Of a stretch of 64,000 bases of DNA, positions 1-64,000 are shown one piece after another. The notes under the pieces were generated by a model. It had not been told where the DNA came from. It saw only the letters and a program-made list of their open reading frames with translations, and did no database searches. A program made the position numbers and the translations under genes. The DNA comes from Lobulomyces angularis. Taxonomy: Eukaryota; Chytridiomycota; Chytridiomycetes; Lobulomycetales; Lobulomycetaceae. The first letter of the stretch is position 1. Every line of letters starts with the position of its first letter. The stretch covers positions 184,601-248,600 of the forward strand of contig JADHYX010000001.1 in the NCBI GenBank assembly GCA_027604685.1, in the 5' to 3' direction.

Positions 1-3000
1 TCGATTTAAATGAAGTAAGATACATGTTCGTTTTACACAATTTAACTTTTTAACTAGGGACAAAGAAAATTTCTTGCAACGAAACTTATTAGGCTTTTGA
101 AATTAGTGGAACTTGAGGACGTTCCGACTTTAGCTTACCAAATATTGCTACTATCAAAAAAAGGCAACAAAAGTGCCATTTTACTAGGTATTAGCAAGTT
201 CTTCGAAAATGAAGCAAAGACAGATTCTCAGCAGTATAAAAATTTGCCACTGTGAATCTAATTTTTGTGAAATATTCGGTATTAGGTCAATTTTGAAGTC
301 GCAAGGAATAGTTTTAACTCATATAACTTTCGCTATTAAACAAGACTTTGAATTAGGAAATGAATTTTTGAAAATCTGCAAAAAGGAAACTTTGTCTACT
401 TTCAAATTATCTTTGTTGTTGTCAATGGCAACTATTTATAGATTTGAATATGCAGTAAGAATAATAAATTTACGATTATCATTTCAATATTGACTATTAG
501 CATTAGGTTTTTGAATATTTGAAAAGCTTTGTTTTCGTTGGATTTTGTGATGAACAAAGAAAACTTAAAATACCTTGGATACGAAAACATAAGAATTTAG
601 TTTATGAATCCTTAGAAGATATATTAAGTGCTGTAATTGTGCAAAGTAAAATTGGCTGGGAACAGTTGACACAAGTATTTATGCTCATAAAATTTTTTTC
701 AATAATCAATTGCATCAAGTCCATTGTCCACCTTGGCTTCATTTTGCTCGATTCTGGAAAGCAAGTAGCTGGAAGAATTATAGGTGAGATATTATTTGAT
801 GTATATCTTCAATTAGTTTAGATACTTCGCGAGAGGATGACCCAACTGAGTTAACTCAAAATGTTGGAATTAGAGCTTTACGAGTAACTTTCAATAATCA
901 TAAGTTCATTCAACCAATCATTATTGAGCAAGTTCTAGCGAGAATTGAAAGTAAAACTGTCGGAGCAGCGAAAGGTTGAAAAAAACTCAATATCAGTATA
1001 CTTTGAATTAATTTATTTGTTTGATTGATAGCCTTGGAACTACTTGAAATTTTTTCTAACACTGCTGATTTTGGAAAGCATATTAAACGGGTTTGTTGAT
1101 TTATAAACTGTAGTTAACTTTATCATTAAGATTAAAGAAACCACAAACTTTATAGCGGATATCGGTTTTAAGTCTGCCAAACATTTTATTCGAATTTGTA
1201 TTCCAATCTTTTTTGCCGACGAATCATTTAAACAATCTTTTTTGATAATATTAAGAAAAGGGATACATTCAAGGGAGATAAAAAATAGGTGAGCAAAAAA
1301 ATAGCAATTTACTTAACGAACGAAAAAAGGCAAATTGCCTTAGCTGGTTACTTGGAGTTACTCTCTTCAAGAAATTATCTGCGTCCGACAAATTCACAAT
1401 TCTTAAACAGAGTTGGTAGTTTTAGTTCAGAAATATTGGATATTCTGAAAAATTGTTTCAATGATCAGTGTGTAGTTAAAAAAGAACTTTATGGCGGATT
1501 AGCAGAAGCAGCCTTAGTGCGTCCCCCCTTAGCAGAATACGTTTTAAATATTATCTTTCCGTATGTATGTACTTGTCAAACAATTTTAAAAATTTATTGA
1601 GAATTAGTTTTTAACTTATATTGGTGACAATGATTTAATTAAAGTTGACGCTTGCTTGACAAATACTAATGGAGGCGAGCCGAAAATTCATGGTTATTTA
1701 ATAAAAACAGAGGTTTATGTTAAATCTTTTTATAAATACAGAACCAATGTATCATGCGCTAAAGTGTATATGTGACTGTTTGCTGATGGTTAAACATAGC
1801 GATTCTGAAATTTTGATTAATTATAGAGAGAGGCTGGATTCTGTAAGTTGGCAACCTCCCATTGAGAAATAATTCATTCTAAAAAAGATTATTGCCAAAC
1901 ACTGTAATGCATCCATTAATGACTTTGAACTGGATAAAGATGGAGATTATAGCAGTAGTGGGTATGATATTTTGATTAAAAGGAATAATTCGCTTAACCA
2001 TAATCAGAAATATTGGAAAAAGAAATCAATATAGGTATAAAATTTAAGTATTCAATATTAATATGATATAAAGAGTCATAGTATTAATAGGGATCTACAT
2101 TGTTTTTATGGAGTACTCATTCAAAAAAAGTGAAATTTTGATTTTAGGAAAAAAAGTGAATTACGAAATATTTAGTGCTGCCTATCATAAGATGCTTGCA
2201 TTGGAAAAATTGGTAAAAGAGAAGGAAAAAATTTCTGGTTTTAGCAACTCTTTTAAAAAATTTGACTTTGAAACCTGCTTACAATTCATCGAACAAGTTT
2301 TTGGCGCTGACCAAGTTGTTGAAGAATTAGCTGAAGAGCTCATTTGCAGATTTGTAAGCTCTAGTTTACTGGAAAGTTTACAACTGGTATTATTCTTTTA
2401 CAGTTTTTTTAATACTCTTAGACGATAGCTAGCAATAAACCAATTGCAAACTTAAATCCTTACATAAAACTTGGCACATTACTTTATTCCAAATTTATTG
2501 AGGCTGCAAGAGAAAATGGTTTATCAACAACACAGATTGGAAAAAAGGAAGGAAAGGTATATGAAATAAATATGATTCTTACAATTAAATTGTTTTAGAA
2601 AAGATCGAGTTGGAGTATGTTGATTGAAAGTTTTTCTTTAATATTTTCCATTATTTGTTTAAATAACAAAATTGCATCCTTAATTCCAATTTTTTCATTT
2701 GTTCCTGACGCAGAGGATAGTTTAGAAGAATTGGCTGCTAAAGAAATTTCTCTTCTACTTCAGGTTGCTATTTTTCTTTTTTTTTTAAATATAAAAAGGT
2801 TTTTCTTATAATCTAGAACCATATTGGTAAAATTGTTTTCGAAAAGCTGAAATTTTATTTTGCTTTGTTTAGAGCAATTTTGTGATGCAAAAACTTATAG
2901 AGAAGCAGGGTTTTTGATTGATTGTATTCAAAATATTTCCAATGTAGTAGACGATCAAGAAATTTGCAAGTTGATGCAAAATTGGCTAATAGATTTTTTA

Positions 3001-4231
3001 AAAAAAAGGGACATTAAGGATCTAGGGCTTGCGAAAAAATCAGTACAACTTTTAATTGTTTTAGAAAATGGTAATCTCAATTACGAATTGGTAAATATTG
3101 CCCTTATGAAGATTCAGATTGTTTAATGTAAATTTCAGTTTCACGAAATAACTAACAAAATCGCATATTGCTGTGGGAGCGTAATAGAAAATACTGAAAT
3201 GGAGAATATTGAAGACTTTTTGATGATTAATGAGGAAACGTATTGTTTTATGAATATTTTCTTATACTTAAGTAAATAGAGCAGGAGATGTATCTAAAGT
3301 AGTGCTAAACTCAATTATATATCTTCTGGATGACATCGAATGGTGTATTATGCAAATCTCCAAATCCCGCAAAGCAAAAGATAGTACAAATTACTTCTTT
3401 CAGCAATTTTTTTTACTCTTCAATGTTTTATTTAGACCGCTTTGTTTGGGACGAATTTGAAGCAATAATCTGCAAGCATTTAGAACCAGTGATAAATGTA
3501 ATGAGTGATTTTGAAGGGTATGGTGTTATAGTGTTGATATTGAACTATTTATTTTCTAGAATTGTTTTTGATGGGTTTGTCTTTGAATTGAGAATGAAAG
3601 CAATCGATAAATGCTTCAAAGTACTATCAAACTTAGTTAAGCAGGTATATTGCAAACTTTATTTCTTACCTTTCTCAGAAAATTTTGTCACCGGAAACAA
3701 TAACAAACAGGTTTGAATCTACTATCGCATGTTGTTCTAGATTGACTCAAAACCTTTATACACTGTAAGAATACGCTTATTTTGACACTAAAACTTTTAA
3801 GTCTTCCGCATGGAAATGATATCGAAGAAACTGAAGATTTGGAAAAAAAAATGAAATTAGGAGGAAAAAAAAGAAAAATTAAGGATGCCCAATTAAAAGC
3901 AACAAAGGAAAGCAAATTTGTCCCTAAAATTGTCTTTTTAGTGGAAAATTTTGAAAGGCACCTAATTCAATTATCTACAAAATCTAAAGTAAACTTAACC
4001 AGATATATTAAAGTATGCTTTATCTTATTGGCAAATAGAATAACTAATTCAAATTGTTTTTATAAGAGATCCACAGCAAGAGACTTTAGAATTCGGCTGG
4101 ATAGAATTGAAGAAAATGAGGATGACGAAGTTAAGGTGGGTATTACTCAATTAAATTTCAAGATTTTAATTCAGTTTGGTAGGTTCAAGAAACAGAGAAA
4201 GAAAATCTTTCTTCCATTAATGAAAACGTAA
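1..4231 (+). CDS. FANCI: FANCI, Fanconi anemia group I protein (5' end outside window)
   Basis: FANCI partners FANCD2 in the clamp that is monoubiquitinated on DNA during interstrand crosslink repair. The exons follow the human protein in order: VYQLL-like helix region (about 120-230), THITFAIKQDFELGNEF (about 300), HLGFILLDS (about 730), LRKGIHSREIKN (1250-1286), IALAGYLELL (1334), KKELYGGLAEAALV (1480), and a C-terminal stretch FLVENFERHLIQLSTKSKVN followed by ARDFRIR (3950-4100). In-frame stops between blocks fall in short introns. The N-terminal ~200 residues lie before base 1. The C-terminus is basic, as in human FANCI; a spliced last exon could move the stop to about 4249. The residue matching human K523 is Gln (codon 1331-1333), and the S/TQ cluster after it is largely absent. 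Family assignment is firm; exon borders are by eye. Confidence 0.93.
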
Positions 4232-4340
4232 AGAAAGGAAAGTTTAGATGAAAAAAATTTAATTATTTGAAATTACAACTGCTGTATTATTCATATAAAT
4301 TAAAAAATAATTAAAAATTGGTATAAAAAAAGAAACTCCA

Positions 4341-5661
4341 TTAAATGGTAGTAATTTCCGGGATTTCAATAGTACTGAAATCTTTCTTTTCTGTATTGTC
4401 AAATTCAAAGCCACACCTTGTAAATCTCGATCTACGCTGTGAATTTTGATATTCACTGTGCTTCTTCGGCGTAGCAGCACTTGTCACTCCCCACTTTTTT
4501 GCTTCTTTTCTCTCTAGGTAATCATAAGTACTTAAATTGTAAATCCCTAAAAAAAGGAAAATCAAACTGTGAAAGTTTTGTGATGAACTTACACAGCTTA
4601 CAATGAAAAACACACAGTGTAAGAAAACATACAGCTCCACCTGCATTAAGCACCGAAAATAATCCTGTTAATATCGCGATTGCAGTTGAGGAAAACGTTC
4701 TCGAGAAAAATTCACTTCCTAAGATATACATTATAAAAATAAGGGAGTAAAGAAATATATTAAAATTACGCAAAACATTAAAAACATCATTATAACGTAG
4801 ATACAACATTATAACGGACATAGAATAAGCAAACAGTCCAATATTTACTAAAAAACCGGTGAAGATGCTGATCAAAAAATACATGTAGTTTTTTGAGCCT
4901 ATGCAATTCGATAAGAACTGGCAATGATGCTACAAAGAACAATATATATAATTAATATACCAGATATTTAAAGAAGGCTGCATTTACATCAAATTCTGAT
5001 ACACATTTATTGCAAGGTTTACAGTGTTTTGTTTTTTTATCAACAATAACCTGGCATATTCTACAAAATCCAGATTCATCAATAACTGGCTAATTTTAAA
5101 AATTAACTTAATAATCAATATCTCTAATTAATTAAATTTACTTACAATTCCAACCTCTTTTATAAAACTAGCATTTCTTTTTACATTAGAATTTTTGACT
5201 TTTTGATCAATAGGATCAACTAAAGGAGAGAGTTAAGTTAAGTAAACGTATTTTATGTTATACCGAGCATAGTAAGAAGTGTGGATATAATATTTAAGAT
5301 TATTATTGGGAAAAAGATGTAGTGTAGGAATGTTTTATTTTGCGTAAAAGGTAAAATTAAGAATATCAATCCTAAAATTGAAATGAAGCATAAAAGCCAT
5401 GCTAAAAGCATAAAAAACTGTAAACTAAAATAGATGCATGAATCATGATGGTAATTAAATAAAAAATTATGAAAGTTTTTACGGTAATGAAAACCCATTT
5501 TTTCTGAACCAAAGATTTAATTTTTTAAAATCATCATTTGAATGAGTTTTAATATCATTTGATAAAATGCAGCAAGGAATTTTTAAAGGATGCATTGTAA
5601 AATTGCAATTTTTTACACCTAAACACGAAAAAAAATTAGCTATAAGAAAATAGTTCCTCAT
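4341..5661 (-). CDS. DHHC palmitoyltransferase
   Basis: Protein S-acyltransferase of endomembranes, moving palmitate from CoA to cysteines. Exon 1 ends in FRKNGFSLP, exon 2 holds two hydrophobic segments (LLAWLLCFISILGLIFLILP and FFPIIILNIISTLL). A linker (VDPIDQKVKN) and the cysteine-rich domain follow: FCRICQVIVDKKTKHCKPC, then CVSEFD, with an intron splitting the active site before HHCQFLSNCIGSKNY. Two more membrane segments follow, then a cytosolic tail with YDYLERKEAKKWG. DHHC is intact and the CRD has all zinc cysteines. The FRKNGFSLP-like start and the order of segments resemble ZDHHC1/11-type enzymes. Start is taken at the ATG at 5661; an internal ATG about 20 codons later is possible. 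It converges on FANCI with about 100 bp between stops. Confidence 0.88.
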
Positions 5662-5982
5662 ACGTTTTAAGCAGCCCGCTACTTACAATATTAACATATT
5701 GATGATGATTTAATAATAAATGTAAGTTTTGTGTTGCTGTTAATTCAATATAGAACTACACTTGTCCCCCTCATTGTTAGTAATAAAATGCACACAGAAA
5801 AATTCAAATAATTTAGCTTTGGTAATTGTAATTAATCAAATTTAATGGAACAATTTAATATTTTTTATAAAAATTTAGTAAATAAAAATTTATAGTTAGG
5901 TCTATATATAGAAAGAAAATTTTATTTGTAGTAAAAATCAGTAAGAACACTTTGGATATATATGGGTAAGTTTAGAGCTAAA

Positions 5983-8385
5983 CTATATAGATAAGTTAAG
6001 ATTTCCTACACTAAACCATCGATTAAAATCCAATCTAGTCAATAGTAGCTCCAAATAATTACTAATTTCGCCATCTTTCGCACCATCGAAAATTCTAAAT
6101 AATGAATCACTTATCTCTTGAAATTCCTTTTTTATTAAAAAATTACATATATTACAATTTTTCAATAACAAACCACGGCAAGCATTTTTGGATCATCCCT
6201 ACCACTATAATACTCTCCTATATGGTTTTCTTCTAACTTAAAATTAATCAAAGTTGTAAATTCATCACATATAGTAAACATTTTCATAATTTTTAGATTT
6301 ATTTTGTTTTCCTTTTTTTCCTCCTTTTCTAAAAATAAACCTTTCATAATTGAGTCCAGTATGATGTCTTTTAACTGAACAGCACTTTCAAAATCTTTTT
6401 TGTTTACTCTTTTCTTCCCATCGGGTAGATCCACTTCAAAAAACAGTTGATATAACTTTTGAAAATTTGACTCCAACACATCTACCTTTTAGATGAAAAT
6501 ATAATTAGAAATTTTGTATACTATTTTTATTTTTACTTGAATGAACGACCAAAGATTTTCTAAAAAGTACAATATGAGATTTCTGCAAAAAAAATAATCT
6601 TTTGGTTCTCCTTTAAAAGAATCTAAGTGTAGCAAATAGGATTTGTTTCTGCTTTTATTAAAACACTGGTTTAACAAAAACCAATTTTTTTGCAAATCTA
6701 AGCAGCATTTTTTTAATTTCAACAAAAAACTGAAAGCCTTGTTGAATCTAGATTGGAATTATAAAAATTAACAAAAAAAATCTAGCTGTCAAGCTCACAT
6801 TTTTATATCATTTTTTGAAAAAATAATATCTAGTGGCCATATCAAGCGGTAATCTACATAAACCAAAATGTCATTATCAAATATGTTTCCAGCTTCCAAA
6901 ATTTAAATGAATTTAAAGTTAATTTTTTGGAAAATCAAACACTCCAAATGAGTTTTCTTACATTTTCCCGCAAATTTGAAAAAAAATTTTGAAAATTTTT
7001 TGTCATCATCATAAAATTTTCGAACAGACTTTCTAAAGCACAGATTTAAATCTTAAAAAAATAAGTTAATTAAATACAGTCTTTAACGCGTAAATGTACC
7101 ATATTCTGTAGACTTTGAAAAGTTTTTTAATGCATTTGACTGACTTTCTTCGTATTCCGATATAAATTCCTGAAAAACTTGCCCTTCGCCTAGCAAAAAA
7201 ATGGATCGAAAATCCTATTATTCACAAGTTAATATTAATAAAATAGTGCTTTCACATTTAAATTCTCAGATAAATCATTGTCAACTACAAAATTCCACAA
7301 TTCATTGGAAACGAAATCCTTCCAATTTTGCACAGATAATTCAAATTTGCGGTTGTCCCATTCAAAGTTTGTAGCGGCATTTGGTAACGTTCTCACCAGT
7401 TGATCAAGGATGTCGTTTAAAATAACTTTGTCCAATACTAACAATTAAAAATAAATATCATTATCCATAAAATTTTACTGAGTTCTTGCTTTTTTTCCAT
7501 AGTTGTAACAGCTTTACCGGCAAATAGGATCTGCTCACAGGTATGTACCATAATGTATTTTGGAATGTAGCTAAAATCTATAAAAAATTCATTTTTCCAT
7601 TTTAAGCTTCTTGAAACGTCCCCTGTTATAATACTAATTAATGTGTTTACTGTTTTAGCATACCTTCACTGTAAGAACTTTTCACTACAAAAAATTCTTG
7701 GTGAGGATCTTGCAGTACCCCATAAAACATCCAGTAAATAATTTGTTTATAAAAAATCTGCAGTATATCGTAATGGATCCTTAAATTTTCTAAAATAAAT
7801 TTTTTCTGATAATTCCTTACTTTCTCATTGTATCTTGTATAATGGGTATTCCAGTTTGAGATAAAGTATGCATTAAATTCAGCAATTTTGAGCCAAAATA
7901 TTCTTTTTTATCGTTTTTAATAAATTCTAATAATTCATTTAATGCGGGAAATATGACAAAGTACTTTTTTTGAAGTTGAAATTAATAATAATAATACCAT
8001 GAAAATATTTACTTTTTCAAAAGTAAAAAGTAGAGTGGTTAAAGATGTTTTGCCGAAATTGGTTTCTGAATCTAGTGGATCTAAAATCTGTTTTTTATTG
8101 CATGAGCGAAATTTGCAAAGTTTAAAAATTTAACATTACTTTTTTTTCGAATTTAATAATTAACGTATTGTATTCATTCAAAATTTCATTTATAGATTCC
8201 AGTAATGCTTTGTAATAGATACCAGCTGGATTACCACCCACCTGACTTTTCAACTGAGAATACAGTAAACCTAAATCGTTCAACTTGGATAAAATTTCAA
8301 TTTGAGATGCATTTAGATTGGTATTTTTAAAAATAATGTCATCACAATGAAATCCAGATAATGAAAATAAAACTTGATGAAGCAT
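5983..8385 (-). CDS. TUBGCP4: Gamma-tubulin complex component 4 (GCP4)
   Basis: GCP4 is a Spc97/98-family subunit of the gamma-tubulin ring complex that nucleates microtubules. The first exon starts MLHQVLFSLSGFHCDDIIF, matching the GCP4 N-terminus, and continues with GNPAGIYYKALLESINEILN. Later exons give VLESNFQKLYQLFFEVD (the GRIP2 region) and the end LLLTRLDFNRWFSVGNLN, the characteristic C-terminal RLDxNxxY/F block. The middle (6730-8120) is split by many short introns that I did not resolve. Size fits the family (about 650 aa). The ATG at 8383-8385 is well supported by homology. It is transcribed away from the amidohydrolase gene, with start codons only about 38 bp apart. Confidence 0.87.
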
Positions 8386-8423
8386 TTTCGGTTAATTTTT
8401 TTGCAGGGGTTTTAATTAGAGGA

Positions 8424-10739
8424 ATGATTAAAAGAAACAAAAAAGAAACTAACAGTACAATTGATATAAAGGATACTTATGACTCAAAGAATTTATCTCG
8501 GATCAACCTAAGCAAAAGCTTTTTTCAAAAGCAGCACTTATTTCTGGTGAATACTAAAACCACTTGTTACATTATTTAACCATTTTTATTAACAAACTTA
8601 ACTTCACCAAAAAAAAAATATTTTTAGATTTTAAGTGCTGCTTTTTTTATCTATTTTGCATTTTCATATTACCTTGCTTTAAAATCAAAAAATTATTTTG
8701 TTATAAAAAATGCTAAAGTTTATACAATGAACAAGAAGAACTCCTTAATTTCTACCTTTGTTGTGAAGGATGATAAATTTATTATAGACACTGACGACTT
8801 TAACGAAAACTTAAAAAATCATCCAAATGCTGAGGTCATTGACGCAAAAAATAAATTGATTACACCAGGTATAAACTAAATCTTTTTTGCAGTAAAATTT
8901 AATCATTTTAACAGGACTAATTGATTCCCACGGCGTAGTTAATTAAATGCTTTAATATATAATTTACATTTCCTTTTTTTAATGACTAATAGCATAGTCT
9001 TTTCCTTGGAGAACAGCTTTTAAAGTGTAACTTAAAAGGATCCAAGTCAGTTTTTGAAATCAGATCAAAACTACTTGTTCATTTACAGCAAGAAAAACTA
9101 AATAAAAATCAATGGATTTATGGCATTGGATGGGACCAAACTTTGTGGTCAACAGAATTTCCAACCTTTCATGACTTAGAATCGGAATTATTGTCACAGT
9201 TTCCGATAATATTGACTAGAATTGACTATCATTGTTACTGGTTAAATAGGAAAGCTATTGAATTTGTAAAGCCTTATTTACCTACTGATCTTAAGGTAGA
9301 AGGGGGAGAGATACTTCTGGTAAATGGCAATATTTCTGGTATTTTTCTTGATAATGCTATGTCATTTGTTGGTTAGTAAATTTTGAAAGTAAAATTATTA
9401 ATATTTTAAGATCTGGCAAAACCGTTAATTACAGAAGCGGAAATTCTCAAAGCATTTAAATTGGCGAATGATGAGCTATTAAGATATGGGGTAACATCGA
9501 TGCATGATGCTGGACTACGTCCGAGTGAGATTAATATATTAAAAAAGTAATTTTTATTTGATTTGTTTTTTTTTTTTTTTTTAATTAATCATTTGAATGA
9601 AGGGCAGTGGATCTAAAATATTTTAAAGTCAAAAACTATGTCATGATTAATTGCTTCGATATGCTTAAACTATGCGATGAAGAGGTGGATAAGGATGTTT
9701 TGTACTTTACAAATAACAATAATATTTACAAAAATTTGATTTCAGTAAGAAGCGTAAAATTGTTTTTAGATGGTGCACTTGGAAGTTGGGGGGCTAAATT
9801 ATTAGCACCATATTCCGGTAAATATAAGTTGTCTATCACAGACAAAATGATTCAATTAATGTTTTTGAAAGATGATACCAGCAAAAATGGCTTTTTAAGA
9901 ATTCCAGAAAAAGAGCTGCCAGATATCGTTCGCAAATGGTCGTTGAAAGGTTATCAAGTGAACATTCATGCAATTGGTACTTAAATTTGCTTTCTTTAAC
10001 GTTAAACTTTTAAAATTTTATACGTAGGTGACGAAGCAAACAAAATTGCCTTAGATGCCATGGAACAATCCTACATGTCAGATAATTTTAAGAATGACAA
10101 ACGGTTTAGAATTGAGCATGCTCAAATATTGGTAATTTCTACTTCACCGTTGATTAAAATTGACCTACATCTTTTTAGCGTTTAACAGATATAGGCAGAT
10201 TTAAAAATATGAGCATCATTGCCTCAATGCAGCCAACTCATGCTACTTCTGATATGAAATATGCAGAAAAACGATTAGGTCCACAAAGAATTCTTGGGGC
10301 ATATGCATGGAAAACTTTAATTAATGCAGGTGTGACCTTAGCTTTATCAAGTGACTTCCCAGTTGAGCCAGTAAACCCACTGCAAGGCATTTACAGCGCT
10401 GTTACAAGAAAGGATAAATTTGGAGATTCTGTATCAATCAAATTCTTGTCTAAAATTTATTAATTGTATTTTTTGTATTGTTTTAAGCCTCACGGAAAAA
10501 ATGGTTGGTATCCTAATGAAAAATTAAGCATAACAGAAAGTTTAAAGGGATTTACCATCAATGGTGCATTTTCTTCATTTCAAGAAAACTTGGTTGGGAG
10601 TATAGAGAATGGTAAATTTGCGGATTTTGTTATCTTTGATAAAGATTTTATCAATTATGAAGGGGAACTAGATATATTGAAATCAAAAGTACTATCTACA
10701 GTTGTTAATGGAGAGTTGGTGTTTGGAAGCTTTCCTTAA
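8424..10739 (+). CDS. YtcJ-like amidohydrolase with N-terminal membrane anchor
   Basis: Metal-dependent hydrolase of the amidohydrolase family 3 (YtcJ/LAF3 type); substrate unknown. A short basic N-terminus (MIKRNKKETNSTIDIK) is spliced at about 8550 to a hydrophobic segment (ILSAAFFIYFAFSYYLAL), predicting a signal anchor. Then come VIKNAKVYTM, ITPGLIDSHG-H split by an intron (metal HxH), YGIGWDQTLW, YGVTSMHDAGL, VKLFLDGALGSWGA, VNIHAIGDEAN, FRIEHAQIL, TLALSSDFPVEPVNPLQGIY and the C-terminal ENGKFADFVIFDKD. All expected metal-site blocks are present and in order, about 570 aa. An in-frame ATG at 8361 would overlap the GCP4 start, so 8424 is preferred. Stop is at 10737-10739. Confidence 0.9.
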
Positions 10740-10811
10740 ATTTTTTATTCCAAAAATTGATAGTTGCATTTCACCCACAAAAATTTTAGATATTTTATTA
10801 GAGAATCAGTA

Positions 10812-10837
10812 GTGCTTGGGCATTATCTTTTTGAACA
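10812..10837 (+). repeat. Terminal inverted repeat, Fanzor 3' side
   Basis: GTGCTTGGGCATTATC followed by TTTTTGAACA; the reverse complement occurs at 12770-12795 with one mismatch. Preceded by TA at 10810-10811. Confidence 0.88.
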
Positions 10838-10922
10838 ATAATATTCAAAAAAATAACACAACAAACACCAACATATATTTAAATATAAACATAGTGAAAA
10901 CTATGTTGAAAAACTATCTATA

Positions 10923-12699
10923 TTATGTACAAAGATATTTTGGTCTGCAACCATCTATTATATAACTTTCCACCACCGATCTTATATTCATGGTTGCAAC
11001 ATCATCTCTGTTCCATAATCTTTTTTTTCCATTAGGCAGTTGACAAATTTCACTTTTGCAGTGTACTTTTTCAATTTTTTTAATCCAAGGTCTAGGAGAT
11101 TCTCTATATTTAAATGTCACTAATGATCTTTTTTTACATACTGGGCAAATTGAAGATGTCAAAAATTCATTACATAAAAATACATCAAAACCACTTTCTT
11201 AAACATTTCTCGAAATCCCTTACCTTTTGTTGGAACTTGATGCTTCATGCTTGTTTTTGATCAATCCCCAATAATAATTGTTGTATTTTTTTCTTCTCCA
11301 AACGTTTTTTTTACATTTTTTATAAATTTACTTTCTGATTTTTGAGTATTGATAAAGGTCTTTAATTTAAATTTCCTGAAAATTAATTGCTTATAAAATT
11401 CTACACTATGGTAAAACTTAATAAAAAATCTTCCATGTGGTCATTCCATTTTGTTTTATCCAATGTTTTTTTTGTTAATTCATAATTCACAACTTCTTCA
11501 GTAGCAACTTCATATCTTTCTCGAATTTTTCGATAATGTTTTAACCCACTTTCTTTCCTACGCTGCATTTGAGTGTATCTTAATTTCTTAACATTACCTC
11601 CAAGACAGTACAACAGGTCTCTTTTATTAGGATCAATATAAACTTTATTAAAATGTAAATCTTCGAGGTTATCTTGAAAGTACTCAGATTTTTCTGGTAT
11701 TTTTCTCTTTTTAACTCGTGGTAAACTTTCTTTTTGTTTAGGTTTAGGTGAAGATAGTAAAACACAAATTGAAACACCATCCGTCCTAACCATTCCATTA
11801 TAACTCATATTGTTTCTAGATTTAAAAGCTTTCGCATTAGTTTTGAAAACCGTATCCCATACTGTTTCTTTTAACGATTTAACACTGTTTTCTTTTGTTC
11901 TAGGTAAATTTAAAATGTTTTCCATTAATATTTTTGTGTCAATAATAATATGTCTAGGAATTGATGATGTTGACAATGGAATAAAGTTAAATAATTTCAA
12001 ATCATATTTTTGGTATAATTCACATATTTTGAAATAAGATTCCAAGTATTTTTCTGTTCGTGCAACTATATCGTTAGCCAATCCATTAATATGAATGTCT
12101 GTGGGTAACAAATCTTTTATTTCATTTGCAATTTACAAATCGTACATCTGTGTTATTTCAACATTTTCTTTACCAAAAATGTAATCTTGTACTTTTCTAT
12201 TACGTTTTTGTAAAATTTTAATACTTTAGACATTCCTTTAAATTTCAATTTTTTTATTATCATTGTAGAAGTAAATTTTTTAACTTTTTGAATAAAATGC
12301 TCTTGAACATTAACTAGGTGATTTGTACAAAACATTTTTGAAGCATATATAGCTATTTGTTGAACATTTTTATTTCTTGATTATCGTATGATGTTATTTT
12401 TTTATATTTGAGAATATAAGATAAAAATCGATGTATAACAGACATTCTTTCTTCTTTAATTCTATTACTGATGGTGTGGTTGTTTAGTGAAGAAAAATTA
12501 CTTGGAAATCTTTTTCAGCTATGATATCTTTGTTGGTATGATTGGAATTGAGTATATACCACTTAATAAAATGAGTAGTATGTACAGTTAATCTATTATC
12601 CTTAAAAATCAATGTTTCAATATTTTTCAAATGCGTTTCATCTCCTTTGAAAACTTTACTAAAATTAGTTTTATTTGTTGAATGTTTTTGTTGCATCAT
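10923..12699 (-). pseudogene. Fanzor (eukaryotic TnpB-like RNA-guided nuclease), disrupted
   Basis: Fanzors are eukaryotic relatives of TnpB/Cas12: RNA-guided DNA nucleases carried by transposons. Reading the minus strand: N-terminal helical part with RLTVHTTHFIKWYIL (12.6 kb); SSIPRHIIIDTKILMENI, then VRTDGVSICVLL; RuvC-I block YIDPNKRDLLYC (Asp kept; the usual DPGK Gly is Asn) followed by LRYTQMQRRKESGLKHYRKI; a block resembling GDWSxxxxMKHQVPTKGKG; RuvC-II CNEFLTSS (Glu kept); zinc ribbon ICPVCKKR...VHCKSEIC; RuvC-III WNRDDVATMNIR (Asp kept). It is broken: the Trp of GDWS is a TGA stop (11261-11263), frames shift near 11400, 11200 and 12130, and two more breaks lie in the N-terminal third. 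About 590 codons in all, as for Fanzor1-type proteins. Not active as it stands. Confidence 0.9.
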
Positions 12700-12769
12700 T
12701 TTAAATTTTGAATTTTTTTTTGAATTAATTACTCTTTGTAAAATTTAAATTTTTGGACACAAAAATTTA

Positions 12770-12795
12770 TGTTCAAAAAAATAATGCCCAAGCAC
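12770..12795 (-). repeat. Terminal inverted repeat, Fanzor 5' side
   Basis: On the minus strand it begins GTGCTTGGGCATTATTTTTT, matching 10812-10837 at 25 of 26 positions. Followed by TA at 12796-12797, the presumed target duplication. Confidence 0.88.
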
Positions 12796-12941
12796 TATAC
12801 AAACATAAGAATGATTTGTCGACAAATTAATGAAAGCAAGAAAGTACAAAAAATTATTAATATTATATTTGCTTATTATATACACTAATAACTGCAGCTA
12901 TATACAGCAGAAAATTCAAATATAATTTTCAAACAACTTGC

Positions 12942-13268
12942 TCAATTTCCAACTTGTGCCCAATCAGGGCCATTATGATCACTTAAATCTGAAACCGAAT
13001 TGGCAGCAGGACCTAAACAAATTGCAAAATTTCTTGACTGGCAGCCAATAGAAAAGGCAGAGTTCACACTCAATATTGAAGCGAAGCTGTTAATTGATAA
13101 CATTGAAAATGCTGCGTTGATTGAAAGTAGAGAAATGATGGTGTTTAAAGCTAGCAAACTGAAGATTGTGTTAAAAGAAAAGAATCCGCCATATGAATTA
13201 GTTGATTTCCAACTGTGTCTACTGTTTGATCCAAACCAGCCTCCTGTTCGTTTTGTTCCTCTGTCCAT
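12942..13268 (-). CDS. Small SIN-repeat protein (unidentified)
   Basis: A 108-aa open frame from an ATG at 13268. A basic, Gly/Ser-rich start (MDRGTKRTGGWFGSNSRHSW) leads into a run of hydrophobic repeats of about 11-12 residues: FFSFNTIFSLLAL, NTIISLLSI, NAAFSMLSI, NSFASILSV, NSAFSIGC, closed by CQSRNFAICL. The regular N-x-x-x-S-hydrophobic-S spacing suggests a stacked beta-solenoid or a membrane-associated repeat. I have seen similar SIN/SVNS-repeat proteins but cannot name a function. It lies about 150 bp outside the Fanzor element. A second ATG (13389) opens a short basic frame upstream that could be a first exon, but no clean splice was found. Confidence 0.55.
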   Translation of the reverse strand: MDRGTKRTGGWFGSNSRHSWKSTNSYGGFFSFNTIFSLLALNTIISLLSINAAFSMLSINSFASILSVNSAFSIGCQSRNFAICLGPAANSVSDLSDHNGPDWAQVGN

Positions 13269-13744
13269 TTTTTATTTTTTATTGCTTTTTTGTATTAATT
13301 GATTTGTATTGAAAGTTAAGCATAACAGAAGTAGAAAGTTGTGCTTTTATATCATCATTAAATCTTCTTTTTTTCTTTGCAGTGTCCATGGAGGTGTACC
13401 AAGGACGTTTGAAGAATTTTTGTTTCAAAGAAAAATTCGTTTTTGTAAATTGAGAAATTTTTCGAAGTTTCAAATTTAATGAGTCTAATTATCTGATTAT
13501 AATACAAAAGTAATAAACTATGTATGTACAATATATGTAATTTATATGATTCTATGATAATTCTGATCAGTAATTTTTAAGAAATATTATTAGTTTAATT
13601 AACATACAATTACTATCTACGTTGCATTTCTCTCTTGCCACCTCAAAAAAATTATAACTTCTCAAACAACAAACAGTTTTAAATAAATACGATTTTATTG
13701 AATTATAAATACAAAATATAGTACAAAAATTATACACTAAACTA
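13269..13744. other. Intergenic, small uncertain frame
   Basis: Between the SIN-repeat gene and the permease stop. It holds a minus-strand frame from an ATG at 13387-13389 (MDTAKKKRRFNDDIKAQL), which may be an upstream exon of the SIN-repeat gene. The remainder is AT-rich without recognisable features. Confidence 0.3.
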
Positions 13745-15666
13745 TTAAGCTAAAAAATTAATCATTTTCGCAAAACCAGTTTTTGGTTTTTCTTCAAAAA
13801 TTCCCATTTCTTTAGCATGAATATTAATGTTACCGGTATCGAGATCCACATCCATTAACGGAACAACCTTAGTCTTTTTGACCAGCTTCCATCCAATAAA
13901 TATAATCAAATATACAGGTAAAGTAATGAAACTTCCCAAGAAAGATTTTAGGGAAAATGTTCCATCATCATCAATTGCACCTAAAATTGGATTTAAAATC
14001 ACTACTGCTCCAGTAAAAAATAATCCAAAGTAACACCCATAAGGAAAGAACAATGCCCTATATGGCAGGTCTTGCAATCGGTAGCCTTGGGCTTTGTATG
14101 CTTTGCGAAATCTTAGGTGTGTCAAGTTAATCATCCACCATGTAACTATGATTGTTGAGCCGGAAACATTAATTAACCAGTTAAAAACTACACCATCTCC
14201 AAATAATGAACCAGAGAAAGCCTTATAATGTAACAAAAAATAAAATAAAATACACAGATCAGAAGTGAATCGAAAAAGATAGTAGTTACTTACAATACAA
14301 CCAATTAAAACAGTAAGTGCCACTGATAAATATGGAACTCCATTCTTTGAAGTTTTTGCAAATATTGCTGGAGCGCGATCCTCTTGGGCTAATGCCATTA
14401 ACGATCTTGCACTAGCATAAATAGAGGAATTTGCAGTGGATATAACAGCAACCAAGCAGATAGCATTCATAAAATCTTCCACTCCAGGAATCTTTGCAGC
14501 GCTCAAAGCAAAAACGAAAGGAGACTTTGATATTTTATCTTCACTTTGAAATTTATCAAAAGTTGCAGGTAGTAATAGACCAATTAAAAATACGGAAATT
14601 ATGTAAAAAATCATAATCCTCCAAAAGGTACCATTAATTGCTCTAGGAACTGCTTTCCTTGGGTTTTTAGCTTCACCAGCAGTAATTCCTACAATTTCGG
14701 TACCTCCAAATGAAAAGCATGCACCAATCATGGCAACTAAGATTTTAAGTGTTAAAATAAAAGAAACTTTAATAATACCAATAATATTTTTCAATGCAAG
14801 TCCAGCTGGAGCGCCAAGAAATGGGCCTCCCGCGTCAGCAGTTAGATTTAATGGTGGGTTTAATTTTAGACCTTGCTCCATCGTTAAATTGTACATGAAG
14901 GTACCTCCGATTCCTTTACCTAAAGCGATAAATCCAGCGACAATGAAAAAAACAATTGCTAAAATTTTAACTATTGACAACCTAAAAAATTGTTATTTGT
15001 ATCAAATTTTTTTGAAACAATAGAAAAATACCAATATTCTACTTCCCCAAATCCATCAACAGCAAAGCAGTTTACTAACACTAATACTGCTAGTAGGATA
15101 GCCATAAGTGCATATTGATTTACATTAGGAAGCCACCGATTTAAGAATGATGCTGCTGCTTGTAGCTCTAAGGGGAGTGTCTAAAAAGAAAACAACAAAA
15201 ATGCGATTAAATTTCTTTATTTTTTACTTACAATAACCCAACTAAAAAAGTAATTCCATCCGGATGTAAAACCTAAAGCAGGATCAACGAATCGGGAAGC
15301 ATAACTGTTAAATGAACCAGATATTGGTATTAATGTTGCCTAAAATACTATAAAAATTTTTTTAATAGAAATTGTAAAAAATACCATTTCACCCAAACTA
15401 CAGACCACAAAAAATACAGCAGTACCAGAAATAAAATATGCCAATAATAAACCGAGGGCGCCAACAGTTGACATTAGTGCACCTTTAAACTGTTAAATAC
15501 TCCGGGACCTTCTTGTTTTATAGTTACCAGAATTTAAAAATAAACCAGTACCGATAGTTCCTCCAATAGCTATCATCGTTAAATGTCTGCCTTCTAGTTT
15601 TCTTTCAGTTCCTTCATGTTGATCGTGATTATTGTTGGAATGTGTAATATCATCAGTTTTTTCCAT
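13745..15666 (-). CDS. Amino-acid permease, fungal YAT family
   Basis: Plasma-membrane amino-acid importer of the APC superfamily, yeast amino-acid transporter type. Exon 1 from the ATG at 15664-15666 has a short polar tail and RKLEGRHLTMIAIGGTIGTG. Later exons give YFISGTAVFFVVCSLGEM, LIPISGSFNSYASRFVDP, GFTSGWNYFFSW, then FSFGGTEIVGITAGEAKNPR, PRAINGTFWRIMIFYIISVF, and LRFRKAYKAQG, all hallmarks of the family. The 411-codon 3' frame contains an in-frame 72-nt stretch (starting near 14290, GTAAGTAACTACT...TTATAAG) that is probably an intron without stop codons. About 12 membrane segments. Substrate range cannot be read from the sequence. Confidence 0.9.
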
Positions 15667-16448
15667 TTAAAAAAATTTTCTTTTTTTTATGTTTTTTAAT
15701 TTAAACAGTTTTATATATATTTATAGGTAGATAAATTTGTATCAAGTGACATAGTATATTTTCCGACATTACCAAAAAGGAAATTTTTTGGTTTTTAAAA
15801 AAAAAAATTATTGTACAGGGTGACTTACAAGCCTCAAGTTAAACTGAAATTGTGATGCCTGTCTTTCATCCAACAATGCAAAGTTTTTCATAAGAATCAA
15901 TTAATCTGCCAAGAATGCAGTTTAAATAATTGAAAACTAAATCTTTTAGAAAGCTTATTTCTTAATTTTTTCTCTATCAATCTTCTTTTTTCCATGGAAT
16001 GTTAATTATAGCTGAAAATTGATCCTCAAATATATCTGAAAAAAACTTTAATATATTTTTTTGGCTGTATGCAAGACATGTAAATAAATATTTCATCAAA
16101 AATTTATTATTTAAGGTTTTTTTTTTTTAGATGTAGGAAGGAAGTGTTGTTGATACATGAAATTTACTTCGTAGAAAACCATTGTTGAACTTTTTTTACT
16201 TTCTTCATTGGCTTCATTTCTCTGGTTAAAACGGAATTATCACAGTTTAATGACCCACAATGAAAAACCAATTCTGTTTTAATAAAAAAATTTTAATTTT
16301 TCTGAAAATGCAAGTTTGAACTCAAAAATTTGTAAACATAAAAAAAGTTTTAACCTTGATCTTTCTTATATTATTTTTTTTCTTCTTATTTGTTTGTAAA
16401 AATAGGAAACAACATATGTTATCTTAAACTATACAACAGCTTTAAAGA
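15667..16448. other. Intergenic AT-rich region
   Basis: Upstream of the permease. Poly(T)/(A) tracts and no convincing reading frame or RNA gene; probable permease promoter and the 3' flank of the next gene. Confidence 0.4.
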
Positions 16449-16917
16449 TCATTTCTGAAATTTTCAAAGTTAAAAAAATTAAAAGAAATAAAATTATAAA
16501 TTTAATTGTCTTACATTTTTTATAAAATCAACGCAAGTTTTTCCAGTGGCACCCAACAATAGCGCAACCGTAGTCAAAGTTATTCCATACCACATACCAT
16601 CAGTTTTCGCCCGAACAAACATTGGTCTGTCATAAACACTATTTTTTATAATGAGATTTTCTTTAAATTTAAACTAAAATTCTTCTATTTAAAACAAACC
16701 TTTTTTGAAAAAATTTTCTACCTTGAACTAGTTATTTAAAAAAATTCGAAAAAATAAAAAATTTTGTAAAGTTGTATACAAATATATTTTATTTCTTTAT
16801 ATTAATTACCTTGGGCTGACCTAATAGCTGGTTCACTAGTCTAAAATTAAAATGGTCAGTAAGAAAAGGTTAATTTAGAAATAATAATACTTGAATTAAT
16901 CCTCTAATAAATGACAT
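16449..16917 (-). CDS. Probable cytochrome c oxidase subunit VIIa (COX7A-like)
   Basis: A small spliced gene of about 60 aa. The first exon reads MSFIRGLIQ, the second TSEPAIRSAQ, and the main exon RPMFVRAKTDGMWYGITL followed by TTVALLLGATGKTCVDFIKN, ending after one further intron. The pattern P-x-x-V-R/K then TD, aromatic, and one membrane helix matches mature COX7A, a nuclear-encoded inner-membrane subunit of complex IV. The phase between exons 2 and 3 does not close with the obvious splice sites, so a further mini-exon or another junction is needed. Identity is a pattern match on a very small protein, hence the modest confidence. Confidence 0.42.
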
Positions 16918-17545
16918 GTTAAATTTGTGTTCTTATAAAACTTCCTTACTAAAAAAGAAAAAAAAAAAAAAAAAAGAAAAGAAAGAAGAAATTTAGAAAA
17001 AGATATATTTGTATGTCAAAAATATATTGAAAATAAAGGAGAACAAATTTACCAGTAAAAGTTTTTATTTTATTATTATTTTATAGAAAAAAATTAAAAA
17101 TAAAGTAACAAGAGTAAGATTTTTATTGATTTTTTTTATTTTTTTAGGTTACACCTAATTTTTTGTGAATAGAAATTTCAAATTAAAAAATAAAAAAAAA
17201 CCAATAATATATTTTTGAATAATTTATGAAAAAAGTTATAGTGTTTAACATAAATAATAATAAATAGATTTGGATCTTAATTTTGATGTAAATATGCGAA
17301 CATTTTAAGAAATAGAAATCAATTTAAATTTACTTAATAAAAATCACAGATACAAGGGACCTTTTAATCAGGTTACGATTTTCATGTCATACAAAATGTT
17401 TTGAAAAAAACAAATTTAAAAATAAATAGTAATGAGTAAAAAAAGGAATTTTGTTTTCTGATAAGTGTACACTTTGCAAAACACTTCCTCCATCAGCTGC
17501 AACTGCAATTATTTTAAATAACAATCACAAGCATTTTTATGAAGA
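16918..17545. other. Intergenic AT-rich region
   Basis: Long A and T runs (for example the A-rich stretch near 16950-16985). Near 17465-17540 a short frame with CTLCKTLPPS and HKHFYEEC (Cys-x2-Cys and His/Cys spacing) may be a first exon of the locus that follows. Confidence 0.35.
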
Positions 17546-18407
17546 GTGCGAAAAGTAATTCCTGAACGCTTTAACTTAAATAGTTTATTCGATACTTGGG
17601 TGAGTAGTGGCAGAAATAATGCTGTTTCGGTTATCAATATTTTAAATATTGTACGAAATGAATCAGTTTACAAAAAACAGGAATATTTATATACTCGCGA
17701 CGGGTACCTCTGGAAAACAGGTGCAATAGTCCGATCAGTAAATTTAAAAATAATTTTTATCTTACAAGTTTAGAATTTTCAAATGATGGATTTTATATCC
17801 TGAATCATCTCAATTCCAAAGTTTAAGAAAAGAAGTTAAAAGATATAGGAGCGATAGTTGGTGTTTATTAGCAAAAAAAGAATTTGAAGGTAATTCACTA
17901 ATATCTTGGTGTGGACAGGGGACTTTTTTGATAGCGAAATCCAAACACAGTTTTTTTACAATTTTGAATTGTAACGTATACACTTTACATTTAAAAAATA
18001 AGAAAACACGTTTAGTTTATCCAATTACGACATTAGTTTACCTGGTTTATTATATTCAAATTGTATAAAAATACTTTACATTAAATCTACTTTATTTCCC
18101 TGTACAGATTCTAAATTATTCCCAGAAAAACATTCTTTTTAACAAATTTTTACTTGAGGTGTTAGCGAATACTCCTAATTGCCGTAAGTTGCAATGAAGG
18201 AAGTTAATTCCTTTTTGTTTGTTTTTGGAGATGCTGAATTCAGTACTTACACCGGAAGCAGAAATTTCTGAAACTGAGAATCTACCTTTGCAAACGTCAA
18301 AATCTTCTGCTGCTTATGACGATGCAGCTGAATATTATGAAGAGAAGGTGTATTTCTTTATGAAGATGAAACTGCTCTCAGCGCTCGCACAATTTAAGAA
18401 GCAGTAG
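17546..18407 (+). CDS. Unidentified spliced gene or decayed gene
   Basis: Three open stretches on the plus strand look coding but are not recognised: 17546-17720 (IPERFNLNSLFDTWVSSGRN, then YTRDGYLWKTG), 17810-18040 (LRKEVKRYRSDSWCLLAKKE, then LISWCGQGTFLIAKSK) and 18219-18407 (LNSVLTPEAEISETENLPL, with acidic YDDAAEYYEEK). The last resembles a disordered acidic C-terminus. Between them several stops are not all removed by obvious introns, so the locus may be a pseudogene. The nearby Cys/His stretch at 17465-17540 may belong to it. Start and exon borders are not determined. Confidence 0.35.
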
Positions 18408-18594
18408 AACAGGAAGATAACATATTTATTAATAGTTTGATACCAAATCTTATTTTTTTTATTTTTTTGTTCTAAGCGGCCTCTTTTTACCATTAAAAAA
18501 AAAATTTAAAATACTTTTGATATCCACAGAATATTCTCATATTAATCATGTTACGTTCATAATTTTTTTTTTTAAAGAATTCTAGGCACTATAA

Positions 18595-19757
18595 TTAAAA
18601 TTTAACCCGATACAGTTTAGTTAAGTTCTGTGAATCATGGCTTGCCACTTCATCACGATGATCTAGCTTTTCCAAAAACAAAAGCGCCGTCAAACTAGGT
18701 TTAATAAATCTTTTTTCCACACTTAGCTTTTTCAAATCTTGGACACTCAACTCGTTTATTGATGCATCATTCAAAAAGCGCTTATCTACACAAATAAAAA
18801 AATCCAGTAAGAAAAAAAATAAAATCCAAATAGCACCTGTAATTGCATCATTAAATTCTTGCACAACTTCATTTAATTGAATTAGAGATATTTGATTTGT
18901 AATAAATTCTGGGAGTTTAAAGTATTCATTTTCGCTTACTGCTGACATTAGTGGATCAAATATAGAATCAGATTTCCCTTGTATTTAATATTAAAATAAT
19001 AATAGAGATGTTTTATGGAATTACGTTTGGGTATGGGCGGTGTTTCTAAACTAGTTAAAGTAGGAGGTTCCATTGCATTACTAGACATTGGTGAAATTCC
19101 GTTTAAATTTGTGCAATCTTGGAATAATTTGTAGTCTTTAAATTCTAATATTTCGTTAAATTTGTTGTCCTGTATTCCTTCTTCATCATTCAAATTATTT
19201 CCTAGAAGAAAAATATTCAATTTTGCTTATCAAATATAAAAACCTTTTCCCAGTATTTTTAGAGAAAATTCTGATATACCAAAGCTTTGCAGACTGTGCA
19301 CCATATCTTCCAGCTTATCATTTTCCTCAAAGGAAGTTTCTTCTTTTACAAAATCATTACTTTTTAAAAATTCAGCGTTATTTTTTTTATTAATATCCGC
19401 GTCTATAATAGTACTTTTAAATTTTGAAGGATCTAACATTTTTATTAAAAAATAAAATTTGTTTTAAAATTAAATACCATTAAAGCCATAAGTCTCAAAA
19501 ATGTTAATGTATAATTTTAAATCACTTTTAAAGTGGCTTACCTCTTCTTTAAATAAATTCCAATTTAATTTTTTATCATCCTCTCTAGGATTATTTTTTT
19601 CTGAATCGAATTTTTCAAGAATAGATTGACTTTTTGTTACCAAATATGCTAAACTTTCTTGTTCGATTTTTTGATTTGCAGTATTTTTCTTATTTAATTC
19701 TATATAATTTTTTGTGATAGTGACTAAATTGTTTAATATTGTTTCATTTGAGGTCAT
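18595..19757 (-). CDS. SKA3: SKA3-like kinetochore protein
   Basis: SKA3 is a subunit of the Ska complex, which couples kinetochores to microtubules. The N-terminal exon is helical and ends SDLKLYINIFETYGFNG, matching the end of the SKA3 coiled coil. The second exon ends MVHSLQSFGISEFSLKILGK, matching the SKA3 'LxxFGISEYxxxL' motif. A Ser/Pro-rich middle (EPPTLTSLETPPIPKR) looks like mitotic-kinase target sequence, and the last exons contain YFKLPEFITNQISLIQLNEV, a 'LPxxxxxxIxxxxLN' block found in Ska proteins, and a C-terminus ending KLYRVKF. Four or more exons. The ATG at 19757 is preferred; an upstream in-frame ATG at 19805 would add a Lys-rich leader. Confidence 0.66.
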
Positions 19758-19964
19758 TTTTGTTGTGTTTTTTTTTTTGGAAAAGAAAATAATTTTTTTA
19801 TTCATTATTTTGAAATAACCACATAACTTACTATTCTAAACTCTTAAAAATTAATTTTCTAGATAAAAAGTTCTTATAATTTAATAATTAAGTGAGACAA
19901 GGTATTAAAGCTATTGCTTTAAGTGATTTAAGATGAGACAGGTAATTATAATTTCTTTACCCAG

Positions 19965-20090
19965 AAACATCTCGTTTCGCGAAGAGTTCATTCTGTTGTT
20001 CAAGTTTTTTTCTTATTTTCGAATAGATTTTTGATATACTTTCATGCCTTTTTTGCAATAACTCAGCGTAAAATAAAAGTGAGTACTGCA
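19965..20090 (-). other. Orphan coiled-coil open stretch beside the gag relic
   Basis: Minus-strand frame reading YSLLFYAELLQKRHESISKI, then a Lys/Glu/Gln-rich helix and the end ELFAKRDVSG, closed by a possible donor (GG|GTAAAG). It has no partner exon on the other side, where the gag sequence starts. It may be an exon of a host gene cut by the retroelement, or the tail of the element. Function unknown. Confidence 0.25.
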
Positions 20091-20106
20091 ACTACCATAT
20101 TTATTG

Positions 20107-20906
20107 TCAGGAACATCTTTCATCTATTTTCCTTTCTCTTGCACGTTGTGTTTGTGCCGTTTGCTTTGCAGGACAGTTTCGTGAAATGTGACCATCTCTT
20201 CCACAATTGTAGCATTTTATTGATCTAATTATCGGTTGACGGTAGCCTCGGTAAGTTTGTCCACTAGTGCAGGCATGTTCGTAGTGATCAACGTTGATTG
20301 GAATCACATTATATGCTTCTCTTTCGTAATTATGACTCTGCCTCTTGTACAGATTATTCCTATGATTTGCAAAATTCTCTTCCCACTTCTCTGCTGCTGT
20401 AGCTGCAGCTTCAAATGTAGCAGGGTGGGTTATCTGTACTTGATAGCGGAGGTTGGGCTTCAATCCATTTAAATAATTTGCGATCAGATCACCTACAGAG
20501 TGTTCTGTAACGGGTACTCGAAAAACTAGATATTCAAATTCGGTGGTGTATTGAGAGACTGTTCCTGTCTGACGCAGCGCGTTTAATTGTTTTCGAACTT
20601 GCAAAATATGATCAAATGGGTAATAGCGAGTTCTCAGAATACCAAAGAACTCTTCCAAGTCTTTACTCGCATTAGGCCATGCTCCACTTTCTTCGGCTCT
20701 TCTCCAGAACTGTAAGGCGCTACCATCCAACAACGACGTTGCAAAAGATACAGCGAGTTCTCCAGATAAGTCGTGAACTTTCAGGTATTTGCGAACTAAG
20801 TATATCCAGTTATCAATAACTTGTGCATCACGAATCTTGGAGTATATTTGGGTGGGACAGGATATTTGTAATTGATGGCGATAGCCCCTATTGTTTCAGA
20901 AGACAT
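20107..20906 (-). pseudogene. Ty3/gypsy-type gag relic
   Basis: Retrotransposon capsid/nucleocapsid. From an ATG at 20904-20906 the frame shifts once near 20850, then reads VIDNWIYLVRKYLKVHDLSG, SLLDGSALQFWRRAEE, LRQTGTVSQYTTEFEYLVFR and NYLNGLKPNLRYQVQI (retrotrans_gag fold), and ends with a zinc knuckle CYNCGRDGHISRNC (C-x2-C-x4-H-x4-C). No protease, reverse transcriptase or integrase follows, and no 3' LTR was found, so the element is truncated after gag. It lies directly downstream of a 5' LTR and primer-binding site, all in the same orientation. Confidence 0.85.
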
Positions 20907-20995
20907 GTTTTTTTTTTTTTTTAAGTTGTATAGTAATTTGATAAAGTAAGTCGTAAGAATTAAATCGTTCGTTTTCGTAAATTTTGTCTTCTTTT

Positions 20996-21013
20996 ATCGC
21001 CGTAGGACCTCCA
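20996..21013 (-). other. Primer-binding site of the LTR element
   Basis: On the minus strand, two bases after the LTR end, TGGAGGTCCTACGGCGAT begins with TGG, as expected for pairing with the CCA end of a tRNA primer. The particular primer tRNA was not identified. Confidence 0.6.
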
Positions 21014-21015
21014 GT

Positions 21016-21164
21016 TGTTATGCTTTTCTTGGATTATTAATATTATAGTCTAAAGTCGTTATAAATCATCTTTATTAATACAAAGTTTAATACCTAAAGT
21101 TGTTAAAAAATAATCTTAAGATTACTGTGTAACGACTTCCTAGTCTTATATACTATAACTAACA
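21016..21164 (-). repeat. 5' LTR of the gag-bearing retroelement (149 bp)
   Basis: On the minus strand it begins TGTTAGTTATAG and ends GCATAACA, giving TGTTA...TAACA inverted ends. It holds a TATA-like TATATAAGAC soon after the start and an AATAAA signal about two thirds along, and is followed by the primer-binding site and gag. Short for an LTR. Its outer end is only about 39 bp from the 5' end of the tRNA-Asn gene. Confidence 0.78.
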
Positions 21165-21203
21165 AATTGAAAACAGATATTTTAAAACTTAAATTAAATT
21201 CAA

Positions 21204-21277
21204 GCTCGCATGGCGCAATTGGTTAGCGCGTTCGACTGTTAATCGAGAGGTTGGAAGTTCAAGCCTTCCTGTGAGCG
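21204..21277 (+). tRNA. tRNA-Asn (GTT)
   Basis: A 74-nt cloverleaf: acceptor stem GCTCGCA pairing with TGTGAGC (one G-T), D arm GCGC/GCGC with AATTGGTTA loop, anticodon arm TTCGA-CTGTTAA-TCGAG with anticodon GTT, T arm GGAAG-TTCAAGC-CTTCC, discriminator G. No intron. The T-rich sequence soon after the gene can end RNA polymerase III transcription. Confidence 0.95.
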
Positions 21278-22055
21278 TAAAATTATTTTTCATTTTCTCC
21301 ACTTTTCATTTGCTCCACTTCATTTTCTCCACCTTTCATTTTCTCCACTTCAATAATTAAGCCCTTTTCTTTAATTCATTGTAAAATCATTTACAACGAA
21401 AATTTGTTTATTGAAATAGAATCAGAAGTATAGATATATTTTTTAATGTGTTAACAATTCAGGGATAAGCTTTTTCTAGGGTCTTGACTAAATTAATGTA
21501 TTAAATGAATTTTAAAACAGAGATGATATCATGGATTTGAAATTTTCACGTCATTAGATTAGAGATTATTAATGACTTTAATTACAAATTACAACAGAAT
21601 AAAAGAAATTTATAAAATTTATAAGATCAAATGAACAAAGGAAATTCTCTTATACAAAAAAAGCTTTTATAGAATACTTACTGAGTAGTGGATTTATTTA
21701 TCAAAAAAAAAATAAAAATCCTTTTTTATAAATAATTTGCTGGCTAACTCCACTCTTAACCTATAGTGCAATGGGAAATCATCTAAAATTATGGAGTGAA
21801 TTTAAGCCTAATGAAGTTGAGTTGAGTGTATGTCCTCATATAGTGGCACCTAAAATTAGAATATAATTATACTCAAAGTATCCTGATTTATAGTTTTCAT
21901 TAATTAAACTGCTATTATTGTTTGGAGATATATAGTTTTAATTGACTTTTTAACTTGTAATTGTTTGCCGGAAAAAATTATTTTATTTTTTAATTGTGTT
22001 AAAAAATGCAAAAGGCATTTATGGCAGAACGAATTTTTTTTTTTTTTTTTTTTTT
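21278..22055. other. Intergenic region before assembly gap
   Basis: A short array of 'CATTTTCTCCACTT'-like direct repeats follows the tRNA (21293-21352: cattttctccactt / catttgctccactt / cattttctccacct / cattttctccactt). The rest is AT-rich with no gene seen and ends in a T run at the gap. Confidence 0.5.
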
Positions 22056-22065
22056 NNNNNNNNNN
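22056..22065. other. Assembly gap (10 N)
   Basis: Ten Ns directly after a run of about 22 T; the true length is unknown. The two sides may not be truly adjacent. Confidence 1.
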
Positions 22066-22439
22066 AAATTTTAAAAAAAAATAATACTAATCCGCAATAA
22101 TTCTTTTCTTATGAGCTGTTTATATCTCGACATCAAGCTATTTTTAAAAATTGATTAGGTTGATATCAAGCTAGTTATTTTTTCAATTAAGTAGAAGTCG
22201 TTTATAACAACTTTGTACAAAAACAATATCTTATATTTTTTAATTGCAATATACGATAGATCAAAAGTAAAGAAAATTTATTTATTATTTACATAATAGT
22301 TTTTTGCTGGACTGTTTGAACAAAAAATGCGAGAGGTTCACATGTCATTACAATTTTGTTTTTTTAGTTACTGAGAAAAGCCTCAAATACTGAGAACAAA
22401 GAAAAAAAATTTTGCATAAAAAGTTGAAAATTACCCAAA

Positions 22440-25170
22440 TAAAAATTAAATTATTTTAAAAAGAGTAACCAAAAAAAAAAAAATGCACTCATTATTGGAA
22501 CAATTTACTGTACAATTTAGTGAAAGATACAGAATAATACCACTACAATTACAAAATGGAAAAAAATTCTTAATGAAATATTTGAAACAAAACAGATCCA
22601 TAATGACAACCCAAATGAAATTAATTTTGTTAAACCACTTCACCTTTCCATGTCAACCACAAAGGATTGTGTTTATTTGAAAGTTTGGGTTCATTTGATA
22701 ATGTAGAATATGACAATCAAAACGTTATTTCAATTAAAATCAATGATAAAAATGATATCAAAATATGGAAAATATAGAATATATATATGAAAGAGAAGAA
22801 GAAACCATTGAAGAGGTTGCTTTTAAATTCGTATATAAATCAATTTCCATTTGATTTTACTGATGAAGAAGGGATCATTATTAACAATAATACTTCTCGT
22901 GATATCCTGGGGAGGGATGAACGTTTATAAACTGAGTTTGAAAAAAATAATAAAGTTGTTAATGGTGAGGGGCAAAAACAAAAATAACAAAAAAAAAAAA
23001 ACTTTTTACTAAAAATTTAATTAAAAGTGATATATGGAAACCAACATTATTTCCGTGTCATCACTTTTTTTTAAAAAATTGGCAGGTGAAATAGTTTGGG
23101 CCAAAGCTAATTCAATTGTGGTGTTTTTTTTCATTCTTCCTGACACAGCTTAAAAGAGGCGGCTTGGTTTCACAATTGATCCAGCAGCTTCTTTACCTTT
23201 ACCTGATCCAGTAGCTCGTTACCTTAACCTATTACTTCTTTACTTGAGGCTGATGCAGCAGTATCTTCTACATTACCGACGCTTGATCCAGCAGCAAATT
23301 AACCTTTACCAATTATTTCTTCACCTACAAGTGATGCTGCAATAACTTCTACGTTTCTTACACTTCATCCAGCAAGTAAAAGAAAATCTACCGGAAAAAA
23401 GTAGATTACCACACGTTGAAAAAAAAAAATTATTGAACAATTATCTGGAGAGACTGCATGCCATCTGCATACCCTTATAAGTTTTTATTCTTTGCTGTTC
23501 GAAAAAGAAGAAATAAAGGAAAAAAATGGAAACTTTATTACTGTTGGGGAGCTCCTGTGGAAGATACCATGGGAAAACTCTTTTCAACTTTTACAGAAAA
23601 CCTAGACGAGGTGAAAATTTAATGGGGCGGACGAAATTTATTTAGTATTATGATGAAATGGAATTAGAAATCCTACATGAAACTATCGCGACTACTGAAA
23701 ACTGCTTAAGGAGCACTTTAAAAGCAAAAAAGGCAATGAAAATTTATTCTGGATTGTTTAGCGGAATCAGAACGGGGATTTGATGAGTTTTTTGCAGTAC
23801 CTCGACCACTGATTGTGCTATTTTCAGAAAGAATGATGGAACTAACTTATAAGAATGATTACAAGTTCAGCTTGAATTCTGCAATTGCATTTGACAATTG
23901 GTGAACAACTAGCCAGGAAATTAGAAAAGTTAAAGATTACTAAATAAGATATCACAAAATGATCTTGATATTAATGGAAAAAAAAATGAGAAGAACAGAA
24001 TTAGAGCCAGATAATGATGAAGTTACAATGAAAAATGAAGATGTAATTTTATTATAACTTTTTTCTATTTTTGATTTTTTTTTAGATAATTGTTTGGAAA
24101 GACTTTTTAAACAAAAAAAAAGAATTGGCCCACTGGTTATCAACACCTGGATAAAAATTTTAGCAAACATGGCATTCAAATTAGATCCATTTTACAACAT
24201 TTTGGAGATTGATGAAAATTTCATTTACCAAAATAAGCATTTTACAAATCCGTGAAGAAATGATGTTAAAAACGAATAGTAGTTCGCTAAAAAATAATGA
24301 AATGGTAATTGGCGAGACAACTTTTGAAAAGTTTATTACATCACCTCACAACACATTAGGAATTATTTTGATAAAAGTAAGTCAGAATATGGAATACTAG
24401 TTACTTGTACCAGATGTAATCAAAGTTATTCAAAAACTTTTCAACAAACTGCAGGTAAAAAAAGAAAAGAAACCTCCTTAAAAAAGGCAAAGAAAAGGCA
24501 GAAGAAGTGGACGAGGCTGGTTTTGCAGTAGTTCACTCTAGTGAACTTTGTGGAAAGTCACAAAAGAGGAGATTAAGATTTTCTTTGGGTTTTGGGGAGT
24601 ATAAGGAAGGAACTTTTCTTGAAAATAATTTGTTTGTTGTTTTTGCTTAAATGCTTAGGAATAAAGAGCTTGATAAGTTGGGAACATTAAAAATAATAAT
24701 ATTGAATTCGAATAAATTTATCATTTGTTTGCAAAATTTCTTTTGAATGAAGTAAAACGCGACACAACGGTATTTATTGTTTTTTAAAAAAATTTTATCT
24801 AATTTTAGTTAAATTTTAGATAAAAGTTGATTTGCCAAAAAATCAAAAGGACCAAGAAAATCCGTTTCCCTCACAAGCGGATTTATTGTATACTCATTGG
24901 AATATTCGGTGTGATAATATTTTTGGATTTTAAACTACGAAGCAAGTGTTCATAAGGAAATAGCCACCTTTTTTAGAAGTTTTATCCACCAATTGGAAAA
25001 AACTTTAAATTACTGAATTTTACATTTAAAAGATATCAAACTGCAAAGAGTACAGTATCATGCTGTTTGGAAAGTATAAATAAGGCTACAAAATATATTT
25101 GGTGGATTTAAAGTGAAGAAGATGAAATTGAACCAAAAGAAATACCGAATGATGATATCAATTTTTTAAA
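22440..25170 (+). pseudogene. Decayed coding region, unidentified (possible old mobile element)
   Basis: Scattered plus-strand stretches with coding-like composition are interrupted by many stops: YEREEETIEEVAFKFVY (about 22780), FDEFFAVPRPLIVLFSER (about 23790), ERLFKQKKRIGPLVINTWIK (about 24100), CTRCNQSYSKTFQQTAG (about 24410), FAVVHSSELCGKSQKRR (about 24525) and SEEDEIEPKEIPNDDINF (about 25115). The internal repeats at 23178-23376 suggest a Pro/Ala/Leu-rich low-complexity stretch. None matches a family I recognise. The density of breaks suggests a dead gene or dead element rather than a many-intron gene. Confidence 0.4.
23178..23376 (+). repeat. Degenerate 26-27 bp repeat (DPAASLPLP-coding)
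   Basis: Copies begin at 23178 (gatccagcagcttctttacc), 23205 (gatccagtagctcgttacct) and 23285 (gatccagcagcaaattaacc), with a weak fourth at 23366 (catccagcaagt). In one frame they read DPAASLPLP / DPVARYLNL / DPAANxPLP. Intervening copies of 'gatgc(a/t)gca...tcttctac' suggest a higher-order repeat. Confidence 0.6.
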
Positions 25171-25232
25171 TTATGTACAAAGAACTAGTGCCCATTTACA
25201 GACACAAAAAAAAAAAAAAGTTATTAAATTTA

Positions 25233-25288
25233 TTGCTTTTTACATTAATTTATTTATTTATTGCTTTTTACACTAATTTATTTATTTA
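25233..25288 (+). repeat. 28-bp tandem duplication
   Basis: Two abutting 28-bp copies starting ttgctttttacattaattta at 25233 and ttgctttttacactaattta at 25261, differing at one base. Non-coding and AT-rich. Confidence 0.85.
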
Positions 25289-25659
25289 TTTATATCTATA
25301 TCACAGTTATTTCATTTATTCCATTGATTTTTTCATAAAAATGGATTCGATATTCATTTGAAAGCGAAATAAAAATTGTGACTGTCCGAATCTTGTCTTT
25401 CCCATTTTTTTTTTTTTCAACCAAGAGTTAAAATGTTTGTAATGCTTACAGGTTTAAAAACAACTTCGGGAACTTAAAGTTTTTTTTTTTTGAATTTCTG
25501 TAAACACATAATGAATTTTTATTTTTCAACTCATCTTTAATAATTCTTAATAACCATTTAAAATTTATTAAATTTTATGAATATACCAAAAAAAAAAATT
25601 AAAAATATAAATTAATTCAAAATAAAACCTAAATCATAATACTAAAAAATTAACTTACT

Positions 25660-28600
25660 CTATAATAATATTTTCCTTAATTCTTCAGAAATACTTGCTA
25701 CCTTTTCTTTTTCAATAACCCCTTTAATTTTTTCTTTCATGTTAATTTTTTCATCGTCACTCATACATCCACTACTTTTATTTACTAAAGCACGTAAGAC
25801 AACGGTTGCCTTTTCCCTTATTATAGTATACTTTTGATCTTCAAGTGCCTTAAGAATACCTTCAAAAATGTGTAAAAAAAATCATTCTTTTAAAAAACTT
25901 TTCAAACCTTTCAACATAAAACTAATCATTTCTGGAGTCAGTGTAGTTTTGTTCACAATCAGTTTATTGATAAACAGTTCCATAGAATCTAATACTGCTA
26001 CCCTCACATTCCACACATTTTCCTCAACGTTCTCACACAGAAACTTACACAATGCTTCTGAGTACTTTTCTTGAGTAGCTAATTCACTAGATGGAAAAAA
26101 ACGACCCAATGCTCTAAATGCGTTTGCTTGAATCAGCAAATTCATTGGTCGCTCTCTACCAAAATTTATTTTTGAGTTTTGATATTAAAAAAATTTTTCT
26201 TTTACCTAATTTCGTCTACATCCATTGATTCTCCAACTGAAAGGTCATCTCCAGTTGCCATTTGACATAAATAATCTTGTATTTCCTGTTTATTGTGTAA
26301 ACAATACCATTTAATTTTTTTTATTTTATTTATTTAACTTACCTCATATTTATCTACATCCAAGGCATTAAACAATTTTCCAACAAAGTCTAACGCTAAA
26401 AAAAAATAAAAAAAATTAGTTGCAAATTAGTGTTAAATCAAACAAACCAAATCTTTTGTAAGATTTATTATTCTTCTTCATTTCCCGAACTGCAACCTAA
26501 TTGTATAAGAAAGTAAAAGTATTATAAAAAAAAAAAAAAAAAAAAAAGGTACCATGCAGACTTGAGTTAATTGTTCGCTATTTGAATCATCATCAAACCA
26601 GTTTTTACAATTGATGCAAATATTACAAAGAGCTTCCAACACAGACTGGTGGTATACAACAAAAAAATTAATTAATAATTTCAATAAAAAAAAATTTTAG
26701 TTTTTTACTTCTTTTCCTTCCCAAGTTCTTCCACTAAGGGATTCGCATAACAGTGGTACCACCACATTCATTTTTTTATAAAACTCGGTCTCAGTTAATT
26801 CTGACAATTCACTAAAGGTTTTACCCACCTAAAAAAGGAAAAGAAAAATTAGTATAAGAAATCAGTTTTTTGAATGACCTGTTTTTTGACTGGCCAAGAA
26901 GGTGATTGACTCTATTTTTTTTTTTAAAATTTTAAAAAAAAAGATGTACTTTATAAGATACCAAAATAGAAGAAGATAATTCAACAATTTCATCAACATA
27001 TAATTTAGCAGCTGAAGTAGTAGATCCCCCTGCTAAATCTTCCAAAACATTTTTCCAGTGGTCTTTAATTTCTGGGTTAGAATCTCTGCTACCAAAAAAT
27101 GAAAGAGGTAAAACTTCATTTTTATAGTTTTTAATTTTATCGTTCGCATGCTTTGTTAAATCCTGAAAGCACAGTGGAGTAATTGACCGTATCTCAACTT
27201 GATCCGATTCTATATATATTTTTTTTAAATGCCTTATAAAGCGTGACATTGCTCTACGAAAAAAGAAAAAAAATTTATTAAAACAACAAAAAATTATATT
27301 TTTTAGTTACGCATCAGTTGATAAATTCGCAATGTAAGCAGCAGCTGCTGAAAAGGATTTTCTAACTGCAATAGACCTATCCCATACCACACCAGATAAC
27401 GCCTTTTACATAAGGAAAATATTGTAAAAAAATTAATTAAACCTTTAACAAGTCATCAGCAAACGGTTTTAAAACCAAAGGATTGTGCATAGCTAAGGAG
27501 ATAACATATCTAGCGCAACCAGCTTTCGTTGGTAGGCCTACCGCTTTCCTAATCAGATTGGATAACTTGGGAACTAATAAATCCAAGACAGCACCATCCA
27601 ACTGGTTAATACTAGATTCAACTGCTTCCATTATAGGAGAATGCTTTGCTGCGGTGAGTCTTGTGCTATCTAATTGCTCCTGAGAAAAGGAATATTTGTC
27701 GGTGTGGAAACTAAAATAAATCATAGAAAATAAAAAAGAGCAGTTTTTAAAAAAATTACCTCAAATAATTCATAACCTGAGGTTCTAAAGTAGTCAATCC
27801 CTCCAGCAACACAACCACCAATTCAGGAAGGTGAGGTTTTAACAAAACACCACCTTTTTTAGAAATTTTTAATACTGTATTTAAAGAAAAGCTGCGAACA
27901 TCTTCACTCATATTAAATAAACCTAAAACTATAAAATTTTTTTTTTATAAATAAATTTGTTACCTTTAGAAAGGAAAAAAGGCAAAACTATATCAATAAT
28001 TTTCTGCCCTTGGTTAACGGAAACATTTGAAGGATCGCAGTAACGAACTGTCAAATTTGTTAAACTTTTACAAGTTCCCAGAGCAGCAACCCTTACACTT
28101 TCCTAATAAACATTAAAAAAAAGTTTTTTTGAAAAAGCAAATTATAAATGATTTCCTTTTTTACCTTTATGTCATCCAAAGTCCTAAAACACATTATCCA
28201 GATTTCTTGCAAATAAGGTTCAATTTGTGAAATTTCTCTACCATGTAATAATTCTCCTAGTGCAGTGCTGCATGCTTCTCTCGTTCTCCACAAACGATCT
28301 CCTTGCCCTTTTAACAAGTCCTTGATAATTAAGTCAAAGTATTCATCAATGCATTTTTTTGGCTCCTTTACTAAAGACTTCCAAATATTCTTCATAGAAT
28401 CTGCAACTTTTCCATTAGGGTCAAATTGAAATCTGAAAAAGAAAAAAATTTTTTAAATGCATTTATGAAAAACTTCATTAACCTGTATAATCGTGGAATT
28501 AAAGTACTCATGTAAGGTTTTAAATGACTTTCTGTCTCAAGTGATAATGAAGTGTTCATAATTGAACCAAATCCAAGTGAAGCACCTCTTCTAGAGTTCC

Positions 28601-31600
28601 ATACAGCACTATGGGACGCCATTTGAACAAATTTGTAAACCATATCAGGTTGATTCATATCTGAGGCTAAACTCAATATTGACTGATATGTGGTTAATTG
28701 AGAACCTATCGTAATTAAGTATTAATAACAAAGAAATGTGTAAACTTTTTGGTTCATTATATTACCATCAGGAGAATTTCCCATTGCATTTTCCTGAAAC
28801 AACTGTGTTTCTGGAGCTAAACTTTGCGGAGCAATTTTTTTTCCTTCCGTAAGTGTTGAAACTAGTTCACTATAAAAGTTATTGATAAATCAAAAAGAAT
28901 TTTCAAATTTTGTGCCATACTTTACTAACTCTTTTTTGAGTACCTCATCCCCCAATTCGTAAACCAATCCAATCCCTTTGGAAGCAACATCTTGAGTAAA
29001 CTCGTCTCTTTCAGCCAATAATAGTGAAAAAACTATGAAATTTAAGTTTCTTATAAATATAATTGTTCCATACCTCGATGTATCTCTTTTAAACTGGGTT
29101 TTAGACCTAACAACAATTTGTTAAATTTTTTTTTAGAAAGTAAAATGTTAACCTTCGTGGTTTCCCAAAAATTTCGTAAAGCTCAACAACCAAACACAGT
29201 AAGACTTTTTTACAACGACGCTGACTGTTAGATTTGACAATTCCGTTATAATTTTTTCAACAACTTCCTTAATTAGCAAGACTCCATGCTTTAAACTTTT
29301 TTCTAAATAAATATCAACTTTAACATCACTGATATCCAAATAACTGGACATTTGAGTCGAAAGGAGTCCACCAGACAGCGTACATAAGGCCTCGCCTAAA
29401 CCACATTAAAAAATAATTTTACAAAACATTTTTATTGCGTACCAATACTAAAATGTATCTCCACTTGTTTACTAAATAATGGAGCTAGTGTAAAGAAAAA
29501 ATCAAGAACTTCACGCTGCAATTTTAAATCACTGTCAGCTACGAATGAACTTCCAATAGCGATATGTCCTAAACTATAAATGGCAGCTTCTTGAACTTTA
29601 ACTTCTTTTGAATTTTTAACCAAAAAAAAAAGTTTTTCCAAAATATCCTTCACGCCAAGATACATTTTTTCAGCAACTTTTCCCTCATTATCATTCCCTA
29701 GCTTTTCTTGCATTGGAAGTAATGTGTAGCGTCCAATTTCCGCCAGGGAATTACAGGTAGCAACAACAATAATAGAACTTTTGTGATCCAAATTTTTTGA
29801 GATTAAGCTGATAATATCGGATATAAAAGCTTGAGAGACAATACGATACCAAGTATTGAAATATCTATAAAGCAATCTAGAAATTAAAAATCCCAAGGCA
29901 ACTATAGACCCGTGCTGATTACTGAAGTTCTATGGATATAATTAGTAATAAAACAAATTAAGTTTAATAATACTGGTTTAGATTCATCTTTTAATGCTTC
30001 ATAAAAAAAATTAAGGTAAGAAACAAAGTCTGTCCTCCTGCTTGGAATTAATTCCAGTTCGTTGCTTGAAACAAGAGCAAAAATGTTTGAAATATTAATT
30101 CTGGTGTCCATTTTTAACCCAAATATCAAAGGTTTCAATAATTCTAACTTAGAGTAAAATTCTTTACAAAGACTCGACGGCGATAATGATATCAATTCCT
30201 TTAGACAACTACTTGCCGTAGCTTGCAAAAGAGGGTCTGAATTTATTTAAAAAAATTAATTATTATACATAATCCGGCAAAAAAAATTTTTACCAGATTC
30301 TGGTGAGAGTAATGCCATCTCTACCAAATCCAGATATCCTTTAACTCCAAACTTTTCAACTTCCGTGTTAGATTCTGAAACTTCAGAATACTCAATCTCT
30401 ACTGAGTTCGAATTTTCAATGTTCCATAATTCATTTAAATATTTTTTCACAAAAAAACAAATTTCATTATTCATAACTATGGCATTTTCTTCGCTATTGG
30501 GGCCACCACCAAATTCTTCAGCGGTTATAATACTTTTATAACCACTGACAGGGTCGGCTTCAACAAAAAAAAAGATTTAGAATCACTTTCTGTAAATGAG
30601 TTACCCGCGATTACGATCAATTTTCTTAAGAATTCTACAGACTTAGAATAAGTTTCTACCGTTAATCCCCCTAAATACTTCTCCGCTTTAGAAGTTGATA
30701 AAGGTGGAGACTTATTTAAGCGCCTGTGAAGTAAATTTACCTATAATTTTATTTTTTATTATATTTATTTTTTTTTATGACTTACCATAGAGTCAAGAGT
30801 GGGTAGTTTTTTTTTATACTCTTCGCTCTCAACAGTATTAGTGGAGCTAAAGTCAACAACAGGAAATTTAAGCCCTTTTTTGGCTTCCTCTTTCACCTAC
30901 ATTGATAGCAAAATGAAAAAATTTTAAAATAATATGCAATACCTCCAATTTTGAATCACTAGAGGCTATCAAACACACTACCTTTGAAATGGAATGACAA
31001 AATGGAAATATAGTATTGCAAAATTTTGCTGCAACAAATTTACTACTGGAATCGGGCTAATGACAAACACATATATAAATCAAAAACTATATTGATAAAC
31101 ATACTCTCTCCACTACGTTAAGTAACATCAACTCAAGTTCTTTTTGAAATTTTGAATCCTTATAGGCTTCAGCCATCATAGTAAGTGAATCTTGAACTGA
31201 GACTACACGCAGCAGTTGGTATATTAACAAAAAAAAAAAAAAAAAAAAAAGCCAACCTTTTACATTTCTTGATTCATTAGACAAAGCATCAAAAAACAGT
31301 TTCACTATAGAGATATCTTGTGCAAAAACGGATTTAACTAAAAAACACGTTATGTTTATACTCATATTTTAACTAACCCCTTTTTGAAAGTAGTCCTATA
31401 GCTTCATAGGCAAAGCCTCTTACAGTTTCATCTTCCGGTTTTAACACTTCCGTGCTTTCATTTCTATAAAAATATATTAAATGTAGGTAACTCACTAACT
31501 CATTACATGTATTTTAACATTCCACTTAGCAAAAAGGGTGCCACCGGTTGCAATGTTTCCAATGATGCCATTTTAGCAATCCACTGCACAAAAGACATGC

Positions 31601-32866
31601 CAAGAGTTTTTAATTTTAAGTTTGAATTTTCTCCATATAAACTATCAAATGAAACTTGTATCATATTAGGCATTTTATTTGTTGCACTGACAGATTTCAA
31701 GAGATAGGTCAATATTTTGCTTTTCAAAGTGATACCACATGGTGTTCTTTTTTGAGCTTGGTTACTTTCAGTCAAAGGACTCCCTTGATAAATAGAATAC
31801 ATTTCTTCAATCAACTGTAAAAAAAATTAAATATAATTAGTATTATATTTTTCACCTCTGGATCTTCAAAATTTGTTTTAAGGCGTCTAATTCCATCATC
31901 CCCAGCTCCCACAACTTCATGAGCTGTATCCCCGGTTGCAACTAAAAATACTAAAAATCTTAAATTTGGAAATTGAGTTTCAGGAAACAATTCTGCTGCA
32001 TTTAAGAATCGTAGAACACTTAATTTAAAAACTTTTAACTCTTGAGGATTTTTACAAAATGTCGCTTTTTTATTGTTTGATACAAAATTCAATTTTGCTT
32101 TGGACAACCCTACAGGTACAAATTCGTCTTCATTTATTGCATTCGATGCCACTGTGCTTGCAGATAATGGTCTTACAGGAGGGCAAGAATACAACATAAA
32201 ATCAGTAAACTTTCGCAGAAGAAAATTAGACTCATTAGGACAGTGCAAAAGCTTTAAAGGATCCCATTTTGCTTCAGGAGAGTTGCGAACCATTGAAAAT
32301 GGAAATTTGGAGATAGTCGATAATATAATTCCAAAAAGTACTAAAAAGTAAAATTAAGAATAGAAATTCTATTTTCAGCACCTATTTGTTGGGATTCAGG
32401 TCTTTCTGTAATTCTATTTGTAATTGTAGGCAGCAAGTTAATAGCTTCCTGCAACGAAAAAAAAAAAATAAATAGATGAAAATTCAATCCATACGTTATC
32501 GCTTAATCGCTGAAACCCCATTTCAATATATATTAATGCAAAATTATGGACTACTAATGAAACATCCTTTCTAACAAAAATTTCTAAAATTTCGTTAACT
32601 GGAATTTTTATACTATTATTTGATTTAATTCTCTTATTAATGTGTGTACAAATTTCCATAACCTTATTTTTGACTTGAGGATTTTTGGAATCCAACTTCA
32701 ATAAAACAGCATCAAGAAAATTTCGAAGGTTGGTCTCCAATTTAGCATCCGTATCAGCTAGAGCTATTCTCATTTCAACATTTTCAAGTAAAGAGAGTTC
32801 CTATCATCAATTAAAAAAAAATTTTTTAAGTTTCAAAAGCTCTCTATTTTAATTTACTGTTGCCAT
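25660..32866 (-). CDS. ECM29: ECM29, proteasome-associated HEAT-repeat adaptor
   Basis: Ecm29 (ECPAS) binds the 26S proteasome and controls its assembly, tethering and disassembly. Blocks follow the human protein in order: [20 protein letters not shown] at the start, [78 protein letters not shown] followed by [77 protein letters not shown] and the end [14 protein letters not shown]-repeat alpha-solenoid throughout, about 1,700 aa in more than 25 exons over 7.2 kb. Several introns carry long A/T runs on the plus strand (for example 21 A near 31231). The start is an ATG with an intron after the third codon. Confidence 0.93.
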
Positions 32867-33133
32867 TTCAATTACTCAATTATGGTATAAAATATTTTTG
32901 GTATTTCTTAATGTCAAGGAAATGTGGTATAAAAATTTTTTTTCTGAAGAGTAAAATTTTTTTTGATTGTTATAATAAAATTTTTACGCAAAACATGGGT
33001 TGCTTACGTAGGTTCAAATATTTTTAGTGACCCGAGAGCTTAACTAAAATTTTATTGTATGTACAGTTATTTTTAAATTAAAAAATTTTAATTTCTTCAC
33101 GAAAATTAGCAAATAATATATCAATGTATTATT

Positions 33134-35173
33134 TTAAAAAAAAACACTTAAAACCAAAAATTTGACAAATACCAAAGACATACCCAACGCAGTGTAAACT
33201 GAATACAACAGCAACTGTAAAAAATTTTCACTTTTAAAAGTGTGAATCTCTCCAACATAAAATACGATGACGGAAAAGAACAAGTAAATCTTTTCAAATT
33301 TGGAAAATCTGAACATTTCATGGTCAGCTTTTCTATAATTCAAAAATTTAATAATTTCTAATCAACAGAAACGTACTTTGGTAGAATGGGGAAGTAAGAT
33401 GTGAAAAAGTTCAAAAGGCCCAACATATATGTCAAGAAAATGACTGTTTTAGTGATCAGTTCTTAATAAAAAAATTAAAAGCTGGTGATGGATGCAATAT
33501 ACCTCGTGATTGAAACAACAATGGAAATAAAGAGAAGTAACCAAAAAAGCTTATGAAAAAAAACAATTTTGCATGTTCAGCAGATCTTTTTGCAAATAAA
33601 CTAAAATTTTTCAAAAAATCAGTTTTTATAAAAAATAACCCTTACCTAAACGGTATTATAACTAGTAAAATTGCTTTTTCATGCACGTGCCAACCGAAAA
33701 AAAAAGAACTAAATCCACAGAGCACCAAACTGTCCAAAAAATTATCGTAAGTTGGCTTTGTAAATAATTTATATAAAGTCGGAATCTGGAAAGTTAAAGT
33801 CAATATAACAGTTTGAATTGGAGTAATGTTTGGTAAAATTTGAAAATTAGAATCTCCTATTAACCCTCTAGTAAGAGACGGCTGCGAATATACTTTCGAA
33901 CTGGTTATAGTAGAGAAGGCTTAAAATAAAATTAAACATATTGATATGCAAAATCCATAAAAAATAATACTTTTTAAAAGAATTCTATCAGCAAATGAAT
34001 AAAGCGCCCAAAAATTTGGCGCCCAATACGCATGACACAATCCTCTTTTAAATGGAAATAACCTGCTTAAAATTTCTAAAACAATTAGCTCATTAGTTTA
34101 TTATTCCAAGTCTTTACGTGGAATTTGCTGATAAAATGGGGCAAAGGAAATAACAAAGGTTGAAACAGTAGTTACACCAATCTTAATTAAATTGCTAATT
34201 GAGAAAGTTCCTATGAAAAAAATTTTGATTGCATAACTTCTTCTTTCACGTTACCATTCGCTTTCCAGCAATAAGCACTTAGCAGATATATAAAATAGGC
34301 TGGTGCTTGATAAAGATATATATGTTTGAAGTTCAACACAATTGCAAACAAAAAACCTCCTATCAAAAAACTTTTCTATAATCATGCTGTTAAACACAGT
34401 GACGGTAGACATACCTTCTTCAATGCAACAACAGAAAATAATAAGATTCCATATAAGAAACCATTGTATTGAAAATGAATGTTATCTATAAAAAATTTAG
34501 TAGAACAATATAATGCTATATTGATTAAGTAAAAAATTAAGACTTACCAACAAAAATTAATCCAGGACTGAATAATATTAAAAATACCAACTGCTCAGCG
34601 TTGGTGGTATCAAAAAAATATAAAGCGAATGGTAATGTTAAAAATTCAGAAAAAATCACACTTAATCTTTGAAACAAAATAGTGCTTTCACTTTGAAAAT
34701 TTAAATTATCAATTTGCAACATGTCCTTATCAAAGAAGGTAGCAACATTCCCAAGAATATATTCAAAATAAGCAAAAAATGGTGGGTAATCTAGAAACAT
34801 TATATTTTTAAATGAATAGCTATAAACTTAAAGTACTTCGAAAAAAAAGAGTTAGTTAAATAGCAAACCTAATGTCCATTCGGAAGTTTTATCGTAATAC
34901 CAGTTTTTCAAAGGTAAATTATAGGCTAATATCATTAATTTAAAATCACTAAAAATTGTTAAATACTTATTGCTAGCCAATTTCTGTGCACCTCAAAGTC
35001 AGTTGAAGTACTATTTTGTATATTAATTTTTTGTTATTATTAACATCAAGAAAGTTTTTTATTAAGAATAAGACTAATATAGAATCTTACTATGAGTTTA
35101 TGAGTAAAAGTTTTATTATAATAGAAATTATAACTATCCTAATTAGACTTTTCTTTTCATCAATTACATTCAT
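33134..35173 (-). CDS. ALG8: ALG8, dolichyl-P-Glc alpha-1,3-glucosyltransferase
   Basis: ER membrane GT57 enzyme that adds the second glucose to the dolichol-linked N-glycan precursor. Exons give a hydrophobic start ending [95 protein letters not shown], and [19 protein letters not shown], the ALG8-defining block. The C-terminal exon ends [20 protein letters not shown]. Length (about 500 aa) and about 12 membrane segments fit. The ATG at 35171-35173 is followed by a first exon of 27 codons. All expected blocks are present. Confidence 0.93.
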
Positions 35174-35486
35174 TTTGCAAATAAGTTGCACCAAAAAATA
35201 ACTGAAGAGTGGTAATTAATCTAATAAATATCTTAAAAATCATTTTCAAACTACCTGTGTATTTGTTCGCTAACATACAGTATTTCTTAATAACCAGCTT
35301 AATAAAGATTTTATAAGAAAGAGAAGAGTCATTTATTAGTTCTTCAATTGCAACAACTATCGGTAATAAAATTTAAAAAAGTCTCAGTTTCTAAAAAGTA
35401 ACTTCAAACAATACTGTGATAATACCACCATGTATCTAATGAATTCACACTAATTGCATGATATCTAATTACACTGAACTATATAA
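35174..35486. other. Intergenic region
   Basis: About 310 bp between the ALG8 start and the Nudix gene stop. No gene seen; presumably the ALG8 promoter. Confidence 0.45.
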
Positions 35487-36216
35487 TTACATTGAACTAC
35501 CCAAAGCTAAACCTTGAGCAAAACTCCATAATCTGCTGTCAATGATATAGTTAAATTCTTCACACTCCTTTAGTAAGTCTTGAAGTAAGGTACATAACTT
35601 GAATTTCTTTACTTTCAAGCTGAATTCATCAACTTCTAAGGATTTCTTCGGTTCAATATTAGTTACATCGTTTAGGTCAATAAAGATATTAACCATTTTC
35701 GAGCAGCTTGAAGTTAACCCAGGTTCATAACAAATTTTTCTAGAGATCTGTTTGATTTTTCCTACATATCCAGTTTCTATCAACTAAATTTAAATTTCAA
35801 AAAAGGAATTAATGTGATACCTTCTTTTAATTCTCTCAAAGCACTTTCCTCAATGCTTTCTTGGGGATCAACTAAACCTGAGGGAAATTCAATTACAAAG
35901 GAATCGACAGGTGGTCTATACTGAATTACCAAGACGATTTCTTGGGTATTAGTTAACCCTAAAATATCCACTGCTTAAAAAATCAACTATTTAACTACTT
36001 TTCTTTTGTATTATGTATAAAAACATTTATGCTGTTGAATTTTCTTTATATACCATCAACATCATGCTTACAAAAAGTTTCTACATTTTTAACTCTTTCA
36101 CAACTTTCCCAACTTCTCTCGGTACCAACTCCATCAACATACTGTAGTTTCATTAATTTTAACCACTTTCCTTTAAACATTGGGAGAGATTTGATTATTT
36201 TAATATCGGTGTTCAT
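35487..36216 (-). CDS. YSA1: ADP-ribose pyrophosphatase (Nudix, NUDT5/Ysa1 type)
   Basis: Hydrolyses ADP-ribose to AMP and ribose-5-phosphate, clearing a reactive sugar nucleotide. Exon 1 from the ATG at 36214-36216 reads MNTDIKIIKSLPMFKGKWLK and WESCERVKNVETF. Exon 2 has IVLVIQYRPPVDSFVIEFPS followed by GLVDPQESIEESALRELKE, joined to exon 3 ETGYVGKI, completing the Nudix box G-x5-E-x7-REL-x-EE-x-G with all key residues. VIQYRPP and the EFPSGLVD motif are typical of this subfamily. The end SRLWSFAQGLALGSSM also fits. About 205 aa, three exons. Confidence 0.9.
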
Positions 36217-36508
36217 AGCATTCAATTAATAAAGATTTTTATTTTTTTAAAAAAAATTGCAGTTTTATAAAAGCAAAAAGAATTGTAACTGAGATTTTAA
36301 AATTACACTGAAGTGACTATTTGATAATCCTCACAAAAAAATTTGCATCTTTTTTTTTTTTTCTTAAAAGTGTAAAATTTTTTTGAAAAAAACTCTCATA
36401 GAATTTCCTTTTTAATAGTTATTGAATATATTTAATCTTTATGCAAAAATAAAAGACCTCTACTTTCTTCCTCATAACAAATTCTTTGTTACTTCAAAAA
36501 ATCATACA

Positions 36509-38100
36509 ATGTTATTGAGCATCTTCAAATATTATACCTTTTTTCTGTTTACATCAGCGGCATATTTTTTCTATCCACATGCACCAATTAAACCTGAGAA
36601 TCAAAATACAAATATACCTACCCACTTTAATTTTAGCTTAGGTGGACTAATTGTTGAATTATCCATAGGAAACGGCATATCTCGAAATGCTGAAAAATTT
36701 CAAGTTCTAATTGATACAGGTTTGTAATAGGCTTCCTTACTAATTTTTTTTCGCAAAAGGTTCTTCAAATTTTTTTTTACCTAGTTCCAAGTGCAAAAAT
36801 AACATTATTGGAGATGAGGAAAACTGCGGTAAAGGATTGAATGAAGATCTTTCAAAAAGTGTTGATGAAAATTTAATTTTTAATAAAAATCAGTACAAAA
36901 AATTTGTGGTCAGCAAAGGTATAGAATTTATTTCTTATGCAGATGGTATTACTTTATATTTGGTACCTCGTTTTTCAAGATACCCATTTTTTTTTTTTAG
37001 CTTCTACTTGCGATGGTATAGGCATTCAGGTAAGATAAATTATTTCTAGACTAATTCGCATAAAAAAAGGATATTCTTACATTGGGCTCGTTAAGATCAT
37101 CAATAAATTTAGAATTAGCTACTATGCAATATGGAGACGATACAGCGGGTAACAAAAATTCCTCTCACTTAATAAAAACCAGAGCGGGCGGATTTCGTAA
37201 GTTTGTTTTGTTAAAAACTTATCATTTTCTTTTTTAACTTCTTCAAGACGGGATCGGTATACTAGGATTAGGTTTTCCAGAGTTAAATAGTGTTGGATTC
37301 CTGCCTCCAGTACAAGTATTTTATAAGAATGATTTGCTCACAAAGCAGCTAATTGGTTTATATTTTGGTAAGAATTCTGCTAGCAATAGCATTAGTGAAG
37401 GAGAAGTTAGTTTAGGCTGGATTAACCCTACCGCCTTCTTTCCTTTTCCATTAGGTACGTACACGCTACACCTCTTGTAATTTATATTTTAATAGTCTAC
37501 ATTCCCATTACAACTCCACTTCCCGGATATCCCAAAGAATGGCGAATTCATTTACAATCTTTGTATATGAACGGCACTTATTTTGGTGATTTTAGTAACA
37601 TGAATCATGAGCGGGAGGTTTTAATTGATAGCGGTAATCCTTATATTACGTTACCGGCACGAATAGCATCTAAAATTAACCTCTCTATTCTTCAAACAAA
37701 TAATTTTGGAATGATTACAGAAAACTGCTTTTTAAATTCTTCTAGTAAGCAGTTTCCTTTGTTAAAGTTTCAGTTTAACAACTTCAATTTTACCTTATCC
37801 CACAGATACTACTTAAAATTTAATAAGGAGGAAAATGGTGTTTGTGAAAGCTTAATAAAAGGAAAAAGAGATGAAAATTTGAAATTTCCCTCTAGTTTTG
37901 GACAACCATTCTTAAAGTTCTATTTTAGCATTTTCGACTACAGCAATCAAAGAATTGGCTTTGCAATTGCCAATCATAATGGTTTTGTAAAAGGTGTTGG
38001 AAAAGTAACTGGTGAAGGAAATTATTTAGTAAGCAGCGGTAGTTTACCTTTATACAGTGTATATTACATTACACTTTTATTGCTGATGCTTTTGGTGTAA
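36509..38100 (+). CDS. Secreted pepsin-like aspartyl protease, probable GPI anchor
   Basis: Family A1 protease (yapsin-like layout). The ATG at 36509 starts a signal peptide (MLLSIFKYYTFFLFTSAAYF); TTG-started extensions upstream are not needed. GGLIVELSIGNG precedes the first active-site loop VLIDTGSSNFFLP, completed across an intron. ADASTCDGIGIQDILTLGS, GIGILGLGFPELNSVGF and GEVSLGWINPT are family blocks. The second loop reads VLIDSGNPYITLPARI: the catalytic Asp-Ser-Gly is kept, but the usual following Thr-Thr/Ser is Asn-Pro. The C-terminus has a Gly/Ser spacer and a hydrophobic tail (YSVYYITLLLLMLLV) like a GPI-attachment signal. About seven exons. Confidence 0.87.
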
Positions 38101-38281
38101 TTAAAAGAGTGATGCGATTTTTAGTGTTATAAAATATAGAATGGTAGTTCTGTTATTTTTTTTAAATAAAAAATAAATGATCTATCAAAAAACAATTCAG
38201 GTTAATTAAAATGAAAGGAATAAATAATAAAAATAAAAAAAAAAGCAACGGAGCAATCACATTAAAAACCAAAAAAAATTA

Positions 38282-40102
38282 TCAAATTCTCTTTTGCAAC
38301 AACTCTTCAACCATTAGTGTAAGTTTTTCTACTTTTAAATTCAATGTACGAATTTCATTTTCTTGCTTAATTGACCTTATTTGCAGCAATTTCACCAAAT
38401 TTTTTTTTTTAATTAAATATTTTCTAAAACTGCGTTGAATTTTAGTTGCTGAAAAGTTTACTATCAGATATTTTCGAATTCTACTTCTCACAAGAAAAGT
38501 CTTGAATAATGCTTGTACCTTTATTACCTTTTCCAGATCTTTATGAGTACAAAAAAAAAAGATTAAAATTGATAACTGTCGGGTTTCATTACCTGAATCT
38601 AGCAACAACTTATTTGCTAGATTTTTTGAAAGATTTCTAGTATCAAACAACAGCATGTCGAGAGTAATAATTCGAGTATTTTCCTAACATACAAAGATTT
38701 GTGAAATTTTTTAAAAAAAAAATTAAAAATAATAATTACTTTTATCTTTAATATCTCCACATGCTTTTTTAACGCTTTAGCTTCAAATAATTTTTTTCTA
38801 ACCTAAAAAAGAATAAAATGTTAAAGACTACAATTTATACTTTTACAAAGAAAATTTACCAAATATCCTCTGAACACTTTTTGTATCTTCAGAATTGACG
38901 GTAAATATTTTAGCTGTTCACTTTTAACCAGGTTTTTTAATATGGATCGAAAATCTTTGTGTTGCTTTGTTAAAACAGACATCTTTTCTTCAATTGAATT
39001 TATTTTATTTATCAAAACCACCTCATTATTATCATCAGTCATATTACCAAAATCTTCAAAAGGATCTATTCTTTGAGTTATTTTTGGTGATTCCAAAATC
39101 GTACTATTAAACATAACTTGTTTTGAAGTGCTTGTCGCTCTTGCCAGAAAGGGACTTGAAGTTTTAATATTTTGGGTACCTAACTTTAAAGACGCTAAAT
39201 TTTTTAAACTAGACATATTTTTTGATGAATTTGACAGCACCATTTCTGACTTTCTTCGATTATGATTGAAATTTTGTTGAGTATTGTAATGATCAACATT
39301 TTCAGAGTTTCTTCTGAAATGAGATTTATCTTTGTTAACATATTCTAATTTATTACAATTTTCTTTTCCGCTATCACTTTCAAGGTGGTTATCGTCAGTT
39401 GCCATTACCGAGAAATTATTAGGCAAGTGATATGAATTATTAATAATAGGAACTGGAGATAAAGTTGTATTAGCTGATGAGGAAGTTAACGGTACTAAGT
39501 TTTTCTTAGAAAAGTTACTGTTAACATTATCTGACTCATGCCAACTTCCGTTTACACCGTTGGTGAAGTTGATGTGGGACTTACTCTTTTTAAATGTAGG
39601 GCTAGAATCCATATCATAATTCACTGGAACGGGTATTCTAGTCTGATTTAATGATTGCGTTGAAAATTTTTTATTTACTATGATAGAAGAATTTTTTTCA
39701 GCTGAAGATGTGGGTGAAGAGAATTGTCTTTCCATTTTAGAACTAGTTGGTTTTTGATTTCGATTTTCGAAATGAGGAAGTGGGGTGGGTGATGGGGTCT
39801 TTGAGATAGCATCAGTTTCTCTTTCTATTCTATATTGAGTAAATGACTTTTCCCGATTTGGTGGTGATGGTGTGATACCTCGGTCGTCAAAAACTTTAGG
39901 ACTAAACAAAAAAAAATTTTTTTTATTTAAACGGAAGATTTATTATCGTTGTTAATGGCATACCGAGGTGCAAAAGCAGACTCCCACTCAGTCTTAAGAT
40001 GAGAAAGATAAAAAAGTGTTAAAATTAGAAAAATAAGTGAAGTTTAACTAGAAAAAAGTATACCAATTCTTCCTGAGTAAGCTGCCTAGAATTCTTAAGC
40101 AT
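38282..40102 (-). CDS. IQ-motif, coiled-coil protein (unidentified)
   Basis: Exon 1 MLKNSRQLTQEEL joins TEWESAFAP, then a long disordered exon rich in Ser/Asn/Pro (KVFDDRGITPSPPNREKSF onward, with several SP/TP sites). Near its end are a short helix and the first IQ-like motif ILKIQKVFRGYLV. After further introns come VIKVQALFKTFLVRSRIRK and ATKIQRSFRKYLIKKKNL, two more IQ motifs, and a C-terminal heptad coiled coil (IKQENEIRTLNLKVEKLTLM). IQ motifs bind calmodulin or myosin light-chain-type proteins, so a calmodulin-linked cytoskeletal or centrosomal scaffold is plausible. No ortholog recognised; about 580 aa. Confidence 0.78.
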
Positions 40103-40412
40103 TAATGAGATTAGTAGAGTCTCTTGTTGATTTATGAAGAAGGATTTTGAAAAAGTTAAAAAAATTTTTTAAAGCCTTAAAACTACAGTATATGACTTGC
40201 AAGATTTAGTATTATTAAAATCATATTATACGCAATATCTTGTCATGGAAACATCGGATTTTAGGCAAATCCTACTACGGCATTCTAAATCAGAGTTCAA
40301 TTTGAAATCATGCGTCTCTGTAAAGTAAATATCCATCTAATTAACTAGATTCCCAATTTTTTTCAATTGATTTTCGTATCCTTTGAAGCTCAATTAATTC
40401 ATCAGACAACAA

Positions 40413-40968
40413 ATGTGCAATCAAACTATAAATTTATTGACAGCTGATTCTGACACTGAACAACTTAAGCAAATCTTTGACTTTTCCACAAAACTCTTCA
40501 ACGAGATAGGTGTTAACTTAACAAAAAATAGCACCACTGGCAGCTTTCAATTTTGGTTAGATAGATTGAATAAGCAGAGCGGAAAAATCTATGTAAGTTA
40601 TAATGAAGGGGAAAAAAAAGATATTCAAGGGTTCATGTTTGTTTATAAAAAACATGGAGGTAGCAATTAATGCCCAAATTATCTTTAACTACCTAATATA
40701 TTTTTTAGATAATATGCACATTTGGATTGCGGCTACAAATCCACTTTACCGTCGGAAACACGTTATGACATACCTTCTTAAAACTGTTCAAGATGCTGAA
40801 CTCAGAAATATAGAACCACCTTTACAAAGCATAAAATTAACTGTGAATACATACCCAGAAATTTTTCCCGGCATGGTAAAGTTTTTGGAAAAGGAACTAT
40901 TTAATCGTTATGATGAGGTGAATGAAACTGGCGGTAAAAAATTTTGTTATGAAAAAATGTTAAGATGA
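40413..40968 (+). CDS. GNAT-family acetyltransferase-like protein
   Basis: Two exons joined across a short intron (about 40659-40710). Exon 1 starts MCNQTINLLTADSDTEQLKQ with FWLDRLNKQSGKIYVSYNEG and IQGFMFVYKKHG (the central beta strands). Exon 2 has MHIWIAATNPLYRRKHVMTY, then a helix, and NTYPEIFPGMVKFLEKELFN, as in GNAT domains near the C-terminus. The acetyl-CoA loop, usually R-x-x-G-x-A/G, reads RRKHVM, so the conserved Gly is replaced. Substrate unknown; about 170 aa. Confidence 0.7.
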
Positions 40969-41742
40969 TTGAAATTTTCGTAATGTTATTGCATATTCGA
41001 TTCCAATTGTAATTAAATACTAATACATATTAGATTATAGGATACAGAGGATGCTTTTTCAAAAAAACAACATAACTTATGTGCATTTAATTTTTTTAAA
41101 ATATCTTGCGATTTCATTGATCTGTTATATATCAACTCATCTATAGTTGATACTTAATATTCAAGCGCAGTTGTAACAGATTTTTGAATTCAAATATCTA
41201 AATTTAATGAAAAAGAAAAAAATTGGTTCAACCTTTTTTTCTTTTTTTTTAAATTTCAAATTAAGTTTTTTAGGTATTCTTGATTTTTTATAATTTATAT
41301 ATCATTTTTTTTGCAGCTCTTAAAAATACTTTTTTAGGTCAACTGTTATTTGTGCGACTACCTAATAAAATTCTATCTCACTTTCTGTAATAGCAAAGTC
41401 TTAGATTAAAGTTTACAATTGTTAATGCAATTCGATGCCTATTCTTATATTTCACACCATAACTTATATTTTAATTAAAACTATAGAAATAAAAAAAAAT
41501 TTTGAAAATGTTTTGGTTTATATGAAATAAATAAAAGTATTTTAATTTTCCATGTTTAATACAAAAAACAAAAAATAAAAATTAGAAAATAGTTTGATGA
41601 TTAATTTTTTTTTTGATAATAGGATAAAATTTTTTAAATGTCAACAAACTTCCGAAAATTTTTGAATTTAAAGGTAAACATAAATGTTTGAACTCAAAAA
41701 AATTAATAATTCTGTTTTAACCAATGATATATTATTTCAAAG
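40969..41742. other. Intergenic AT-rich region
   Basis: No gene seen between the acetyltransferase stop and the start of the monooxygenase pseudogene. Confidence 0.45.
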
Positions 41743-42392
41743 TTACCAATTATCCAAGCTCCTATGGCATAGTTTCAAATTCAAAATTTGCGTCAAAGGT
41801 ACTTTATAATGCAACAAAATGAAATTTTAAAATATCTGTTACTTTTTTTTAAAATAAAATTTTACTGAGATTAGATGATTTAATTATTTAATTTTTTTTT
41901 AATTTTATAAATTTATCATCAAAAAAAAGCATCAAATTTTGAAATTTTAGGAAGTTATGCGTGTGGATTACTTCGACCTGAACAACTTGAAAAAGTTATA
42001 AAGGACCTAAAATCTTTAACTTCAAAACCACTTAATATAAATTTGCAACTACCAAGACCAAACTTACAGGCTGAAAAAGTTAACAGACTCAGTGAGTTAG
42101 AACTTAATGACATCTTGGTTGAAATTAGAAAAAAATTACTTATAACTGCTCCGAAGGAAATAAGTTCTCAATCTAATTTTTTGAAACATTTAAAAATGAT
42201 TGAATAAGTGTCCACCAAAATAAAATGTTATAATTTTTCAGGCTTTTTGGTTGTAGGAAAGCGACTAAATTACGAAAAGCATCAGACGAAAATGGAATTG
42301 ATGCTATATTGTTGTAAGGTTTTGCTTTATTATTTTTTTTGGAGAGTGTAGTAATTCTATCTATTTAAGGTTCCGAAGTTGGAGGTCATCGA
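41743..42392 (+). pseudogene. Nitronate monooxygenase (2-nitropropane dioxygenase family) fragment
   Basis: FMN enzymes that oxidise alkyl nitronates. Recognisable pieces in order: LPIIQAPM (41743), a frame-shifted IVSNSKFAS, GSYACGLLRPEQLEKVIKDL then TSKPLNINLQLP (41951-42055), GCRKATKLRKASDENGIDAI (about 42247) and GSEVGGHR (42370-42392). The frame breaks after PMA, a stop precedes 42210, and the SFTFG-type FMN segment between the pieces is missing. The homology ends exactly where the Fanzor-element end begins. Dead gene. Confidence 0.75.
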
Positions 42393-42555
42393 ATCAGTAG
42401 TGGAAAGTTAATGGTTGTAGACCAAAATATCTTTGTAAATAATGTAGATTTTTTTCAGAATAGTTTTCACTATGTTTATATATAAATATATGTTGGTGTT
42501 TGTTGTGCTGTTTTTTTTGAATATTAATTTTCAAAAAGATAATGCCCAAACAGTA
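42393..42555 (+). mobile_element. Truncated second copy of the Fanzor element, 3' end only
   Basis: About 163 bp matching the minus strand of 10810-10985 at roughly 90 percent by eye, with a 9-bp deletion. It covers the last Fanzor codons (GCRPKYLC), the whole 3' non-coding part and the terminal repeat (42528-42553), followed by TA (42554-42555). No left end is present. It abuts the monooxygenase pseudogene on one side and lies about 43 bp upstream of the H2A.Z start codon. Apparent ORFs on both strands here are by-products of the element end. Confidence 0.88.
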
Positions 42556-42598
42556 TCCTGTTCTAATACAAAGTGGCACAAAACCCTGATAACTGAAA

Positions 42599-43419
42599 AT
42601 GGTAAAAGTTTTTTCTACTTTCAAACACAAGCCAAACTGGTTTTTATTCCATATATCCATTTTTTTTAACATTTGGTTAAAAAAATAACATTTTAAAATT
42701 TAAGAGAATATGAAAGAGAATTTACTTCTCCTATTTTATACCAATGTTGAATAAAATTAAAATTGTTTTCTACTTTATTAGTCTGGCAAGGGCGGAAAAG
42801 GTGGGAAAGCACAACAAAAATCTAAATCTCAATCTAGAGCTTCAAGGGCTGGTATGAAAGGCAATAATTAGGAATAATTAATTTGTGAATAGGTTTACAG
42901 TTTCCAGTGGGACGTATTCATCGATATTTGAAAATAAGGACTCAAAATCATATAAGAGTTGGTATTTTAGAATTATTTCCTTTGAAAACTCTTTTTTTTT
43001 TTTCATAAATTGAAATTCAATTTTACACCAAAAATTTATTGGTTAGGCGCAAAAGCTGCAATTTACACATCTGCCATTCTAGAATACCTAGTTGCCGAAG
43101 TTTTGGAATTGTATATAAAAGAAAATATTTATGTTTTGCAGTTAAATTTTTTGGAATTTAATTAGGGCTGGAAATGCTTCAAAAGATTTAAAAGTAAAAA
43201 GAATTAATCCAAGACATCTTCAGTTAGCGATAAGAGGCGATGATGAATTAGATAGTCTAATTAGAGCCACTATTGCAGGAGGGTATTGTATTGGATTTTA
43301 TTATTCATTAATTAAAAATATTTAATATTAGCGGTGTGGTACCTCATATTCATCCGAAATTACAAGCTAAACCTGCTGTTCACACAACTGTTACCCCTGG
43401 CAGTAAACATGATGATTAA
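42599..43419 (+). CDS. HTZ1: Histone H2A.Z
   Basis: Replacement histone placed near promoters by SWR1-type remodellers. The mature protein reads [79 protein letters not shown] and [20 protein letters not shown], with the H2A.Z-specific GGGVVPHIH end and a tail [16 protein letters not shown]. Five exons with consistent phases. Exon 2 starts at 42782 with Ser codon 2; the best first exon is the ATG at 42599-42601, directly followed by a GTAAAAGT donor, giving a 180-nt intron after the start codon. The next gene is the convergent MFS carrier. Confidence 0.9.
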
Positions 43420-43636
43420 TGTTCAGTATTAGGATTAATTTTTTGTGGTTAATTGTGGTGATTTAACTTCAAATCTTTGTACCCAATGTAAAATAAAAAA
43501 AGTTTTTTTTTCAATTAAACTTAGTCTCTCTTTTATAATTTAATATATTTTAATCGTCTGTATCTATATATCTACATTTCTTCTAATTAAATAATATTCA
43601 GAAAATATTCAGTATATAATGAAAAACTATTTTTTA

Positions 43637-45410
43637 CTAGTCATAAAAATTGCTTTTGTTTACACGATTAATAGTTTTGAAAACTTTTTCTTCCTCTTTT
43701 TCTTTCACAGGATAAACTACAGTTTTTTTTTCCTTTCGTTTTTTAACCAAGTATAATGCCAAGAATCCAAAAGTAGTACCAAACAACTCCAACCCACCTC
43801 CTACTGACAGTGCTGAAGTCCAGTTAATTTTTCCATTAAATTTACTTGTTTCTAGTATTAATCCAGCCAGTGGTGTTCCCAGTAAATTTCCTTTTTGATA
43901 TAAAAGTTTACTTTATAAGTTTTAAACAAACTTTTTACCCAAAAAATTGGAAGTGGAGAATAACGCTACAATTGAAGCAAGTGAATTCATGCCAAATAGC
44001 TGAGCTATGACTGTGGGTACTAAACTGATAATGCCACCACTGAGGAATCCTCCAATTACACTAAACAAAATCAATACGGAATACTGCGAAGCAGGAATAA
44101 ATATCAGCAAAATTGATAATCCGTGCAATGAGAAGCAACTAAGGTATGACCATGCGTATCCCGGCCCTAGATCTGCAATTAGGCCCATAAAAATTCTTCC
44201 AATGGAGCTAGATGCATTATAGATTGCAACAGCCAAAGCTCCATCCTCTGGCTTCAGCGATAGATGCTCAGTTACGTAAAATGGTATATAAAATACAGGA
44301 ATGAAAAAGCCAAAGGAACTAATCAACCGCATAATATACAAGCAAATGAAAACAGTGTCTTTTATTATATGTTTTGGAAAGAAGTCTGGTACCTTGAAAT
44401 TAGCTGAACGCGTAGGTACTTTAATTAAAAAACTCGCCACGATTGCCATAGCTAAATAATTATGTAATTCGTGATTGTATTTTTCAGCAACCTACCAAAA
44501 ATCAAAAGACCTAATATTCTTAATGTCCATTCCAAACTCAGATTGGAATTAAGCATTTTTTCTATGACAATTCTGTAAAAAAATTATGGTAAAAATAAAA
44601 GGATGAAGGAGATTAAGATAAATTTTAAATAGATTACCCATACATAAATCCACCAAATCCAGTCCCACTAGCAGCTAATCCAGTTGCAAATCCTCTATAC
44701 TTCACAAACCAAAAACTAGGAGCTGATGAGGAAGGAAAAAAGCACAAACCACCTCCTATACCTAACAAAATTCCTTGAGTAATTACCAGTTTCCAAAACT
44801 CTTTGGAAAAGGAAGCTAAAATTAAGCCAGTTCCCAAAAATGTTGCACCAATCTTGATAGATGTGCAGTAGCCTATTTGATCTGCTACATGTCCTGAAAA
44901 AATACCAGACAAAACTATCACAGCTGGTCCAATAGAGCCAATAAATGCTACAGTACTCGAATTTCCGATTCCTATTTTTACATAATGTTGTTGAAATGTC
45001 CCAAACGAAAAGAAGAAACCCTAATGATATCAACTTAAATGATCAAAAGCAAATTTTAAAATTTACCATCACAAAAAAGTGAGTTAAAAATGAACCTAAT
45101 ACAATTAACCCTAATATTAATTAAATTAATAAAAGTGATAAAAATATTAATATTAAATTCGACTTTTTTTTTTTTTTTTACAGCTTGAGGGAAGGTCTTG
45201 TTCTACAACTATGTAATTCACATCATGTTTCGCTACAGTTTGATATGAGGCAAAGGTCAGATCTGCAAGTGGAACTGGCTGTGCTGTATTGCTGTCAATA
45301 AATTTGCACTCCAAGTTGGAAGTGCTCAAATTACTGTCAACAAAATCTGCTTCCTCTGTAATATCAATTGAGATTATCTCATCCTTCTTTTGAAGAAACT
45401 TTTCATTCAT
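43637..45410 (-). CDS. MFS transporter, monocarboxylate (MCT/MCH) type
   Basis: Twelve-helix carrier of the SLC16-like group. The ATG at 45410 starts a polar ~80-residue cytosolic tail, spliced into WLIVLGSFLTHFFVMGFFFS and FGTFQQHYV, the family's first helix block. Further blocks: PAVIVLSGIFSGHVADQIGY, GILLGIGGGLCFFPSSSAPS, WFVKYRGFATGLAASGTGFG, IGRIFMGLIADLGPGYAW and GGFLSGGIISLVPTVIAQLF, then GTPLAGLILE and a basic C-terminal tail. In fungi such proteins include Mch riboflavin and monocarboxylate carriers; substrate not inferable. Confidence 0.88.
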
Positions 45411-45957
45411 TTTTTTTTATTTTTGATTTTTTTTATGTTTACATTAAAATAATTGTTTCCTTATTAGAATAATTTTTTTTTTTTATTGACTTCCCAATAT
45501 AAATATTTTATTAACCAATCGCAAAAAAAAAAAAATTCAAACTACGCATTTAAATAAGGCCATATTTATTAAAACTTTTAACTCTAACATCTGTGTCTGC
45601 TGTTCAATATCGTACCTATTAAATTGTCAGACTTTTACAGAAAATTTGAAAATAAGAAAGGAACTGAGTTTGTAAATAAAGATTTTCATAAAAAAAAATG
45701 TGTGGTAGCTACAAAATAAATGTTTCTATTTTTTATATTATTTTAAGTTGCAGTTTCTAAAAAAGTTTAAACTTAATATTTCTGCTTTTTAACTAAAAGA
45801 TCGATCAACTTTAATCTTATATTTATATGTTAAAAATGAATATTTTATCTTTTATTTATTATTTTAAAAGTGATTATTTCACCATTTACTTATTATTTTA
45901 AAATTTTTTAATTTAAATAATAATTTAGCAACTTTTATGTTTATTTTAATCTTGAAA
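45411..45957. other. Intergenic region before assembly gap
   Basis: AT-rich, divergent promoter region between the MFS carrier and YVH1. No gene seen. Confidence 0.45.
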
Positions 45958-45967
45958 NNNNNNNNNN
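45958..45967. other. Assembly gap (10 N)
   Basis: Ten Ns followed almost at once by a run of about 25 A; true size unknown. The YVH1 start codon lies 48 bp beyond it. Confidence 1.
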
Positions 45968-46014
45968 TTAAAAAAAAAAAAAAAAAAAAAAAAACCTTAT
46001 ATTAAATTGTTATA

Positions 46015-47318
46015 ATGATAGAGGAAACATTAACAGAAATCATACCAGGTTTATTTATCTCAGAGTAAAATTTTTATTCAAATCATAATTTATTTATTTT
46101 TTTAATGATAAAAAAATAGTTTTCAAGTAGCAGAAAATTTAAACATTCTGAAGTTAAATAATATAACACATATTCTATCGGTTGGAACTGATTTCAGACC
46201 AGTACATGAAAGAGTTAGAATTAAAACAATTTAAAAAAAAATATAACATTTTTCTAAATCTACCTTAAAAAATTTATTTTTCAAATTTTATTTTTTTTTT
46301 AGGAAATTGTGTATGAAATAATATCGGTGGAAGATGAAGAAACTTCAGACTTAATAATTAATTTTCCAAAGACGTATGATTTTATTTCAAATTGCTTAAA
46401 AAAAAGGAATTGTGATGACAATAAATGTTACAATATTCTAGTACATTGTAATGCGGGAGTATCAAGGTAATTGTTAATTTTTAATAAATCAGATTAATTT
46501 TTTTTTTTTTTCGTTTTAACTCAGATCAGCTGCAGTTATAATTGCATACATAATGAAAATAAATAATTTAAATTATGTTGAAGCATTTGATTTTGTGAAA
46601 TCGAAATATTCAAAAGCATCACCAAATTTGGGTTTTTTAGCTCAATTAGAACTGTATCATCTAATGAATTTTGAAATAGACGTTAACAAAAAAGAATATC
46701 GTAGATGGATGCTTACTAGAATGGCTAGAGACTTTAGTGATTATGGTTGTGTTTCAAATCTGTAAAATTGAAATAAAATAAATAAAATAAGAATAAAAAA
46801 AGCAAATTAAAATTTCATTAATTTTTTTGTTGTAAAAACTTTTTTTTTTTTTTTGTAGTACACTTTCTGTTGATCCAAAAAATTTCATTAAAGACGCTAA
46901 ATTAAAACTTCTCAGATGTCCTAAATGTCGTAGAATTTTGGCTACTATGGATAATGTTATTAATCATGAACCGGGAAAAGGCCAGGTAAGGAAAGAAGTT
47001 ATTTTTCTTTTGTAAATGAATTTTATACTTTACTATTTCTTAAAATAGGTAGATTTTTCATATTTTAAAAGGGACTGGATGGAATTAATAAAGCAAAATG
47101 AAAATACAACTAGTTCAAACAGAAGTTGCAGTCAGTATTTTATTGAACCAATGGAATGGATAAAAGGATTGCAGGAAGGTAACTTGGAAGGAAAAATTTA
47201 TTGCCCTTGTTGCGAATTTAAATTAGGCAGTTTTAGTTGGGCTGGACAGACTTGCTCTTGTGGTAATTGGATAACACCAGCATTTAGTTTACAAAAATCT
47301 AAAGTAGATTTGGTTTAA
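46015..47318 (+). CDS. YVH1: YVH1/DUSP12 dual-specificity phosphatase
   Basis: Yvh1 acts in 60S ribosome maturation (release of Mrt4) through its zinc domain and has a protein phosphatase domain. MIEETLTEIIPGLFIS starts the N-terminal domain; ENLNILKLNNITHILSVGTD and the loop VHCNAGVSRSAAV (C-x5-R with the Cys and Arg kept, HC-NAGVSR-S) follow, with the intron inside SR|S. After YRRWMLTRMARDFSDYG the C-terminal zinc domain has LLRCPKCRRIL, CSQYFIEPMEWIKGLQEGNL, IYCPCCEFKLGSFSWAGQTC and SCGNWITPAF, with all the zinc cysteines. About 330 aa. Confidence 0.92.
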
Positions 47319-47603
47319 ATATGAATTGTTTTTTAATGCATTAAAAAAAATTTTTATATTGTTCAGCATTTTATCTAATAGAGTTAAATATATCTTATTT
47401 ATTCATAATATGAGCTAAAAAAAAAAAAAAAAAATAAAACGATGTTAACAAATCGTTTTTTTTATTTGTTGTTCAAAAATGTCTAAAGCATTAAAAATAT
47501 TATTATAAAACAAAAAAAAAAATAAAATAAAAGATGCAGTAACAAGAATAAAAAAATTGAAACTAAAAAAAAAAAAAAAAAAAGTATTTTATATGAAATT
47601 GTC

Positions 47604-50600
47604 TTAATTGTACTCAGCCCTTAAAAAATCACTTAAAATTGACTCAACAAAGCCGGTATTATTCTGATAAGTTGCAGTAATATTTTCTTCACTGTTATTA
47701 TTTAGTCCATTATTATTCACAGTATTGGCTGTCAACCCACCGTTGTTAAAATCCAGTGGTGCTAAGAAAAAAATAATAAATTAGAATTCCAAAAACTAAA
47801 AAAAAAAAAAATAGAGATATATATCCACTTACAAATAGATTCGGTAGTAAATGCGTAGTTGGGATTATTGAAGTTTGGAAAATTTCGATGAGGTAATTGG
47901 TTAATGTGGTTAAGTCCTTGAGGAAAATCATTTTTCCAGATATTCGTCAAACTAGGATCACTTTCGATTCCAGCAGAACTTAAAGCTCGAAGAAAATCTT
48001 TTTTAGCCATGTCACTTGAAAAATTCTCTGTACCATTTTTACAACTTAGATTCAAATTTTTTTCTTCGAAATTGAAATCTTTTTTTCGATTTTGTTGTTT
48101 TTTATAAAAGCTTAAACCTTGATAAAATACTTCATTTCCAATTAGTTCCATTACATTTATGCCCTTTGATATAATTATTTCATCTATAATCTGTCTTATT
48201 CTTAAACAAACAGTTGATATTCCTTCCATTTTTTTTAACGCCAAGTATAACTTCCTGTATTTTTCAAAAAAAATAAGAAAAATTCTTATTAATTTTTTTT
48301 TGTTTTTTTCACAAAAATGTACCTGAAATAACTTATGGCTCCGAAATCTCCTTTAATTACATCTCCTAGAAAGCAAGTTGACTGGAAAAATAAATTTAAA
48401 TGTTAAAAACTTGTAGGAAAATTTTTATTACAGCACTAAGCATTCCATAAGAGCAAACAGGAAATATAAAATAAATTTTTCCAACCCCATCAACATCAGA
48501 TGGTGGGGCTGGCAAATGGTCTAAGATTCTAAGCAAGGCAGTAGCTGAGGGAACACATCTGAAATCGTAAATTCAATGAATAATTCTAATTTGTTATACC
48601 TTTCATCAATTTTTCCACTAGTGAGCCTAGTTAGCAATATAGAACAGGTATGAAACATTATGCTCAAGCTGTGGAAAATACTCCACTTGGAAAAATCAAT
48701 TTCCCCAATTGCAGTTTCGACTGGTTCTGGAAATCTTCCATCCAAAAAAAATTTAGGGAGCTTGGAAATCCAGATTTCCAAGTCTTTTTTTAACTTTATT
48801 AATAATACTTTCTTATTTCCCGTAAAGTAAGCACTATTTTCTAAATTATTTATTTCACCAAAAATTTTAGCAAGTTCAACATGTAGTATTAAATTTTTCA
48901 CAGAGTTTATCTCCAACGAATCATCTGTTGCTACAGATATTGGCTCAATATTTGATGCACAACTTGAAGGTGATGAAGATGCGGAATTTGCCGATGACGG
49001 AGCTGGAGTTGGTAAATTGGTGAATGTGTTTTCGGCTCCATCCATAAATTTTCCAATACCGACTTTTTCTTCAAATTCCTCTAAAGTAGGATAATCGGTA
49101 TCCCTAAAAAATATAAACTGGTTATTGACTTTAACATTACAAATTACCAATCATCATCTCTAATGCCTAGAGGTCTACCCGAAAGGATAGAACAGTACCT
49201 ATCCAAAATATAGCACACAAAAAAAGTCTTTTTTCTTGTGTGCATTTCATTTTCGGTAACTAAAAATATATCAGAAAAAAAAGAAATAACGTTTCATTTT
49301 GTACCTTTCAAATGAATGTCATGTTTGCTTAGATTTCTATGCAAACCCAACTCAAAGCTAATTCTGACACTCATTCCTAAGTAAATCCAAGGGTTAATAA
49401 TTTCCGTGAGACCTAAACCGCATATGGTTAATAAAATTAAAGTTTGAACGACGATCAAGTTAGGATGATCCAAATATAGTGGTAGTAAAGTTTTGACCTT
49501 TTTTATAAATTTAAAGTGTAAATCTAAATGGTTTTCAATATTCCACGCCTTCAAACTTTTTGTGTGTTGAACGACCAGTGCACACATTGCATGAAGTAGA
49601 AGATTGAAGGGACCCGAAATTTGTCTGTCACGAAATTGTCTAAAAAAAATAATTTAAAATTTGCATATCAATAACAATAAATTTCAGCAGATCTACCTCA
49701 TAAACCATGCTCTATCAATCATTGGAAAATAGCAATGAAAAGTATTGAAGTAGTGGTTAATAAGACACAGCGTCAACTCTGTTGAACAAAGTAAATTATC
49801 ATGACCTGTTAATTCCATCAGAGATCTTTGATCCAGTTGTAGGTACAACTTTAACACACCATTTTTATATCTAGGGGATTGGTATACAGCTGAACTTGAA
49901 GAAATTGAAGTAGATCCAAAAAACCTCTGGGTTTCTGTTGTTCCATCTTCAACTAATATGTTTTAATATTAGATTGTCCATCGTAAATTAAAATATCATA
50001 ATTTACCAATAGTGATTCCATTATTATTCATTGCACTGTAAGAATTAATTTGAATAAAATAGTTATATATGATATTGAATTAAAAATATTGAATTTGAAA
50101 CAATTAATTTAAATTTAAATTAAATCAAAAAAATAAAATTGAAAAAATTAATCTCACCTTTTTTGAGTTTGCTGTAAAGTATGAAGATTGTTTGAATTAA
50201 AATTTTTATCGTTGCTATTAGTTTCATGATCGCTTATGTGAAGGTTATTCAGGTTGAGCTGCTGTTTCAAAAGCAACTCTTCCATCTGTGCCAATCTATT
50301 TTCTAGAATTTTTAATTGATCGATATGCTTTAAAGGTCCTAAAAAGTAAAAGGTATTATAAATTTGAATTAAAAAATAAATAAATAAACCTTGATAATAT
50401 TAATTTAACAAATGAAAAAAACAAAAAAGGAAAAAAATTTTTTGAAATTTTATAAAGAGTAATTGTACCTCTTTTTTTTTCAATTTGAGAATATTCACAG
50501 GCAATTTTTGATATATTGCAGTTTAGACAAGGTACAGTACCTGAAATTAACAAAAACGTATCATCAATAATAAATTCTTTTCTTTTTTTTCAATAAGTTT

Positions 50601-50827
50601 ATTGATATTTCATATATAAAATTTAAAAAGTATATATTTATCTATTTTTTATTTGTGATTACCGGAACATTTGATTCTTTTTTTTTTGCAGCTTTCACAG
50701 GCTAAAACAGTAGTTTAAATTGAAAGAACAGAATTATATAGAGCTAAGAAAGAACAATACCTTTTGTAGTTCTTTTTCTCTTTTTGTCTCTTGATTCGTT
50801 TTCTTCACTTTCACTCAAACTATCCAT
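47604..50827 (-). CDS. Zn(II)2Cys6 fungal transcription factor
   Basis: DNA-binding regulator of the Gal4-type class, found essentially in fungi. The ATG at 50825-50827 starts MDSLSESEENESRDKKRKR; across two introns the cluster reads ACESCKKKRIKCSG-TVPCLNCNISKIAC, that is C-x2-C-x6-C-x5-C-x2-C-x6-C. A linker helix (LKILENRLAQMEELLLKQQL) may dimerise. The middle domain has CALVVQHTKSLKAW and VQTLILLTICGLGLTEIINP, WIYLGMSVRISFELGLHRN (typical fungal-specific TF domain). An Asn-rich tail ends SDFLRAEYN. About 12 exons, roughly 800 aa. Target genes unknown. Confidence 0.9.
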
Positions 50828-51023
50828 GTTGAATTATATTTTTTTTCAAAAAAAAAGGAGTTGGCCCTGATTTTAAAAAAACTTTAATTTTTACAACAAA
50901 AAAATATTTAAACAAAGCTAAGGAGTGACTTAAAATAATGATTTTTAAGACAAAGAAGATCTTAATTACTTTAAATAAATAATGTGTAAATTTTTTTTAA
51001 ATAAGCTATTACATCTACATGAC

Positions 51024-51966
51024 CTACAATTCGTTTCTATAAAATGGAATTGCTGGATCTGGACTTTCCTCAGGTGCAGTTCCTTTAATCTCTTCCACTT
51101 CTTCCTCATTTGAGCATTCTATAAAGTTCATTTAAGTTAGTCAACACTTCCTCACCACAAAGTAAATTATTACCTAAACCTAGCACTTCCTTACTACACA
51201 GAGTATCAAACAATTGTTCCGTTTCATCTTTCTAAAAATCAATTTTTTAAGGAAAAAAAAAAGGAAAACTTCTTCACAATTTTAAATTTACCATAAACCA
51301 TTTGTAAATAAGAGTATCTTCGAAATCTTCAACAAGCTCTTGACAATCATTCTTAGAAGGGTTTCCATTGCATATATTTTCCAACGCGTTCAACAGTTTT
51401 ATTTCACTTTTAGAGTAATGTATTTTTTTTGATGATTCATATTCGCCATTCGGCTAAATAAAATAATAAAACCATCAATGATAAAAAATATATTTTGTTA
51501 TTTTATCGCTTTTTGCAAAGATTTTAATCGAAAAATTTAAAACCGAAATAACAATAAAAATAAATATAAAATGTAAAAAAAAAAAAAAAAAACACACCTT
51601 TATACGATGTCCATATTGAAGAATATGATTTTTATTGTCCTCTGTATTTTTGTTTTAGAAGATGCAAAATGGTTGTTTTTTATTTTTTGTAAGTTATATG
51701 TAAAATTTAGAAGAATAATTGACAAAAAATCAAATTTCAAAATTTTAATTGCATACCTTCAATTTTTCCCTTCATAAATAAAATAAGATAAATAAAATTA
51801 AAAAAAAAATTAATTTTAAGAAAAAGTTGAAAAACAATCTTAAAAAATGTCCACTTACATGAAGATCCTGTGCTAATTGTTTGCAACTTCTACACTTTTT
51901 TTCGGACTCGGAAGAGGTGAATTGATAAAGAAGAAACAGTAAGACAAAATATAGTTTTTTCAACAT
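51024..51966 (-). CDS. Canopy-like ER luminal protein
   Basis: Saposin-like canopy (CNPY/DUF3456) family; animal members are ER cofactors of folding and trafficking. Signal peptide MLKKLYFVLLFLLYQFTSS, then KKCRSCKQLAQDLH (C-x2-C), a spliced exon with YGHRIK, YSKSEIKLLNALENICNGNP, DCQELVEDFEDTLIYKWFM and LFDTLCSKEVL, supplying the paired cysteines of the fold. The last exon is acidic and ends PFYRNEL, resembling a KDEL/HDEL-type ER retrieval signal. About 190 aa, six or so exons. Confidence 0.78.
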
Positions 51967-52345
51967 TGCTTTATTTTAAAGTTAAATCTGTGACACTGTC
52001 AAAGTGTGACACAACTTATTCATTGCTGTCACCTTCTTCTATAACAAAGGGTAAAGAAAGTAAGGTTTCATCCCAGCTACTTTTCAATGCAATCTATACA
52101 AAACAATCAACTTTCTTTTTTAAGTTACTGATCCCGAAAGTTAAAGAAAAATATGACAAAATTGTAGATATTTACATACATTTTATGTTGAACCATTTCA
52201 CGATTAATTAAAACCCATTTTATTAATTTTATTATAGTTTGAATCTGATATGTAACTTTTATTATTACTTATTTTTTTTTTTATTTTCTTTTCTTTTTTT
52301 ATGAAATATTTTTCTTTCAAAAAAAAAAATACTATTTTAAAATTT
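51967..52345. other. Divergent intergenic region
   Basis: Between the canopy-like and CCCH gene starts. A plus-strand open frame here has no ATG at its start and no recognisable content; likely a shared promoter. Confidence 0.45.
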
Positions 52346-54300
52346 ATGAAAGAATCTTTGAGTTGCGGTGAAATAGACTCTCTTGGTAAAAACTTGAAAA
52401 AAAATAAAAAATAAAAAAAAATAACCATTTTTACTTATAAAATAAAATGAATTTAACTGTTTAACAAATAGGTAGATGTAAAAATGAATTTTGCAAAATT
52501 GACCATGACAAAAGTTCATATAGACCCAGTTATGATGATAGAAAGAATAGAAATAGGTCTAGAATCAAAGATGACAATGTGGATAACAGTAATTGGAGAA
52601 AAAACTCCGAAACTGTGGTAGTTAAGCGAAATCGTCTTTGTAGATACTACTTGGGTAAAGGGTGTCGCTCTGGCAGTCTTTGGTTGATATTTATACATTA
52701 AAAATAAAAGTTTAATAACATTTTTGTAAAATAAAATCAATAGTCCCTTTATTCATGAGGAGAAAGAAAGCTTGAGTAAGAGTACTGAAGTAAATTCAAG
52801 CCTGAAAAAGTATAAAAACATAAAAAATTAATTTTTATTTTTTTAACAATTAAAACAACATTTATTAAAATTTTTAGTTCCCACCCAAATTTTAAATCTA
52901 ATAAAATTGTGACTTCAAAAATTTCTAGCAGTACGAAAATTCTTAACAATCGGGACCAGGAAAGGTAAGCTTACAGCATAAAACATAGAAAAAAATAACA
53001 ATCTTTATTTATTTTAATATATCCATTTTGCTAAAATTGTTTTATTTTAACTATAAAAGCTTACAAAGAATTATAAAAGTTGAAAAAACTTCTGAAGTAA
53101 ATATAGACTTGGTGAAAAAAGAACCCTTAACAGATGCAGAAAAGAGATCCCAACAGAAGAGCCTTGAAAAAAGGAGCAGTGCTAACAACTTTCAGGAAAC
53201 AAATAATAATCGACCCACTGATGCAGGTTCAACTAAGGTGCCGTTAGAACAAAATTTGTAATTGTTTTTATCTTTGGTTTAAATAACATTTCTTAAATTT
53301 TTTTGCTCTGTTAGCTCTCATTCTCCAAAAATTAAAGTGGAAAAAACCAACCCAGCAGATTCTCCATCTTCGAAGTTACCTACATCATCATCTTCATCAT
53401 CATTATCATCTATAGTTGAAACGAATACACGAAGAAGAGACGAGCGGTCAATTCCTTCCCGTTTACCAGAATTAACGTAAATAACTTTTTACTGTGGTTA
53501 AACAATGATTTTTAATTCCTTTTTTTAGATCCTTTGCAACACCACATCCTGTTGAAAAGCAAGCAAACAAAAATTTGGATTTCGCCAGTAAATCTATTCC
53601 GGCTGCACCCCAAGCAGCTACAAGTACTTCAAGGGTAGATAGTATTGCTATAGGTAGACGAAAAACTGCAGAAGCTCACTCGTAACCATCACCTCCTTCT
53701 TCGGGTATTTAATTTTTTTTTTTTTTGGATTCAGCGGAGTTGCCGGGAATTTGGAAAAAAGTAGTTTTAGAGCAGGTTTTTAAAATAATTTTTTTTTTTT
53801 TTTTTTCTTTAGAAATTAACATGGTTGGAAAAAAAAGAGAAAAAGTAGATAGTATTTTAGAAAGAAGGCAATTACTCTCAAAATCGGATATTGAAAAAAC
53901 CTTTGATCCTTTACTTGCAGAATATTCTAGCGTTATAGAAAAATGTGGTGTAAATCTTGTAAAACTTTTGGATAAAGTGAGTTTTTTTTTTTTTTAAAAT
54001 TAAAATTGAAAAATTTTTTTTATTTTGATATTTTTTTTTTTTTGATTTTTGTTGTATTAGCCAGTATTTGACAGTGAAAATAACATAAAAAATTTAGAAT
54101 CTAAATTACAGCTCTACGCTAAGGAAAATTTTGAATTAAAGGAGCTGGTTTTAAAACAAATTCAATTGGTAGATACCTTTCAAAAGGCACTATTTCAATT
54201 AGAGGAAAAACAACTTAAATTTCATGAAAATTTTGAAACAATGGTAAAAAGAGAAGTTGACAATAGACTAAAGGAAGTGGAAAAGTTGAAGGTATTTTAA
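52346..54300 (+). CDS. CCCH zinc-finger protein with disordered middle and coiled coil
   Basis: The ATG at 52346 gives MKESLSCGEIDSLG, spliced to RCKNEFCKIDHDKSSY: one CCCH finger, C-x8-C-x4-C-x3-H. The second finger spans another intron: CRYYLGKGCRSGSL joined to CPFIHEEKE (C-x7-C-x5-C-x3-H) using the donor at 52681. CCCH pairs usually bind RNA. A Ser/Lys-rich disordered region follows (KLPTSSSSSSLSSIVETNTR), then MVGKKREKVDSILERRQLLS and helices ending VKREVDNRLKEVEKLK. Seven or so exons; the last junction is uncertain and the stop could lie up to about 100 bp further. No ortholog named. Confidence 0.72.
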
Positions 54301-54772
54301 ATAATTTTTTAATTTTTATTTTTATTTTTTTTTTTTTTCATAAACCTTTAGTAATTTTAACAGAAAAAGTTTTAGAGCTTGAGTCAATAAATGTAGATTA
54401 AAAAAAAAAAAAAAAAAATTAATAATTAAATTAAATATTATTTATATTAACAATAATACCCTAAAAAAAAAAAAAATAAAAACTTTTCCCATAAACAAAA
54501 AAAAAAATAATATTTTTTTTACTAAAATTTATTTATACACTTATATTGTAATCTTTTTATACACTTGAAAAATAATATTTATTTAAGTATATATATATAT
54601 ATATTTTTCTTTTACATATATTTTGATTTTATTTTTTTTAAATTAAAAAAAAAAAAAAAAAAATTTTATAAAAATTACATAAATTAAAAAATTAAAAAAA
54701 TTTAAAAAAAAAGTTTGATTTTATTCATTTTAAAAATTCTTTCTGTTTTTTTATTTTTTCAACAATTTTTTT
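54301..54772. other. Very AT-rich intergenic tract
   Basis: Convergent 3' flanks. Long A and T homopolymers, a (TA)-type stretch near 54590 and no gene. Confidence 0.6.
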
Positions 54773-56655
54773 TTATATAAATTGTGATATGACTAAATAC
54801 ATATTTAAACCAGTCATTAAAAGTCCAAAGAGACAAGTAGAGATAACAAGATACAGGTTATTTGTGAAATCGTGAACCACAAAATTATTTTCCTCTACAT
54901 TATTTGGGTTATGATTAACTTCTATTTCAGTAAGGTTTTCTACAGTTGAATTATCTACGGTATTTTCGTTTAAGGTTGTGGAATTATTATTTGTAAATTC
55001 TTTTTTATTCATAATGAGCTTTGATGAGGTGAAATAGATTAATGGCCATACTAAAAAAAAAAAAAAAAAGTGATAGTTTATAAAAAAAGAAAAAAAATTT
55101 TTCTTTTTCTTACTTGCAAAAGGTAACTGCATTGACAAAATAACTTGAGATAAAACTAACAACTGATTAATTCCTGTTTCACCCATAAATATTGAAACGC
55201 ACATGGCAGGAACAATTGCCAAAAACCTGGTGACTATCCTTCTCAGCCAACATGGAAGCTTAAAGGTACTACCTAAAAATCCTTCCATGACAATAGTACC
55301 AGCTAAAGTACCAGTAATTGTGCTACTTTGGCCACTTGCTAATAAGGCAATTGCGAATAAAGTTGCAGCAAATAAGCCCAAATAACTATTTAACAAATTG
55401 TAAGCATCCTTAATATCTGCAACATCATTTAGACCTCTGGCGTAGAAGTTTGCACTGGAAACAATCAATATAAAACTGTTAATAAAAAAAGCGATCGACA
55501 AACAAAAGGTTGAATCAACTGTAGTAAATTTGATGGCTTCTCTTAATTTAAAAATTTTTTTTGATACTGAATTTTCGTTTTCAGAAAAAGTTTGGAGCCA
55601 GGTGTCAACTCTATTTGAATCATAAACTTCATCTAAAATTTCTTTTTCATCATTCTTTTTTTCTTCCAACGGTGAATAATAGGAAGAGGAGGTGTTATTA
55701 TACGGAGCTCTGAATTTGACAAGATGAGAGTGTAAATACAAACTAAACAAACAAAAAAAAAATAAACCATAAAAAGATATTGGTTAAAACTATTACTTAT
55801 GAGGCATAACAGTTGCACCAATGATACCCAAACTTAAAAACAGTCCTTCATTCATAACTAATACACTGGAAGGAATAAAACCTTTTAAAATATCGATAAA
55901 AACTGGTTTGGAGTAAAAAACTAATATCAAGAAACAGAGAGACACAGCACTCATCAGTAAAATAATAAAAAGTTCAAAGATGTATCTAGTTTTTCTTTTC
56001 CAAAATGCCATGACAACAAAGACATCAAGCCCAGTAAGTAAAATTCCGTAAGGTATTGGGAGTTTAAATAAAAGGTTAAGTGCAATGGCAGTACCAATAA
56101 TTTCTAAAAAAAAAATAAAAAAATGAATAAAATTAAAAATTTTTTTTTTTTTTCTTTTTCTTTTATATGTTCCTTTCTTTTTATTTTTATTTTATTTTTT
56201 AATTTAATATATACCGGCTAAATCCATGGCCATAATAGCAATTTCACAAAGAATATACAAAATTATGTTAATCCAAAAAGGAAAAAATCTTTTACACGCT
56301 TGGGCCAAATCTTTATTTAAAAAAGAGATATAAGTAAATAAAAAACAAAGAGGATAAAAATTTAAAATCAAGTATTACCCAAGTTAGTAACGACACCCAA
56401 CTTCAAACTTAAATATTGTAAATGAACAGCCATAATATTTGACAAAAGAATAACAAAGATCATTCTATAACCAAACTGGGAGCCAGCACTTAGATCAGTA
56501 GCCCAATTACCTAAATTTAAAAAAGAAAAAAAAAAAAAAGATTAAGAAAAAGAAAGAAAAAAAGGTATACCAGGATCCACGTAGCCAACAGCAATCAAGA
56601 AGCCAGGGCCAAAGAAAGAAAGTAGCCTTTTTATCTGAGATACTTTAGAGTTCAT
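54773..56655 (-). CDS. NRAMP metal-ion transporter (SMF type)
   Basis: Proton-coupled importer of Mn2+/Fe2+ and similar ions. Start [20 protein letters not shown], then [15 protein letters not shown] (the DPGN metal-site motif across an intron), [50 protein letters not shown] (MPHN motif on helix 6) and [20 protein letters not shown] followed by MEGFLG, the NRAMP signature. A polar loop of about 90 residues lies between helices 6 and 7. The C-terminal tail is Asn-rich with a last hydrophobic helix. Both metal-binding motifs are intact; cellular membrane unknown. Confidence 0.92.
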
Positions 56656-58356
56656 TTTACGATGAGAATTGTTATGATTTAACAGAAAAATCGTAAACCA
56701 AGATTTTTAAGAGGAAAAAAAAATAAAAAATTAAAATCAAAAAAATAAAAATAATGGGAAAAAAACAATTCAGATTTCAGTTCCAGCCACACGCCTCCAA
56801 CCTTAAGGAAAAAAAAAGACAATCTTAAGTGAAATGGAAGTATATCTAAGCTACTTGATCCATTTTAGAACAGCTTGTTACATAAATCTATCATAAGTGC
56901 TCCTTGAAAAACTCATGACAGCGTAGATCCTATCTACTGCAATTTACGGCAGCATAGATCCTTCCTACTACAACTGTACAAATCAGACCAGCTGACTTGC
57001 TTGCTAAACAATCTCTAATAATGTGAGCTACCACATCATGATCTAATAATCAATTTAAAATCCGTTGCAATGATTTGATGGAAGTGAATTACATCATTAA
57101 CTTAAATTTTCATAATGATATCACCTTACATCATCACAATAACTTAATTTAATACCCATTTTTTTATACAGCATTAATTAATAACCAATACATGATTCAA
57201 TGTTTTCAATTTACTTAATTTAATAATAATTTTTATGTACAATTCTCATTTTTATATGCCCCTTTAGCCTCTATTAGTCAAAAATTCTTACTTAAAAATT
57301 TAAACTATAAAACATTGGTACAGATTTGCTTAACTTTACTTAACTTTTAGATTGTAAAACACTTTCCTAAGAAATTCCCTCAATTCTATTCTTTTATTTG
57401 AAAAAAATTTGATAGCAAATGATAAAAAAAATAATAAAACAACATCATCAAATATAAAATAATTTCAGAAATTTCATCCTCAACGGCTTCAATCCTCATT
57501 TCTGAGTCTCTCATAAAAAACAATTTCAAATTGTGGCCAACTTTTTGTTCTACAAAAAAACAGCATTCATTCGAAAATCACTCCTTGATCTTGGGGAGCA
57601 AAATTGGATCTTAATTTTTTAATTTAAAAAAAAAGGAAAATAAAAAAAAAATTTTTTTATTAAAATATAAAAAATGATGCCTTTTAAAAAAAATTCTTAA
57701 AAATCTGCTTTAAAAAAATTTTTTTTTAAAACACTAAATTTTTAAAAAAAATACTTTTAAAAACATTCGGAACCTTCGGAATTTCAAAAAAAAACAACAA
57801 AAAAACAAATTCTTAATTGTCCCCAATTTCAAAGTTACAGCATAATTCATTTAAACATTAATTTTTTATTAACAATGTTTAAATTGAGCCCCGACAGCCC
57901 TAAATTTGAGGCTATCCAAAAGCCAATTAGCAAGCCAAGCCAAAAGCCAGCCAATAAAAAAATTTATCAACAAAATGATTGAAACTTTCTCCTTGAAATT
58001 TGAAGGGACACATTTCAACTTTATTTCATACAAAAAAAGGAAAAATAAAAGTGGAATATATTAAGTTTCATCAAAATTTTGTAAAAGTTTTTTTTTCAAC
58101 TGAAGTATTTTATTTGAAATGGTAAAAAATTAATTTTTTTTCGTCATTCAGAAAGCCTGTTATGCCACTTACATCCAAATTATTATTTTTTTTTTTTATT
58201 CATACCAGTTAAATTTAATTTTATATTTTTTATTTCAAACATTTCTTATTAAAAATTTAAAATTTTTATTCTACTTTCGCAAAAAAAAAAATAAAATAAA
58301 ATAAAATTGTGCTTTTTTCATTTAAGACTTGAATTGATTTTTTTTTTTCTTTTTTT
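56656..58356. other. Long intergenic region with a balanced-composition patch
   Basis: 1.7 kb without recognised gene. 56760-57150 is less AT-rich and more complex than other spacers here and holds an imperfect direct repeat. 57885-57960 has short AAGCCA-type repeats (ccaaaagccaattagcaagc). The rest is homopolymer-rich. Confidence 0.5.
56919..56975 (+). repeat. Imperfect 26-bp direct repeat
   Basis: cagcgtagatcctatctact at 56919 and cagcatagatccttcctact at 56950, a 31-bp spacing, in the unusual patch upstream of the NRAMP gene. Confidence 0.7.
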
Positions 58357-59562
<1,206 letters not shown>

Positions 59563-59841
59563 TTTTTTTTTTTTTTTGATAATTATTAAAAATTTTTTTA
59601 AAACAAGAGTTTTTTTTTTTTTTTTTCAAAATAAATATTTTTTCTTTTTTTTCCAAAAAATTTTTTGAAAAATACGTCACACAAAAAAAGTAGAAAAAAT
59701 ATTAATATTGGATGGTTTTTAATGAATAATTTAATAGTTTTCTAAACATTTATTAAACTTTTCAATTAATATCTATTTTTTATATTTTTCTCTATCTAAA
59801 TCTTAGTTATGTACACTTTTTTTTTTTTTTTTTTGATAAGA

Positions 59842-60612
59842 TCAATGGGGTTTGGAGGATTCAGATACAGGAGATATAGGGTAGTCAATCAATGATGTAC
59901 TGGAATTATAATCAACAGAAGGTGTCGTGATCTTATAAATATTATTATTCCCTTCATTTTCAGAGCCCTCGAAACAAAACTTGCACTGACGCCTTTGTTT
60001 TAAATGTAAGCAAAGACCATTACCTCCGCTATTTTTTTAGAAATAAAGTTAGTTTAAATTATAGTATTTTTTTTATATTTTATTTCTTGACAATACCATT
60101 TTTTACAATAAGTTTTACGCTTGTTATGTATACAAAAGCTAGAACCTTTACAGTCTTTGCAGTAGCTCTTGTGCTTTCCATGTGGACAAATTCCAGATCT
60201 GCAAATATACACAAGAGAGTTAAATGTAAAAAAAAAATTAGACTGAAAGTTACCCTTTACAATCTTTGCAGTGATACTTGACTTTCTTATGCTGGCAAAT
60301 TTCACTTCCACCACAGTCCTTACATCTACTCCGTTGTCTACCATGCGGACAACCAAAGCCATGGCAATCCTTGCATCTAACTTTGTCGTGGGCACATCTG
60401 GTTTTTTTCCTTTTGATGGGATTGAGTAATGCTGTAGAGGAATTTTTTGGTGATGATATAATGGGGGAAGTTGTTGTTTTGGTATTAAGGGAATTTTGCT
60501 GCTTGATTAAAGAGGAAGTAGACCAATTATTTACAGTTGTCCACCAATTTGCAGTATCCTTAAGTGAAGAAGTAAAGTTTGGTTGTTGAAGGACATCGGC
60601 ATGATTCAACAT
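59842..60612 (-). CDS. Cys/His tandem-repeat protein (unidentified)
   Basis: The ATG at 60612 opens a Ser/Thr/Asn-rich leader of about 70 residues with KRKKTR, then six repeats of about 18 residues with the form C-x-H-x6-C-x2-C-x-G: CAHDKVRCKDCHG (shorter), CPHGRQRSRCKDCGG, CQHKKVKYHCKDCKG, CPHGKHKSYCKDCKG, CIHNKRKTYCKKCGG and CLHLKQRRQCKFC. Introns fall at repeat borders. An acidic, Ser-rich tail ends SPVSESSKPH. The fixed C/H/C/C set suggests one zinc per repeat and possible nucleic-acid or protein binding. Repeats of this look (CxHGRxRxxCxxCGG) occur in other eukaryotes, but I cannot give a function. Confidence 0.8.
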
Positions 60613-62034
60613 TATGTAAGTTTACAAAATATTTTTAAAAAAAAAATTAAAAATCTAAAGAAAAGATTTCAGCTTTTTAAAGAGAAATAAAAAAAAAGCA
60701 TCTTTATTTGAATTATTAAAAATTCTTAAATGTTGCTTTCAAATTCAAACAATTTTCGCTATGCTTGAGATGAAAGCCTAGAAAATTTTATTTTTTTATT
60801 TTCATTTTCTTTTATGATTTGTGATAAATTTTAGTAAAAAAAACTAAATAAAAAACTAAATAAAAAAATAAAATTAGATAAAATAAAATAATTGTGTTTG
60901 GTTTTTTTTTCTTTTTTTTTTTATTTTGACGTATACAAAAAAAATTTCAAAATACATTTTTAAAAAAAAAGAAGATGAAACAATTAAAAAATAAATTAGG
61001 CTTTCTTGCTTAATTAGAAAAATTATAAATAAAAATAAAGCAATGAAGCTGGGTCGAAGCTTGGTGCAGAAGCTTTTTTTTTTTTTATGTATTTAGCAGA
61101 AATTTAGATACAAAATAGAAACTTGAACTTCTACAAGCCCAGAACGCAAAAAAAAAAGATAACAAAAAATTAATCATTTGATTCAATTAATTTTTATTTT
61201 ATTTTTCTGCTGAAAAATCCATCAAAACTTTTGGCACTATTGTTACTTTTTTTGTAAGAGATTTCCATAGGATAACAAAGCCATGCCTAATAATACACAT
61301 TTGTAACTACTTGAAAGTGAAAGAACTAAATTTTTTTGTATTAAAAAAAGTAACTTTTGAAAAGCAGCTAAAAAAAGTAGGTGACAAGGTGCAAGCAACT
61401 CTATTTAGTTGAAACTTTTTGTTTTACTTTTTATTTTATTTTCTTCTATTTCATTCGTTTTTTATTAAAAAAAATTAAAAAAATTCTTTATAGCTTTTTT
61501 ATCTTGTGCCTTCTACATCATCTGACTTAAATAAAAAAAACAAAAAAAAAAACCTTTTTTTTTTGAAACAAAAACACACCAAATAAAAAATTTTTTCACC
61601 TTCATTAATCATTTAATAAAATATGATAAAGCAAAGTTAATATATAGTAATTATTTGAAGTTTATTTGTAGAGCAACTCTACTATCGACAAATGGCATGT
61701 AGTAAATGTTATTATAATTGTTTAAACAAGTAGTTATGCTATCTATGGATTCATTACCAACTTTCAAACTAAAAGTGAGTATTTGTTTTGCATTTTAAAG
61801 ACTACCGCCAAAAAAATTAACTACTGATTTTCTTTAACTTTGTTACTAAAAGTCTCTTGACACATTCCTTTTTTTTAAATTCCAGTATCAAAAAATTAAG
61901 AAGAATGATAAAAAAATTGATATAAATTATAAAATATATGTTTGCTATATATATAAATTTATAAATTAAACATGATTAATAAATTATTAGCGGATTTTGC
62001 TCCCAAACAAAAAAAAAAAAAAAAGGATAAATAT
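60613..62034. other. Intergenic AT-rich region
   Basis: 1.4 kb with no protein gene seen. A short less AT-rich patch at 61040-61090 (aatgaagctgggtcgaagct...) ends in a run of T, which could be a small pol III-type transcript or chance. Confidence 0.4.
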
Positions 62035-63695
62035 TCATCGAGTTTTTGTAGGAAATTTTAATGGTAAACTCAAAATTGCGTATTTAGTCTTGTCAGCTTT
62101 ATTAACTTCAATTTTACAACCAACCTCTTTAAAAATGGATGTTGCTCTGCGAAATATGTAAAATAAAGAAAATTAAAAAATTAAATTTTCTTACTTTGTA
62201 ATGTTAATTCCTAAATCTTTTGATATTATAGAAATGTCAACCTTAAAGTCGGCCAGAATCAGAGAAAAACAAAAGATATAGGCCAAACATTTATCTTTTA
62301 ATTTATCTGATATCAACATTCTTAAAAAAAAAAAAATGATAATAAAATTTTTTTGTCAAAAAAAAAAAATTTTATATTTACTTTTTATTTCCAAATTCAT
62401 CTTCTACAATTTCTGTAAATTTTTCACAAAAATATTCTACAAGTGGAAGAGGACATCCATTAAACACCTTAAAATTTTTTGCCTCAAGTTTTTCTTCATC
62501 TTCGTTATTGATTTCAATTTTTTTTTCAGTAATTAGTTTTAGTAAGTCTCTAGGGTTAACTGTACGAAATTTCATTAAAAAAAGTAAAAATACTAGTTTT
62601 TTTAAAGTTTTGTGATCTTTTTTTTTTCCCATTACATGATGTACCCTGTCTAAAACCCAAGTTGAAGGACTGCAAAAAAAAAATAAATTAAAAATTAAAA
62701 ATATTCAAGAAATAGTATTTTTGCAAATTATTACTAGTGTTTGTCGATAGATTTTTTCAAGTCAGCTTGAAATTTAATATGCATAAATTCTTTGACGGAT
62801 AGCATATTTATTAAATTTTGTGGGGCAATGTTTTCCAAATTATATACATCTTTAACAGTTTCTGCTGCTAAATTGCAAGGAGGAATAGGTCTATCACTCA
62901 AGGTATTTTCCAATATTTTTTCTATAATTAACAATTAATAAAAAAAAAATAGAAAAGACAATCGATAATTAGATACCTCTAGATGGCATTGTCGCGGATA
63001 TTGTATCAACAGCATCAAAAATTGCATTGCTAACTTTATCAACACTATCTTGATTGATTTTGTTTTGCACTCTAGATTTTATCTGCTGTTTTGATTTTTT
63101 GGAACCGAAAGCTTCTCCCAGCTCATTTCTTGAATCAAAATTCTTATTGCAATAGAAAAAGTATATTAAGAAATAGATTGAGTTTATATAGTTACTTTTT
63201 CTCCTAAGATTTTATTGGTGGTATTTTTATTTTTTTTTACAACTGTTGCCAATGGTACCACTTTAGCCTCTCTGAGAGTGACAGTATTTTTTTCTTTGTC
63301 AAAAATTCCAACCAGATAATTACAACTTGGTTCATAATCTTGTGAATTTCCAACAAATTCCAAATCTTCATTATCACCATGAACAAAAACACCTTTCGAT
63401 TAAAAAAATTAAAAAAAAAAAAAAAAAAAGGAAATTGACTAATTTAGTTTTCAGAATATTACTTTTGAATTCATTATAAAAAAAAATGAAAAAAAAAGAA
63501 TCAGGATCTTATTTATAATAAAAAAAAAAATTCAAAATTACGTTTCTTATTATTCAACAGTGCTTTTTTTTTGTAGGCGGTAAAGGAAATATCGTTATTT
63601 TGATTAGCTTCAATTAAATTTGATTTACAATCAACCAAAATAGGGATTTCATCATCCAACGTTGAATATAAAAATTCTACTTTTCTTTTTGACAT
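62035..63695 (-). CDS. RPA49: RNA polymerase I subunit A49
   Basis: Rpa49 (POLR1E) forms the TFIIF/TFIIE-like subcomplex with A34.5 and supports rRNA transcription. Start MSKRKVEFLYSTLDDEIPIL; then NEDLEFVGNSQDYEPSCNYL and VGIFDKEKNTVTLREAKVVP (dimerisation barrel), LGEAFGSKKSKQQIKSRVQN (the FGxKKxKKxI signature), RPIPPCNLAAETVKDVYNL, and a tandem winged-helix part with STWVLDRVHHV, FLMKFRTVNPRDLLKL and CPLPLVEYFCEKF. It ends KYAILSLPLKFPTKTR. About 400 aa in eight exons. Subunit-specific blocks are in the right order. Confidence 0.87.
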
Positions 63696-64000
63696 TTTTT
63701 TTTAAAAAAATTGATTATCCTTCCTTTTTTTTTAATTTTTTTTTAAGTATCAAAATAATTATCAAATTTAAAATATCTGTTAACTTTAATTTTTTTTTTT
63801 CAAAGATTTTTATAACTTGTATTTAGGCTCTTTTTGGCTCTTAATAATTTTTTTAGCAAATAAAATATTTAATTTTTTTTTATTTTTTTTTCAATAAAGA
63901 GTTTTTTAATTATAAATTTTCCTTTTTTTTTTTTTCTTTTTTGATAAAATGTCCTTTTTTCTTTTTTGTTTTTTTTTTTTTTAAGTGAAACATATTTTAT
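63696..64000. other. AT-rich flank at window end
   Basis: Upstream of RPA49; T-rich tracts and no gene seen. Confidence 0.5.

Follow-up and report, generated by a model that had tools for sequence, protein, structure and literature searches.

Transposons whose only gene encodes a Fanzor1 nuclease are a known kind of element, with examples carrying mariner ends described in 2013 (PMC3627910) and Spu-1, the element of SpuFz1, in 2023 (PMC10432273). These reports bear out a preliminary description of the present locus, which had stated that Fanzors were already known as transposon cargo, chytrids included. According to the 2023 report, Spu-1 is an element of about 2 kb in which a single Fanzor1 gene lies between inverted repeats, CA is conserved before the 5′ repeat, an RNA with a guide of 14–15 nt comes from the 3′ repeat, a cleavage screen gave CATA as the TAM of SpuFz1, and short gene-less derivatives occur (PMC10432273). 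The Tc/mariner elements PUl-4, PUl-1, and PGv-1 are likewise described as Fanzor-only, with mariner-type TIRs and TA duplications, and other elements in the same report carry a transposase together with a Fanzor (PMC3627910). In the published Fanzor1 pattern, as outlined in PMC10711439, the omegaRNA arises from the 3′ end and its scaffold includes the TIR and the target-site duplication. The biological role of Fanzor was given as still unknown in the 2023 paper (PMC10432273). From these accounts, we infer that CA alone could not tell a TAM from a transposase preference in S. punctatus.

The window analyzed in this study is a stretch of 64,000 nucleotides from the chytrid Lobulomyces angularis (Lobulomycetales). 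It carries, at positions 10810..12797 on the minus strand, a 1,988-bp element delimited by its inverted ends and by repeat copies. This copy is dead and belongs to a DNA transposon with Fanzor1 as its only gene, and it is at most non-autonomous. The element resembles Spu-1 in size, gene content, and inverted repeats, and its family resembles Spu-1 in the CA before the 5′ repeat of most window-type copies, the RNA predicted from the 3′ repeat, the putative TAM CATA, and the short gene-less derivatives. No transposase was reported between the Spu-1 repeats, whereas the genome studied here contains a transposase element whose ends are of the window type, and a sister clade with another motif at the 5′ end occurs in addition. 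PUl-4, PUl-1, and PGv-1 share the Fanzor-only content, the type of TIR, and the TA duplications, and differ in host. Both likenesses are drawn from the published descriptions. The preliminary description had supposed that the repeats and the host were new. The kind of element is a known one; as far as the literature listings go, what is new comprises the order to which the host belongs, a transposase candidate for ends of the Spu-1 type, and a clade-linked, oriented flank motif.

Since the Fanzor gene reads from right to left, the left end of the element is its RE (the 3′ side of Fanzor) and the right end its LE (the 5′ side). An inverted-repeat search revealed the RE arm at 10810..10845 (plus strand) and the LE arm at 12762..12797 (minus strand), which are 36 nt long and 89% complementary and form the longest pair listed within 10300–13400. 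TA stands at both extremes (10810..10811 and 12796..12797) and is read as the target-site duplication; across the genome, TA was present at 99 of the 102 ends read with at most three mismatches. The 26-bp inverted repeats and TA flanks of the preliminary description were thus recovered as 36-nt arms closed by TA on both sides. That description had also proposed looking elsewhere in the genome for the same ends, for intact Fanzor copies, and for a longer sibling with a DDE transposase. In the genome searched (G000; 20.76 Mb in 533 contigs), the 26-nt end gave 121 matches with at most three mismatches, 100 of which were used, and the reversed pattern gave none, which rules out an accidental repeat. 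The element DNA matched at least 77 genome stretches (a lower bound, from 40 of 116 candidates scored), and three genomic copies were 90–91% identical to it over nearly the full length. Numerous 26-nt ends lay at the ends of contigs, the pattern that would arise if recent copies, being nearly identical, had escaped assembly. The element starts 70 bp after the stop of an amidohydrolase-like gene. When the flanks of the fetched loci were compared, nested copies were seen and no usable empty site was found among the 61 rows listed. Apart from the element, a minus-strand stretch of the window at 19945–20058 resembles a Fanzor segment of the predicted protein P0008 (49% over 41 residues, E=1e-4).

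The Fanzor1 pseudogene occupies 10923..12699 on the minus strand, from the first Met (12697–12699) to the stop (10923–10925), and changes frame five times, with two further breaks at in-frame stops; the window copy therefore makes no whole protein and is dead. Single minus-strand pieces matched S. punctatus Fanzor1 (PDB 8gkh) with E=1.7e-27 and 6.6e-9. The joined reading of 598 residues, with X at seven breaks, matched 8gkh from residue 5 to residue 594 (E=1.6e-70) and two further Fanzor1 proteins, 9cf0 and 9cer, at 1.4e-43 and 4.8e-8, respectively; the end-to-end match to 8gkh rules out a protein outside the Fanzor clade. Together with the protein searches, in which P0001 (612 residues) scored highest with 51% identity over 99%, these matches place the protein with Fanzor1, in line with the clade placement on which the preliminary description had made its reading depend. 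The RuvC-I, RuvC-II, and RuvC-III and zinc-ribbon blocks named there were located on the minus strand by alignment and in the joined reading: the RuvC-I aspartate codon at 11632..11634 (VYIDPNKRD, corresponding to D383 of SpuFz1), the RuvC-II glutamate codon at 11166..11168 (CNEFLTSS, E541), the RuvC-III aspartate codon at 11004..11006 (WNRDD, D606), and a zinc ribbon of four cysteines at 11043..11147. In the joined reading, the spacings (161 and 11 residues) fit the Fanzor motif D-X(125-275)-[TS][TS]XX-C4 finger-X(5-50)-RD given in PMC3627910, and residue 309 begins TDG, the motif in the WED domain that marks Fanzor1 according to PMC10711439. Pfam matched the window protein only with Cas12f1-like_TNB, below the cut-off (E=0.0024), and NCBIfam gave zero matches, so these two collections alone are nearly blind to it. 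No stop-free full-length Fanzor was seen among 86 protein matches in the assembly (72 of 351 candidates scored), and the intact copy that had been sought was not among them; some stop-free pieces extend to contig ends.

No transposase query matched the window, in agreement with the preliminary description of a transposon without a transposase of its own. A longer sibling of the kind it had proposed was present at G000:C280:11220-13730 (in L040), a 2,511-bp element whose two ends each read AGTGCTTGCGCATTATCTTTTTGAAC, a sequence one base off the C-bearing form and two off the 26-nt query. This element contains HTH_23 (4.4e-7, above the Pfam cut-off) and two DDE_3 segments, which scored 28.5 bits (E=1.6e-6) and 23.2 bits (E=6.7e-5) against a gathering score of 28.6, and its transposase is interrupted by one stop and one frame change. 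In the joined reading, 44 residues separate what we read as the second D and the E of a putative catalytic triad; the name DD44E together with transposase was not found in the literature searched. A second copy of this type lies on C70. With a Clydaea vesicula relative as the query, the genome gave 48 matches, including those on C280 and C70 and many with stops, and no intact transposase was seen among them; a protein search listed 65 relatives, many of them with DDE_3 and HTH domains. On C189 (L069, about 1050-3106), a single, older element of about 2 kb holds remnants of a transposase followed by those of a Fanzor zinc ribbon between ends that match poorly (eight and seven mismatches). Transposase and Fanzor pieces also adjoin on C185, C61, C109, C31, and C137; these neighbors may be nested insertions and were hence not counted.

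Shorter elements and open frames were seen beside these siblings. On C19 (L043), an element of 536 bp has kept an LE with ATTA, a portion of the start of Fanzor, and an RE end, and resembles the "ghost" elements of S. punctatus. Ends of the same kind also bound C115:54978-55827 (L041), C280:302-1341 (L039), and C170:4752-6159 (L073), elements in which neither a Fanzor nor a transposase catalytic piece was matched; L041 has two ORFs, 101 and 155 aa long, that lack a Pfam match, and its flank resembles window positions 21016-21151 (81%). Beside the C280 transposase, a plus-strand ORF of 158 residues (L040:1008-1481) had no Pfam match above the cut-off.

Folding predicted an omegaRNA scaffold at 10810..10880 on the minus strand, whose 27-bp hairpin spans the entire RE TIR together with the TA; this stretch also matched the RNA model, whose training set contains this copy. 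The host flank beside the RE, 10794..10809 on the minus strand, is the putative position of the guide. When the last 75 nt of the ends were compared with shuffles, z was below −2 in 46 of 54 RE ends, 8 of 44 LE ends, and none of 17 other ends. Among ends with at most five mismatches, the RE ends being those with intact TA, a hairpin duplex of −12 kcal/mol or better was present in 54/59 RE, 1/40 LE, and 0/15 other ends, and the RE hairpin occurs in both Fanzor clades defined below. In an alignment of 38 of the 59 distinct RE ends (the 21 left out being in many cases irregular or short), 90.2% of cells paired, compared with 46–56% when the arms were slid. Covariation was not detected in this alignment, as 232 of 500 column shuffles paired equally well; nor was compensatory change, as 1,211 of 5,000 TIR permutations paired as well as the ends' own TIRs; and RNAalifold gave nine weak pairs without the hairpin. 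Since shuffled columns and permuted TIRs pair alike, the complement of the hairpin is kept by conservation of both arms, without shown covariation. The model also had weak off-target matches, one (E=0.00028) on the strand opposite the hairpin and one (E=0.027) at the LE end, and Rfam gave no match up to E=1 within 10500–13100. On the plus strand of the window, the RE side of the family recurs at 42393..42555 in a second copy, which is truncated at its 5′ end and includes both the hairpin and the TIR (85% identity over 172 positions); it is outside the training set and matched the RNA model at 42484-42555 with E=4.9e-12.

To compare flanks, 130 end matches with at most seven mismatches (128 unique) were read and classed by the adjoining code, N-terminal code reading inward denoting an LE and C-terminal code reading outward an RE; ends without code in reach were classed by nearest-neighbor DNA. 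These rules ignore the flank, and the flanks were already known to us when the rules were applied. Two ends were assigned to clade B manually from their nearest neighbor: the one on C88, which its TIR by itself had placed in A, and the one on C113, which had been unclear. C246 was already B. Clade A denotes the window-type Fanzor and clade B its sister clade; in a 29-row tree of N-terminal pieces, the branch separating A from B was supported at 100/98 and A itself at 81/93, and SpuFz1 sat on a long, unsure branch. The classes comprised 22 clade A LE, 22 clade B LE, 2 unclear LE, 65 RE, and 17 other ends. The last class covers transposase elements and empty ones, along with about three matches that probably arose by chance; all rows were kept.

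The two clades differed in the motif at the LE. CATA was present at 16 of the 22 clade A LE ends, with TATA at two (the window copy and C258) and no intact TA at four, so the window copy's own LE flank departs from the family motif. The 22 clade B LE ends had ATTA in 13 cases, TATA in three, ACTA in two, AATA in two, CTTA in one, and CATA in one; with 9/22 not ATTA, the clade B motif is loose. CATA and ATTA were found at 3/65 and 5/65 RE flanks and at 0/17 and 2/17 other ends, respectively, and in the window 3.7% of TA dinucleotides are preceded by CA and 12.6% by AT. CATA at the A-LE ends exceeded that at RE (Fisher p=4.7e-10), B-LE (1/22; p=4.9e-6), and other ends (p=2.1e-6), and ATTA at the B-LE ends exceeded that at RE (p=2.3e-6) and was seen at 0/22 A-LE ends. 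CATA was a prior candidate from SpuFz1 and was spotted in the first ends; ATTA was chosen from the data, and its p-values are post hoc. Without the hand assignments, CATA stood at 16/23 A and 1/20 B ends and ATTA at 1/23 A and 11/20 B ends (p 1.2e-9 to 3.5e-4). When the comparison was confined to ends classed by code, CATA stood at 13/19 A, 1/18 B, and 2/43 RE ends and ATTA at 0/19 A, 9/18 B, and 4/43 RE ends (p 2.7e-7 to 1.0e-3). Ends fetched once the idea stood gave CATA at 5/7 A, 0/8 B, and 1/27 RE and ATTA at 1/7 A, 6/8 B, and 2/27 RE. The outer flanks are not mutual copies, as at most 12/18 positions were alike within the LE sets. We read the LE flank motif as a putative footprint of the nuclease's TAM. 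In searches of the Fanzor literature (transposon, TAM, transposase, retention, chytrid), a clade-specific flank motif appeared in no title among the matches listed, which does not prove its absence.

The residues of SpuFz1 reported to touch TAM bases include Q129 and R291. The position of Q129 was occupied by Q in 5/5 A-side rows (P0001 and P0002 included) and by D or N in 6/6 B rows, and D was also found in P0004 and P0006. At the position of R291, the window protein and P0002 have R, P0001 has V, and the two B rows reaching it have G or S. N133, another TAM contact of SpuFz1, is kept in neither clade, and in the region of R96 an R lies one place earlier in 3/4 A rows reaching it. Different Fanzor1 proteins are reported to use non-conserved residues for different TAMs (Xu 2024, PMC11423790). 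The residue pattern fits a change of specificity without proving one.

These observations could be joined as follows. A sibling DDE_3 transposase would bind the common TIRs and move the Fanzor elements in trans into TA. The RE end would be transcribed as an omegaRNA, with TIR and TA duplication forming the hairpin scaffold and the host flank beyond the RE serving as the guide. If the RE flank is the guide and the TA a duplication, the TAM would lie at the LE flank plus TA; because these would supply the TAM, an RNA-loaded Fanzor may recognize the re-joined empty site after excision, or an element-free allele. For the window clade, the TAM would be CATA; that of the sister clade may be ATTA-like. 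Repair templated by an occupied copy would then restore the element, and copies at TAM-bearing sites would be kept. We consider it probable that the combination of a dead Fanzor1-only element, a DDE_3 transposase acting in trans, an omegaRNA at the RE, and TAM-guided retention describes this family. With slightly less than even confidence, we propose further that each of the two clades keeps copies mostly at sites with its own TAM on the correct side, that RNA-guided cutting of empty sites maintains the element, and that the TAM switched from CATA to ATTA-like while the ends stayed unchanged. The cargo reading of the preliminary description is supported as far as it goes; the term may undersell the nuclease, as the flank and hairpin data suggest action on its own insertion sites.

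The LE motifs could instead reflect the target sites that the transposase complex prefers, with the difference between LE and RE giving them their orientation and Fanzor as a passenger. This explanation is favored by TnpB systems, where TAM and transposase target are the same. A mild excess of T at −5 in the RE ends (38/65) also suggests that the transposase may have some preference, and part of the T at −5 in clade B (21/22 LE ends) may be owed to it. The GCGC-type TIR, that of the transposase element, points the same way: its clade B LE flanks (ATTA 2/5, AATA 2, TATA 1) are A/T-rich, much like the six ends of this type without Fanzor (TATA 3, AATA 1, AGTA 1, GTTA 1). However, where the 26-nt TIR was of the identical GGGC type, the LE motif still differed by clade, with CATA at 2/2 nearest-neighbor-classed A ends and ATTA at three and ACTA at one of four B ends, in small numbers, and the non-Fanzor ends showed no CATA at all, these ends being few and including the probable chance matches. 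We regard transposase preference as an unlikely source of the motifs.

The hairpin might be a leftover of a palindromic transposon end with no relation to an omegaRNA, since its arms copy the TIR, so an origin in DNA by inverted duplication is conceivable, and covariation is absent. Its restriction to one end in both clades, together with a scaffold that holds TIR and duplication as in the published pattern, argues against such an origin, which we judge quite improbable. That the element is only cargo, its Fanzor, hairpin, and flank motif sharing no function, would agree with the lack of both covariation and a complete open Fanzor frame in the assembled copies; yet the hairpin is RE-specific and the motif LE- and clade-specific, and both match the S. 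punctatus reports; we consider this explanation very improbable. On the function of Fanzor within transposons, the L. angularis genome supplies a transposase candidate, numerous independent insertions, and two clades of Fanzor that have nearly equal ends and differ in the motif beside them, which helps in part to tell recognition by the nuclease apart from target choice by the transposase. The predicted TAMs are CATA and an ATTA-like motif; candidate residues for reading them can be named, and an RNA is predicted from one of the two ends.

Predicted proteins of Clydaea vesicula and L. angularis (P0002, P0008, P0013, P0072, and P0085) belong to the same families and are mostly deposited as hypothetical, and the Clydaea vesicula proteins match the genome nearly as well as the L. 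angularis ones, among them a model that joins Fanzor to ribosomal protein L3 at one locus. A distinct, P0013-type Fanzor group was seen at G000:C255:29740-31134 (L087), on C130 and C33 (L088 and L089), on C8, C122, and C518, and elsewhere, with an open frame of 333 residues on C255 and pieces 80–97% alike at the other places; the L. angularis protein P0013 itself matched C255 at 96–98% over three pieces. The alignment of P0085 of L. angularis to C288 shows two mismatches, both located at a single exon junction, and apart from these nothing but intron gaps. Two deposited models join such genes to host genes, P0047 (G000:C14:38491-41612) fusing a Fanzor to ribosomal protein L3 and P0104 (C288) fusing a transposase to a mitochondrial carrier, and both fusions are probably annotation errors. 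In P0009 of Clydaea vesicula, PF08706, which we take to be the D5-type primase domain, runs on into a C-terminal part of Fanzor; this protein may represent a virus-like capture, or else its gene model may be chimeric.
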